A DNA stretch of 52,830 nucleotides from Candidatus Omnitrophota bacterium (lineage in GTDB: Bacteria; Omnitrophota; Gorgyraeia; Gygaellales; Profunditerraquicolaceae). The stretch lies in NCBI GenBank assembly GCA_023819035.1, contig JAMWCL010000003.1:1-52830 (forward strand), in the 5' to 3' direction. This document shows positions 1-52,830 of this stretch, one piece after another; position 1 is the first letter of the stretch, and every line of letters starts with the position of its first letter. The position numbers and the translations under genes are program-made. A model generated the notes under the pieces. It ran no database searches, was not told the DNA's origin, and saw only the letters and a list, made by a program, of their open reading frames with translations.

Positions 1-692
<692 letters not shown>

Positions 693-983
693 TTACTCGG
701 TAATTATTGCTAAAACATCCTCTTCTTTAATAATCAAATGCTCTTCACCCTCTATCTTAATCTCTGTACCAGAATATCTTCCATAAAGAATCCTGTCTCC
801 CACCTTTACCTCCAGAGGCTGGATCTTTCCATCCTCCAGAACCCTGCCTTTACCTACCGCAATAACCTTACCCTCCTGAGGTTTCTCTTTAGCAGTATCA
901 GGAAGAATAATCCCACCCTTAGTTTTCTCTTCTGCCTCTAAGGGCTTAACTAAGATTCTGTCTCCCAAAGGTAAAATCTTCAT
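693..983 (-). CDS. groES: Co-chaperonin GroES
   Basis: GroES is the 10-kDa lid of the GroEL folding chamber. The 96-residue length is normal. The N-terminus [14 protein letters not shown], the mobile-loop segment with [14 protein letters not shown] and the closing DVLAI are typical. The start is an ATG at 983 preceded by a GGAGGG ribosome binding site. Directly upstream lies a 27-bp CIRCE-like inverted repeat (1009-1035), then an HspR-like MerR gene, so this cistron is likely under heat-shock repression. It is followed immediately by groEL. Confidence 0.97.
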
Positions 984-1008
984 CTTTTCTCCCTCCTTTC
1001 TTTTTATT

Positions 1009-1035
1009 TTGGCAGTTTCTCCATGAGAATGCTAA
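1009..1035 (-). promoter_or_regulatory. CIRCE-like operator in front of groES-groEL
   Basis: Read on the coding strand this is TTAGCATTC, nine bases, then AACTGCCAA: the 9-9-9 layout of CIRCE, the HrcA operator (consensus TTAGCACTC-N9-GAGTGCTAA). Left position 7 and right position 3 differ from consensus. The same right-arm C occurs in the two other copies here (24741-24767 and 27983-28009). It lies 25 nt upstream of the groES start and 17 nt after the stop of the preceding regulator gene. No good separate promoter was found between that gene and the operator: there is a TTTAAT that could be a -10 but no matching -35. Confidence 0.75.
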
Positions 1036-1052
1036 TTAAAACCCAAAAAATT

Positions 1053-1349
1053 TTAAGCCTGCTTCATCTTAGATTCCATCTCCAGGATTACCTTGATCCC
1101 GTCAATCTTTACCTTGCGTCTTTTCATGAGAAACCAAATATGCTTTAGTTTTTTCATCTCATTTATAGAATAAAGACGTGCGCAATGACCTTTGCGTGGC
1201 GGAGAAACGATCTTTTCCCGATCAAGCTGCTTTAGCACCCAAACAGGAATACCTAATAGCCTACAGACCACACCCGTAGGAAATATAGGTTCATCGGAAT
1301 CAAGCTTAAATTCTTCATTATTAATTACCCCTAAAACAGATCTTCTCAT
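1053..1349 (-). CDS. MerR-family HspR-like heat-shock regulator, copy 1
   Basis: This 98-residue protein has a MerR-type winged helix. It aligns by eye with the second small regulator at 28026-28289: DEP, then a helix-turn-helix with a V-x2-LL or LV-x-(I/L)P-(V/I)W core, then QLD...IV, a basic wing ending in RLYS, and a final (I/V)K/NI(D/N)GI(K/R)VILE(M/L)E segment. The GV(N/D)-x-x-GI-x-x-ILE ending is typical of HspR, the repressor of chaperone genes that binds HAIR boxes. The usual tyrosine-glutamate of HspR (LRxYE) is replaced by LKQLD. The start chosen is the ATG at 1349; a TTG six bases upstream is less likely. A consensus promoter ends only 11 nt before the ATG, leaving almost no leader. 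It sits between rpoD and groES. Family assignment is fair; the target operator is unknown. Confidence 0.75.
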   Translation of the reverse strand: MRRSVLGVINNEEFKLDSDEPIFPTGVVCRLLGIPVWVLKQLDREKIVSPPRKGHCARLYSINEMKKLKHIWFLMKRRKVKIDGIKVILEMESKMKQA

Positions 1350-1360
1350 AAACAAAATTT

Positions 1361-1389
1361 ATTATATCAAATTTCGTGTAATTTGTCAA
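1361..1389 (-). promoter_or_regulatory. Consensus sigma-70 promoter for the HspR-like gene (and probably groESL)
   Basis: On the minus strand TTGACA (1384-1389) and TATAAT (1361-1366) are separated by exactly 17 bp, a perfect match to the housekeeping consensus. The predicted transcription start (about 1354) lies within about five bases of the ATG at 1349, and no ribosome binding site fits in between. A perfect 6-bp inverted repeat (CAAATT, six bases, AATTTG; 1368-1385) fills the spacer, where MerR-family operators commonly sit. Confidence 0.8.
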
Positions 1390-1423
1390 GTATTTTCGTA
1401 ATTTTTTTTTCGTTTTTTGAAAT

Positions 1424-2950
1424 TTAATAATGTCGCTGGTGAGCAATCGTCATATCCAAGAATGAACGTAATCTTCTTGAACGCGATGGATGTCTTAATT
1501 TCTTTAGTGCCTTGGCTTCAATCTGTCTTACGCGTTCGCGCGTAACCTTAAATACCTTACCCACTTCTTCTAAAGTCCGCGGACAACCATCATTTAATCC
1601 AAAACGTAAGATTAAAATCTTTCTTTCTCTTTCACTGAGACTACTTAAGGCACTTTGCATCTCTTCTTTAAGCATTGCCTGCACGGTAGCATTTGCCGGA
1701 GAAATTGCCTTCCTGTCCTGAATAAAATCTCCAAAATGTGTATCCCCTTCATCACCGATGGGCGTCTGTAAAGAAATGGGCTCTTGCGCGATCTTAAGTA
1801 TTGCCTTAACCTTCTCTTGGGGTAACCTCATCTTTTGGGCGATCTCTTCGGTTGTAGGTTCCCTGCCATATTCTTGGACAAAGACCCGAGAAAATCTAAT
1901 TATCTTATTTATTGTTTCGGTCATATGCACAGGAATCCTTATTGTGCGCGCCTGGTCCGCAATCGAACGGGTTATCGCCTGTCTTATCCACCAAGTAGCG
2001 TAAGTAGAAAATTTATATCCCCTTTTATATTCAAATTTCTCTACTGCTTTCATCAAGCCAATATTACCTTCCTGAATCAAATCTAAGAAAGATAGCCCCC
2101 GATTAGTATATTTTTTAGCAATGCTAACCACTAATCTTAAATTTGCCTCCACAAGACGTTTTTTGGTGCGGTTAAATCTCATATGGGCAGACTTAATAAG
2201 CTTCATCTGCTCCTTTATTTTAGAATATGGCTCACCCAATTTTTTTAATATCTCCCTTCTGCGTCTGAGATTATGCTTCTTCTGTCGGTTGATATACTCA
2301 ATTTCTCTCAATAGATTATTTAAACGCTTTAGAACCACTTCAATCACCGAGGTGGTAAAGTTAAACCTCAAAAGAAGCTCTAAGGTCCTTGCAGGGCTGC
2401 GTGTAGATTTTATAGATTGAACAATTCTTCTGAATCTTTTAAGGATATTTCTTTTTTGAGACTTAACCTCTTCCTTTACTACATCTTCAAGGTTTATCTT
2501 ACCTTCAAAGATCTCCTTAACTACATTTAAAATTTGATTGCGTGCAAATTTTGTGCTTAACACTGCCCGTTTAAATCTCTCTTCTGCCTCTTCAATCTTA
2601 CGGGCAAGCTCTATTTCACTTTCTCGAGAAAGCAAGGAGATCGACCCCATCTGCTTAAGATACATCTTTACAGGATCGTCCAAGGGCAAGAACCTTTCTT
2701 CCATCTTTAACTGCTCAACTAAGAGCTCATCCTTAAATAAAGGAGCTTGTTTTTCAGGCAGTTTTTCTTCTTCCGATTCTACAACTGGGATATCCTTGCT
2801 TCCCAACATCTCAAATAACCTATCTATATCCTCGGAAGAGGAAACATCCTCAGGCAAGAGTTCGTTTACCTCATCATAAGTAAGAAAACCTTTTTGTTTA
2901 CCTAAGGCAATAATCTTTTCTAATTCTCTGCTGTATTCCTTCTTTCTCAT
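1424..2950 (-). CDS. rpoD: Primary RNA polymerase sigma factor (sigma-70, RpoD)
   Basis: This 508-residue protein is the housekeeping sigma factor. A region 1.1-like segment occupies about residues 1-60, followed by region 1.2 ([11 protein letters not shown] near 92) and a charged non-conserved region rich in lysine and arginine (about 150-250). Region 2 follows ([22 protein letters not shown], about 271-293, ending in [12 protein letters not shown] at 317-328, the -10 recognition helix), then region 3, and region 4.2 ([20 protein letters not shown] at 459-478), which reads the -35. This fits the many TTGACA/TATAAT promoters in the window. An AAGGA site precedes the ATG. The gene follows dnaG by 5 nt, a dnaG-rpoD operon. 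The tail after region 4 is slightly longer than usual (about 20 residues). Confidence 0.97.
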
Positions 2951-2955
2951 ATTCC

Positions 2956-4704
2956 TTATCCTTTCTTAATTAACTGGTCAAACTCCTGAATAAGCCTTTT
3001 AAGTGTCTGTTCGTCATGTAGATCCTGTGCTTTTTTTATCTGATCATGAAGAAACTGCCTTTTTAATCTTAACCTTTGGTTCTTTAGTCGCTTGATGCAA
3101 TCCTCTAAAATCTCCTGTTTCTTCTCCGAAGATACATCAGGCAGAAAGGAAGATTCACAGATAATCCGGGAGACCTCATCTTCATTTAAATAATTTATAA
3201 GATAGCGAGGTTCAATGGTCTTGCCCTGCTCAATAAGCTCAAACATAATCGCCACGATTCGCGAAACCCGATCATCCTGAAAATCCGCTGGCTCAAGATT
3301 ATTCCTTACATATTCAATAAGTGCATTTTCTTCTAACATAAGGCGCATTAACAACCTTTCCGTAGGATTAATATTTATAGGTTTTTTCTCAATCTTCGGT
3401 TCTACCTGCGGATAGGATCTTAGCTTTATCCTTTTTATTTCCTGCCATAAGGCATCTTCTTCCACATTCAATTCCTCAGCTAAGCGTCTGATATATTCTG
3501 ATTTAAGGATGGCATTCTTAAATTTATTTATTGTGGGTAACATCTCTGAAGAGATACCTGTTTTGCCTTCGATGCTCAAAGGGTCATAGCGAGATTTTAA
3601 AACCTTTAATTTATAATCAAAAAGACTTTCTGCCCGATTGAGTTTTTCTTTAAATTTTTCTATACCAAATCTGCGCACATATAAATCCGGGTCAAAACCT
3701 TCGGGTAAAGAAACAACCCTAACATTCATCTCCTCTTCTATAAAAATATCTAAACTTCTTAAGGTAGCTAGTTGTCCTGCTTTATCCGCATCATATACCA
3801 AGATCACATTATGGGTGTATCTTTTTAATAAACGTACCTGATCATGGGTAAGCGCGGTTCCCAAAGAGGCGACAATATTATTTAGTCCTTCTTGATAAGG
3901 AATGATACAATCAAGATAACCCTCAACTATCACTACATAATCATCCTGTCTTATACTATCCTTAGTTAAATTTAATCCATAGAGATTCTTTCCTTTATTA
4001 TAGATAATCGTTTCAGGCGAATTAATATATTTGGGTAAACTGTTATCTAGTACCCTTGCCCCAAAACCAATAACCCTTGTTTTTATATCAAATATGGGAA
4101 AGATAATCCGATGGCGAAACCTATCATAATAACCACCGCCTTCTTTAGGAATTATAAGTCCGGCCTTCTCCAATAGCGAAAGGCTTATATTCTTGGCTCT
4201 TAAATACCCCATTAATGCCTCCCATCCCTCAGGAGCATAACCTAATTTAAATAACCTTAAGGTCTCTTCCTTTAGGGCTCTTTTTAAAAGATAGATCTTT
4301 GCCGCCTTTGCCTCTTCAGAATTTAAGAGATGATGATAAAAATTGGCTGCTAATTCATTTATATGATAAATCTGCATAACCATCCCTGTACTCTGCGAAT
4401 CTTTAGCTTCAGGCAAAACTACCCCTGCTTTCTTTGCCAGGGTCTTTACCGCCTCGATAAATTCCAAGCGTTCATACTGCATTAAGAACTTAAAGGCGTT
4501 CCCACTTATCCCGCAACCAAAACAGTGGTATATCTGTCGCTCAGGTGAAACCATAAAAGAAGGGGTCTTCTCATGATGAAAAGGACACAGTGCTTTAAAG
4601 TTTCTTCCTGCCCGTTTAAGGGGAATATAACCAGAAATCAATTCCACAATATCAATCCTATTTAAAATCTCCTCCAATATCTCTTGGGGAATTAGCCCTG
4701 CCAT
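2956..4704 (-). CDS. dnaG: DNA primase DnaG
   Basis: DnaG lays RNA primers for DNA replication. The 582-residue protein has the N-terminal CHC2 zinc finger (C40, H43, C61, C64), the central RNA polymerase core, and a TOPRIM domain with [11 protein letters not shown] near residue 258 and the metal-binding YDADKAG near 305. The C-terminal part, rich in charged helices, should be the DnaB helicase-interaction domain. It begins 2 nt after the NIF3-like gene and is followed after 5 nt by rpoD, so primer synthesis and the main sigma factor are co-expressed, as in many bacteria. The ribosomal protein gene rpsU, often part of this operon elsewhere, is not here. Confidence 0.97.
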
Positions 4705-4706
4705 CT

Positions 4707-5588
4707 TTAATATCTTTTAAAACGTCTAAATCCCGAACAGGCAAAGATATCAAATTCTTCTTTTGACTCCCTCTCAATCTTATCTAAGAGGAGATTAAGC
4801 CCTAAGGTATCCGAGGAGATATGCCCGGCAATCACTACATTAAGATTAGTATCCCTTACCTTCTTAAAATGCTCTTCACTAAGATGCATCGCTACAATTG
4901 TCCTTACCCCTACCTTAGAGAGATTCTCAAACGAGTCCTTTGGACCTTCTGTACCTCCGGTCATCTCCACAAAAATCCTTCCTGCGGTTCGGTTAGGATT
5001 TCCCAAGATTATCCGTGGACCAGCATTATTTTTCTCTGCCTCTTTATATTCGGGAATCTGATAAAGTATCTCTAAGATATCCTTAAGCTTCTTGGGCTTT
5101 TCTTTATCTAAAAGATGCTGAATAAAACTGGAGGCATGATTATCCGCAGGGGTATGCACACACATAAAAGGTATATCTAACAAAGAAGCTGTATCTACTG
5201 TGCGCATATGATTTTGCGGAAGAATTTTTCTTAAAACCTCCTGCATCCTTTCCTCTAATAGTTGTTGAGCCACATCCGCACAGATGCCTGCCTTGATTAA
5301 TAAATCTACCTGTAAACGCATTACCTCATAAAGTGAGGCATAAGCCTTCCCTTCAGGATGATGCGAAATTACCAAATCAATTCTTTTATTTCTCTTACGT
5401 AGATTATCCGCAAGTAAAAGCTCGGGGGATTCAATATCTATCCCAAGCATAATCCCTTTTACTTCTGTATCAACAGCACCATAAAGTATGGCGGTATCTT
5501 CATAAGATTTAATCTCTTGCTTTTTATCTCGCGGATCGCATTCTCTACCAAATTTTATTATCTGATTGTAAAATTTTAATAATCTCAT
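4707..5588 (-). CDS. NIF3-family (NGG1p-interacting factor 3-like) metal-binding protein
   Basis: This 293-residue protein resembles the NIF3/YbgI family, whose members form toroidal hexamers with a two-metal centre and whose function is poorly defined; the 'GTP cyclohydrolase type 2' name in databases is not supported by sequence here. Candidate metal ligands are SHHP at 75-78, HTPAD at 145-149, the H-x2-E pair in AMHLSEEH (233-240) and H256. It lies directly upstream of dnaG and rpoD with 2 nt between genes, so it is translated from the same message. No signal peptide or membrane segment is present. The family call is by motif pattern; the role is unknown. Confidence 0.7.
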   Translation of the reverse strand: MRLLKFYNQIIKFGRECDPRDKKQEIKSYEDTAILYGAVDTEVKGIMLGIDIESPELLLADNLRKRNKRIDLVISHHPEGKAYASLYEVMRLQVDLLIKAGICADVAQQLLEERMQEVLRKILPQNHMRTVDTASLLDIPFMCVHTPADNHASSFIQHLLDKEKPKKLKDILEILYQIPEYKEAEKNNAGPRIILGNPNRTAGRIFVEMTGGTEGPKDSFENLSKVGVRTIVAMHLSEEHFKKVRDTNLNVVIAGHISSDTLGLNLLLDKIERESKEEFDIFACSGFRRFKRY

Positions 5589-5639
5589 AAGAGGTTAAAT
5601 TTTGTTAGTTATTTGGTAAAATAATTGTTTAAGAAGAAC

Positions 5640-6209
5640 TTAGGATGACTGGACTTCTTCTACCGTGGTATTAAATTTTTCGTTAGGCATAAACTTAGAA
5701 AAGATATTGTTCCATAAAAAACTATAAGTAGATGTAGCCACTTTAATTAAATGCTTTCCCGAATAAGAATTATTTACGCTGTCTTTTAGATAATCTACGC
5801 TTGAAATAAGCAATATAAAGGCAACAAGACTTACCAGTAATAAACCTTTAATTGAACTTAGAATTAAAGCTCCCCACCTATTTAATAAGGGTACTACCTC
5901 TGCTTCGATGAACCGGTCTAAACAATAGCGAAATCCAACAAATAATGCATATACCCCAATAGCCAAGATAAAAAATACCAAAAAATCCAAAAACCTCAGG
6001 GGTATCTTTTCAAGGTTAAAATGCTTACCCAGATAATCAGAAAACAAAGTATAATAATGCATGGAAATATATAGGGCAGAAAGTAGACCTAAGATCTTAA
6101 AGAGCTCGATAAATAATCCATTTTTGAAACCTAAGTAAATACTTCTTATCAAAAGTATTGCCACCAAAATATCTACCCAATTTATCTGCTGGAGAATACC
6201 TGTAATCAT
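5640..6209 (-). CDS. CvpA-family inner-membrane protein
   Basis: This is a 189-residue hydrophobic protein with four predicted membrane segments (about residues 10-30, 33-52, 70-92, 112-135). The opening WVDILVAILLIRSIYLGFKNG matches the CvpA family (colicin V production protein), which is linked to envelope homeostasis; the mechanism is unclear. It has its own good promoter (6232-6260), with the -35 box overlapping the stop of the upstream gene. The predicted leader of about 16 nt is AT-only and shows no ribosome binding site. It is followed after 51 nt by the NIF3-dnaG-rpoD genes and probably leads that operon. Confidence 0.8.
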   Translation of the reverse strand: MITGILQQINWVDILVAILLIRSIYLGFKNGLFIELFKILGLLSALYISMHYYTLFSDYLGKHFNLEKIPLRFLDFLVFFILAIGVYALFVGFRYCLDRFIEAEVVPLLNRWGALILSSIKGLLLVSLVAFILLISSVDYLKDSVNNSYSGKHLIKVATSTYSFLWNNIFSKFMPNEKFNTTVEEVQSS

Positions 6210-6231
6210 TATATTTAATTAAATTTATAAA

Positions 6232-6260
6232 AATATAACATATAAAAATAGGCTTGTCAA
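6232..6260 (-). promoter_or_regulatory. Sigma-70 promoter for cvpA-NIF3-dnaG-rpoD
   Basis: TTGACA (6255-6260) and TATATT (6232-6237) are spaced by 17 bp on the minus strand, five of six bases matching in the -10. The -35 overlaps the TGA stop of the upstream decarboxylase gene, so this promoter restarts transcription between two same-strand units. Confidence 0.75.
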
Positions 6261-7204
6261 GAAAGCGCTTTCAAGAGACTGAACCAGTGGATAGTCTCTT
6301 TAAGCCCCTCTTCTAAGCTTACCTTCACAGACCACTTAAGAAGTCTCTTCGCCTTGATAATATCGGGCTGGCGCCTTTGAGGATCATCCTCGGGAATAGG
6401 CTTAAAGACAATCTTACTTTTAGCCTGGGTTAGCTTAATTATCAAGCGTGCTAATTCTAAGATACTAATCTCTTGTGGATTACCTAAGTTTATGGGTTCA
6501 TTTATCTTAACAAACATAAGACGAAAGATTCCCTCGATCAGGTCAGTAATATAACAAAAGGAGCGGGTATGTTTACCTCTCCCATACACAGTGAGCGGAT
6601 TATTGTTTAATGCCTGAAGGATAAAATTAGGAATAACCCTTCCATCATCACTGCGCATCCTTGGACCGTAGGTATTAAATATGCGGGCAATCCTTATATC
6701 GATATTATGCACCCGATGATAAGCCATTACTAACGCCTCAGCAAAACGCTTGGATTCATCATAGCATCCCCTTACCCCTACAGGATTAACATTACCCCAG
6801 TAACTTTCCTTCTGGGGATGCACTAAAGGATCTCCATAGACCTCGGAGGTAGAGGCAAGCATAAATTTTGCTTTTTTTGCCTTCGCCAGACCTAAGCAAT
6901 TATGTGTGCCTAAAGCTCCTGACTTAAGTGTCTGAATAGGAAGCCTTAAATAATCTTTAGGTGAAGCAATGGAGGCAAAATGGAGAACATAATCAAGTCT
7001 TTCTTTTATCTGGATAAACTTTGTAATATCGTGTCTGATAAATATAAAGTTTTTATCTCTTAGAAGATGCTCTATGTTTTTTAAACTTCCTGTAATAAGA
7101 TTATCTAAACAGATAACCTTAAAGCCTTCCTTTATTAATCGATCGCAGAGATGTGAACCAATAAAACCTGCTCCTCCCGTAACTAATGCTATCTTCTTAG
7201 ACAT
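6257..7204 (-). CDS. UDP-glucuronate decarboxylase-type NAD-dependent SDR (UDP-xylose synthase)
   Basis: This 315-residue extended short-chain dehydrogenase has the NAD-binding GGAGFIGSH at 10-18 and a catalytic triad with S118-S120 and Y148-x3-K152 (CYDESKR). Residues such as [15 protein letters not shown] and the RPDI-like ending (RQPDI) match UDP-glucuronate decarboxylases, which turn UDP-glucuronate into UDP-xylose. A UDP-glucose 6-dehydrogenase three genes upstream would make its substrate. It overlaps the preceding epimerase by 8 nt and is the last gene of the seven-gene lptD unit. A dTDP-glucose dehydratase is less likely given the UXS-like motifs. Confidence 0.8.
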
Positions 7205-8132
7205 TTTCTTGAAAATACTGAACCGTTAACCTTAATCCCTCCATAAAATCTATCTTGGGCTTAAAACCTAAAAGTCTTTTTGCCTGCGAGATATCGGCAT
7301 GTGTCTTAAAGACATCGCCCGCACGGACAGGTAAAAAGACAGGATCTATCTGCTTCTTAGTTATTTTTTTAAGTATCTTTAATAATTCCAAAATAGTATA
7401 ACTTTTACCTGAGGCAATATTAAAGATATTTTTCGTTAAACTCCTTTTTGTGGCTGCTAAAAAATTTGCTTCTACTACATTAGAAACATAGGTAAAATCC
7501 CGTGACTGCTTGCCTGTGCCGTAGATAGGTGGAGACTGATCCCTTAACAGACAGCTAATAAATTTAGGAATCACCACTGCATACTCATCATCTATTGCCT
7601 GTCGCGGACCAAAAACATTAAAATACCTTAAAGATACCGTAGATAGTCCAAATTGCTTCTGATATATCTGACAATAATATTCACCCGTCAATTTAGTAAG
7701 GCCATAAGGTGAAAAGGGAGAAGGTAAAAAATCTTCTTTTTCCGGAAATCTTTTTACCTGTCCGTAAACTGAACTGGAAGAGGCAAATACAAAACGTTTT
7801 ATCCTGTTTCTCAAAGAAGCCTTAAGGAGATTTAAGGTTCCCTGAATATTTACTTCATTGTAAACCTCAGGAATCTCTAAAGACTTCGGTACGCTCCTTA
7901 AGGCTGCCTGATGTAAAACAAAATCAATGCCTCTGGTTACCTTAAAACAGGTCTCTAATGAACGGATATCACCCTGGACCAATTCTATTTTATTTAGAAC
8001 TTCTTTTAAATTCTCTTTTTTACCGGTAGAAAAATTATCTAAGACCCTTACAAAATAACCCCTCTTAACCAGATATTCTACAATATGCGAACCAATAAAA
8101 CCTGCTCCCCCGGTTACTAAAAACCGCTTCAT
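7197..8132 (-). CDS. NAD-dependent sugar-nucleotide epimerase (TviC/WbpP-like)
   Basis: This 311-residue extended SDR has GGAGFIGSH at 8-16 and the catalytic SSS...Y143-x3-K147 pattern. FNVFGPRQ and the C-terminal segment resemble UDP-GlcNAc(A)/GalE-type C4 epimerases. Its 4-nt overlap with the upstream UDP-HexNAc dehydrogenase suggests that it epimerises that enzyme's product, for example UDP-GlcNAcA to UDP-GalNAcA as in the Vi-antigen TviB/TviC pair. The exact substrate cannot be read from the sequence; plain UDP-glucose 4-epimerase is the alternative. Confidence 0.75.
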
Positions 8133-9430
8133 AATCTTATCACCTTATCCGTTTTTATATCTTTATAGACATTGCGCGTATCAAAAATGAGCGAGGAATT
8201 TTTAAGCAAAAAATCATAATCTATATTTGTATGATCCGTAGTAATTACTGTGCAGTCAAATTTAGCCAAATTGGTTTTTTTTAAGTCTATTGATCTTAAA
8301 TTTATGTGATTAAATTTTAAATAAGGTATCAAGGGATCATGATAAAAGACAGAAGCTCCCTTATTCTTTAGAATCTCAATTATATCTAAAACCGGTGATT
8401 TTCTTAAATCCTTTATATCCTTTTTGTAGGTAACCCCCATAATGAGGATTTTAGCTTTATCTAAGCTAAGATCCTTTTCCTTAAGTATCTCGTCTAATCT
8501 CTCTACTATGTATTTGGGCATCCGGTTAATTATCCGAGAAGCCAATCTAATGAAACAGGAATTAAAGCCAAGTTTCTTTGCCTTCCAGTATAAATATAAA
8601 GGGTCTTTGGGTATGCAATGGCCTCCCACGCCCGGTCCAGGATAGAAAGGCATAAAACCAAAAGGCTTAGTTTTAGCCGCCCCAATCACCTCCCAAATAT
8701 CAATATTCATTTTTTTTGCCATCATCGCTAGTTCATCTATCATCGCAATATTTACTAGACGAAAGGTATTCTCAAGAAGCTTAACCATCTCTGCTACCCT
8801 ACAGGAAGATACTGGAATAACCTTATCAATAATCGTTTTATAAACAAGTGTGGCTAAAGATACAGAGAATTCATCTATGCCCGCGACTATCTTGGGAATA
8901 TTAGTTAAGGTGAACCTTTTGTTTCCGGGGTCTATCCTCTCAGGAGAAAAACAAAGATAAAAATCCTTTAAGCCCTTTTTCTTAAGCATAGGGAGAATGA
9001 CCTCTTCGGTGGTTCCAGGATAGGTAGTACTTTCTAAGATAATTAAGGTATGCTCTTTAATATTACCAGATATATTCTTTATCGCCTCTTTAATAAAAGA
9101 GATATCCGGATAGTATTTTCTTTTTAAAGGAGTGGGAACACAGATAAAAACTACATCGATCTGATCTAAGACCGAAAAGTTAGTGCCGACTAAAAATTTA
9201 TTTTTTTCTATAACCTTTCTTAAATCCGCATTAGAAACATCGGTTATATAACTTATCTTTCTTTTTAATCCTTTGACTCTATCCTTATCTAAATCTATAC
9301 CAAAGACTAAGAAACCTTTCTTGGCAAACTCTATCGCCAAAGGAAGGCCAACATAACCTAACCCTATTACTGCAATCTTAATCTGATGCTGAGAAACCCT
9401 TCTTTTAAATTCTTCTAAAAAATTATTCAT
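8129..9430 (-). CDS. UDP-N-acetylhexosamine-type 6-dehydrogenase (TviB/WbpA-like)
   Basis: This 433-residue UDP-sugar dehydrogenase oxidises the C6 alcohol to a carboxylate with two NAD+. The Rossmann motif IGLGYVGLP is at 22-30, STTYPGTTEE at 134-143, and the catalytic cysteine is C272 in GVGGHCIPKDP. The G-G-H-C-I-P-x-D-P signature and the GGHC rather than GGSC context are typical of the UDP-GlcNAc/ManNAc branch, unlike the UDP-glucose branch next door. It overlaps ugd by 8 nt and the next epimerase by 4 nt. The product is probably a UDP-N-acetylhexosaminuronate for surface polysaccharide; the specific sugar is inferred. Confidence 0.83.
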   Translation of the reverse strand: MNNFLEEFKRRVSQHQIKIAVIGLGYVGLPLAIEFAKKGFLVFGIDLDKDRVKGLKRKISYITDVSNADLRKVIEKNKFLVGTNFSVLDQIDVVFICVPTPLKRKYYPDISFIKEAIKNISGNIKEHTLIILESTTYPGTTEEVILPMLKKKGLKDFYLCFSPERIDPGNKRFTLTNIPKIVAGIDEFSVSLATLVYKTIIDKVIPVSSCRVAEMVKLLENTFRLVNIAMIDELAMMAKKMNIDIWEVIGAAKTKPFGFMPFYPGPGVGGHCIPKDPLYLYWKAKKLGFNSCFIRLASRIINRMPKYIVERLDEILKEKDLSLDKAKILIMGVTYKKDIKDLRKSPVLDIIEILKNKGASVFYHDPLIPYLKFNHINLRSIDLKKTNLAKFDCTVITTDHTNIDYDFLLKNSSLIFDTRNVYKDIKTDKVIRL

Positions 9431-10736
9431 TTAAATACTTAGGCGTTTTTCTGCCTATCCCTATATAACGAAACCCAAGTTTCTCCATTGCCTTTGGTTC
9501 ATATATATTCCGACCATCAATAATTAATGGCCTTTTAAGTAACCTCTTTATCCGAAGAAAATCAAGTTCTTTAAACTCATCCCATTCGGTAATAATTACA
9601 AGGCAATCACTGTTTTTACAGACCTCATAGGCATCCCTACAAAATCTTACCTTATCTAAAATTAACCTTGCTTTTTCCATCGCATAAGGATCATATGCCT
9701 TTATAAAGGCACCCTCATTTTGTAATGCCTTAATGATATCGATGGAAGGGGCATTGCGGATATCATCAGTATTAGGTTTAAATGATAAACCTAATACCCC
9801 GATGGTCTTATCCTTAAGTATCCATAAGGTATCCTTTATCTTTTGTAAAAAAAATTCCTTCTGCTCTTCATTTATCTTTTTAACTATTTTAAGTAACTCA
9901 AAATCATAACCGATCTTTTTAGAGATATTAATAAAGGCATCGATATCCTTAGGAAAACAGGAACCACCGTAGCCTACCCCCGCATTTAAAAATGCCTTTC
10001 CAATCCTCTTATCTAAACCAATACCTTCAGCAACCTCAACTACATCTGCTCCTACCTTATCGCAGATCCTTGAGATTGCATTGATAAAGGAGATCTTGGT
10101 GGCTAAAAAAGAATTAGAGGCATGTTTAATTAGTTCGGCGGATTTAATATCCGTAATTACCAAAGGGGCTTTTAAAGGTTTATAAAGCTCAACAAGAATA
10201 TCCCTTGCCCTTTTTGATTCTACACCAATGACAATTCTATCCGGATGCATAAAATCATTTATCGCTGAGCCTTCTCTTAAAAACTCAGGATTAGAGGCGA
10301 CATCAAATTTAATCTTATCTTTAGTATAGATCTGGATTGTCTGTTTAACCCACTGTCCGGTTTCTACCGGAACTGTGGATTTCTCAACAATTAAACGATA
10401 ACCAGTCATATTTAATGCAATATTTCGGGCTATATTTTCTATACCGGTTAAATCTGCTTCTCCATCAGCAAGGGCAGGTGTGCTGATCGCAATAAATATT
10501 ACCTGGGAATTATTAACTGCCTCTTTAATACTTGAACTAAATTTTATCCTTTTATTTTTTAGATTCTTTAAGATAAATTCTTCTAAGCCAGGTTCATATA
10601 TGGGGATAACCCCTTTTTTAAGAAGGGATATCTTCTTTGTATCATTATCTATACAGATAACTTTATTACCTAACTCGGAAAAACAAGCTGTCGTTACTAA
10701 ACCCACATAACCTGCGCCAATGATTGAGATATTCAT
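9423..10736 (-). CDS. ugd: UDP-glucose 6-dehydrogenase
   Basis: This 437-residue dehydrogenase makes UDP-glucuronate from UDP-glucose. IGAGYVGLV (5-13) binds NAD, VEKSTVPV (117-124) and NPEFLREG (149-156) are classic Ugd motifs, and the catalytic cysteine is C260 in GYGGSCFPKD. Its product would feed the UDP-glucuronate decarboxylase encoded three genes downstream. It starts 17 nt after the lptD stop and ends inside the next dehydrogenase gene. Two paralogous dehydrogenases side by side imply two different uronic acid precursors. Confidence 0.9.
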   Translation of the reverse strand: MNISIIGAGYVGLVTTACFSELGNKVICIDNDTKKISLLKKGVIPIYEPGLEEFILKNLKNKRIKFSSSIKEAVNNSQVIFIAISTPALADGEADLTGIENIARNIALNMTGYRLIVEKSTVPVETGQWVKQTIQIYTKDKIKFDVASNPEFLREGSAINDFMHPDRIVIGVESKRARDILVELYKPLKAPLVITDIKSAELIKHASNSFLATKISFINAISRICDKVGADVVEVAEGIGLDKRIGKAFLNAGVGYGGSCFPKDIDAFINISKKIGYDFELLKIVKKINEEQKEFFLQKIKDTLWILKDKTIGVLGLSFKPNTDDIRNAPSIDIIKALQNEGAFIKAYDPYAMEKARLILDKVRFCRDAYEVCKNSDCLVIITEWDEFKELDFLRIKRLLKRPLIIDGRNIYEPKAMEKLGFRYIGIGRKTPKYLNE

Positions 10737-10753
10737 ATTTAATTGGCAATATT

Positions 10754-12874
10754 TTAGGGATTAGAAGAACTGGATTTAGGAGCATGGTAACTTTGATTAA
10801 AACTACACTCCAGCTCAGGAAACGCCTTCAGCCTAAAAACTATCCAGACTGTATGCCCTTTATCTTTCTGAATATTATAAGTAAATTCCATAATCCAGCA
10901 ATGGAGATCTCTGATAAAGGAATATTCCTGTTCTTTTAAACCTTTATTTCTTATCTGTGCAAACTGATAACGCTGGTATGTCCTAAACTTCCATTTAGGA
11001 GAAAAACGCCAATTTAACTCTGAAGTTAATTCCTTGCCTCCCCTGCGTTCATAGCGCTGACCAAAACCTAAGGATCTATCCTTGCCGAGATTTACAATGT
11101 TATCAAGATTTACCTGTTTAAAATTATCGCCGAAATGGTCATAAATAGCGTCTGCTTCAAACCTTAACCAAGCATAAGGTACCAGCTCCAGATCAAAAAG
11201 AAAATCAGAAAAACTAGAGCCACTACCGCCTTTGGGTTTAAATTTATAATCGGTAGATACTTTCAGGGTAACTAAATCAACTTTTGTAGCATCGGTTCTT
11301 TTAGTTTGAAGTTTATTTACCAATTCAATATCGATTTTGTTACTTTTAGTGATTCTGTCTATATCATCGAACTCCTGTAATTTATAGGAAGGAATGGTTG
11401 GCTGATGGATATAAGTAAATCTTAAAACAGGGCTTACTACATGCCTTAAACCATTTATATCCAAACCCAAAAAATTCGAGTTAAAATCAAATAGACGGTA
11501 GAACTTTGTGCTTAAATCTAAACCACTGTAAAACACTGTACGGGGATCTAAGGAATCCCCATTTATATCCTTTGAATAAAAGGTTTGTCTTATTCCTATA
11601 AATGGATTAAGCCATAAGAAAGATAATTTAACAGGTAAAGAGAAATGATTATATGTATCAAATCTTACTACATCCTTATCACTATCGGAAGGGGCAGGAT
11701 TTTTCTCGGTAAGGTTGGATACCATAATGCTATTTTTAAAATAAAGGGGCGTCCCATAAATCTTATATTCCGGTAAACTAAAATAAACCTCAGGTAACCT
11801 TTCCACAGTTGTATCATACCAGCGATTTACACGCTTCTGCACAAAAAGGCTTAAGCTGGCATAATCAAAGGCATGAGTAAAAAGAAGATAGGTCTTTGGT
11901 TGAATATCCTTCTCGTATTCCCTGAAGAAGTAATCTTTTAAGAAATTATGTTCACCGCCAAGTTGTCTTTTGGAATCCTGGATTTTATAATATTCCAGGT
12001 TAACATTGGTACGATTATCTATCTCCCAGCGGTGTCTCCAGCGAATAAGATAGCGCTGGAACTCACGCGGACCGGATTCCGATAATCTTCGATCTCTCTC
12101 CTGGGTATAATAGTATTTGTAATCTCCTGAGCCAAAGCAATTGGTTTTATAATTAAGACCGAAACCTTCGGCTACCCCTAAATCCTGACGCCAATCAAGA
12201 TAGATTCTACCTGAAGCATAATCCGTAAGATTATAACGCCAGGCACTAAGTAGATATGGTCCCCAATCCTTATGCTTACCAGGCATAAATTGAACATGCA
12301 TAAGCAGATCCTTAAGGCTACGACTGTAACCAGGTAAATAAAGTATAGGTAATTTACCTAAATATACTGTATCGTGTTGACTTCTTATCTTATCATTGGG
12401 GAAAATATCCAACTGCTTAGCCCCTATCCGATAATGAGGAAAATCATAACTGCAGGTAGTAGCATAACCTTTTTGTGCAACAAAATGTGTTTCATTTATC
12501 CTTTCGATTTCTTTAGCCTTACCAAAATAAGGATTCGCCCTAAACTCCGAATCAACCATGATTCCTGCTTTGGTATTAAGGTTATAGGTTAATCTTTTGC
12601 CTTCGATAATACCCCTTGAATCCTCAATTCTTACATCACCTTCTGCCTCGGCATCCTTGGTTTCTATATTAACCTTGAGTTTCCTGCAGGTCAATTTTGT
12701 TTCTTTATAAACTACAACGACATTACCTTCCGCACTTACCTCTTTACCATCTAAAGAATATTCTACCGTGTCCGCATTAACCGTCACCGATCCATCAGTT
12801 TCTGTCTGCTGGGCATAACAGACCGACAAGCTAAAGATTAAAAAAATAAAGATTAAAAAAATCTTAGACTTCAT
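10754..12874 (-). CDS. lptD: LPS-assembly outer-membrane protein LptD (OstA)
   Basis: LptD is the outer-membrane beta-barrel that inserts lipopolysaccharide into the outer leaflet. The 706-residue protein starts with a Sec signal peptide (MKSKIFLIFIFLIF...CYA, cleavage near residue 21). An OstA/LptA-like beta-jellyroll follows (residues about 30-130, with SLDGKEVSAEGNVVV and EAEGDVRIED repeats), then the barrel rich in aromatic residues. Only one cysteine pair region (near residue 60 and 140) is visible, so the disulphide pattern differs from the E. coli protein. It sits one nucleotide after the transaldolase gene and before four sugar-nucleotide genes, tying envelope assembly to precursor supply. 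It is strong evidence for a diderm cell. Confidence 0.88.
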   Translation of the reverse strand: MKSKIFLIFIFLIFSLSVCYAQQTETDGSVTVNADTVEYSLDGKEVSAEGNVVVVYKETKLTCRKLKVNIETKDAEAEGDVRIEDSRGIIEGKRLTYNLNTKAGIMVDSEFRANPYFGKAKEIERINETHFVAQKGYATTCSYDFPHYRIGAKQLDIFPNDKIRSQHDTVYLGKLPILYLPGYSRSLKDLLMHVQFMPGKHKDWGPYLLSAWRYNLTDYASGRIYLDWRQDLGVAEGFGLNYKTNCFGSGDYKYYYTQERDRRLSESGPREFQRYLIRWRHRWEIDNRTNVNLEYYKIQDSKRQLGGEHNFLKDYFFREYEKDIQPKTYLLFTHAFDYASLSLFVQKRVNRWYDTTVERLPEVYFSLPEYKIYGTPLYFKNSIMVSNLTEKNPAPSDSDKDVVRFDTYNHFSLPVKLSFLWLNPFIGIRQTFYSKDINGDSLDPRTVFYSGLDLSTKFYRLFDFNSNFLGLDINGLRHVVSPVLRFTYIHQPTIPSYKLQEFDDIDRITKSNKIDIELVNKLQTKRTDATKVDLVTLKVSTDYKFKPKGGSGSSFSDFLFDLELVPYAWLRFEADAIYDHFGDNFKQVNLDNIVNLGKDRSLGFGQRYERRGGKELTSELNWRFSPKWKFRTYQRYQFAQIRNKGLKEQEYSFIRDLHCWIMEFTYNIQKDKGHTVWIVFRLKAFPELECSFNQSYHAPKSSSSNP

Positions 12875-12875
12875 A

Positions 12876-13523
12876 TTATCTTTTGGGCACCTTCTTCCAA
12901 TCCTCTAAGAATCTCTGTATACCAATGTCCGTAAGTGGGTGCTTAAGCAACTGTTCTATTACCGCAAAGGGAACAGTAGCAATATCTGCTCCTATTCTTG
13001 CTGCTTCCAACACATGTAAAGGATTACGTACAGAAGCAACAATGATCTGGGTTTTAAATCCATAATTGCTATAGATGGTTTTTATCTGACGCACTAACTC
13101 CATTCCTTCCTGACCTATATCATCAAGCCTGCCAATAAAAGGAGAAATGTAATCTGCACCTACCTTAGCCGCTAAAAGCGCTTGATTAGGAGAAAAACAT
13201 AAAGTAACATTAGTTTTTATACCTTCGCTAGAAAGAATCTTTACTGCCTTAAGGCCCTCTTTAACCAAAGGAATCTTAATCACAATGTTTTTGGCAATCT
13301 TAGAAAGAATCTTTGCTTCTTTAACCATTGTCTGGCAATCTAAACCGATAACCTCTGCGCTTACCGGTCCTGAAACCAAGGAACAGATCTCCTTTAACAA
13401 ATCCTCGGCAGGACGCTCCTCTTTAGAAATAAGGGTGGGATTAGTAGTAACCCCATCTATAATACCTATCTTTATTGCCTCCTTTATCTCATCGATATTA
13501 GCAGTATCAATAAATATCTTCAT
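12876..13523 (-). CDS. Small transaldolase (TalC/MipB-type, fructose-6-phosphate aldolase family)
   Basis: This 215-residue TIM barrel belongs to the short transaldolase/fructose-6-phosphate aldolase family. The Schiff-base lysine is K83 in [16 protein letters not shown] opens the barrel, TTNPT is at 26-30 and SPFIGRLDD at 127-135. At the position where E. coli FsaA carries tyrosine (APYVNR), this protein has phenylalanine (F129), as true transaldolases do, which favours transaldolase over aldolase activity. It overlaps the ROK kinase gene by 4 nt and is followed immediately by lptD. It likely works in the non-oxidative pentose phosphate pathway. Confidence 0.88.
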
Positions 13524-14446
13524 AACCTGCTTCCTTCCTTTACCAAAATACCTGCTCCGATTAAACCTGCATCGTTACCCAGCTTTGCCTTAAGTACTTT
13601 AACCTGCCTTGCCTGTACCATCATCGCGCGTTCTTTTATTGTCTTTCTTAATTTATCAAATAATATCTTACCTGCCTGAGCTATTCCACCCCCGATAACT
13701 ACAACCTCGGGATTAAGTAAGTTTATTATTCCTGAAAGCGCAATCCCCAATCTCCCAGCAACCCTCAACCAGATTAATCTGGCTCTTTTATCTCCTTCCC
13801 TTGCTAGTTTACTCAGTTCCTCAAGACTAATGTCTCTATTAAAAATCTTCTTTGCCTCCTTTATCACTGCTTTATTACCAATATAAGTCTCAAGACAAGC
13901 TCTTCCCCCACAATTACATAAAGGGCCTTCTTCATTTAACGGGATATGACCGATTTCTCCTGCGGAAAAACCGGAACCTCGATAAAGTATACCATTAATA
14001 ATTATTCCTCCTCCTACACCGGTTCCTAAAGTAAGACATACCGCATTCTTAAATCCCCTGGCTTTACCATACCTATATTCTGCCAGTGCCATTAAATTAG
14101 CATCGTTATCTAAGAATACAGGTAAACCTAATCTTTTTTCTAAGATCCTTTTAAGCCTTACCTTTTTAAACCCGGCAATATTAGGGAAAAAATGCACCAG
14201 TCCTTTTTTTATATCTATGGGTCCGGGTAGACCTAAACCTATCCCCAATAAATCTTTTTTAGATAATCGATTTTCTCTTATAAGTGCTTTTATAGAATTT
14301 ATAATTGCTGAGATTAATTGTTCTTTTTTAATAAAACTTCTAGTACTTAATACTTTTTTGGTTATAATCTTGTAATTAGAACCTAAAAGTCCGATCTTTA
14401 GATTTGTTCCACCTAAATCAACCCCAATGATAAAGCTTCTTTTCAT
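13520..14446 (-). CDS. ROK-family sugar kinase (glucokinase-like)
   Basis: This 308-residue ROK protein lacks the DNA-binding domain of ROK repressors, so it should be a kinase. The phosphate-binding [13 protein letters not shown] is at 8-20, the catalytic aspartate is in DNDAN (113-117), the sugar-binding EIGH is at 164-167, and the zinc site is [10 protein letters not shown] (C177, C179, C184). Glucokinase is the likeliest activity; N-acetyl-mannosamine or fructokinase cannot be excluded. It is the first gene of a seven-gene unit that ends with sugar-nucleotide enzymes, so it may supply hexose phosphate for them. Its promoter ends 9 nt before the ATG, with no ribosome binding site, suggesting leaderless translation. 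Confidence 0.85.
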
Positions 14447-14455
14447 TTGGGTGGT

Positions 14456-14484
14456 ATTTTATACTAAACTGACTGCAATTGCAA
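14456..14484 (-). promoter_or_regulatory. Probable sigma-70 promoter for the ROK-lptD-sugar operon
   Basis: On the minus strand TTGCAA (14479-14484) and TAAAAT (14456-14461) are 17 bp apart; an overlapping TATAAA gives 15 bp. The start codon at 14446 follows the -10 by only nine bases, which puts the transcription start within about two bases of the ATG. Confidence 0.55.
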
Positions 14485-14494
14485 GGGTTTATCT

Positions 14495-15487
14495 TCAATC
14501 AGGCTTCCAAATACAGATGCGATTTCTACCCATAATTTTTGCTTTATACAGGGCTTTATCCGCATTATCCAAGATAGTCTTTGCGTCTTTACCATCTATG
14601 GGAAAAGTGGCTACACCAATACTTACAGTAAGTTTTAACTGCTCATCATAGATTTTTATTGTCTTATCTGAGATTGTTTTACGGATACGCTCAGCAGCAA
14701 ATTCTGCCTGGGGTTTATCGGTTTCAATTAAGATTAGCGAAAATTCCTCTCCTCCATATCTACCAATAATATCTATCTGTCTGATATTCTCTTTTAAGAT
14801 CTTAGCAATCTCTTTTAAAATAGCATCGCCAACTAGATGCCCATAATTATCATTAAAATATTTAAAGTGATCTATATCAATCATTAAAAAAGAAAAGTTT
14901 AAGTTAAATTTTCTTGAGCGTTCTATTTCTTCATTAAACCTCTCCATAAAAAAGCGACGCGAAAATACCTTTGTAAGGCTATCAGTAATTGCTAATTCTT
15001 GAAGCTGGCTATATAGGTGCGCTCGCTTTAAACCTAATAAAAACTGGTGAGCCAAAACAAAAAATTTATCTTTTTTATCCTGGGGAATATCCTTATATAC
15101 TAAATACCCTAAAATCCTTCTCTCTATCCTTAAAGGCATAATTCCAAAACCAGACTTTTCTAAATCCCTACTCTGTTCCTGAACAAATCGATACTCACCT
15201 ATTTTTATATATCTAGCTAACTCCTCCTTAAAAGAATTAAATATCCTTTCTTTATCTAAAGATCCGCAGATATTCCGGGTAATCTCAAATAAGGCAATCA
15301 TCTCCTCAGAGATTTCTTTTAAATTAGAGTTTTTATTCTTTAATTCAGTATTCTCTTTTAAAAGTTGATTATAGGTGTTTTGACTTTGTTTAATCTCATT
15401 ATCTATACTAACCAAAAAGCTATAAAGTTTCTTTTTTAAAAAAATAAACCAAATAAAACTTAATAATCCAAGAATCAGGTAGTACAT
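14495..15487 (-). CDS. Membrane-anchored GGDEF diguanylate cyclase with I-site
   Basis: This 330-residue protein has one N-terminal membrane segment (about 1-20), a coiled-coil (about 30-62), a weak GAF-like region (about 65-165), and a C-terminal GGDEF domain (about 166-330). The active-site loop is GGEEF in IGRYGGEEF, which is catalytically competent, and the product-inhibition I-site RxxD is present as RQID just before it. FLMIDIDHFKYFND carries the metal and substrate residues. It should make cyclic di-GMP in response to a cytoplasmic signal. The start is an ATG at 15487 that overlaps the end of the upstream GGDEF gene by 13 nt, so the two are coupled. Confidence 0.88.
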   Translation of the reverse strand: MYYLILGLLSFIWFIFLKKKLYSFLVSIDNEIKQSQNTYNQLLKENTELKNKNSNLKEISEEMIALFEITRNICGSLDKERIFNSFKEELARYIKIGEYRFVQEQSRDLEKSGFGIMPLRIERRILGYLVYKDIPQDKKDKFFVLAHQFLLGLKRAHLYSQLQELAITDSLTKVFSRRFFMERFNEEIERSRKFNLNFSFLMIDIDHFKYFNDNYGHLVGDAILKEIAKILKENIRQIDIIGRYGGEEFSLILIETDKPQAEFAAERIRKTISDKTIKIYDEQLKLTVSIGVATFPIDGKDAKTILDNADKALYKAKIMGRNRICIWKPD

Positions 15488-16668
15488 ACACGATTCCGCC
15501 CCTTTTGCTTTGCCTTATACATTGCCTGATCTGCTTTAATAATCAGCTCATCTTCATCCTTAGCATCTTCGGGAAAAGTACTTAAACCGACTGAGATAGT
15601 AATCCGCGTTATCTGATTCCGTAAGATTATCTTCATCTCTTCTATTATCTGACGGATCTGCTCTGAAATAACCAAAGCCTTTTTCTTATCAAAATTAGGT
15701 AGGATTACTGCAAATTCTTCCCCGCCAAAACGCCCGATTATAGAATTAGCTTCTTTAAGCGACATCAAAAGATTCTGACTTAATTCTTTTAACACAATAT
15801 CTCCTGCAGTATGCCCAAACTTATCATTGTAATGCTTAAAGTAGTCTATATCTAAGATCAAAAGAGAAACGGGATTATCTTTCCGTATAGCCCACTTAAT
15901 CTCCTGTTTTAATTTCTCTAAAAAATAACCCTTAGTGTAAAGCTTGGTTAAATCATCGTGAACTGCCAAATTCTGCATATCCGCAAAAAGCTGACTGTTC
16001 TCTATTGCCACCGCACCCAGATCAGAAAGAACAACTAAAAATCTTAAGTCATCCTGGGTATAAGAAAATGGCTCTGGACTATCCAATCTTAGTATCCCTA
16101 AGATTCTGTCTTTGGCCAAGAAAGGAGCACTAATTAAAGATGAGATCGGTCTTATATCTAAACTTCTTAATTTCTCCAAATCAAAACGAAAATCCTTCTT
16201 TATATCCTCTATAAGAAGTGGGCTACCGTGCCTTAAGACCCATAAATCAAAGATGTCACCTTCCTTTGCCTTAATAACCAAGCGGTCATTTTCTTTTTTT
16301 GTCTTTACCAATTTAAGTCTCTGAGTAAGACTATCTACAAGATAAATTACACAGACACCCTTACGCTGGCCGATAAATGAAAAAGCACTTTCCACAAGCT
16401 TCTCAGTTATGGCCTCTAAATCTAACTGTTGATTTAATGCCTCGATGATATCCTTTAAGTTCCCATAGCGCTTAATCTTTTCCTGAAGATAGGATGCCTT
16501 TTCATTCTCACGAGAATTCTCTTCGGTTAAGATATTTATCTTTCCTTGAATATCTTGGAGAATAAGATTAGAAGAGGTTCCTTTATAAGAATATCTTTTA
16601 ACCAAGTATAATGTCAGCAGGATATTTAAAAGATAAAATATTGATAATATTAATAGGGGAGAGGGCAA
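15475..16668 (-). CDS. GAF-GGDEF diguanylate cyclase, uncertain N-terminus
   Basis: From a TTG at 16668 the protein is 397 residues: a membrane segment, a coiled-coil (about 35-70), a GAF domain (about 75-220), and a GGDEF domain (about 225-397) with an intact GGEEF in IGRFGGEEF. The I-site aspartate is missing (KEAN where RxxD is expected), so feedback inhibition should differ from the neighbour. No ATG or GTG exists near the start. The frame stays open and hydrophobic for another 26 codons to a CTG at 16746 that has an AAGGA seven bases upstream; that start would add a further membrane segment. The gene follows the ABC ATPase closely. Confidence 0.85.
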   Translation of the reverse strand: MPSPLLILSIFYLLNILLTLYLVKRYSYKGTSSNLILQDIQGKINILTEENSRENEKASYLQEKIKRYGNLKDIIEALNQQLDLEAITEKLVESAFSFIGQRKGVCVIYLVDSLTQRLKLVKTKKENDRLVIKAKEGDIFDLWVLRHGSPLLIEDIKKDFRFDLEKLRSLDIRPISSLISAPFLAKDRILGILRLDSPEPFSYTQDDLRFLVVLSDLGAVAIENSQLFADMQNLAVHDDLTKLYTKGYFLEKLKQEIKWAIRKDNPVSLLILDIDYFKHYNDKFGHTAGDIVLKELSQNLLMSLKEANSIIGRFGGEEFAVILPNFDKKKALVISEQIRQIIEEMKIILRNQITRITISVGLSTFPEDAKDEDELIIKADQAMYKAKQKGRNRVCTT

Positions 16669-16757
16669 AAAATGGAAGATTAAATATATAGGTAGAATAA
16701 AAAGCGTAAAGCAAAGAAAAATAATCTCAATAACTAATTTAAACAGTTTCGTTTTCC

Positions 16758-17861
16758 TTATACGATAGTTTTCTCTGTATCTTTATCGAAAAAATGAGCT
16801 TTGCTCATATCAAAGACTAACTCCATATCCTCGCCTACCTTTGGCCGATCGTGAGCGCCCACACGAGCAACAAAAGAATGTTTTCCTGTATTCAGATAAA
16901 GATAAACCTCAGAGCCTAAGGGCTCATAGACCTCGCAGGTAACTCTTACAATATTTTCTGGAGCAACCTCAGATACAAACAGCTTATCGTAGATATCCTC
17001 TGAACGAATTCCAAAGATAATCTCTTTGCCCTCATAAGGAGCAATTGTCTCAAACATACTTTCTACTAATTTTACCTTAATCCTTCCTTCATCAAAATAA
17101 AATTTACTATTTTTTTTAATTATCCTTCCCGACATAAAATTCATAGGAGGTGAACCAATAAAGCCAGCAACAAATTTATTTGCTGGACGGTCATAAATAG
17201 TGATGGGGTCAGCTACCTGTTGAATTACCCCATCCTTCATTACCGCAATCCTGTCTCCCATGGTCATCGCTTCCACCTGATCATGGGTAACATAGATTAT
17301 GGTAGTCTGAAGACGAATATGCAATTTATGGATCTCAGTACGCATCTGAACCCTTAATTTTGCATCCAGATTACTCAATGGCTCATCAAAAAGAAATACC
17401 AAAGGTCTTCTTACAATCGCCCTTCCTACTGCTACACGCTGTCTTTCGCCGCCCGAAAGCTCTCGGGGTTTACGATTAAGAAGATTCTTTATACCCAGTA
17501 TCTCTGCTGCTTCATCCACGCGCTGAATTATTTCATGTTTAGGATATCGCTTTAGCTTCAAACCAAAAGCCATATTTTCAAATACAGTCATATGGGGATA
17601 TAGGGCATAATTTTGAAACACCATGGCAATATCACGGTCTTTTGCCGGGATATCATTTACTCGTTTATCACCGATATAAATATCCCCTGAGGTTATCTCC
17701 TCAAGACCCGCAATCATCCTTAAGGTAGTAGACTTCCCACAACCCGAAGGACCGACTAAAACCATAAACTCTCTATTCTCTACCCCTAAGCTGATATTAT
17801 CCACTGCCTTTATACCGCCAGGAAAAATCTTAGAAACATTCTTTAAACTTACTTGAGCCAT
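16758..17861 (-). CDS. Sugar-type ABC transporter ATPase (MalK/UgpC/MsmX-like), orphan
   Basis: This 367-residue ATPase powers a carbohydrate importer. It has Walker A GPSGCGKST (37-45), a Q-loop in MVFQNYALYPH, the signature LSGGERQR near 134, Walker B VFLFDEPLSNLDAK near 155-168, and the H-loop in VTHDQ. A C-terminal TOBE-like regulatory domain extends from about 235 onward. No permease or solute-binding gene lies nearby, so it may be a shared multitask ATPase such as MsmX of Bacillus serving importers encoded elsewhere. A promoter ends 8 nt before the ATG, with no ribosome binding site. Confidence 0.9.
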   Translation of the reverse strand: MAQVSLKNVSKIFPGGIKAVDNISLGVENREFMVLVGPSGCGKSTTLRMIAGLEEITSGDIYIGDKRVNDIPAKDRDIAMVFQNYALYPHMTVFENMAFGLKLKRYPKHEIIQRVDEAAEILGIKNLLNRKPRELSGGERQRVAVGRAIVRRPLVFLFDEPLSNLDAKLRVQMRTEIHKLHIRLQTTIIYVTHDQVEAMTMGDRIAVMKDGVIQQVADPITIYDRPANKFVAGFIGSPPMNFMSGRIIKKNSKFYFDEGRIKVKLVESMFETIAPYEGKEIIFGIRSEDIYDKLFVSEVAPENIVRVTCEVYEPLGSEVYLYLNTGKHSFVARVGAHDRPKVGEDMELVFDMSKAHFFDKDTEKTIV

Positions 17862-17869
17862 ATTTTTTT

Positions 17870-17897
17870 ATTATATACACTTAAATAAAATAGTCAA
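17870..17897 (-). promoter_or_regulatory. Sigma-70 promoter for the ABC ATPase gene
   Basis: TTGACT (17892-17897) and a perfect TATAAT (17870-17875) are 16 bp apart on the minus strand. The ATG at 17861 lies eight bases beyond the -10, so the mRNA should start at or within two bases of the start codon. The spacer overlaps the accD stop codon. Confidence 0.75.
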
Positions 17898-18720
17898 GTA
17901 ATCTACTTAAGGTAGCTTTTAGCTCTTTACGATGCACTATCATATCAATAAGACCGTGTTCTAATAAAAACTCTGAACGCTGAAAACCCACAGGTAATTT
18001 CTGTCTAATGGTTTGTTCAATAACCCGCGGACCAGTAAAACCAATTAAGGCCTTAGGCTCCGCAATGATTATATCTCCTAATCCTGCAAAAGAAGCCATA
18101 ACCCCTGCCATAGTAGGATTAGTCAATACCGATATATAAAGTAAATCTGCCTGATGATGAAGGGCAAGGGCATTAGCAGTCTTAGACATCTGCATAAGAC
18201 TGAACATCCCTTCATACATTCTTGCACCGCCTCCTGAACCTGAAACAATAATTAAAGGCAGTTTATTCTTTGTGGCTGCTTCAATTATTCGCGTAATCTT
18301 CTCACCTACTACCGAACCCATCGAGCCCATGATAAAACGAGAATCAGTTACACCAATTATAACCCTTTTATTATCTAAAAGACCTTCTCCAGTTACCGCT
18401 GCCTCTTTTAATCCAGTAGCAGTTTGATCCTGAACTAATTTTTCCGTATAAGCCTTTGGGCCTTTAAAATTTAAAGGATCCTGGGGTAACATATCTTTAT
18501 CGTATTCCTTAAATGTATCTTTATCTAAGAGCATATTTATCCTCTCATAAGCACCTAAGACAAAATGATAATTACACTTAGGACAAACCCATAAATTTTC
18601 TTCTAAGGTCTTATTATATAACATCTCGAAACATTCCTCGCATTTTGTCCATAGACCATCGGGGATTTCTTTCTTTTTTACCCTTACTATTGTATATTTA
18701 GGTCTACCAAAAAGTGCCAT
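17881..18720 (-). CDS. accD: Acetyl-CoA carboxylase carboxyltransferase subunit beta
   Basis: AccD with AccA transfers the carboxyl group from biotin to acetyl-CoA, the first committed step of fatty acid synthesis. The 279-residue protein has the N-terminal four-cysteine zinc ribbon (C27, C30, C46, C49) that marks AccD, and the crotonase-like carboxyltransferase core with GSMGSVVGEKI and SGSGGARMYEG. It begins 2 nt after a DUF1015 gene. accA, accB and accC are not in the window. Confidence 0.95.
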   Translation of the reverse strand: MALFGRPKYTIVRVKKKEIPDGLWTKCEECFEMLYNKTLEENLWVCPKCNYHFVLGAYERINMLLDKDTFKEYDKDMLPQDPLNFKGPKAYTEKLVQDQTATGLKEAAVTGEGLLDNKRVIIGVTDSRFIMGSMGSVVGEKITRIIEAATKNKLPLIIVSGSGGGARMYEGMFSLMQMSKTANALALHHQADLLYISVLTNPTMAGVMASFAGLGDIIIAEPKALIGFTGPRVIEQTIRQKLPVGFQRSEFLLEHGLIDMIVHRKELKATLSRLLDYFI

Positions 18721-18722
18721 CT

Positions 18723-20006
18723 CTATTTAAGATTAAACTTATTTATTACTAACCCTGACAAAAGCTTAGGATAAAAATAGGTTGATTTAGGGGGCATTCT
18801 TTCCTTATTTAAGGCTACAGAGATTAACTGTTCAACCCTTACCGGATTTAAAAAGAAACCGATATAGGAATCATTACTATCTACCTTTTTAATAATCTCT
18901 TCAGCATCAGGGGAAAACGTAATAAAATTTTGATCATAATGATCTAAACCTAAGATATTCTCTAAGATTATATAATTTAAAATAGAGATATTTAACCTTC
19001 TATATTCAAGAGATTTATCCAGGATAATCTTATCTAAAATTTTAACATTTTTTAAGCGAAGAAGCCAGAATGTCTTATCCCGATACATACCTAAAACATG
19101 CTCGTTTCTTCCTGCCTTTTCTTTTAGAAAGTAGAATCTCTCTTTATCCTTTATAGGCTGTAACTCAAAATAATCAGAAAGCTTACGATAAAGGTTTTTA
19201 ATATTGTAATTAGAATCTATCTTTACTAATCTATGTATAGGTAAAATAGTTAAACCCGCTGATTCTATATTAGTAAAATAACTCATAATATAGTTAAAAT
19301 CATCTTCCTTGCTTAAAGAACCATATAGGCAATTCATCTTTTGACTGTAAATAGAAGCAACTTCATAACGGTGGTGTCCATCGGCGATGAAGATATTGGT
19401 ATCTTGCATCTTTTTACATATCTGCTCGATTATCTCAGGTGAATCTATTCGCCATAATTCATTCAGAATCTTATCTTCATCAACTACACTAATAAATGGC
19501 TTTTTCTTTGAAATATAATTTTGATTTATCTGCTGAATAATCCGCTTTTTATCAGAAAAAAGAACAAATATAGGGCTGAGGTTCGCCTTTACCTCCTCTA
19601 ATAGCCGAAGTCGATCCATCTTAGGTTCTAGGTGTGTATGCTCATGAGGGAATATCGAGGGGTTATCCTCTTCTAGATGTAAGAGGGCAATGAATCCTAT
19701 GCGGGTCCTTTTTTCCCCTTTAAGATTATAACGCTGGCTGTAAAAATAAATCGCTGGCCTATCATCCTGAATAAAAATACCCTCTTTTAACCAATCCCTA
19801 AAATACATACCTGCACGCTGATACTTATCTTCATTTGGAATATCCTTTCCTAAAAGGATATAGATAAAATTGTAGGGATTAAGACTGTGATAATAGTCCT
19901 GTTTAGTCACAGAAATTATATCATAAGGCGGGCAGACGACTAAAGATAGGTCGCCAATCCTTTGTTGATTATAGATAACTGCCCTGAAGGGTTTTATCTT
20001 TGTCAA
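18723..20006 (-). CDS. DUF1015 family protein
   Basis: This 427-residue cytoplasmic protein belongs to the DUF1015 family, whose function is unknown. Recognisable conserved blocks are the opening IKPFRAVIYN with VCPPYDII, the HEHTHLEPK-type segment near residue 117, and FIADGHHRYEVA near 207, a histidine-rich motif suggestive of a catalytic or metal site. The start is a TTG at 20006 with an AGGGG site nine bases upstream; no ATG fits. It precedes accD by 2 nt and is likely co-transcribed with it. No signal peptide or membrane segment is seen. Confidence 0.8.
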   Translation of the reverse strand: MTKIKPFRAVIYNQQRIGDLSLVVCPPYDIISVTKQDYYHSLNPYNFIYILLGKDIPNEDKYQRAGMYFRDWLKEGIFIQDDRPAIYFYSQRYNLKGEKRTRIGFIALLHLEEDNPSIFPHEHTHLEPKMDRLRLLEEVKANLSPIFVLFSDKKRIIQQINQNYISKKKPFISVVDEDKILNELWRIDSPEIIEQICKKMQDTNIFIADGHHRYEVASIYSQKMNCLYGSLSKEDDFNYIMSYFTNIESAGLTILPIHRLVKIDSNYNIKNLYRKLSDYFELQPIKDKERFYFLKEKAGRNEHVLGMYRDKTFWLLRLKNVKILDKIILDKSLEYRRLNISILNYIILENILGLDHYDQNFITFSPDAEEIIKKVDSNDSYIGFFLNPVRVEQLISVALNKERMPPKSTYFYPKLLSGLVINKFNLK

Positions 20007-20085
20007 CTTCTACCCCTTTTATTTTTTTTAAGCTATGATGATCTTTAAGGGTAATCTATGAACATGAGAAAAATAGGAGAACATC
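20007..20085. other. Short intergenic gap between fmdB and the DUF1015 gene
   Basis: The 79 bp between the fmdB-type stop and the DUF1015 start hold no open frame and no convincing hairpin. A weak promoter-like pair at best can be drawn on the minus strand, so the promoter for DUF1015-accD was not identified. Confidence 0.5.
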
Positions 20086-20337
20086 TTATTTATCTTTGCC
20101 CGGGCAACAATTAGAAGAGGATTCAGCCTTATTTGATAAATCTTCTTTAGGAGGTTTCTTCCGGTAGTCGGTAGCGTAAAAGCCTGGCCCCTTAAAGATT
20201 ATCCCTATACCCGTACCGATAAGCCGTTTAAGTTTACCATTACACTTACTACATTTCTCTAAAGGCTCATCGGTGATCTTCTGGAATGTCTCGAAAATAT
20301 CACCACAGTTTAAGCATTCGTATCCATAAGTAGGCAT
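20086..20337 (-). CDS. FmdB-family zinc ribbon protein
   Basis: This 83-residue protein matches the FmdB/CxxC_CXXC_SSSS family: MPTYGYECLNCGDIFE at the N-terminus and EKCSKCNGKLKRLI give four zinc-binding cysteines, followed by a glycine-rich GTGIGIIFKGPGFYATDY segment. Family members are small zinc ribbons of unknown role, often called regulatory proteins. It follows dnaJ by 22 nt and is probably the last gene of the hrcA operon, making it a candidate heat-shock gene. The lysine- and serine-rich tail with two further cysteines is variable in the family. Confidence 0.85.
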   Translation of the reverse strand: MPTYGYECLNCGDIFETFQKITDEPLEKCSKCNGKLKRLIGTGIGIIFKGPGFYATDYRKKPPKEDLSNKAESSSNCCPGKDK

Positions 20338-20359
20338 TGTGTTTCTCCTTTTTAAAAAT

Positions 20360-21508
20360 CTATTTAAAAGCGCGCTTTATTTTATCAGTAAGACTTTCTT
20401 TGTTTATCTCATCTCCTGATAATCTGGCAAATTCTTCAATAAGCTTACGTTGCTGAGGCGTAAGATGTGTAGGGATCACTACATTCACCTTTACCAATTG
20501 ATCACCTATCCCTCTTCCATGTAAGTCGGGAATCCCCTTTGCTTTAAGACGGAATATCTTACCACTCTGGGTTCCTGGGGGTATCTTCATCATTACCTTA
20601 CCATTAAGGGTGGGAACCTCAATCTCACCACCTAATATTGCTTTAACTAAACTAATGTTGATCTCAGTCAAGATATCATTATTGTGCCTTTCAAAGTAAG
20701 GATGTGGTTGGACCTCAATAATTACATATAAATCCCCTCTGCCAGCAGCACCTTGCTCACCTTCTCCTCTTATTCTTAAATGTGAACCTGTATCTACCCC
20801 TTGAGGGATCTTAACCTTAATCTTCCGCGTTACCTTTATACGACCTTCTCCGCGACAGTCTGAACAGGGAGACTGGATAATTGATCCCTCGCCCTGACAA
20901 CGATTACAAGTCCGGGAGAGTTGGAAAAAACCACTTGAGATGACCATCCGGCCCGAACCACGACATTGAGGACAGGTAATCTTCTTTGTCCCTGGTTTAG
21001 CACCTGTTCCCGAACAGGTGGAACAGAACTCATAACGCGGAATAGTTACTATCTTCTCTGTACCGGTGAGTACCTCCTCCAGGGTTACCGAAACCGTGAT
21101 CTCTAAGTCCCTGCCTCTTTTAGGGGTTCGGCGTGTGCGTCGTCCAAATATATCGAAGCCTAAATCCCCAAATATCTCATCAAAAAGACCGCCTCCAAAA
21201 CCAAAATCTGCTAAGTCCTCGAATATACTGGAGAAATCTGCTCCTTTAAAGATATCTTCGTAAGCATATCTTTGATCTATACCTGCATGTCCATACTGAT
21301 CATATAAAGCACGTTTCTGAGGGTCAGATAAGACCGCATATGCCTCAGAGATCTCCTTAAATTTTTCCTCTGCCTCTTTTTTCTGTTCAGCAGGTACACG
21401 GTCAGGATGATAGCGCAAAGCCATCTCCCGATAGGCTTTTTTTATCTCTTCCAGGGTAGCATTCTTTTTTACTCCCAATATCTCATAATAGTCGCGTTTG
21501 ATAGCCAT
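20360..21508 (-). CDS. dnaJ: Chaperone DnaJ
   Basis: DnaJ hands unfolded clients to DnaK and stimulates its ATPase. The 382-residue protein has the J domain with HPD near residue 35, a glycine/phenylalanine-rich linker (about 78-115), four CxxCxGxG zinc repeats (about 155-220), and the C-terminal peptide-binding domain. Three ATG codons stand in tandem; the third, giving [13 protein letters not shown], matches the family start and is used here (the upstream ones would add two methionines). It lies 26 nt after dnaK in the hrcA-grpE-dnaK-dnaJ order. Confidence 0.96.
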
Positions 21509-21534
21509 CATCATCTCAGTTCAACTAAAGATAA

Positions 21535-23409
21535 TTAGCTTTTCTCATCTTCTTCTTTATACTCCGCATCAATTATATCCTCTTGTTTCTTCTTATCTTC
21601 CTCCTTAGCTCCCTCAGGCTTTTCCTGTGTTCTGCTGGTCTGAGACTGCTGGCAGGCTGAGGCTTGCTTATAAATCTCTTCGGCTAATTTATGTGAAGCC
21701 TTGGTTAAATCATCCATTGCCCGTTTAATCCTTTCGATATTTCTATCTTTTATGGCAGTCTTTAAATCATTAAGCCTCGATTCGATCTCTGCGCGCTCCT
21801 GCTGGCTAACCTTATCCCCGAATTCTTTAAGCGATCTTTCTGTAGTATAAACCAAGGTATCTGCCTGATTAATAAGCTCTACCTCCTCCTTCTTCTTTGC
21901 ATCCTCAGCAGCAAATTTCTCCGCCTCTTTAATCATCTTTTCAATCTCTTCTTTAGATAACTTCTTCGGTGCTGTAATCCGGATTGACTGTTCTTTGTTT
22001 GTACCTAAGTCTTTTGCCGAAACATGGACAATACCATTGGCATCGATATCAAAGGTTACCTCGATCTGAGGCACCCCTCGCGGTGCAGGAGGTATCCCGA
22101 TGAGATCAAACCTACCTAACTCTACATTATCATCCGCCATAGGACGTTCTCCCTGCAAAACACGGATAGTTACAGCGGTCTGATTATCTGTAGCAGTAGA
22201 GAAGATCTGAGATTTCCGGGTAGGGATAGTGGTATTTCTTTCAATTAATTTAGTAAACACACCACCTAATGTCTCTATGCCTAAGGATAAAGGAGTAACA
22301 TCTAAAAGTAAAACATCCTTCATCTCACCCTTGATAATTGCTGCCTGAATCGCCGCTCCCATCGCCACACATTCCATCGGATCAATTCCCCGTTCAATCT
22401 TTTTGCCAACATATTCTTCAACAAATCTCTGCACGCAAGGCATACGGGTAGGACCGCCTACCATAATAATCCGGTCGATATCTTGGGGTGTCAACTTCGC
22501 ATCCGCAAGCGCCTGTTCCATCGGATGACGACATCTCTCAATAATGGGTCTGACTAATTCTTCTAATTTTGCCCGCGTTATAGCCATGGTCAGATGTTTT
22601 GGCCCAGTTGCATCTGCAGTGATAAAAGGAAGATTTATATCAGTAGTCAAGGTTGAGGATAGCTCGATCTTTGCCCGCTCGGCTGCCTCACGCAATCTCT
22701 GCATAGCCATCTTATCGTTACGAAGATCAATTCCTGTTTCACGCTTAAATTGTTCAACTATATAGTTAATTAAGGCATTATCCATATCAGTACCACCTAA
22801 CTGCGTATCCCCTGAGGTAGACTTTACCTCAAAAACTCCCTGTGCCATCTCCATAATCGTAACATCTAATGTACCTCCTCCAAAATCAAAGACCATAATC
22901 TTCTGTTCCTTTTGAGATTTCTCCAGACCATATGCCAGACAGGCAGCGGTGGGTTCGTTAATTATTCTTAATACCTTAAGACCGGCAATCTCTCCAGCAT
23001 CTTTGGTTGCAGTTCTTTGATTATCATCAAAATAAGCAGGGCAAGTAATCACTGCCTCCTCAACCTTATCACCTAAATATGCCTCAGCATCCTGCTTTAT
23101 CTTCTGGAGAATAAAAGCGGAGATTTGTTGAGGGGTATATTCCTTACCAAAAACCTTAAATTTATAATCCAAACCCATCTTGCGTTTGGCAGCCATAATG
23201 GTTCCTTCGGGATTAATCGCTGCTTGTCGACGAGCAGGCTCACCTACAAGGCGTTGTCCATCTTTAGTAAAAGCAACTACCGAAGGAAATGCTTTGCCCG
23301 AAGCAACACCTGCACCTTCTGCAGAGGGAATAATTACAGGTCGACCACCCTCCATTACTGCCGCAGCGGAATTGGAGGTTCCTAAGTCAATACCGATTAC
23401 CCTTGCCAT
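21535..23409 (-). CDS. dnaK: Chaperone DnaK (Hsp70)
   Basis: DnaK is the ATP-dependent Hsp70 chaperone. The 624-residue protein opens with [13 protein letters not shown], the phosphate-1 loop; other hallmarks are [23 protein letters not shown], and VGGPTRMP in the nucleotide domain, the linker [15 protein letters not shown], and the substrate domain. The tail is acidic and ends in EEDEKS rather than EEVKK. An AAGGAGG site precedes the ATG. The gene lies between grpE (23 nt away) and dnaJ, under the CIRCE-like operator upstream of hrcA. Confidence 0.98.
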
Positions 23410-23432
23410 ATTACCACCTCCTTGGTAAAAAA

Positions 23433-23972
23433 CTAATCATTAGGTCTTCGAGAAACCTTTACTTTTGCGGTTCTAATTACCCGCTCATTTAATAGATAAC
23501 CCTTTTGAAATTCCTCTAATACCGTATTTTCTGGCACATCTTTATTTTCTACCTGCATCATTGCCTCATGGTAATGAGGATCAAATGCCTTACCCACTGC
23601 CTCAATCGGCTTTACCCCATATTCCTTAAGTAATTCATAAAGATGCGCCAGAATCAATTCCATTCCTTTTAAAAATGCAGAGAAATCCTGATGTTGTGTC
23701 TGAGCAAGTTCCACTGCTCGCTCCAATTCATCAAGAATATTCAATAATTCTAAGATAACACCCTCATTAGCAAACCTTATGAATTCCTGTTTTTCTTTCT
23801 CCCAGCGCTTACGGGTATTCTCAAATTCTGCCTGCAGACGTAATAATCTATCCCAATATTCCTTGGCTTTTTCTGAGTCTTCTTTTAGTTTTAAATAATC
23901 AGATTCACTTAAGGTGATAACCTTTTCTTCTTTGGTTTCAGTCTGTCGATTATTTTCTTTTTTATTTTCCAT
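23433..23972 (-). CDS. grpE: Nucleotide exchange factor GrpE
   Basis: GrpE releases ADP from DnaK. The 179-residue protein has a charged, disordered N-terminus, a long dimerising coiled-coil (about 25-95, with [20 protein letters not shown]), and the C-terminal beta-wing with [19 protein letters not shown] and the [17 protein letters not shown] signature. It follows hrcA by 6 nt and precedes dnaK. Confidence 0.95.
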
Positions 23973-23978
23973 CTTAGA

Positions 23979-24716
23979 CTAAATCCTGTTTAAAACATCA
24001 GTCAAAACCTCAGAGATATACTCTAAAGCAGGAATAATGTGAGCGTATTCCATACGCATCGGACCTAAAACTGCGATTTTACCTGAAGGTTGATACTTAA
24101 GTTGATAGCTAGAAACTACTAAAGAACAGGAGTCCATCTCCGGACAACCCAGCTCCGGACCGATATAGACCTTTACCTTTTCCTTAAAATCTCGGTTAAT
24201 AATCTCTAATAATCTCTGTTTATCCTCCATAACACGTATCAATAAACGAATCCTTTCCAGATCATGAAACTCCGGCTGTTCAAGGATATAACTTATACCT
24301 TTATAAAAAACCTTATCCTGCCATTCTACAAAAGAAACAATCCCGGCATAATGAGTTATGGCAGAGATGATCTCGGAGGTCTGCTCTAAGATATCTTCTA
24401 ATCGTAAGATCTCTTTTTTATATTCCTTCAAAATCCTTTCTTTCTCTTCATCTAAAAGCTCCATCTGGGAAAGGAGAAAATCTACATAATAACGATACCC
24501 CTTACCTGTGGGAATCCTTCCTGAAGAGGTATGGGTATGGGTAAGATAACCGCATTCCTCTAAATCCGATAATATATTCCTTATCGTAGCAGAGCTGAGA
24601 TCAAAATCCTTGGCAATATCTTCCGAGGCGACCGGCTCTTTTTCTTTAATATAACGATCGATCACCTTACTTAGAACTGCCCTTCTTCGATTCTCGTAAT
24701 CTACTAATCTAACCAC
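23979..24716 (-). CDS. hrcA: Compact heat-shock repressor HrcA
   Basis: HrcA represses chaperone operons by binding CIRCE and depends on GroEL for folding. The winged-helix domain is complete (residues 1-80, with TIRNILSDLEECGYL and HTSSGRIPTGKGYRYYVD). The C-terminal block is also present (roughly EQPEF...IGPELG...SYQ and LGPMRMEYAHIIPALEYI). The middle region that normally separates them is missing: the protein has 245 residues against about 340 in the family, and residue 120 runs directly into the segment that normally follows the inserted dimerisation domain. The frame is intact, so this is a real shortening and not a break. The start is a GTG at 24716 behind AGGAGG. It leads hrcA-grpE-dnaK-dnaJ-fmdB. 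Confidence 0.88.
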   Translation of the reverse strand: MVRLVDYENRRRAVLSKVIDRYIKEKEPVASEDIAKDFDLSSATIRNILSDLEECGYLTHTHTSSGRIPTGKGYRYYVDFLLSQMELLDEEKERILKEYKKEILRLEDILEQTSEIISAITHYAGIVSFVEWQDKVFYKGISYILEQPEFHDLERIRLLIRVMEDKQRLLEIINRDFKEKVKVYIGPELGCPEMDSCSLVVSSYQLKYQPSGKIAVLGPMRMEYAHIIPALEYISEVLTDVLNRI

Positions 24717-24740
24717 AATCCTCCTTTTTTTGAACTTAAT

Positions 24741-24767
24741 TTAGCAGTCTATAATTAAGAATGCTAA
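24741..24767 (-). promoter_or_regulatory. CIRCE-like operator in front of hrcA
   Basis: On the coding strand TTAGCATTC, nine bases, GACTGCTAA. It matches CIRCE in layout (9-9-9) and in most bases, with changes at the symmetric position (left 7, right 3). It begins six bases after the -10 and so covers the predicted transcription start, the classical position for HrcA autoregulation. It lies 24 nt upstream of the hrcA start. Confidence 0.85.
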
Positions 24768-24773
24768 ATTTTA

Positions 24774-24801
24774 ATTTTAACACAAATTAATCCTTTGTCA
24801 A
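24774..24801 (-). promoter_or_regulatory. Sigma-70 promoter for the hrcA-grpE-dnaK-dnaJ operon
   Basis: TTGACA (24796-24801) and TAAAAT (24774-24779) are 16 bp apart on the minus strand. The -35 lies inside the end of clpB. The CIRCE-like operator follows at once, so repression by HrcA would block start of transcription. Confidence 0.7.
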
Positions 24802-27426
24802 TCTTTCATCCTTCTGGATCTGGAATATAACCTTATTATTCTTGTCTAAATCTATCTGGATTTTATCTGCTTGCTTTAAAGAACCATCGAGTAATTTTAA
24901 GGAAAGGGGATTCTGGATATATCTCTGTATGGTCCTCTTTAATGGGCGCGCACCAAAATTAATATCAAATCCTTTATCGCAAAGAAAATCTTTTACCCTT
25001 TGGGTTATCTTAAGTTCTATCCCTATCTGAGATAGCTTCTTATAAATGGGCTTAAGCTCTAAATCTAAGATCTTGTCAATCTCCTCTTTGTTTAAGGAAT
25101 TAAAGATGATAATCTCATCTATACGATTTAAAAATTCTGGTCGGAAGAATTTTCTTACCTCTTGAAGCAATCTCTCTTTCATATCTTGATATGCTAAGTT
25201 ATCCTTTGTAGTTCTAAATCCAACTGAACCATATTGTTGAATAAGCTCTTGCCCAATATTAGAAGTCATAATAATTAATGTATTTTTAAAATTGACGGTT
25301 CTACCTTGACCATCGGTAAGCCTTCCTTCATCTAAAATCTGTAAAAGAATATTAAATACATCAGGATGCGCCTTTTCAATCTCATCTAAGAGTATTACTG
25401 CATAGGGTCTTCTTCTAATCCTTTCAGTTAGCTGTCCGCCTTCTTCATATCCTACATATCCAGGGGGAGCCCCGATGAGTCGGGAGACGCTAAATTTTTC
25501 CATATACTCAGACATATCTATTCTTACCAGAGCATTTTCATCATCGAATAAAAACCAGGCTAAGGTCTTAGCCAGCTTGGTCTTTCCCACACCTGTAGGT
25601 CCCATAAATATAAAGCTACCGATAGGGCGATTCTCATCGGAAAGCCCGGAGCGTGAACGCCTAATACAATTGGCAATGATCTCAATAGCGTGATCCTGGC
25701 CGATAACCATTTCTTTTAGACGCTCCTCCATCTTCAATAATCTTTCCGTATCGTGCTCCTTAAGTTTCGTTAAAGGGATACCTGTCCATTCTGAAACTAT
25801 CTGAGCAATATCCTCTTCCTCTACCTCTTGGCGTAACATCGGGGTCTGATTCTGGGTGATCTTCAGTTGCTCATTATAATTCTTTAACTCCTTTTCTAAT
25901 TCAATCAATCTTCCATATTTTATTTCTGCTACCTTATCTAAATCTCCCATTTTCTCTGAATTTACTGCCTCGAGCTTCAATTCCTCTATTTTCTCTTTAA
26001 TCTTTTTAATCTTTAAAATTAGTGATTTTTCCTTTTCCCATTGTTGTTTTTTATTCTCTAAGTCTTTCTTAAGTTCTCCTATCTCTTTTTCTACCTTATT
26101 TAATCTTTCAAGGCTAGATTCATCCTTTTCTTTTTTTAAGGCCTGTCTTTCTATCTCTAATTGGATAATCTTCCTTTGCACCGCATCAATTTGCTGGGGC
26201 ATACTGTCTATCTCTAAGCGAAGTCGTGATGCTGCTTCATCAATCAGATCTACTGCTTTATCAGGAAGGTGTCGGTCAGTAATATAACGTGATGAAAGTC
26301 TTGCTGCAGCAATAAGCGCTGAATCCTTAATTCTTACCCCATGATGAATCTCATATCTTTCCTTTAAGCCCCTTAAGATAGCAATGGTATCTTCTATCGT
26401 GGGCTCTTCTATAAATATGGGTTGGAATCTTCTTTCTAAGGCTCCATCCTTTTCAATATGTTTGCGATATTCATCTAAGGTAGTAGCGCCAATGCAACGT
26501 AACTTTCCTCGGGCAAGCAGAGGTTTTAACATATTAGAAGCATCAATTGCACCCTCAGCTGCACCAGCGCCCACCAAGGTATGTAACTCATCGATAAAAA
26601 GAATAATCTGGCCATTCTTATTTTCTATCTCGCGTAATACCGCCTTTAATCTATTCTCAAACTCACCGCGGAATTTTGCTCCGGCAACCAGACTCCCTAA
26701 ATCTAAGGCAATTATTCTTTTCTCCTTTAATCCTTCAGGTACATCACCTGAAACAATCCGCTGGGCTAAGCCTTCCACGATTGCAGTCTTTCCTACCCCG
26801 GGTTCACCGATTAAGACCGGATTATTTTTAGTGCGCCGGGATAAAACCTGCATTACTCGGCGTATCTCTCTATCCCGACCAATTACCGGATCAAGCTTTC
26901 CCCTTAAGGCTAAATCTGTAAGGTCTTGTCCATAGCGGGATAAGGCATTGAATTTCTCTTCAGGATTCTCATCGGTTATCCGGTGGCTACCCCTAATTTG
27001 TGCCAGGGCCATAAGTATCTTCTCTTTATCTATACCACGCCTCTTTAATTCTTGTGTAATCGAGGAGGCGCTATCGGAGAATAAAGACAAAAGAAGGTGT
27101 TCTCCTGAAAGAAACTCATCCTTTAATAATTGCGCTTCCTGGGTAGCCTGAGTAAAAAGTTGATTTGTGCGAGGAGAAAAATAGACCTGAAGAGATTTAC
27201 CGCTTACCGCAGGTTTTTTCTTAAGCTCTTCTTCAATTAATCTAATTATAGAAAAACTAGGGATACCCAGCTTATCTAAGACCAGAAGAATGATACTTTC
27301 TGATTGTCTGAGTAAGGCATAAAAGATGTGTTCGGGTTCCACCTGTTGATGGCCGGACTGCGTAGCGAAATTAATCGCTTCCTGGATTGCCTCTTGTAAT
27401 TTTACGGTTAATCTATCTAATCGCAT
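24787..27426 (-). CDS. clpB: Disaggregase ClpB (AAA+ chaperone)
   Basis: ClpB extracts proteins from aggregates together with DnaK. The 879-residue protein has the N domain (about 1-145), the first AAA+ module with Walker A GEPGVGKT (207-214), a long coiled-coil middle domain (about 410-530, rich in EK), the linker with [11 protein letters not shown], and the second AAA+ module with GPTGVGKT near 610 and [12 protein letters not shown]. The length and coiled-coil separate it from ClpA/ClpC. It follows hsp20 by 57 nt that hold no operator, so both probably share one message, and it ends where the hrcA promoter begins. Confidence 0.97.
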
Positions 27427-27483
27427 TCCTTGCTCTCCTTGTGAAAAATAAGCCAGAAAATGCCAGGGAGGTAGTTCATAATT

Positions 27484-27942
27484 TTATTTCACCTCTACCT
27501 TTATCTGTTTAGGTTTGGACTCTTCAGTCTTAGGGATAACTATCTCTAAGACCCCGTCCTTATAGGTTGCTTTTACCTTGGTAGTATCCGCATAAGGGGG
27601 TAAAGTGAAACTGCGTTTAAATACACCATAGAATCTCTCTATTCGGTGATAACTCTTATCCTTAACCTCTTCTTCGCGCTTCCTTTCTCCCTGAAGGGTA
27701 AGAATATCACCGGTAATAGAGATATTTATGTCTTGCTGTTTCACTCCCGGTAGATCTGCTTTAATAATTATATTCTCCTTATCCTCTGCCACATCCAAAG
27801 AAGGAGACCAGATGCCTTCTTTAGAGACCCTTTCGGGTAAGAGTTCAAGGGAAGTATCGAAGAAACGTTGGAATTCCTTTTCCAGATCAAGGAGTTCCCG
27901 GAAAGGATCCCATTCTCTACCTCTCCATTTTATGAGTGCCAT
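27484..27942 (-). CDS. Small heat-shock protein (Hsp20/alpha-crystallin)
   Basis: This 152-residue holdase has the alpha-crystallin domain (about 45-145): SLDVAEDKENIIIKADLPGV, the loop with ERFYGVFKRSFTLP and the closing YKDGVLEIVIPK. The C-terminal I-x-V anchor appears as IKVEV. The start chosen is the ATG at 27942 (MALIKWRG), which has AAGGAGG eight bases upstream; an in-frame GTG nine bases further up lies within that ribosome binding site. A CIRCE-like operator lies 40 nt upstream and an HspR-like gene before that. It is followed by clpB. Confidence 0.93.
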   Translation of the reverse strand: MALIKWRGREWDPFRELLDLEKEFQRFFDTSLELLPERVSKEGIWSPSLDVAEDKENIIIKADLPGVKQQDINISITGDILTLQGERKREEEVKDKSYHRIERFYGVFKRSFTLPPYADTTKVKATYKDGVLEIVIPKTEESKPKQIKVEVK

Positions 27943-27982
27943 ATCTATCACCTCCTTTTTTACCTCCCTGGCAGCTCTTTTA

Positions 27983-28009
27983 TTAGCAGTCTGATAAATT
28001 AACTGCTAA
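27983..28009 (-). promoter_or_regulatory. CIRCE-like operator in front of hsp20-clpB
   Basis: On the coding strand TTAGCAGTT, nine bases, GACTGCTAA; the outer seven bases of each arm (TTAGCAG and CTGCTAA) are perfectly complementary. The spacing is that of CIRCE but the central-most conserved base pair is changed compared with consensus. It lies between the HspR-like gene (16 nt away) and hsp20 (40 nt). No clear separate promoter was found between the two genes. Confidence 0.75.
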
Positions 28010-28025
28010 AGAAAACGTAAAAAAT

Positions 28026-28289
28026 TTATTCTTTGCTTTCTAATTCTAAGATTACCCTTATTCCATTAATGTTAACCCCCTTTTCTTCCATTAAGAAATG
28101 AATATATTCTAATTTTTTTATATCTTTTAAGGAATAAAGACGGATCTTCCTACCCACCCTCTTGGGACAAACGATCCCTGCCTTATCTAATTGACGCAGG
28201 GTCCAGATGGGAAGATCTACAAGTTTACTTACCACGCTGATGACATATACCGGTTCATCCGGGCTGATATGGATATCGAAGAGGGGCAT
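28026..28289 (-). CDS. MerR-family HspR-like heat-shock regulator, copy 2
   Basis: This 87-residue winged-helix protein is a minimal MerR-type regulator without an effector domain. It reads DEPVYVISVVSKLVDLP, then WTLRQLDKAGIV, a basic wing ending RLYS, and KGVNINGIRVILELE at the end, a pattern very like HspR. HspR normally represses dnaK or clpB through HAIR boxes (CTTGAGT-N7-ACTCAAG); none was seen here. It has a consensus promoter and an AAGGAGG ribosome binding site, and stands directly upstream of a CIRCE-like operator, hsp20 and clpB. The first copy (1053-1349) stands the same way before groESL. Confidence 0.8.
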   Translation of the reverse strand: MPLFDIHISPDEPVYVISVVSKLVDLPIWTLRQLDKAGIVCPKRVGRKIRLYSLKDIKKLEYIHFLMEEKGVNINGIRVILELESKE

Positions 28290-28322
28290 CCTCCTTCCTC
28301 CTTCATCAGAAATCTCACAGAA

Positions 28323-28351
28323 AGTATAACATAAAATAATAATTTTGTCAA
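28323..28351 (-). promoter_or_regulatory. Sigma-70 promoter for the second HspR-like gene (and probably hsp20-clpB)
   Basis: TTGACA (28346-28351) and TATACT (28323-28328) are 17 bp apart on the minus strand. A 5-4-5 AT-only inverted repeat (28333-28346) lies in the spacer. The 12 bases around the -35 are nearly identical to those at the first HspR-like gene. Confidence 0.8.
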
Positions 28352-28362
28352 GTTAATTTAAT

Positions 28363-28391
28363 AAAATTTTTTAGATTATCTAATAAATTTT
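28363..28391 (-). terminator. AT-only hairpin at the hflX stop, possible terminator
   Basis: The arms AAAATTT plus TTAGA pair with TCTAA plus AAATTTT around a three-base loop, with one A-A mismatch. It overlaps the hflX stop codon and precedes the next promoter. There are no G-C pairs in the outer stem and no clean T-run follows, so it may be only an AT-rich palindrome. Confidence 0.3.
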
Positions 28392-29649
28392 ATTCTTTTA
28401 TTTGTATGTCTTTATTTTGTAATAACTTATATGAGAGGGGTTTAGGAAGGTTAACCTTAACTTTTATGTTTTTAGGGAGATACTCTATCTCTTCTACCTT
28501 TCCTTTTTTATAAAATAAATTTATTAAATCCATACGGGTGTGAGGAACAACAAATACCTGCGAACTCATCTTTGACTCAAAATTCTTCTGGATGTACTTG
28601 CAGAGAAGATCAAGGTTCTGATTAAACCTTGCTGAGATAAAGACCGGATTAATAAAATCCCTTGCTACCTTTTCTAACCAGGCGGGATTATTAATCCGAT
28701 CTATCTTGTTTAAAGCAGTGATTGTAGGTTTTGTCTCTACATTCAGGTCTTTTAATACCGCAAATACTGCCTTGCTGTGTTCGTATAATCGAGGATGGCT
28801 TACATCTAAAACATGGATAATCAAGTCTGACTCCGCAACCTCCTCTAAAGTAGCTTTAAAAGCCTCGATAAGATGATGGGGTAGATCGTTTAAAAAACCT
28901 ACCGTGTCTAAAATCACAACCTCTTCTCCATTGGGTAATTTTAAGGTCTTGGCTAAGGGATCTAAGGTGGTAAAAAGGCTGTTTTCAACCCTTTGCTCAG
29001 CCCGGGTAAGGGCATTTAAAAGGGTAGATTTTCCTGCGTTGGTATAACCTACTAAAGCTACCTGCGGGATAGCATTCCTCTTCCTTGCCTTTCTTAAGGT
29101 TAAACGATGTAATCTTAAATGCTTCAACTCGGATTTTAATTTCTCGATCCTTTTTTTGATGCGCCGGCGGTCAACCTCTAATTTCTGCTCTCCTGGACCA
29201 CGTGTCCCAATACCACCCCCCAAGCGGGAAAGGATAATCCCCTTACCCACAAGCCGGGGCATTAGATACTGTAATTGAGCAAGCTCTACCTGCATCTTTC
29301 CTTCCGGGCTTTTTGCATGAAGGGCGAATATATCTAAAATTAACTGCGTGCGGTCAATTGTCTTTTTACCAATAATCTCCTCTAAGTTCCTCTGCTGGGT
29401 ACCCGATAGATCACAACTAAAAATAACGGTATCTATATTATACTCTTTACAGATAAATGAGATCTCTTCGCTCTTGCCTTTACCGATGAAAAGATTGGGG
29501 GTAATCTTCTGGCAAAGGCAGGTTATATTATCTACTATCTCTACCCCTGAGGTGGTGGCTAACTGCTCTAATTCTTCAGCAATATCCTCCACTGGCCAAT
29601 TATCATCCTTAGTTTTAAGTTTTACCGTCACTAAGAGAGCTCTCTCCAT
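28390..29649 (-). CDS. hflX: Ribosome-associated GTPase HflX
   Basis: HflX splits stalled 70S ribosomes, notably after heat stress. The 419-residue protein has the N-terminal HflX domain, the glycine-rich loop GGGIGTRGPGEQKLE near 160, a coiled-coil, and the G domain with G1 GYTNAGKS, G3 DTVGF and G4 NKID. Its start overlaps the end of miaA by 19 nt, the miaA-hflX order seen in many bacteria (without hfq here). The next region downstream is the heat-shock cluster, transcribed separately. Confidence 0.95.
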   Translation of the reverse strand: MERALLVTVKLKTKDDNWPVEDIAEELEQLATTSGVEIVDNITCLCQKITPNLFIGKGKSEEISFICKEYNIDTVIFSCDLSGTQQRNLEEIIGKKTIDRTQLILDIFALHAKSPEGKMQVELAQLQYLMPRLVGKGIILSRLGGGIGTRGPGEQKLEVDRRRIKKRIEKLKSELKHLRLHRLTLRKARKRNAIPQVALVGYTNAGKSTLLNALTRAEQRVENSLFTTLDPLAKTLKLPNGEEVVILDTVGFLNDLPHHLIEAFKATLEEVAESDLIIHVLDVSHPRLYEHSKAVFAVLKDLNVETKPTITALNKIDRINNPAWLEKVARDFINPVFISARFNQNLDLLCKYIQKNFESKMSSQVFVVPHTRMDLINLFYKKGKVEEIEYLPKNIKVKVNLPKPLSYKLLQNKDIQIKE

Positions 29650-30548
29650 ATCTTCTCAGCAATCTCTTGAGGTCTTTCTTTTGCCTTTAAATCAATCCAA
29701 GTTATACGTTTATCCTTCCTAAACCAGGTCATTTGTTTTCGCGCGTAGTAGTAGGTATTTTTAGTTAAAAGTTCTTTTGTTTTCTCTAAATCATATAATC
29801 CCTCCAGATAACCTTTAATCTCCTTTAAGCCAATAGCACAAGAGGCGGTTCTACTAAGGGGTTGTTTTAATAAATTTTTCACCTCAGTAATTAATCCTAA
29901 CTTAAACATCTGTTCAACCCTTTTCTGAATTCTTTTTAAAAGCAGTTCTTTTCCCATCCTTAATCCGAAGATTTTAATCTCATATTTATTATCCAGGCCC
30001 TTTCTTTTTTTCTGTAAATAAGAGATAGGTTTTCCGGTAATCTCAAAAACCTCCAAGGCACGGATGATACGCTTTGTATCATGGGGATGAATCCTTGATG
30101 CTGACTCGGGATCAATCTCTTTTAATCTTTTATATAGGTATAAAGCTCCGAAATCCTTTGCCTGTTGATAAAGAAAAGCACGCACCTTACTATCTTTTGT
30201 CTTGATTTGAAATATCCCATCTATAACTACCGACATATATAATCCACTACCTCCTACAAAAAGGGGGGTTTTATTTTTCTTTAAAATCTCTTTAATCTTT
30301 TTTAGCGCCATCTTACGGTATTGAAAAACATCGTATTCTTTGGTAGGATAAACTATATCTATTAGATGATGGGAAACCCTTCTTCTTAAGGCAAGGTTAG
30401 GTTTAGAGGTAAGAATATCCATTTCTTTATAGACCTGCATAGAATCGCAGGAGATAATCTCGGCATTAATCTTTTCTGCTAAAATCACTCCTACCTCAGA
30501 TTTTCCTACGGCAGTAGGACCAACCAAAAAAACAATCCTTGGTTTCAT
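29631..30548 (-). CDS. miaA: tRNA dimethylallyltransferase MiaA
   Basis: MiaA transfers the dimethylallyl group to A37 of tRNAs that read UNN codons. The 305-residue protein begins with the P-loop VGPTAVGKSEVG, then SCDSMQVYKEMDI and the HHLIDI motif, and GGSGLYMSVVIDGI. The final YARKQMTWFRKD is the tRNA-binding signature. MiaB, which thiolates its product, is encoded two genes upstream in the same run, so the complete two-step ms2i6A37 pathway is present. Confidence 0.96.
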   Translation of the reverse strand: MKPRIVFLVGPTAVGKSEVGVILAEKINAEIISCDSMQVYKEMDILTSKPNLALRRRVSHHLIDIVYPTKEYDVFQYRKMALKKIKEILKKNKTPLFVGGSGLYMSVVIDGIFQIKTKDSKVRAFLYQQAKDFGALYLYKRLKEIDPESASRIHPHDTKRIIRALEVFEITGKPISYLQKKRKGLDNKYEIKIFGLRMGKELLLKRIQKRVEQMFKLGLITEVKNLLKQPLSRTASCAIGLKEIKGYLEGLYDLEKTKELLTKNTYYYARKQMTWFRKDKRITWIDLKAKERPQEIAEKIWRELS

Positions 30549-30557
30549 ACTAAGAAT

Positions 30558-31343
30558 CTAAGGGTATATCTTTGTAGGATAACCTTGCTGCTTTAATCTT
30601 TCCTCTAACCTTTGCGCCTCATACCGGGTTTTGAATCTACCCACCCTAACCCGATAAGAAGTTGATTCTTTTAAATTTATCTCTTCGATATAGGCAGGAT
30701 ATCCTTCTTTGATTAATCTTTCCAATAAGGTTTGAGCATTTATTTGATTAGAAAAGGCACCGACTTGGACTGTATAATAAAAATCTAAGGCATTATCTCT
30801 ATAAATTACTAAATCCGAATTCATCTTAAGTTCTAAACTTAAGGGAAATTCCTTTTCTAACCTTTTTAAATAGTCACCTATCTTCTCTATATCTCCCGTC
30901 TTAGCCCCGATTTGACTTAAACGATAATATACCAGAGCCCTAAACCTTATATAACGTGGATTATTAAGTATCTGCTGATAATAACCCTCTGCCTCTTTAA
31001 AATTACCTTTTAAAAAAAATATATCTGCTAATCCTAAGAGCGCTTCACCTTTATATCTACTTTCTTTAAATTCTTTTAGGATTATCTCAAAGATATCTGA
31101 AGCATGTAAATAATTACCATCTTTTAGATAACTTAAACCTAAAAGATAATATAATTCATCTAAATCATTAGTATCTTTTTGAATTCCTGCTAAGAGCTTT
31201 TCACCTTCTAAAATCGCCGATTTATATTCGCCTTTTAAAAGATGGGTTTTTACCCTCTCCAAATTCAAGGCATAGCTAGCAATATTAAAAACAAACAGAA
31301 CCCAGATAATTATTACCAAAAAGATTAAGATTTTAATTTTCAT
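30558..31343 (-). CDS. TPR and SPOR domain protein with N-terminal membrane anchor
   Basis: This 261-residue protein starts with a signal anchor or signal peptide (about 5-25), followed by TPR-like helical repeats (about 30-175; YYLLGLSYLKDGNYLHASDIF, GLADIFFLKGNFKEAEGYY), and ends in a SPOR domain (about 190-260: YYTVQVGAFSNQINAQTLLE and YRVRVGRFKTRYEAQRLEE). SPOR domains bind denuded peptidoglycan glycans at division sites, so a periplasmic role in cell-wall or division work is likely. It sits between miaB (11-nt overlap) and miaA (9-nt gap). Confidence 0.85.
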   Translation of the reverse strand: MKIKILIFLVIIIWVLFVFNIASYALNLERVKTHLLKGEYKSAILEGEKLLAGIQKDTNDLDELYYLLGLSYLKDGNYLHASDIFEIILKEFKESRYKGEALLGLADIFFLKGNFKEAEGYYQQILNNPRYIRFRALVYYRLSQIGAKTGDIEKIGDYLKRLEKEFPLSLELKMNSDLVIYRDNALDFYYTVQVGAFSNQINAQTLLERLIKEGYPAYIEEINLKESTSYRVRVGRFKTRYEAQRLEERLKQQGYPTKIYP

Positions 31344-32466
31344 TTAATCCCTTAGAAATATTTTTCTGTAATTCTAATATTAGTCTATGTCTTCTTTCTT
31401 TCTCTTTTTTATCTACATTATCAGGGAGTTTCTCTGCCTCAGTATTTGGACGCACAGAGTATTTAAATATAAAGGCATTATTAAACTGGACATCCTTAAC
31501 TAAATTATAAGTATCTAAAAAATCTTCTTCTGTCTCAGAAGGAAAACCTACAATTATATCTGTACTTAAAGACCCTCTCTTTACAATCTTACGATATCTA
31601 TCTACCAGAGATAAATAAAAACCCCGCGTATATCCACGATTCATTAATTTTAAGATCCTATCCGAACCTGACTGAACGGGTAGATGCAGATACTGCTTAA
31701 GCTTTTGACAATCCGAAATCGCTTTAAAAAATTCCTCGGTAGCATCTTTGGGATGAGAGGTAATAAAACCAAATTCTTCCAATCCTTTAATTTCATTAAC
31801 TAACCTAATAAGTTTATTAAAATTAATGCCATCAAATTCATAAGCATTTACATTTTGACCTAATAATGTAAACTTACGGATTCCTTTATCTATGGCTTCC
31901 TCTATCTCCCTTAAAATATCTTTGTAATTTCGATTTCTTAAAGGACCTCTTACATAAGGAACTATGCAGTAAGAGCAGTAATTCGAGCAACCCTCCGAGA
32001 TAATTACATAGGCGTGCTCTTTATCCTGATAAAATCCACTGTGATAGATTTCTTCTGGACGCCAGGTTCCGTTGGTCTGCCAGATCTTTAACTGTGTAAG
32101 GGGCGATCGCTGATTAATTAGATTATCTATTATCTGAGGAATCTTACGGAGATCATTTGGTCCAACTATAAAATCAACATAGGGGGCACGTGTAAAGACC
32201 TTTTCTTTATAATTCTGCGCCATACAACCCACCAGACCTATAATTGGCCGGTTCTGTTTATCCTTTTTTTTGAAGCGACCTAATTCTGACCAGACCTTAT
32301 CCTCCGCATGCTGACGGACAGAACAAGTATTAAATAAAATCACATCTGCCTCATCGGGATTAATCGTTATTTGATAGCCATTATTAACTAATAAACCCGC
32401 AATAACCTCAGAGTCCCTTACATTCATCTGACAGCCGAAGGTATAGATATAAGTGTTAATCTTCAT
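31333..32466 (-). CDS. miaB: tRNA methylthiotransferase MiaB without TRAM domain
   Basis: MiaB is a radical-SAM enzyme that adds the methylthio group to i6A37 of tRNA. The N-terminal UPF0004 domain carries its three cluster cysteines (C12, C48, C81), and the radical-SAM CxxxCxxC is C160, C164, C167 in CSNYCSYC. The protein stops at 377 residues, just after the radical-SAM domain (GLNEN), whereas MiaB is usually about 440 and ends in a TRAM RNA-binding domain. The stop is followed at once by the next gene's own frame, so no frameshift can restore it. The start has no visible ribosome binding site. A MtaB-like or RimO-like enzyme is less likely given miaA two genes away. Confidence 0.87.
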   Translation of the reverse strand: MKINTYIYTFGCQMNVRDSEVIAGLLVNNGYQITINPDEADVILFNTCSVRQHAEDKVWSELGRFKKKDKQNRPIIGLVGCMAQNYKEKVFTRAPYVDFIVGPNDLRKIPQIIDNLINQRSPLTQLKIWQTNGTWRPEEIYHSGFYQDKEHAYVIISEGCSNYCSYCIVPYVRGPLRNRNYKDILREIEEAIDKGIRKFTLLGQNVNAYEFDGINFNKLIRLVNEIKGLEEFGFITSHPKDATEEFFKAISDCQKLKQYLHLPVQSGSDRILKLMNRGYTRGFYLSLVDRYRKIVKRGSLSTDIIVGFPSETEEDFLDTYNLVKDVQFNNAFIFKYSVRPNTEAEKLPDNVDKKEKERRHRLILELQKNISKGLNEN

Positions 32467-32502
32467 TATTTTAAATTTAAATTAAAAGATGATCTATAAG
32501 CG

Positions 32503-33237
32503 CTAAAAGCGATATACTATACCAAAAATAAATCTTGAGATTCCATTTTTATCTACAAGGGGAGAATACTTAATCTCCTCTCCTAATAATTCATATTGGA
32601 TATCATTAATTAATGTCCAATGCCTTCCTAAAGGAACAGCAAATGTTAATCCAGTAATATAATTAACCGTATCATCGGGTTGATAAACTGAGCGCTGAGA
32701 GGTAACCTCTGAATCCTTTACGCCATAATAGTAATTCACCAAGTTATCGCTAAACCAGCTTATTCCTATATGCAAGGTAAGAAATCTTTCAAAAAATTCC
32801 TTTAAGATAAAAACACTTATCTGTTGACCTTCATGTTTATCTAAAAGATCGGTTAGGCCAGTGATAGTAAAGGTAAAGGGATTGCTATTCCATTTAACCC
32901 TTAAACCTGCCTCAAGAGTAGACTTACGATCCTGCATACCATTTAAATTAGGGCTATCATCGGAATTATAACCTGCCAAACGAACTGAATTAATAAAGCT
33001 GAATTTAAATTTATTAGTATCTATCAAATGAAAACCAAATAATGTCTGATCAATAAAGAATCTTTTATACTCTAAAGAGATTATCGGAACTGGGTAGATC
33101 TTGCTATCAACCTTAGTATAAGGACTCTGTTGATACATTACCCCCATACCAATAAAAGAATCCTTCTGAGAACAAAAGCCATCTGGATAAATAAGCAATA
33201 TAAAGGATAAAACTAAAACAAAATTTTTTTTATTCAT
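32503..33237 (-). CDS. MipA/OmpV-family outer-membrane protein
   Basis: This 244-residue protein has a Sec signal peptide (MNKKNFVLVLSFILLI...FCS, cleavage near residue 23) and alternating beta-strand pattern ending in phenylalanine, typical of outer-membrane barrels. The sequence GYNSDDSPNLNGMQDRKSTLEAGL, the YYYGV segment and the YSPLVD near the C-terminus match the MipA/OmpV family (MltA-interacting scaffold or porin-like). It has AAGGAGC before the ATG. A strong hairpin (33260-33295) lies just upstream, so it may be on its own message. Its promoter was not found. Confidence 0.82.
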   Translation of the reverse strand: MNKKNFVLVLSFILLIYPDGFCSQKDSFIGMGVMYQQSPYTKVDSKIYPVPIISLEYKRFFIDQTLFGFHLIDTNKFKFSFINSVRLAGYNSDDSPNLNGMQDRKSTLEAGLRVKWNSNPFTFTITGLTDLLDKHEGQQISVFILKEFFERFLTLHIGISWFSDNLVNYYYGVKDSEVTSQRSVYQPDDTVNYITGLTFAVPLGRHWTLINDIQYELLGEEIKYSPLVDKNGISRFIFGIVYRF

Positions 33238-33259
33238 AACCCAAGCTCCTTTATAAATA

Positions 33260-33295
33260 TTAAGCCCCGCCTTTATCTTAAAAGACGGGGCTTAA
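33260..33295 (-). terminator. GC-rich hairpin between the MscS-like and MipA-like genes
   Basis: TTAAGCCCCG and CGGGGCTTAA form a perfect 10-bp stem around a 16-base loop that can extend the stem by four more pairs. It follows the MscS-related gene by 21 nt and precedes the MipA-like start by 22 nt. The sequence after it (AATATTTATAA) is U-rich but not a clean run. It is most likely an intrinsic terminator, though its position just before a ribosome binding site also permits a role in the 5' leader of the MipA-like gene. Confidence 0.6.
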
Positions 33296-33315
33296 ATATA
33301 TATTTTACCTTGACA

Positions 33316-33999
33316 TTACTTTCTACTTTTTATACTCTCAATTAAATCATTAAGAAACTTCGCTGCCATATCTTTGCATCCTAAACCAAAGGCAAGCGCA
33401 AGAGCAAAACCTATCGCCCCTAATAATATCGCAATAATTAACTCGATGGTCTTTGTACCAATGTTAAGCTGTTCCATTGCAATAATAGAAGCAAAAATAA
33501 TCACGACTATCTCAACTAATCTACTCAATAATCTTGCCTGAGATAAACCTGCATTAATAGCTGCGGTCTGGACAATGTTCTTTAACAGAGCGCCTACAAA
33601 TATACCCAAGATTAAGATAAATATAGCAGCAATAACATTGGGGATATAAAGAACTATCTTATTTAACAAATCTGCAGCAATGGTTAGACCTATGGCATTT
33701 ACTACCACAACAAAGGTCACCAAAAGAACCAGCCAATAACAGATTACCCCGATTAACTCAGTAAGTGAATACCTTATCCCTCCTTTTACAAGAATCTCAT
33801 CTAGCTTTAGCTGTGCAGAAATATAATCGACAAATTTTACAGATTTCAGTACCTTGATGACTAGCGTTTTAATAAACTTAGAGATTACCCAGCCGATAAA
33901 AAGAATAATTACTACCAGAAGTACTTTAACAAAGAAGTGACCAATTTGGGTAAGAATCATCTTGCTAGGCTCGATTAAAATCTCTTGCCACATTCCCAT
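33316..33999 (-). CDS. MscS-related conserved TM-helix membrane protein
   Basis: This 227-residue integral membrane protein contains about five hydrophobic segments (about 20-45, 80-105, 115-145, 160-180, 185-210). The amphipathic LLSRLVEIVVIIFASIIAM and the GAIGFALALAFGLGCKDMAAKF block match the conserved TM-helix repeat of small mechanosensitive-channel relatives. It lacks the cytoplasmic beta and alpha/beta vestibule of true MscS, so channel activity is not certain. The start is an ATG at 33999 with AAAGGAGG six bases upstream. It has its own promoter (34023-34051). Confidence 0.75.
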   Translation of the reverse strand: MGMWQEILIEPSKMILTQIGHFFVKVLLVVIILFIGWVISKFIKTLVIKVLKSVKFVDYISAQLKLDEILVKGGIRYSLTELIGVICYWLVLLVTFVVVVNAIGLTIAADLLNKIVLYIPNVIAAIFILILGIFVGALLKNIVQTAAINAGLSQARLLSRLVEIVVIIFASIIAMEQLNIGTKTIELIIAILLGAIGFALALAFGLGCKDMAAKFLNDLIESIKSRK

Positions 34000-34022
34000 C
34001 CTCCACCTCCTTTATTTTTATA

Positions 34023-34051
34023 ACTTTATCATAATTATTAAGTTATGTCAA
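34023..34051 (-). promoter_or_regulatory. Probable sigma-70 promoter for the MscS-related gene
   Basis: TTGACA (34046-34051) and TAAAGT (34023-34028) are 17 bp apart on the minus strand; the -10 matches four of six. The ATG at 33999 follows with a normal leader that carries a ribosome binding site, unlike several other promoters in this window. Confidence 0.55.
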
Positions 34052-34176
34052 GATAAAATCAAGACTAACTGACAGCAAAGGATCTTTGTTTTCAGAAGCC
34101 AGTTATGATAAAATGTATCTTAAGAAAAGAGAATTTTAATTTTTTGTTGACCAAAGCCCTAAAAAGGATATAGTCT

Positions 34177-34723
34177 ATGGCTCCTCCAGTAATGTATAAT
34201 GACCTATTAAAAGATATGTCCAATAAGTTTAACTATCGTTTTGGCTATGGTTCAGTATGCCAAAGAACACAACATCCTACAGGTAGCCTCTCATTTCGGT
34301 ACCTCAAGGCTCACTGTGCGAAATGGCTGTTGCGCTATGATAGATATGGCTCTAAAGGCCTAGAGGATTTATCAGGTGCGCCAAAAGTAAGACCAAACAA
34401 GATCCCTAAGGAGCTGGAAGAGAATCATTAAGCTCAGAAAAGACCTACCAGACAGATAACCGCGTAGAATTTATAGGCAGTTACAAGAAGAAAGAACGAA
34501 TTCCAATAAGGATAATTTATCGCCCTATCAGATCTTAAAACAAGAGACGCCACAGATAAACCCCAAAATACTGGCATTTCCTCCTGTTATCCTGGATAGA
34601 CTGCTTGAGCAGATTCCTATAAAAATATACATCCATTACGGCAAAACCAGAGTCAAAGAAAAAGTCGCCAGGGATGATAACTATGAATACTTATTGCGCA
34701 GGCAATTTACCATTTTATTTTGA
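34177..34723 (+). pseudogene. Degraded transposase remnant (helix-turn-helix/integrase type)
   Basis: Piecing frames together gives a recognisable transposase start: MSNKFNYRFG from 34216, then after a +1 shift near 34246 MVQYAKEHN and VASHFGTSRLTVR, then after a one-base loss near 34322 KWLLRYDRYGSKGLEDLS, and after a two-base loss near 34420 RIIKLRKDLPDR followed by a TAA at 34457. An 88-codon open stretch in the same frame runs on to a TGA at 34721-34723. The helix-turn-helix followed by WLLRY..GxxGLEDLS is typical of IS481/IS3-like integrase transposases. The catalytic DDE core is absent. It is therefore an old, internally deleted insertion-sequence remnant. The 84-residue frame that can be read at 34177-34431 is a mixture of frames and not a real protein. 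Terminal repeats were not found. Confidence 0.75.
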
Positions 34724-34748
34724 CAAAGTTTAATTTAGTTGTTATGAT
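34720..34748 (+). promoter_or_regulatory. Sigma-70 promoter for comF-lptF-lptG
   Basis: TTGACA (34720-34725) and TATGAT (34743-34748) are 17 bp apart on the plus strand. The -35 overlaps the last codon of the transposase remnant. The ATG at 34756 begins only seven bases after the -10, so the transcript should be leaderless. Confidence 0.75.
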
Positions 34749-34755
34749 ATTATTC

Positions 34756-35478
34756 ATGTTAAAGGAATTCATTAATGGCTTAAAAGATATAATTTATCCA
34801 AAGGTCTGTATTAGCTGTAAGATATCGCTTAAAAATATTGCTTCGATGGATGAGATTATCTGTAATGAATGTTGGAATAAAATTCAAAGAAATCTGCCTC
34901 CCTTCTGCTATAAATGTGGTAGACATCTGGATGCAGTTATGGAAACCATCTGTAATAACTGTCTGAAGAATACCTTATATTTTGACCGTGCCTTTAGCCC
35001 CTGTGTATATGAAGGAATAATTAAGGAATTAATCCATGAATTTAAATATAAAAATAAAGACTACTTAGGATACACCTTAAGCAAACTAATGATCGAATTT
35101 ATTAAAAATTATAATTTACCAATGAATGATATAGATCTAATTATCCCTATACCCTTACATAAAACTCGATTAAGAGAAAGGGAATTTAATCAAGCCAAGA
35201 TCTTAGGTTTCTGGATTGCTAAGGAATTTAACAAGACGATGTCAGAGCAGATCTTACTGCGAAACCGTTATACTAAAACCCAGACGGAACTGGAATATCA
35301 AAAACGTAACTTAAATGTTAAGGATAGCTTCTTGGTTAGGCAAAAAGATATTATTAAAAATAAAAATCTACTGCTTGTAGATGATGTTTTAACTACAGGA
35401 GCAACTACCTCTTGGGCAGCTTATGCCTTAAAAAATTCAGGAGCAAATATGATATTTGTTTTAACTTTAGCCAGTTAA
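34756..35478 (+). CDS. ComF-family phosphoribosyltransferase-like protein
   Basis: This 240-residue protein has an N-terminal zinc-ribbon region with CISC, CNEC, CYKC and CNNC pairs (residues about 18-78) and a C-terminal PRTase fold with the PRPP-binding motif LLVDDVLTTGATTS near 207-220. The family includes the competence protein ComFC, used for DNA uptake; in non-competent bacteria its role is unclear. The start at 34756 was chosen because an in-frame TTG at 34720 is the -35 box of the promoter. It is followed by lptF after 4 nt, an unusual pairing. Confidence 0.88.
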   Translation: MLKEFINGLKDIIYPKVCISCKISLKNIASMDEIICNECWNKIQRNLPPFCYKCGRHLDAVMETICNNCLKNTLYFDRAFSPCVYEGIIKELIHEFKYKNKDYLGYTLSKLMIEFIKNYNLPMNDIDLIIPIPLHKTRLREREFNQAKILGFWIAKEFNKTMSEQILLRNRYTKTQTELEYQKRNLNVKDSFLVRQKDIIKNKNLLLVDDVLTTGATTSWAAYALKNSGANMIFVLTLAS

Positions 35479-35482
35479 TCCC

Positions 35483-36586
35483 ATGAGAATACTCCGTAAT
35501 TATTTATTAAAAGAATTCATTGGCCCTTTGTTTTTGGCTCTAAGTGTGCTTACCTTCGTAATGGTCTTGGGTAATCTGATAAAGATGACTGACTTAATAA
35601 TCCGTAAAGGTATAGATCCTTATACAGTCTTAAAGCTTTTTTTATTTATGCTACCGTATCTTTTTAGTTATACCCTGCCGATGGCAGTTCTGGCTGCAAT
35701 CTTACTTGCCTTAGGTAGACTTTCGGGAGATAATGAGATTACCGCAATTAAAGCCAGTGGAATAAATTTCTTTAATCTACTATTTCCTCTTTATGTAGTA
35801 GGAATAATTTTAAGTTTAATTCTGGTAGTATTTAACACTAGAGCCATCCCTTATGCACATTACGCCTCAAGAAAGATTCTAAAAGAGATAGGAATAAAAA
35901 ATCCTACGGTAGCTTTAGAACCAGGTGTTTTTATTAATTCATTTGAAAGATATATCATATTTATCTACGAGGTTGATCAAAAGAAAAACAGACTCTATAA
36001 TGTACGTATATATGAACCCCAACCAGATGATAAACCTACCCGGACAATTGTTGCTAAAAAAGGTGAATTTATTCATATACCGGAGAAAAATCAAATAAAA
36101 TTAAAACTTATCGATGGCACATCTGACGAACCTGACCCTCAGAATCCTAAAAATTTCTATAAACTTAATTTTAAAACTTACTTTATGACCTTAAATCTTT
36201 CTAAGCTACAAAAGGAAGAGAATCTGGAGAAAAAACCAAAAGATATGACTCTCCGGGAACTAATAAATGAAATAAAGAAATTAAGAAATGAAATGATAGA
36301 ACCTTTGCCCTTTATTATCGAAATAAACAAAAAAATTGCCCTAGCCTTCTCCTGTTTCATCTTTATCCTTTTTGGTTCACCATTTGCTTTAATCACCCAG
36401 CGTCGAGAAAAATCGATTAACTTCGGTCTTACCTTCCTTATTGCAGGAATATATTATCTGATGCTTATTGGTTCAGAAGCATTAAGTCTAGAAGGGCGCC
36501 TGAATCCTACAATTGCAATATGGTTACCGAATATTTTTTTAGGTATTTTGGGTATACTGTTGACTTATAAGGTATGCCGGCTATAG
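35483..36586 (+). CDS. lptF: LPS export permease LptF
   Basis: LptF with LptG forms the inner-membrane part of the LptB2FG exporter that pulls lipopolysaccharide towards LptD. The 367-residue YjgP/YjgQ-family protein has six membrane segments, three before and three after a large periplasmic beta-jellyroll domain (about residues 130-250). The conserved ALGRLSGDNEITAIKASG loop, which couples to LptB, is near residue 74-92. It follows comF by 4 nt and precedes lptG by 31 nt. lptB, lptA and lptC are not in the window. Which of the two permeases is F or G follows gene order only. Confidence 0.88.
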   Translation: MRILRNYLLKEFIGPLFLALSVLTFVMVLGNLIKMTDLIIRKGIDPYTVLKLFLFMLPYLFSYTLPMAVLAAILLALGRLSGDNEITAIKASGINFFNLLFPLYVVGIILSLILVVFNTRAIPYAHYASRKILKEIGIKNPTVALEPGVFINSFERYIIFIYEVDQKKNRLYNVRIYEPQPDDKPTRTIVAKKGEFIHIPEKNQIKLKLIDGTSDEPDPQNPKNFYKLNFKTYFMTLNLSKLQKEENLEKKPKDMTLRELINEIKKLRNEMIEPLPFIIEINKKIALAFSCFIFILFGSPFALITQRREKSINFGLTFLIAGIYYLMLIGSEALSLEGRLNPTIAIWLPNIFLGILGILLTYKVCRL

Positions 36587-36617
36587 TAGCTCTGTTTTAT
36601 TATACAGACTTTTAGTT

Positions 36618-37706
36618 ATGCAGATATTAGAGCGTTATATATTAAAATTCATATTGAATATCTTTTTTGGCTGTTTAATTATCTTTATCTTTCTTTACAT
36701 TATCATCGATATATTTTCACATCTTGATCAAATATTAAGGCAACAGGTAAGCTTTATTATCTTAAAACAATATTATTTTTCTTATCTACCTACTATCTTT
36801 GTACAGGTATCTCCTATTGCTGCTTTATTAGCTACACTTTATACCTTGGGAAGATTGAACAAAGATAACGAGATCATTGCCATGCGTGCATCGGGATTAA
36901 GTATCTTTCAGATAACCAAAGCGATCATGATATTTGGTCTTCTTTTAAGTCTCATTGTTTATTTGGTTGGCGAAAAATTACTGCCTGAATCCAGACAATT
37001 TTTAGAAAAAATAAAATTAGAGATGGAAGGTCAAAAGAAGAAAGAGGAAAGGGTTTTAAGCCAGCTTTCTATATACGGATTAAAAAATAGGCTCTTTTAT
37101 ATAAATAGATTTTATCCTCATGCAGATGTGATAGAGGGTATTGTTATATTAGAGCATGATAAAATGCAAAATCTCACCAAAAAAATCATTGCTGAAAAAG
37201 GAATCTACCAAAACGGGCTTTGGAAATTTTATAAAAGTATTACTTATGAGTTTGATAAAAATGGCCGGATAAAAGGGCAACCCGAATATCATGAAGAAGA
37301 GATAATGGATATAATGGAAACGCCTCAGGAGTTCTTAGAACAAAAACAAGAACCAGAATTTATGAATATAGCCCAATTAGACAATTATATCTGGAAATTA
37401 TCTCAAAGCGGAGCTACTACCATGGTTCGGAGTTTAAAGGTAGATCTTTACCGAAAGTTTACTGAACCATTTATGAATCTAATCATCATCATCATGGGAA
37501 TCCCATTCTCATTAAGGACAAAAAGAAAAGCCACTGGCCTTTCCTCAATAGGTATATCTTTTCTTTTGGGATTCTTCTATTATGGATTAAATGCCATAAG
37601 TATTGCCTTAGGTAAAACAGGTATTCTCCCTAGTTTTTTATCTGCCTGCCTTTCACATCTTATTGTTTTCTTTATCAGTCTTTACCTTCTCTATAGGATG
37701 CCTTAA
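36618..37706 (+). CDS. lptG: LPS export permease LptG
   Basis: This second YjgP/YjgQ-family permease has 362 residues, with six membrane segments around a periplasmic domain (about 125-260). The TLGRLNKDNEIIAMRASGLS coupling loop is near residue 76-95. It partners LptF in LPS export. Its TAA stop (37704-37706) shares the palindrome TTAA with the stop of the convergent alr gene, so the two genes meet tail to tail with a 4-bp overlap and no terminator between them. Confidence 0.88.
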   Translation: MQILERYILKFILNIFFGCLIIFIFLYIIIDIFSHLDQILRQQVSFIILKQYYFSYLPTIFVQVSPIAALLATLYTLGRLNKDNEIIAMRASGLSIFQITKAIMIFGLLLSLIVYLVGEKLLPESRQFLEKIKLEMEGQKKKEERVLSQLSIYGLKNRLFYINRFYPHADVIEGIVILEHDKMQNLTKKIIAEKGIYQNGLWKFYKSITYEFDKNGRIKGQPEYHEEEIMDIMETPQEFLEQKQEPEFMNIAQLDNYIWKLSQSGATTMVRSLKVDLYRKFTEPFMNLIIIIMGIPFSLRTKRKATGLSSIGISFLLGFFYYGLNAISIALGKTGILPSFLSACLSHLIVFFISLYLLYRMP

Positions 37707-38821
37707 TCTATATAGATACGGGTAATACGATTCCCTAAACCACAGACAATCTCATAAGGGATAGTACCGGAAAGTAGGGCTAATTCCTCAACAGTAATAT
37801 TAGATTTACCCTGTTTACCAATAAGAACGACCTCCTCATTAAGTCTTACAGGCAAATCTCCTATATCAACCATAATCTGATCCATACATATGCGTCCACT
37901 TATTTTGAAACGTCTTCCTTTAATTAAAACAGGAGCCAGATTAGAAAGATTTCGGGGATAACCATCACCGTATCCAATAGGTAAAACCACAATAGTAGTT
38001 TCTTTCTTAGTAATATAATCATGTCCATAACTTATACCGTAGCCCTTAGGGACCCTTTTAAAATAAACTATCTTGGTCTTAAGGCTAAGCAGGGGTTTTA
38101 ATTTTATATTTATATTCTTTTTCGGATAAAGGCCATAAATTATAAGCCCCGGTCTTACCATATTTAGATGACTTAAAGGATACTCAATTATACCGATACT
38201 GTTTGCTGCATGCTTTAAGGGTATATAGATACTCTGTTTTTCCAAGTTTTTAATTAAACTAATAAACTGATTTATCTGAGATAAGGTAAAATTTCTATCT
38301 GTATCCGCTAAAGGAAAATGGGTAAATATTCCCTCAATATTAATAAAACTTAACCGCTTTACCTTTTTGACAAATTTCTCAGCATCTTTATATAAAACCC
38401 CAAGACGGCCCATTCCTGTATCGATTTTAATATGTACATTTATAGATTTATTTTTTAATTTTGCCATATTATTTAAAGCCTCGGCCAAATCTTCGCTACA
38501 GAGGGTTGTCGTTAAGTTATACTCAAATAAAGCAGGGATGTCTTTCTTAAGTACCATACCCAATACCAGAATGGGTATCTTCATTCCTGCTTCTCTTAAA
38601 CTTATCCCCTCATCAATGGAAGCTACCCCTAAATAATCTACCCCGCATTCAACCAACTTCTTCGCTATCCTAATTATACCATGACCATAGGCATCTGCTT
38701 TTACAGTTACCATAATCTTTGTATCTGGATTTAAAAATTTTTTAATCTCTTTAAAATTATAAACCAGGTTATTTAAATTAATCTCCGCCCAGGTAGGCCG
38801 ATAACCAATTTTATCTTTCAT
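37703..38821 (-). CDS. alr: Alanine racemase
   Basis: Alr makes D-alanine for peptidoglycan using pyridoxal phosphate. The 372-residue protein has the PLP lysine in VTVKADAYGHG (about 42-52), the N-terminal TIM-barrel, and the catalytic tyrosine in GYGISYGHDY near 267 in the C-terminal beta domain. It follows tsaB after 4 nt as the last gene of the long minus-strand run and ends in the TTAA shared with lptG. Confidence 0.95.
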   Translation of the reverse strand: MKDKIGYRPTWAEINLNNLVYNFKEIKKFLNPDTKIMVTVKADAYGHGIIRIAKKLVECGVDYLGVASIDEGISLREAGMKIPILVLGMVLKKDIPALFEYNLTTTLCSEDLAEALNNMAKLKNKSINVHIKIDTGMGRLGVLYKDAEKFVKKVKRLSFINIEGIFTHFPLADTDRNFTLSQINQFISLIKNLEKQSIYIPLKHAANSIGIIEYPLSHLNMVRPGLIIYGLYPKKNINIKLKPLLSLKTKIVYFKRVPKGYGISYGHDYITKKETTIVVLPIGYGDGYPRNLSNLAPVLIKGRRFKISGRICMDQIMVDIGDLPVRLNEEVVLIGKQGKSNITVEELALLSGTIPYEIVCGLGNRITRIYID

Positions 38822-38825
38822 ATTT

Positions 38826-39506
38826 TCATCTATTAATCTTAATTTGGCACTCTTTAGGATAAAGATAGATTGGTTTTATATCAAAAGGATTAGATAATTC
38901 CCCTTTATCTATCTTATCCTTTGCAGATAAAATAATACTGAATCCTTTTAAATACCAGTAATCTTTATCCAAAATAATAATGCCCTTTGCTGAAGAGAAA
39001 AGTTTTCTTCTATTATATAGATTTAATCCATCCCCCAGAAGTATAGTATTCTTCTTTATTTTTTTTAATAAGCTTTCTTCATCTAATAGCATATAAGGAC
39101 TTATTCTTCTTATACAGGTATTCTTTATTTTATAAATAGTGGTATAAACAAGATTCCGCTTAGCATCGATGATGGGCATTATAAAACCCGAATCTATCTT
39201 GACATTTCTTGCCAATATCTCCAAACTGGAAATGCCTATTATTGGCTTATTTAAAGCCCAGGCCATTCCTTTAATGGTACTAAGCCCTACTCTGATTCCC
39301 GTAAACGAACCCGGCCCTAAACCACAAGCCAGATAATCAATCTCACTAATATCCCAACCTAAAACCTCCAAGATCCTTTTTATTGTGGGGATAAGAATAT
39401 TTGAATTCTGTTTTGCTAACTCTAAATTATACTCGCATATTTTATCATCTTCAGCAATACCCACACAAAGAAAATTACTTGAAGTATCAATGCCTAATAT
39501 CTTCAT
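38826..39506 (-). CDS. tsaB: tRNA threonylcarbamoyladenosine protein TsaB
   Basis: TsaB (YeaZ) is the partner of TsaD in making t6A37 on tRNA. The 226-residue ASKHA-fold protein starts MKILGIDTSSNFLCVGI and has the GLGPGSFTGIRVGLSTIKG signature near 70-88. The start at 39506 matches the family; a longer in-frame version from 39581 would add 25 unrelated residues. It overlaps tsaE by 20 nt. tsaD, needed for activity, is not in the window. Confidence 0.93.
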   Translation of the reverse strand: MKILGIDTSSNFLCVGIAEDDKICEYNLELAKQNSNILIPTIKRILEVLGWDISEIDYLACGLGPGSFTGIRVGLSTIKGMAWALNKPIIGISSLEILARNVKIDSGFIMPIIDAKRNLVYTTIYKIKNTCIRRISPYMLLDEESLLKKIKKNTILLGDGLNLYNRRKLFSSAKGIIILDKDYWYLKGFSIILSAKDKIDKGELSNPFDIKPIYLYPKECQIKINR

Positions 39507-39957
39507 AGATTCTTTTAAGTAATTCTTTATAGCGCCTTCCGTAAGCAATAAATTTAAGTAATCTTTTTTCTTCAGAAACAATATAAAAGTTAATCTTAAG
39601 GTATTCTTTAGGCATTAGATAATTTAATCGCTCTGCCCACTCAATCACACAGATACCCTCATTATAAAGATATTCTTCATACCCTAATAAAACTGTATCA
39701 ATTGGATTTTTAAGGCGATAAAGATCGAGATGATAAAGAAGGTTATTCTTACTTTTATATTCATGGATTAAAATAAAACTTGGGCTTTTAACTACCCAAC
39801 TTTTTATCCCTAACCCTTCTGCAATACCTTTAACTAAGACTGTCTTTCCCGAACCTAATTGACCTATAAGACAAATTATATCCCTTTTCTTTAAATACTT
39901 AGCAAGCATTCTTCCTATCTTAAGGGTATGCTCTATAGATTTAGAGATTAATTGCAT
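39487..39957 (-). CDS. tsaE: tRNA threonylcarbamoyladenosine ATPase TsaE
   Basis: TsaE is the ATPase that resets the TsaB-TsaD complex during t6A synthesis. The 156-residue protein has Walker A GQLGSGKTVLVKG near 32-44, SPSFILIHEY near 59-68, and HLDLYRL near 76. It follows thiL by 1 nt and overlaps tsaB, the thiL-tsaE-tsaB order known from Bacillus. Confidence 0.94.
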   Translation of the reverse strand: MQLISKSIEHTLKIGRMLAKYLKKRDIICLIGQLGSGKTVLVKGIAEGLGIKSWVVKSPSFILIHEYKSKNNLLYHLDLYRLKNPIDTVLLGYEEYLYNEGICVIEWAERLNYLMPKEYLKINFYIVSEEKRLLKFIAYGRRYKELLKRIYEDIRH

Positions 39958-39958
39958 C

Positions 39959-40855
39959 TTAAAAATGCCGAAACCCTTTTATTTTAATAATCTTTGTTTT
40001 GCCTTGTTTATCTATTAATCTTAAACCATAATTCTTATCAACAATCTCTCCAATGGGCTTAAAGAGTTTTATTTTTTTTCTATAGATTTTTTTTGCTTCA
40101 GAAATACTAACAGTAAACAATAATTCAAAATCCTCACCCGAATAAAGTGCATCTTCTAAATCCCTTGCCTCCTTACTTAAAGGGATTAATTCCTCATATA
40201 TTATGGCTCCCCTTTTGCTTTCTTCTAATATATGGGATAAATCCTGTACTAAACCATCGGATATATCAATCATAGAATTTATTTTAAAGTTCCTTACCAA
40301 AAACCTTGCCTCTTTTATACGCGGAATAAATTCAAGATGTTTTCTAAAAATAGAGCCCCCTAGAGTTCCAGTAACGAAGATAATATCTCCTGTCTTAGCA
40401 CCGCTTCTTAACAGAAGGTTCTTTTTTTCAACCTTTCCTAAAATGCTTACATCGATAATTAATTTATCGGACCTAGTTAAATCTCCTCCTACAAGATTCA
40501 TGCGATATCTTTTAGCAATATCAAGCATACCTCTTAAAAGGTCTTGAAAAAAAACAAGTGTTTTTTTAGGGCTTATTCCTACCGAAACCAAGCAGTAACG
40601 AGGTATCCCACCACAAGCAGCGATGTCACTTAAGGATATCGCAATTGCCTTTCTCCCTATAAGGTAGGGGTCATCGGTTGGTTTAAAATCCACTCCCTCG
40701 ATAAGCATATCACAACAAAAGAGTTGATAATTAGCCCGATCTAATCTTAAAACTGCACAATCATCGCCACTTCCTTTAATCACCGATGAATCAGTTTTAA
40801 TAATACTTCTTATTTTTCTAATTAAACCAAATTCTCCTAATTTACTTAATTGCAT
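39959..40855 (-). CDS. thiL: Thiamine-monophosphate kinase
   Basis: ThiL phosphorylates thiamine monophosphate to the active diphosphate. The 298-residue protein shows GEFGLIRKI at the start, KGSGDDCAVL near 28, DMLIEGVDF near 49, and SDIAACGGIPRYCLVS near 75-90 with VGGDLTRS. ATP-binding AIR-synthetase-like domains follow. Its start lies inside the end of mtnA (14-nt overlap). No other thiamine genes are nearby. Confidence 0.95.
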   Translation of the reverse strand: MQLSKLGEFGLIRKIRSIIKTDSSVIKGSGDDCAVLRLDRANYQLFCCDMLIEGVDFKPTDDPYLIGRKAIAISLSDIAACGGIPRYCLVSVGISPKKTLVFFQDLLRGMLDIAKRYRMNLVGGDLTRSDKLIIDVSILGKVEKKNLLLRSGAKTGDIIFVTGTLGGSIFRKHLEFIPRIKEARFLVRNFKINSMIDISDGLVQDLSHILEESKRGAIIYEELIPLSKEARDLEDALYSGEDFELLFTVSISEAKKIYRKKIKLFKPIGEIVDKNYGLRLIDKQGKTKIIKIKGFRHF

Positions 40856-41900
40856 TTTTATTCTTAATTATCCTTAAGATATTTTTCTTATAAGGTTTTT
40901 TTATAATTCCTTTATCTGTAATAATGGCAGTGATCAGATTATGTGGTGTTATATCAAAGGCAGGGTTGAATATCTTAATATTCTTTTTAGCAATTGGCTT
41001 TTTAAAAAATAGTTCTCTAACTTCCTTAACCGATCTTTGTTCAATAGGTATATCACCACCATCTTTACAGGAAAGATCAAAAGTAGATAAAGGGCAGGCT
41101 ACATAGAAAGGAATCCTATGATAAAAACTTAAAACTGCCAGATTATATGTTCCGATTTTGTTAGCGGTATCACCATTTATGGCAACCCTGTCCGCTCCTA
41201 CAATAACTTTATTAATCTTTTTTTTCTGCATAAGATAAGCAGCCATACTATCACAAATTAAAGTCACGTCTAATCCCTTATGCTTAAGCTCCCAAGTAGT
41301 AAGACGCGCTCCCTGAAGCATGGGTCTTGTCTCACAAACATAGACCTTTATATATTTTCCTTTTTCTTTTGCCCGATAGATTATCCCTAAAGCGGTGCCA
41401 TAATCAATGGTGGCAAAGATTCCTGTATTACAGATAGTTAAAATTGTATCATTATCTTTAATCAGTCTTGCTCCAAATTCCCCTATTCTGCGACAAGCAA
41501 TCTTATCCTCAAGAATTATCTTTTGTGTCTCATTGAAGATTATTTTTTTAAGTTCAAAAACAGGATTTTTCTTATGTTTCAAAACTTTTTTTCTTATCCG
41601 TTCCAAAGCCCAAAATAAATTTCTTGCCGTAGGACGGCTCATTGATAGATATCTTATCAGCCTATCTAATTCTTTAATAAATTGCCCGAAGTTCTTTGCC
41701 TTTGACTCTTTAATACCTAAATATAAGCCTAACCCTGCTGCACCGGCTAATGCCGGTGCCCCCCGAATCTGCATAATCTTTATTGCTTTCCATAAAGAGC
41801 TTATGTCCTTTATATAAATATACTTAAGTTTTTGAGGAAGCTTGTTCTGGTCAATGATTCTTATTGCATTATCTTTCCATGCTATAGTCTGAATATACAT
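40842..41900 (-). CDS. mtnA: S-methyl-5-thioribose-1-phosphate isomerase
   Basis: MtnA converts methylthioribose-1-phosphate to the ribulose form in methionine salvage. The 352-residue eIF2B-like protein has the catalytic cysteine in CNTGIFATIDYG near 161, RPMLQGARLTTWEL near 193, and the catalytic aspartate in GADRVAINGDTANKIGTY near 240. No other salvage genes are in the window. Some bacteria use MtnA outside full salvage; the sequence cannot tell which. It begins 19 nt after the DUF362 gene. Confidence 0.93.
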   Translation of the reverse strand: MYIQTIAWKDNAIRIIDQNKLPQKLKYIYIKDISSLWKAIKIMQIRGAPALAGAAGLGLYLGIKESKAKNFGQFIKELDRLIRYLSMSRPTARNLFWALERIRKKVLKHKKNPVFELKKIIFNETQKIILEDKIACRRIGEFGARLIKDNDTILTICNTGIFATIDYGTALGIIYRAKEKGKYIKVYVCETRPMLQGARLTTWELKHKGLDVTLICDSMAAYLMQKKKINKVIVGADRVAINGDTANKIGTYNLAVLSFYHRIPFYVACPLSTFDLSCKDGGDIPIEQRSVKEVRELFFKKPIAKKNIKIFNPAFDITPHNLITAIITDKGIIKKPYKKNILRIIKNKNAIK

Positions 41901-41919
41901 AGGCCTAAAATTTATCTTT

Positions 41920-43035
41920 CTATAATCCTAAAAATCTTACTAAAAAAGCCTTCTTTACCTTTATCGCTGAGTAAGGACAGCTTTCCTGACAACAGAAACA
42001 GGATAAGCACTTAGAATAATCGATAATAATCCGCTTATCCTTTATCCTTATTGCATTTGCCGGACAAATCTGTACACAAGTTCTGCATAAAACACAGTTA
42101 TTCTTATTAATCTTAGGATAAAAATGTATAAATTTTGAAACAATCTTTATAATTAATTTAGGAATCCTTGTTTTTAAAGAAGTAGCCGGTAATTTAAAAG
42201 GTCTTTCTAAAACATTTTTTAGATCTTCGCCACAAATCTGAATAGAATTAATATCTGCTATCCCCAGTCCTCTTTCAGAAGCAATCCGGGTAGTCAAAAT
42301 ATCTAATGGTTTTAGCCCCATAATCATCGTCAAAATACTGTCTAAGGCTACTGCATCCGAGCTAGCAAGGATTAAACCTACCTTACGCAATTTTCCGGAT
42401 GTAGCTGGACCATCGGATTCCATCGCCACAATTCCATCAATAATATTTAAACTGGGTTTTACCTGTTGATATATATCCACAAGGATATTAGCAAAATCTA
42501 AATCATTAAAATATCTTTGATGTAATTTAATCTTATAAATTCCACTTACTAATCCATAAAGATTCTTAATTGCTCCGGTTAAAATAGTTAACTGATGGGT
42601 TTTAAATTTTGGTATGGAAATAAGATAATCGCATTCGTCAAGCCAGGCGGTTAAAGGAAACTTATCCCTCAAGCGTCTCTTTTCAAAATTGACCAATTCT
42701 ACATTTTCCTCTTGAGAAATCCTTTTCATCCCCGTTTTTACATATACCTCATTTATATCTGACCATTTCTCCCATGCACTTGGACTATCCCCAAGAAATA
42801 TTCTGCAGTTAATCTCTTTTAACACTCTAATTACCGCTCTAACTACCTCAGGATGGGTAGTGATGCCTGCTTCGGGTTCTTTAGCCATCAAAAGATTAGG
42901 TTTAATCAACACTTTACTTCCATAAGAGATAAATTTAGTTATTCCACCGATTAAATCCACTGCCCTTCTTACTGCTTCTTGAACTAAAGCTGGCTCATAA
43001 CCATTACATCTTACAATAGAGACCTTAGAATCCAT
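41920..43035 (-). CDS. DUF362 protein with C-terminal 2[4Fe-4S] ferredoxin domain
   Basis: The N-terminal 290 residues match DUF362 (VLIKPNLL, GITTHPEVVRAVI, FLGDSPSAW, PKFKTHQLTILTGAIKNLYG). The C-terminal 65 residues carry two CxxCxxCxxxCP motifs (CVLCRTCVQICP and CLSCFCCQESCP) for two iron-sulphur clusters. The family is common in anaerobes and its function is not defined; it may take part in electron transfer. The start overlaps tatD by 11 nt. It implies low-oxygen iron-sulphur biology but proves no pathway. Confidence 0.85.
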   Translation of the reverse strand: MDSKVSIVRCNGYEPALVQEAVRRAVDLIGGITKFISYGSKVLIKPNLLMAKEPEAGITTHPEVVRAVIRVLKEINCRIFLGDSPSAWEKWSDINEVYVKTGMKRISQEENVELVNFEKRRLRDKFPLTAWLDECDYLISIPKFKTHQLTILTGAIKNLYGLVSGIYKIKLHQRYFNDLDFANILVDIYQQVKPSLNIIDGIVAMESDGPATSGKLRKVGLILASSDAVALDSILTMIMGLKPLDILTTRIASERGLGIADINSIQICGEDLKNVLERPFKLPATSLKTRIPKLIIKIVSKFIHFYPKINKNNCVLCRTCVQICPANAIRIKDKRIIIDYSKCLSCFCCQESCPYSAIKVKKAFLVRFLGL

Positions 43036-43816
43036 AATTATTTTTTATCTTAAAAAATCTTAATGCATTATCCGTAGTAATTTTACCTACTTCCGCAAGG
43101 CTTATGCCCTTAATCCTAGCGATCTCCTCAGCAAGCATCCTTATATACATTGGTTCGTTTCTTTTTCCTCGCAATCCTTCGGGAGGTAAAAATGGTGCAT
43201 CTGTCTCTAAAAAGATTCTCTCTAAGGGTGTCAACTTAACCAATCTCCTTAAATTATCTGCTTTTTTATAAGTAATATTACAGGTAAAAGAAACAAAAAA
43301 ACCCAAATTAAGACATTCTTTTAAAAATGTTTCATCACCGGAAAAACAATGAAAGACTGCTTTAAGGGGAAGATTGTCTTTAAGAATCCTTAAGATATCA
43401 TTCCAGGCCTGGCGATTATGAATAATCAAGGGAAGATTTAAATCTTTAGCTAATCCTATTAGTTCAACAAAAAGCTCTTTTTGTTTTTCTGGTTCAGGAA
43501 CATCCCCAAAATAATCTAAACCAATCTCCCCAATAGCAACTACTTTATCTTCTCTGGCTAAATCATAAAGACTTAATCTAACCTCTTTATTGAAATCCTG
43601 CGTATAATGAGGATGGAGACCTACTGTAGCATAAATAAAATCATATTTTTTGGCAAGTTCGATTGATCTTTTCGAACCTTCTAAACTAGAACCTATATTT
43701 ACTATAAAATCTATGCCGTTGTCTTTGGCACGTTTAATAACCTTCTCAATATCTAGATTAAACTCTGGAAAATCCAGATGGCAATGCGTATCTATTAATC
43801 TTATTTCTTGGTTCAT
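43025..43816 (-). CDS. tatD: TatD-family metal-dependent hydrolase/DNase
   Basis: This 263-residue TIM-barrel hydrolase has DTHCHLDF (metal HxH) near residue 9-16, GLHPHY near 73, the glutamate in IGEIGLDYFGD near 96, and HCFSG and ETDAPFL for the remaining ligands. TatD proteins act as 3'-5' exonucleases in DNA repair; the substrate is inferred from the family. It follows metG by 19 nt, as the yabD gene follows metS in Bacillus. Confidence 0.92.
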   Translation of the reverse strand: MNQEIRLIDTHCHLDFPEFNLDIEKVIKRAKDNGIDFIVNIGSSLEGSKRSIELAKKYDFIYATVGLHPHYTQDFNKEVRLSLYDLAREDKVVAIGEIGLDYFGDVPEPEKQKELFVELIGLAKDLNLPLIIHNRQAWNDILRILKDNLPLKAVFHCFSGDETFLKECLNLGFFVSFTCNITYKKADNLRRLVKLTPLERIFLETDAPFLPPEGLRGKRNEPMYIRMLAEEIARIKGISLAEVGKITTDNALRFFKIKNNYGF

Positions 43817-43835
43817 GGTTATCAGGCAAGGTTAA

Positions 43836-45338
43836 TTAAGTAGTTTTAATTCGAGGGAAAAGTGGTTTGCCCTTATTAATTTTCTCCTGACCTATCTGTT
43901 CTTTTATTAACCCTGCGGTCTGAGGTATAAAAGGATAAATAAATTCAGTAATTTTTCTTATTGTATCAATAAGCACAAAGATAAATTCTTTAAGTTCATC
44001 AGTTTTATTTTCTTTTACTAAATTCCACGGCTTTGTATCTTCAATATATTTGTTAGCCATATTAATCACTTCCCAGATATCCTCTAAGGCTAAACTAAAA
44101 TTATAATCTCTAGTTATACTTAGGCTAATTTTTAAGGTCTTAGAAAGCTCTTCTGTTTTACTAATTATCATCTTGGCCTGATTATTTTTTATCCTGTTTG
44201 GCTGAGGAGGGATTATATTCTTAAAATACTTTTCTACCATTGTCAATGTCCGGTAAACTAAATTACCGAGATCATTGGCAAGATCGGCATTTAACCTCTT
44301 CATAAATGATTCTTCAGAAAAATTACCATCCGAACCAAATGGAATATCGCGAAGAATAAAATATCTAAAGGCATCAACTCCAAACCTATCTGTCATCTCT
44401 ACAGGAGAGACTACATTACCCTTAGACTTAGACATCTTGCTTTCTCCCATAAGCCACCAGCCATGTGCAAATATTGTCTTAGGGGCAGGAATATCTAAGG
44501 CTTTAAGCATAATCGGCCAATATATTGCATGTTGTCTTAAGATATCCTTCCCAATTAATTGCAAATCTGCAGGCCACCATTCCGAATGATAATTATTCTG
44601 ACTATCAAATGAACCTACTGCACTGATATAGTTTATTAAGGCATCGAACCAAACATAGGTAACATGTCCTTTAGCAAAAGGTATAGGGATACCCCAACTT
44701 AGACGCCCCTTTGGCCTTGAGATACAAAGATCATTTAATTTATTTAATTCTAAGAACCTTAAAACCTCTTCATAACGACTTGATGGTCTTATAAAATCAG
44801 GATGTTTATTAATGTATTGAATCAACCAATCTTGATATTTAGAGAGTCTAAAAAAATAATTGGTTTCACTAATCTTCTCTAAGGGTCTTTTACAGTCAGG
44901 ACAAAGGTAAGCCACATCCTTGCTCATCGGCCAGAAGGTTTCACAGGGTGTGCAATACCAGCCTTCATATTTACCTTCATAAATATCACCTTTTTTATAG
45001 ATTATCTCTAAGGCCCTCTGGACAAACTCGGTATGTCTTCTTTCGGTAGTCCGGATAAAATCATCGTAAGAAATATCTAATCTCTGCCAAAGGTTTTTAA
45101 ACTGTAAAACCATTCTATCCACAAATTCTTGAGCAGTTAATCCTTCTGCTTCTGCTTGTCTTTGAATCTTCTGTCCATGCTCATCTGTGCCGGTAAGAAA
45201 CCAAACATTCTCTTTACCTAATAAATTTCGCATATACCTAGCTAAGCAATCCGCAGCAATCGTGGTATAAGAATGCCCTATATGGGGTGAAGCATTTACA
45301 TAGTATAAAGGGGTAGTAATATAGAATTTATCTGCCAT
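43836..45338 (-). CDS. metG: Methionyl-tRNA synthetase
   Basis: MetG charges tRNA-Met. The 500-residue class I enzyme has HIGH in ASPHIGHSYTT (about 17-26) and KMSKS in GESKMSKSKGN (about 296-306). The zinc-binding insert has four cysteines (CTPC and CPDC, about 126-149). The C-terminal tRNA-binding domain of longer MetRS is absent; the protein ends after the anticodon domain, as in several Bacillus-like short forms. Its start overlaps the ricT stop by 11 nt. Confidence 0.97.
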   Translation of the reverse strand: MADKFYITTPLYYVNASPHIGHSYTTIAADCLARYMRNLLGKENVWFLTGTDEHGQKIQRQAEAEGLTAQEFVDRMVLQFKNLWQRLDISYDDFIRTTERRHTEFVQRALEIIYKKGDIYEGKYEGWYCTPCETFWPMSKDVAYLCPDCKRPLEKISETNYFFRLSKYQDWLIQYINKHPDFIRPSSRYEEVLRFLELNKLNDLCISRPKGRLSWGIPIPFAKGHVTYVWFDALINYISAVGSFDSQNNYHSEWWPADLQLIGKDILRQHAIYWPIMLKALDIPAPKTIFAHGWWLMGESKMSKSKGNVVSPVEMTDRFGVDAFRYFILRDIPFGSDGNFSEESFMKRLNADLANDLGNLVYRTLTMVEKYFKNIIPPQPNRIKNNQAKMIISKTEELSKTLKISLSITRDYNFSLALEDIWEVINMANKYIEDTKPWNLVKENKTDELKEFIFVLIDTIRKITEFIYPFIPQTAGLIKEQIGQEKINKGKPLFPRIKTT

Positions 45339-46131
45339 CTCTTTCCTTATAATCTATCTTAATCTGTATCTGTGCCCCACCTTCCAATTCTACCGTAACC
45401 ATACGTTTAAAAACATCGACACTAATAACCTTACCTCTTCCCTGGGCTGTATTTATACGTTCCCCCTCACGAGGAAGACCTTTAGATAAAATTTTATAGG
45501 TTTCGTACTCAAAGGAAAGACAACACATCAATCTTCCACAAACCCCAGAAAGCTTAGGTGGATTCAGAGGCAATCCTTCCTCTTTAGCCATCTTTATTGT
45601 TACAGGTTCAAAATCTTTTAAAAATGTGGTACAGCAAAGCGCCCTACCACAGGAGCCAAAACCACCAAAAAGCTTTGCTTCATCCCTGACCCCTATCTGC
45701 CTTAATTCTATTCTTGCTTTAAAGACCTTGGCTAAATCTTTAACTAAATTCCTAAAATCTACCCTTCCTTCAGCAGTAAAATAGAATATGATTTTTGAGC
45801 GATCGAATGAATACTCTGCCTTTATTAACTTCATAGAAAGTTTGTGTTCTTGTATCTTTTCTAAACATATACTAAATGCTTCTTTAGATTTTAAGCGATT
45901 CTCCTGAATCTGCTTTAAATCAGACTCCTCAGCCTTACGTAATATCTTTCTGGGGGTCTCTTTTGTTTTAATCTCCGGAGGGACATTCTTAGGAGAAATA
46001 ATCTGCCCATAGTCTAAACCCCGATCATGCTCTAAAATAACATAATCGCCTTCTTTAAGTTCTAAGTTACCTGCATCGCAAAGATAAATCTGTCCTGCAT
46101 CTCTTAATCTTACTGAAATTATGTTTTCCAT
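45328..46131 (-). CDS. PSP1-domain protein RicT (YaaT-like)
   Basis: This 267-residue protein matches the PSP1/RicT family, which in Bacillus helps RNA processing and development. Hallmarks are the early VILEHDRGLDYGQII, FGGFGSCGRALCCTTFLKDF near 151-170, and CGRLMCCLSFEYETY near 198-212 with paired cysteines that bind an iron-sulphur cluster in RicT. It lies between holB and metG. The RicA and RicF partners are not in the window. Confidence 0.88.
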   Translation of the reverse strand: MENIISVRLRDAGQIYLCDAGNLELKEGDYVILEHDRGLDYGQIISPKNVPPEIKTKETPRKILRKAEESDLKQIQENRLKSKEAFSICLEKIQEHKLSMKLIKAEYSFDRSKIIFYFTAEGRVDFRNLVKDLAKVFKARIELRQIGVRDEAKLFGGFGSCGRALCCTTFLKDFEPVTIKMAKEEGLPLNPPKLSGVCGRLMCCLSFEYETYKILSKGLPREGERINTAQGRGKVISVDVFKRMVTVELEGGAQIQIKIDYKERDGR

Positions 46132-47081
46132 AGCTCTGTCTTGATAGCCGAGATTAAAAGTTTAGGATTAACATTCTGTTCTAAATAAAGTAATGAATCA
46201 GAAAGAAAGTTAATTATCTGATCTAGCTCTATAAAGGAATATTTATTCATTGTCTTTAAAAGGATATCCAGACGATCTATATTAATAATTTCTGAATGCC
46301 TAATTCCCGTTTTAATTAGATACAGATCCCTGAACCAAGAGAGCAAAATATTTATATAATTGCGCAGATCTTGCCTGTTTCCAAAAGAGATTCTTTGCGA
46401 ATCCCCAATCTTTTCTGATAAAAATTCATCAATAATTCTATTTTTATAATTTAATATATCGGTGTCTTTTAAGGTTAATGTTTTACCAATCCTTCCTTCA
46501 AAAAAATATGCTAAAAAATGTGCCTGATAGGTATCAAGTTTATATTCTTTTATCAGCATCTCTTTAAGTGCCGTTCTTTTTAAGGGATAGAACCTAAAGA
46601 TCTGACAGCGTGAGATTATCGTTTTAAATAATAAATAAGGTGTCGAGGTAATTAAAATTATTAAACTTTTCTGTGGTGGCTCCTCAAGTATTTTTAAAAT
46701 AGCATTACCTGCTTCAGAGGTTAAATTATGAACATTATCCAGGATAAAAACTTTAATTTTTGCTTCATAGGGCTTAAGATAAATTTGGGTCTTTAGTTGG
46801 CGAATCTGATCTATCTTTATTGATTCGGATTCCGAATCTTCGATAAGAAAAAAATCAGGATATTGTCTTTTATCAATCCTTGTACAATTTAAACAGAGAT
46901 CGCAAGAATCATCTTGAGCCTGCTGACAATTTATAGCCTTTGCTAAATTAATAGCTACGCTTTTTTTTCCAATCCCCTCGGGACCGATAAAAAGAAGGCC
47001 CCTTTGTAAATCTGATTTTTTAATATATTCCTTTAAAAACCTTATCGTTCTATCTTGTCCTTTTATCTGGGAAAGAGCCAT
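46119..47081 (-). CDS. holB: DNA polymerase III delta-prime subunit HolB
   Basis: HolB is part of the clamp loader. The 320-residue AAA+ protein has a P-loop-like GPEGIGKKS (34-42), the zinc module with cysteines in CDLCLNC, the Walker-B-like VFILDNVH, and the SRC motif in ISRCQIF near 154-160. Its start lies 32 nt inside the end of tmk, showing tight coupling. ricT follows with a 13-nt overlap. Confidence 0.94.
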   Translation of the reverse strand: MALSQIKGQDRTIRFLKEYIKKSDLQRGLLFIGPEGIGKKSVAINLAKAINCQQAQDDSCDLCLNCTRIDKRQYPDFFLIEDSESESIKIDQIRQLKTQIYLKPYEAKIKVFILDNVHNLTSEAGNAILKILEEPPQKSLIILITSTPYLLFKTIISRCQIFRFYPLKRTALKEMLIKEYKLDTYQAHFLAYFFEGRIGKTLTLKDTDILNYKNRIIDEFLSEKIGDSQRISFGNRQDLRNYINILLSWFRDLYLIKTGIRHSEIINIDRLDILLKTMNKYSFIELDQIINFLSDSLLYLEQNVNPKLLISAIKTELWKT

Positions 47082-47712
47082 GCCATTTTAATAAAAAACT
47101 ATTAACTATCTCTCTAATTTTTTGTTGTGTCCTTTTTTTATCCTTATCTACCTTAACTAATTTTATTCTCTCAGGATCCTGAAGAACAAGTCTTAAGTAT
47201 CCCTTTCTTACCCTTATATGATAACGATAAGACCTTCTTTCTATACGATCCTTTATAGGCTTTCGCTTTTCTAAACATTTTTTTACCGGTAAATCTAAAA
47301 AAATAGTTAAATCCGGTTTTATACCTAAGGTAACTAATTTTCCTAAAAATCTGATCACCTTAAGTTCTACACCTAAACCATATCCTTGATAAGCAAATGT
47401 GGAATCCAAAAAGCGGTCGCAGATAACAATCCTTCCTTGCCTAAGTGCAGGTTGAATAACCTTATAAACCAATTCTGCTCTAGCAGTCATATAAAGTAAT
47501 GTTTCACCAAGAGAAGTGATTTCATTCCGAGGATCTAAAAGGATCTTTCTAATCTTTTCACCCACCCGAGTATCCCCCGGCTCGCGGAGATAAATCACCG
47601 GATAGCCCTTATCTTTTAAATATCTATAAAGCAATCTTGACTGCGTACTTTTACCACAACCTTCGGAACCTTCAAAGGTAATTAATATACCTCTTATAGT
47701 TTTCTTCGCCAA
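47050..47712 (-). CDS. tmk: Thymidylate kinase
   Basis: Tmk phosphorylates dTMP to dTDP. The 220-residue protein has the P-loop FEGSEGCGKSTQ (13-24), LREPGDTRVGEKIR near 40-53, the DRFLDSTFAYQGYG segment near 98-111, and the lid region with KDRIERRSY. The start is a TTG at 47712 inside the end of cysS (19-nt overlap); no ATG is available before the P-loop. The order tmk-holB-ricT is as in Bacillus. Confidence 0.94.
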   Translation of the reverse strand: MAKKTIRGILITFEGSEGCGKSTQSRLLYRYLKDKGYPVIYLREPGDTRVGEKIRKILLDPRNEITSLGETLLYMTARAELVYKVIQPALRQGRIVICDRFLDSTFAYQGYGLGVELKVIRFLGKLVTLGIKPDLTIFLDLPVKKCLEKRKPIKDRIERRSYRYHIRVRKGYLRLVLQDPERIKLVKVDKDKKRTQQKIREIVNSFLLKWHGSFPDKRTR

Positions 47713-49082
47713 GTGGTGCCCTCCTTAGTATCCTCTAAAATTATACCTTTTTGCTCTAATTCCTTTCTAATTCTATCTGCTTCTTTAAAGTCACCTCTTT
47801 TCCGAGCATTATTTCGTTTGCCAATCAAAGTCTTTATCTCCTCAGAGAGGGTATCAAATGAGATATTACTTAAACTTAAACCGAAAATCTTCTTAAATTC
47901 CTCTAAAAGGATCTTTGCCTTTAATATAAAATTTAAATTATCTATATTTTTATTTGTGAGATTGACCAAATCGAATATAACTGCTAAAGCCTTAGGGGTA
48001 TTAAAATCATCATCCATTGCCTCAATGAATCTATTTTTAAGGTCATGAATTGGAACAACATCCTGCTTAAGATTATATACCGCAGGCATTCTCTGATTGA
48101 TCTTAACCAATAAAATCAAGATTCTTTCTAAGGCATGTACTGTTTCTTTTATCTTCTCTTCCGTATAATCAATAGGTTGTGAATAATGCGCAGAGAGGAA
48201 AAACAATTTTAAGATATCAGGTTCTTTATATCTTGCAATAAAATCTTTTATAGAGATAAAATTCCCTAAGGACTTAGCCATTTTCTGTCCATTAATCGTT
48301 AATAACCCATGATGAATCCAGTATCTTGCAAATGGTTTTTTTGTTATCGACTCTGTCTGGGCAATCTCATTTTCATGATGTGGAAAGATTAAATCCCGAC
48401 CGCCTCCATGAATATCTAAAGTCTCAGTTTTAAGAAACTTCTGCGACATCACCGAACACTCTATATGCCAACCCGGTCTTCCTTTACCCCAAGGGCTGGT
48501 CCAGGCAGGTTCATCGGGCTTAGATATCTTCCATAAGGCAAAGTCTAAAGGGTCGCGTTTTTTCTCATCCGGCTCGATCCGCACCCCTTTAATCATCTGA
48601 TCTATACCCTGTCCGGATAATTTCCCATATTCCCTAAACTGTCTAACTTTAAAATATACACCACTTTCAGTAATATAAGCGTAGCCCTGATCAATTAATT
48701 TTTTTATATATTCAATCATCTCGGAGATATTCTCTGTAGCGCATGGTTCATAATCTGCTTTATCTATATTAAGAAGTTTTAGGTCTTCGTGATAGCTATC
48801 AATATATTTCTTTACTAAATCCTTCCAGCTTATCTTAAGCTCATTAGCGCGATTAATAATTTTATCGTCAATATCGGTAATATTACGCACAAAATTTACC
48901 TTAAAACCCTTATACCTTAAGTATCTTGTAATTACATCAAAGATATAAAGACTTCGGGCATGACCGATATGACTTTCATCGTATACCGTAACCCCACAGG
49001 TATAGATATTCACCTGGGGAGGGTTTAAAGGAATAAACTCTTCTTTCTTACGACTTAAAGAATTATATAGATAGATAGCCAT
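47694..49082 (-). CDS. cysS: Cysteinyl-tRNA synthetase
   Basis: CysS charges tRNA-Cys. The 462-residue class I enzyme has CGVTVYDESHIGHARS near 28-43 (HIGH and the first zinc ligand), WHIECSVMS near 207, HHENEIAQ near 235, and KMAKSLGNFI near 267. The C-terminal anticodon domain is complete (ends TTWRRKL). The gene follows cysE by 1 nt. Confidence 0.97.
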   Translation of the reverse strand: MAIYLYNSLSRKKEEFIPLNPPQVNIYTCGVTVYDESHIGHARSLYIFDVITRYLRYKGFKVNFVRNITDIDDKIINRANELKISWKDLVKKYIDSYHEDLKLLNIDKADYEPCATENISEMIEYIKKLIDQGYAYITESGVYFKVRQFREYGKLSGQGIDQMIKGVRIEPDEKKRDPLDFALWKISKPDEPAWTSPWGKGRPGWHIECSVMSQKFLKTETLDIHGGGRDLIFPHHENEIAQTESITKKPFARYWIHHGLLTINGQKMAKSLGNFISIKDFIARYKEPDILKLFFLSAHYSQPIDYTEEKIKETVHALERILILLVKINQRMPAVYNLKQDVVPIHDLKNRFIEAMDDDFNTPKALAVIFDLVNLTNKNIDNLNFILKAKILLEEFKKIFGLSLSNISFDTLSEEIKTLIGKRNNARKRGDFKEADRIRKELEQKGIILEDTKEGTTWRRKL

Positions 49083-49083
49083 A

Positions 49084-49767
49084 TCATAATTTTTTCTCTA
49101 ATTTTTCGATGCGCTTTTGAAGCTCTTCTATCATTTCTATAACAGGATCCAAGATATGAATGTGATCTAAGCTAACCTCTATCTTTTTACCATTCTGTTT
49201 AGTAATCCTGCCTGGAATCCCTACCACGGTAGAATTTGGTGGAACATCCTTAATTACTACTGCATTTGCTCCGATATAGGAATTATCGCCAATAGTAATA
49301 TCTCCTAATACCTTTGCACCGCAACCAATAACTACATTATTACCAATTGTCGGATGCCTTTTTCCTTTCTGAAGACCTGTACCGCCTAAGGTAACCCCTT
49401 GATATAATAATACATTATCCTTTATTACTGTTGTCTCTCCAATTACCACCCCCATACCGTGATCAATAAAAAGTCCCTTTCCAATCTGTGCTCCAGGATG
49501 TATCTCAATCCCGGTTAACCAACGGGAGATCTGACTAATTAAACGCGCGATAAAGAATAATCTTAACTTATAAAAGAAATGGGCAATACGATGGCTTACA
49601 ATTGCATGTAAACTTTGATAAAGAAAAAGCACCTCAAAAAAGTTTCTTGCAGCAGGATCCTTCTTTAAGGCAGCCTTAATTTCTCTTTGAAAAAAGATAG
49701 CAATAAGAATAAATTTAATAATTGCCAGGATAATAATTATAATTAATATCTTTAATGCCAAAAACAT
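49084..49767 (-). CDS. cysE: Serine O-acetyltransferase
   Basis: CysE makes O-acetylserine for cysteine synthesis. The 227-residue protein has an N-terminal hydrophobic stretch (about 3-20), a helical region, and the left-handed beta helix of hexapeptide repeats, with [20 protein letters not shown] and the acceptor-site GGTG. A short coiled-coil ([13 protein letters not shown]) closes it. The neighbours cysS (1 nt) and ispF (3 nt) match the Bacillus ispD-ispF-gltX-cysE-cysS order without gltX. Confidence 0.94.
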
Positions 49768-49770
49768 ATC

Positions 49771-50253
49771 TTATACCTCCTTGGTTAATGTCACCACCGC
49801 ATACGAAGCGATCGCCTCTTTTCTACCAATCTCACCTAAGCCTTCGTTGGTCTTTGCTTTAATACTAATACAGTCCTGATTAACTCCGAGAATTTGACCT
49901 ATTCTTTCTTTTATCTGGTTTTTAAAAGGTGAAAGGATTGGTTCTTGGGCAATTATTACCGTATCCAGATTATTTATATAGAATCCTTTTTCTTTTACTA
50001 AGTTATTTACCCTTTTTAATAATTCTATACTAGAAATATTGTGATATTCAGGATAACTGTCTGGAAAATGCTGACCGATATCTACCTCACCTATAGCACC
50101 TAAGAGCGCATCACAGATAGCATGCAGCAATACATCACCATCAGAATGCCCGAGTAAACCTTTTAAATAAGGAATCTCTACCCCACCGATAAATAACCTG
50201 CGTCCCTCTACCAAACGATGAATATCATAACCCATTCCTATACGGTAATTCAT
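49771..50253 (-). CDS. ispF: 2-C-methyl-D-erythritol 2,4-cyclodiphosphate synthase
   Basis: IspF forms the cyclic diphosphate in the MEP isoprenoid pathway. The 160-residue protein has GYDIHRLVEGR near 8-18 and GHSDGDVLLHAICDALLGAIG near 35-55 (metal ligands D-x-H and H), plus the CDP-binding loop and AKTNEGLGEIGR. It starts 5 nt after ispD. Confidence 0.97.
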   Translation of the reverse strand: MNYRIGMGYDIHRLVEGRRLFIGGVEIPYLKGLLGHSDGDVLLHAICDALLGAIGEVDIGQHFPDSYPEYHNISSIELLKRVNNLVKEKGFYINNLDTVIIAQEPILSPFKNQIKERIGQILGVNQDCISIKAKTNEGLGEIGRKEAIASYAVVTLTKEV

Positions 50254-50258
50254 AATTA

Positions 50259-50951
50259 TTATTTTGTTAAATTTGCAATCGCTTTAGCAAATATCAGATC
50301 TTCCGAAGTGGTGATCTTAATATTCTTATATGAGCCGAAAACAACAGCTGGTTTAACCCCTAATTTCTCCACCAATGCTGAATCATCAGTAACATCGATA
50401 TTACCAAATTGTTGATATGCTTTAAGAATCAGTTCTTTTCTAAAAACCTGGGGGGTCTGGATCTCCCAGAGATTATCCCTTGATAGCGTTTCTTCAACAG
50501 TAACTTTATCCGCTTTTATCTTAACCTGCTTAACCGTAGCCTTCACTGGCACACCCAAGATTGCTGCACCACAATCATTTGCCTCTTCTATTAATGTAGA
50601 AATAAGCTTATGATTAATAAATGGCCTTACCCCATCATGAATCAATACTAATTTTGTATCTTTATTTATTAACTTAAGCCCTGCTTTAACTGAGTCCTGT
50701 CGCCTTATTCCTCCTAAGACTACTGCCTTTATCTTTCCGATCCTATATTTTTTTATCTTATGAATAATTGCTTCCTTATTCATTCTATTAACCACTACTA
50801 TAATCTCACCTATGCGGGGATGATTAGCTAATACCTTAAGACACTGAATGATTATTGGTTGATTATTAATTCTTATTAAAGGTTTAGGTATTTTTAGCTT
50901 GCTCCTTACTCCTTTGCCAGCAGCAAGGACTATAGCAGTTACCGAGATCAT
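50259..50951 (-). CDS. ispD: 2-C-methyl-D-erythritol 4-phosphate cytidylyltransferase
   Basis: IspD couples methylerythritol phosphate to CTP in the MEP pathway. The 230-residue protein has [12 protein letters not shown] near 7-18 (the CTP-binding loop), [13 protein letters not shown] near 81, HDGVRPFI near 105, and TPQVF. It overlaps the PIN/TRAM gene by 4 nt and precedes ispF, a fixed pair in many genomes. Confidence 0.96.
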
Positions 50952-51928
50952 TTGACTAACCTAGTAAAGATCATCCTACCTGCTTGGGTCTGTAATACCG
51001 AGGTGACTACTACCTTTACCTCCTGTCCAATGTAACGGCGCGCTTCCTCAACTACCACCATCGTCCCATCATCAAGGTAACCGACTGCCTGATTATATTC
51101 CTTGCCCTCTTTAATTAATTTAATCTCCATCTCCTCGCCCGGAAAGACTACAGGTTTTAGGGCATTGGCTAATTCATTTATATTGAGGACTCTTACCTCC
51201 TGGAGACTAGCTACACGGTTAAGATTAAAATCTACAGTTAATATCCTTGCATCCAAAAGCTTAGCCAGCTTTACTAATTTAGTATCTACATCAGGAAGCT
51301 CGGGAAAGTCCTCTTCATGCAAGGTTATACCCTGACCGATCTCCTTTTGGATGATATGCAAGATATCCAGGCCACGCCTTCCTCTTTGGCGCTTTATAGG
51401 ATCGGTGGAATCAGCGATCTGCTGTAATTCTCTTAAAACGAATTTCGGGATAACAATCTTACCTTCAATAAATCTCGTCTTACAAATATCTACTATTCTA
51501 CCATCGATAATCACACTTGTATCAAGGATAATTACCTCTTCACTTTGGGCTTGACGTTTAAGTCTTATATAAGGAATAATGATATTAAATTCGTCTTTGC
51601 CTCTTAAAGCTAAAACCATCCCTAAATAACAAAAAATTAAGATTGAACTAACACGGATAAGATTAAGTGTATCCGCAGATATCCGTAAAAGACTTACTGC
51701 ATCAGTAACCAATTTTGCAATAATTAATCCCAAGATTAAACCAAATACTGAACTGGATAATCCTCTTACTGAAACACGTCGCATCATTGTCTCCAAACCA
51801 ATAACTAAAAGACCAGCTAAAGCACCAATAAAAACCCCTAAAATACCTTTTCCCATTGGCTCTAAGGTAAAAAAACCGATAAAAATACTGCCAATAATAA
51901 AAAGAATCCTGACGAATAATAAATTCAT
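50948..51928 (-). CDS. PIN/TRAM-domain membrane protein (YacL-like)
   Basis: This 326-residue protein has four N-terminal membrane segments (about 1-110), a PIN nuclease-like domain with [15 protein letters not shown] near 133-147 and conserved acidic residues such as [11 protein letters not shown] near 230, and a C-terminal TRAM domain (about 260-326). It corresponds to YacL of Bacillus, encoded next to ispD. The substrate is unknown; PIN domains cut RNA. It has an AAAGGAGG site and follows radA by 18 nt. Confidence 0.88.
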
Positions 51929-51946
51929 TGTATATTCTCCTCCTTT

Positions 51947-52830
51947 CTATTTAGATAATCCGATTATATCTATTGCTTCTTTTAATGTAGAAACACCAAC
52001 CAATTCCATATTCGATTTCTTGCTCTGCTTATTAATTAATTCTGATTTTAAATAATGATTAAGATTTCTAAAGTTATTTTTTGGTAATACGCAATACTTA
52101 AATCCTAATCTCTCTGCCTCATTAATACGGAGAATAACCTGAGAAACACTTCTTATCTCTCCCGAAAGACCAATCTCACCAAAGACTACCGTCTCTGATT
52201 TAATCGGTCTTTCTCCAAAGGCAGAACTAACTGCTAAGGCTACAGCTAAATCTGCAGCAGGATCCTCTATCTTTATTCCACCCGCTACATTGATAAATAT
52301 ATCTTCATTTATAAGATTAAGACCAATTCTTTTTTCTAAAACCGCAACTAATAAACTTAACCGATTAAAATCAAAACCCTGAGCCCTTCTCCGTGCATAG
52401 CCAAAACTAGATCTGCTTACTAAAGCCTGTACCTCTACCAGAAGTGGTCGCGAGCCCTCCAAAAGACAGGTAACCACTGAACCCGGGACATCAGTAGGCC
52501 TTTCTGATAAGAATAGCTGTGAAGGATTCTTGACCTCCTTCAGACCTATCTGTGTCATCTCAAATACCCCGATCTCATTAGTTGAGCCAAATCTATTTTT
52601 TACTGCCCGCAAGATCCGGTAAGTAGAGAATCTATCTCCTTCAAAATAAAGTACGGTATCAACAATATGTTCTAAGACCCTTGGTCCGGCAAGCGTACCT
52701 TCTTTAGTTACATGACCGATAATAAAGACAGATATCCCTTTTGTCTTTGCTAATTGCGTAAGAATACCAGCACATTCCCTTACCTGACTGACACTACCCG
52801 GCGAAGAATTAATGGAAGGCTCAAAAAGCA
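51947..52830 (-). CDS. radA: DNA repair protein RadA, C-terminal part (cut by window edge)
   Basis: RadA (Sms) promotes branch migration in recombination. The frame is open to the right edge; about 293 codons are visible. They include SPGSVSQVRE, VFIIGHVTKEGTLAGPRVL, the RadA-specific KNRFG (in RAVKNRFGSTNEIGVFEM), and the C-terminal Lon-protease-like domain with GSRPLLVEVQALV. The zinc finger and Walker A lie beyond the edge. An internal ATG at 52612 is not the start. A YacL-like gene follows after 18 nt; disA, which stands between the two in Bacillus, is missing. Confidence 0.94.
   Translation of the reverse strand, partial: LFEPSINSSPGSVSQVRECAGILTQLAKTKGISVFIIGHVTKEGTLAGPRVLEHIVDTVLYFEGDRFSTYRILRAVKNRFGSTNEIGVFEMTQIGLKEVKNPSQLFLSERPTDVPGSVVTCLLEGSRPLLVEVQALVSRSSFGYARRRAQGFDFNRLSLLVAVLEKRIGLNLINEDIFINVAGGIKIEDPAADLAVALAVSSAFGERPIKSETVVFGEIGLSGEIRSVSQVILRINEAERLGFKYCVLPKNNFRNLNHYLKSELINKQSKKSNMELVGVSTLKEAIDIIGLSK

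What the first reader, a model, noticed from the sequence alone, without database searches (positions are those of the whole stretch)
23979..24716. HrcA lacks its middle region but appears intact at both ends
The protein is 245 residues against about 340 in the family. The DNA-binding winged helix and the C-terminal GPMRMEY block are present, while the region that normally holds the inserted dimerisation domain and part of the GAF-like fold is missing, with the frame uninterrupted. Together with the changed operators this suggests a reworked repressor.
Basis: partly seen in the sequence, partly recalled or inferred. Interest (0 to 1): 0.6.

Follow-up and report, generated by a model that had tools for sequence, protein, structure and literature searches.

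The report
Heat-shock repressor HrcA without dimerisation domain
The heat-shock repressor gene here codes for a trimmed but intact protein that has cleanly lost one whole domain, a loss repeated many times in bacteria although the DNA site it reads keeps its layout, which suggests that the lost domain is not essential for recognising that site.

Summary
Window 23979-24716, minus strand, codes for a 245-residue HrcA in a clpB/hrcA/grpE/dnaK/dnaJ cluster with a CIRCE operator upstream. It scores above the curated HrcA cut-off. About 98 residues are missing as one block.

Predicted structures of the short and a long form show that the block is the inserted dimerising domain. The GAF-like fold is complete: its first two strands are simply joined. 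It is not an assembly error. Every match in the window's order that spans the region has the short form, as do roughly 70% of sampled Candidatus Omnitrophota HrcA genes. Lengths are bimodal (239-277 versus 342-362).

Short forms also occur in Margulisbacteria/Saganbacteria, Patescibacteria, Planktophila and a Clostridia genome. Trees need 11-13 long/short changes; a single short Omnitrophota clade is rejected (p-AU 0.0004). One family holds both forms as sisters.

CIRCE keeps its 9-9-9 geometry in both forms, so the short protein very probably still binds as a dimer. Operators here are changed at half-site position 7 in both halves of all three sites, unlike 47 sites in 23 relatives; that drift does not track domain loss. 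A new variant of a known repressor; function inferred, not tested.

The parts
23979..24716 (-). hrcA, short form, 245 aa (GTG start)
   Evidence: ORF; TIGR00331 234 bits over cut-off 197; PF01628 and PF03444
24474..24713 (-). N-terminal winged-helix DNA-binding domain, residues 2-81
   Evidence: AF2 model helices 2-25, 31-38, 42-54, wing strands 58-60 and 67-69, helix 71-81; aligned to 1stz residues 16-96
23985..24401 (-). complete GAF-like domain, residues 106-244
   Evidence: element-by-element match with the long-form model; Foldseek to 1stz, then IclR and CodY
24312..24329 (-). junction (residues 130-135) where long HrcA carries the about 98-residue inserted dimerising domain
   Evidence: alignment, linker lengths 15-27 vs 112-120, models
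24741..24767 (.). CIRCE operator of hrcA-grpE-dnaK-dnaJ: TTAGCATTC-N9-GACTGCTAA on the minus strand
   Evidence: 2 mismatches to consensus; two sites found in the window against 0.01 expected
24774..24801 (-). inferred sigma70-type promoter TTGACA-N16-TAAAAT just upstream of CIRCE
   Evidence: read from sequence; the same layout in most relatives of the main short clade
27983..28009 (.). second CIRCE, upstream of hsp20 (27484-27951, -) and clpB (24787-27426, -)
   Evidence: 3 mismatches, sequence
23433..23972 (-). grpE, next gene of the operon
   Evidence: PF01025 6.9e-51
21535..23409 (-). dnaK (named from its sequence)
   Evidence: ORF, sequence
20360..21514 (-). dnaJ (named from its sequence)
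   Evidence: ORF, sequence

Best explanation
This is the organism's only HrcA: a functional CIRCE-binding heat-shock repressor that has lost the inserted dimerising domain (IDD) as a unit. The winged helix and a closed, complete GAF-like domain remain, a layout like that of IclR regulators. Shown: the precise absence, the conservation of the short form, its repeated origin, and CIRCE operators with unchanged geometry upstream of hrcA, hsp20 and groES. Inferred: the protein still binds the palindrome as a homodimer, now held together by GAF-like (and C-terminal helix) contacts, and represses the hrcA-grpE-dnaK-dnaJ, hsp20-clpB and groES-groEL genes until heat stress inactivates it or chaperonin is titrated away.
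For: TIGR00331 and Pfam over cut-offs. Cluster context and three CIRCE sites in the genome at hrcA, hsp20 and groES. Every match in the window's order that spans the region is short, over more than 40 genera. Bimodal lengths and linkers 15-27, 42-43 or 112-120. AF2 short model pLDDT 90.7 joins strand 124-129 to 136-139; long model pLDDT 87.0 has three strands and three helices (137-231) between the same strands. Best fold match 1stz for both; the short model next resembles IclR. 11-13 long/short changes; AU test rejects one Omnitrophota short clade, p 0.0004. 9-9-9 CIRCE upstream of 81 of 98 short and 43 of 45 long hrcA genes, never another spacing among good sites.
Against: No binding, dimerisation or expression data. 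No dimer could be modelled. No convergent compensating substitutions were seen in the short forms, which fits either a pre-existing GAF contact or a test too weak to see them. About 17 of 98 short genes have no good CIRCE directly upstream, perhaps mostly because the operon begins further up.
Confidence: 0.83

Rival explanations
1. Assembly error or decaying pseudogene: the middle was lost by misassembly or recent in-frame deletion and the protein no longer works.
For: The genome is a draft in 57 contigs at 92.6% completeness.
Against: The same deletion is found in independent genomes of more than 40 genera at 48-75% identity with no internal stops and in other phyla; the operators are kept.
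Confidence: 0.01
2. Reworked repressor with a broken sensor domain and a new operator specificity arising together.
For: In the window genome none of six half-sites keeps the canonical C at position 7; in 23 relatives no site has both halves changed.
Against: The GAF-like fold is complete. Other short clades keep near-perfect CIRCE, 16 of 17 sites perfect. No residue of the DNA-binding domain tracks the operator change.
Confidence: 0.1
3. The short form is ancestral in these bacteria and the IDD was gained several times.
For: Parsimony counts on an unrooted tree cannot tell gain from loss; the short form is the majority in the phylum.
Against: A homologous domain would have to enter the same loop about ten times. 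Families f17 and f46 keep a 42-43-residue linker that looks like a remnant. In the HrcA tree, long forms of other phyla surround the Omnitrophota.
Confidence: 0.05
4. The short HrcA works as a monomer or only with a partner, e.g. two monomers placed independently on CIRCE, or a co-repressor such as the small MerR-like regulator next to hsp20.
For: The main dimer contact of 1stz is reported in the literature (from memory) to be the IDD. A MerR-type protein is encoded next to hsp20.
Against: Spacing between half-sites is rigidly 9 in all clades, as expected of a fixed dimer. IclR and CodY relatives of the same fold dimerise without an IDD (general knowledge).
Confidence: 0.12

Closest known systems
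HrcA of Thermotoga maritima (PDB 1stz), canonical three-domain HrcA
   Same: Winged helix and GAF-like domain, same order and fold; best structural match of both models.
   Different: Lacks the about 98-residue inserted dimerising domain between the first two GAF strands.
Long HrcA of other Omnitrophota families (e.g. L057, L031, L038)
   Same: Same family and same CIRCE; L057 is in the same taxonomic family as the short L128, 59% identical over shared columns.
   Different: 342-362 aa with the IDD.
Epsilonproteobacterial HrcA (NCBIfam NF003033, 264 positions)
   Same: Also short; winged helix matches.
   Different: 63 bits against a cut-off of 248; only residues 9-102 align. Whether it lacks the same block was not tested. 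That NF003033 is the epsilonproteobacterial form is from memory.
IclR family
   Same: Winged helix plus GAF-like domain in about 250 residues; next-best fold matches.
   Different: No significant sequence match to an IclR effector domain; TM-scores only 0.3-0.4; different operators.

Membership tests
HrcA (NCBIfam TIGR00331 equivalog) | score over the curated cut-off | tested here: met
   234.4 bits against 197.2
HrcA (NCBIfam TIGR00331 equivalog) | HrcA-type winged helix (PF03444) and C-terminal GAF-like domain (PF01628) | tested here: met
   29 and 112 bits, both over their cut-offs; AF2 model
HrcA (NCBIfam TIGR00331 equivalog) | CIRCE operator upstream of chaperone genes, including its own operon | tested here: met
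HrcA (NCBIfam TIGR00331 equivalog) | binds CIRCE and represses; activity modulated by GroE or heat | not testable with these tools
   needs biochemistry
Canonical three-domain HrcA (1stz architecture) | inserted dimerising domain | tested here: not met
Epsilonproteobacterial short HrcA (NF003033) | score over the curated cut-off (248 bits) | tested here: not met
   63.2 bits
IclR family | IclR helix-turn-helix and effector-binding domain by Pfam | tested here: not met
   PF09339 21.7 bits, below its 22 cut-off; no IclR effector-domain hit

The most novel reading that the evidence does not exclude
IDD loss is a recurrent, modular switch of HrcA between two architectures in many bacterial phyla, changing how the repressor dimerises or senses heat or chaperonin while keeping the CIRCE code; and the window's lineage has in addition moved its operator code at half-site position 7 in step with its HrcA.
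Probability: 0.3. Interest if true: 0.6.

Novelty: new variant of a known kind. Interest (0 to 1): 0.42.

Why it matters
The only solved HrcA (1stz) owes most of its dimer to the IDD, according to the published description (from memory). Natural HrcA proteins that have repeatedly lost exactly this domain while keeping the palindromic operator are a ready-made deletion experiment. They make it testable whether the IDD serves DNA binding at all, or instead serves stability, heat inactivation or GroE dependence. They also warn annotators that a 240-residue HrcA is not a truncated gene.

Tried and rejected
(1) Artefact or pseudogene: rejected. (2) Damaged GAF fold: rejected by the models. (3) IDD encoded elsewhere in the genome: the TIGR00331 profile finds only the two stretches of this gene in G000. 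(4) Altered operator spacing after domain loss: scanned gaps 4-15, only 9 found among good sites. (5) Compensating hydrophobic substitutions in eight short/long pairs: nothing beyond scattered columns. (6) A DNA-contact residue that explains the position-7 change: P61T is the only strong departure from consensus and is shared with family f37, which lacks the two-sided operator change. (7) HspR-type HAIR site in the window: none. (8) Open-access papers describing IDD-less HrcA: none found; subscription journals were not searched.

Full report
OBSERVATION. The ORF at 23979-24716 lies on the minus strand, starts with GTG and codes for 245 residues without interruption. On the minus strand the order is hsp20 (27484-27951), clpB, hrcA, grpE, dnaK, dnaJ. 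The protein is HrcA by the curated NCBIfam model (234 bits, cut-off 197) and by both Pfam domains. The model matches in two stretches that skip its middle. A CIRCE-like palindrome, TTAGCATTC-N9-GACTGCTAA, lies at 24741-24767, and a second one at 27983-28009 in front of hsp20; 0.01 such sites are expected in the window by chance.

NOT AN ARTEFACT. In 58 genomes of the window's family, order and class, 51 have a match. All those in the same order that span the region have the short form (open frames 243-273 aa), at 48-75% identity, in more than 40 genera; one (G009) is split into two frames. Two of the three class-level outsiders carry an IDD-long gene and one is short. In 285 genomes across the phylum, 259 match. 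By my hand count of the listing about 75 match the family profile over its whole length; most of the others match as two stretches of one short frame, with a few fragments at contig ends. The 145 complete genes fetched fall into two groups, 239-277 and 342-362 residues, with nothing between. Public records name the closest relatives Candidatus Omnitrophota.

WHAT IS MISSING. In the alignment the gap begins just after the strand 'GIVSF' and ends just before 'KVFYKG'. Between conserved T121 and G140 short proteins have 15-27 residues (18 in most), long ones 112-120. Families f17 and f46 have 42-43, probably a remnant. AlphaFold2 on the window protein with 21 relatives gives a confident model (pLDDT 90.7, pTM 0.87). 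A long Omnitrophota HrcA gives pLDDT 87.0. The elements match one to one, except that the long model has strands 137-145, 150-157, 162-168 and helices 175-189, 194-207, 213-231 between GAF strand 125-129 and GAF strand 236-239, where the short model runs directly from strand 124-129 to strand 136-139. A three-stranded sheet with helices inserted in the GAF-like domain is the published description of the IDD of T. maritima HrcA (from memory; the paper is not in the library searched). Both models match 1stz best; after 1stz the short model resembles IclR regulators (weakly, TM 0.3-0.4) and then CodY. So the IDD is absent as a unit and the GAF-like fold is whole.

HOW OFTEN. A genome-wide scan also brought short HrcA genes from Saganbacteria, Termititenax (Margulisbacteria), Magasanikbacteria and Peregrinibacteria (Patescibacteria), a Clostridia genome and Planktophila lacus with a relative (Actinomycetota). 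On trees built without the IDD columns, long/short changes number 13 (221 rows) and 11 (93 rows). Holding all Omnitrophota short forms together is rejected (p-AU 0.0004); the group was defined by the trait, not from the tree. Family f28 contains a short (L128) and a long (L057) gene as sisters with support 100/100 and 59% identity over shared columns. Gain versus loss is not decided by these counts; repeated loss is favoured because a homologous domain would otherwise have to be inserted repeatedly at one place, and because of the remnants. Deep branches of the HrcA tree are weakly supported, so the number of events is approximate.

OPERATORS. Among hrcA upstream regions with a good CIRCE the spacing is 9 in 81 of 81 short and 43 of 43 long cases. 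This rigid palindrome is the main evidence that short HrcA still binds as a dimer. Position 7 of the half-site (TTAGCA-C-TC) has drifted in the large short clade that includes the window: in the 5' half C in only 22 of 65, in the 3' half C in 63 of 65. In other short clades it is C in 17 of 17 and in long Omnitrophota 42 of 43. Genome-wide, 47 sites in 23 other genomes of that clade have zero (25) or one (22) changed half, never two; the window genome has both halves changed in all three of its sites (hrcA, hsp20, groES). In a comparison set of long and other short genomes the sites listed keep C in both halves. The drift therefore does not follow from IDD loss as such; in the window genome it looks like a lineage-specific shift, with no obvious matching protein change.

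MECHANISM. Most likely a working repressor of the hrcA-grpE-dnaK-dnaJ, hsp20-clpB and groES-groEL genes, dimerising through the GAF-like domain and binding CIRCE across the start of transcription (a TTGACA-N16-TAAAAT promoter ends six bases upstream of CIRCE). Dimerisation, repression and the release signal are inferred. The IDD would then be an accessory element, for stability or for heat or GroE control, rather than a requirement for operator recognition.

NOVELTY. Short HrcA proteins are known in Campylobacterota (from memory; NCBIfam has a 264-position model, and the window protein scores far below its cut-off), but I found no open-access paper describing precise, repeated loss of the IDD. 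I rate it a new variant of a known kind with moderate interest.

Noticed in passing
window 24741-24767, 27983-28009 and G000 contig C35:26272-26298: All three CIRCE sites of this genome lack the canonical C at half-site position 7 in both halves (five G, one T), while none of 47 sites in 23 relatives has both halves changed.
   Followed up: partly
upstream of hrcA in the main short-form clade (65 genomes with a site): The two halves of CIRCE drift unequally: position 7 is non-C in 43 of 65 promoter-proximal halves but in 2 of 65 promoter-distal halves. Unexplained.
   Followed up: partly
window 28026-28289 (-): Small MerR-type protein (87 aa), HspR-like in size and place, directly upstream of hsp20; no HAIR-type site found in the window.
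   Followed up: partly
L082-L085 (family f17) and L131 (family f46): HrcA with a 42-43-residue linker in place of the inserted domain, apparently a remnant.
   Followed up: partly
L186, L184 (Planktophila and relative), L169 (Termititenax), L176/L234 (Magasanikbacteria), L170 (Clostridia genome): Short HrcA lacking the same block outside Omnitrophota; three Magasanikbacteria genes (L176, L178, L234) have TTATCACTC half-sites, i.e. another changed position.
   Followed up: partly
G023, G024, G025, G185 (window's family): Several fairly complete genomes of the family show no HrcA match at all, a possible complete loss.
   Followed up: no
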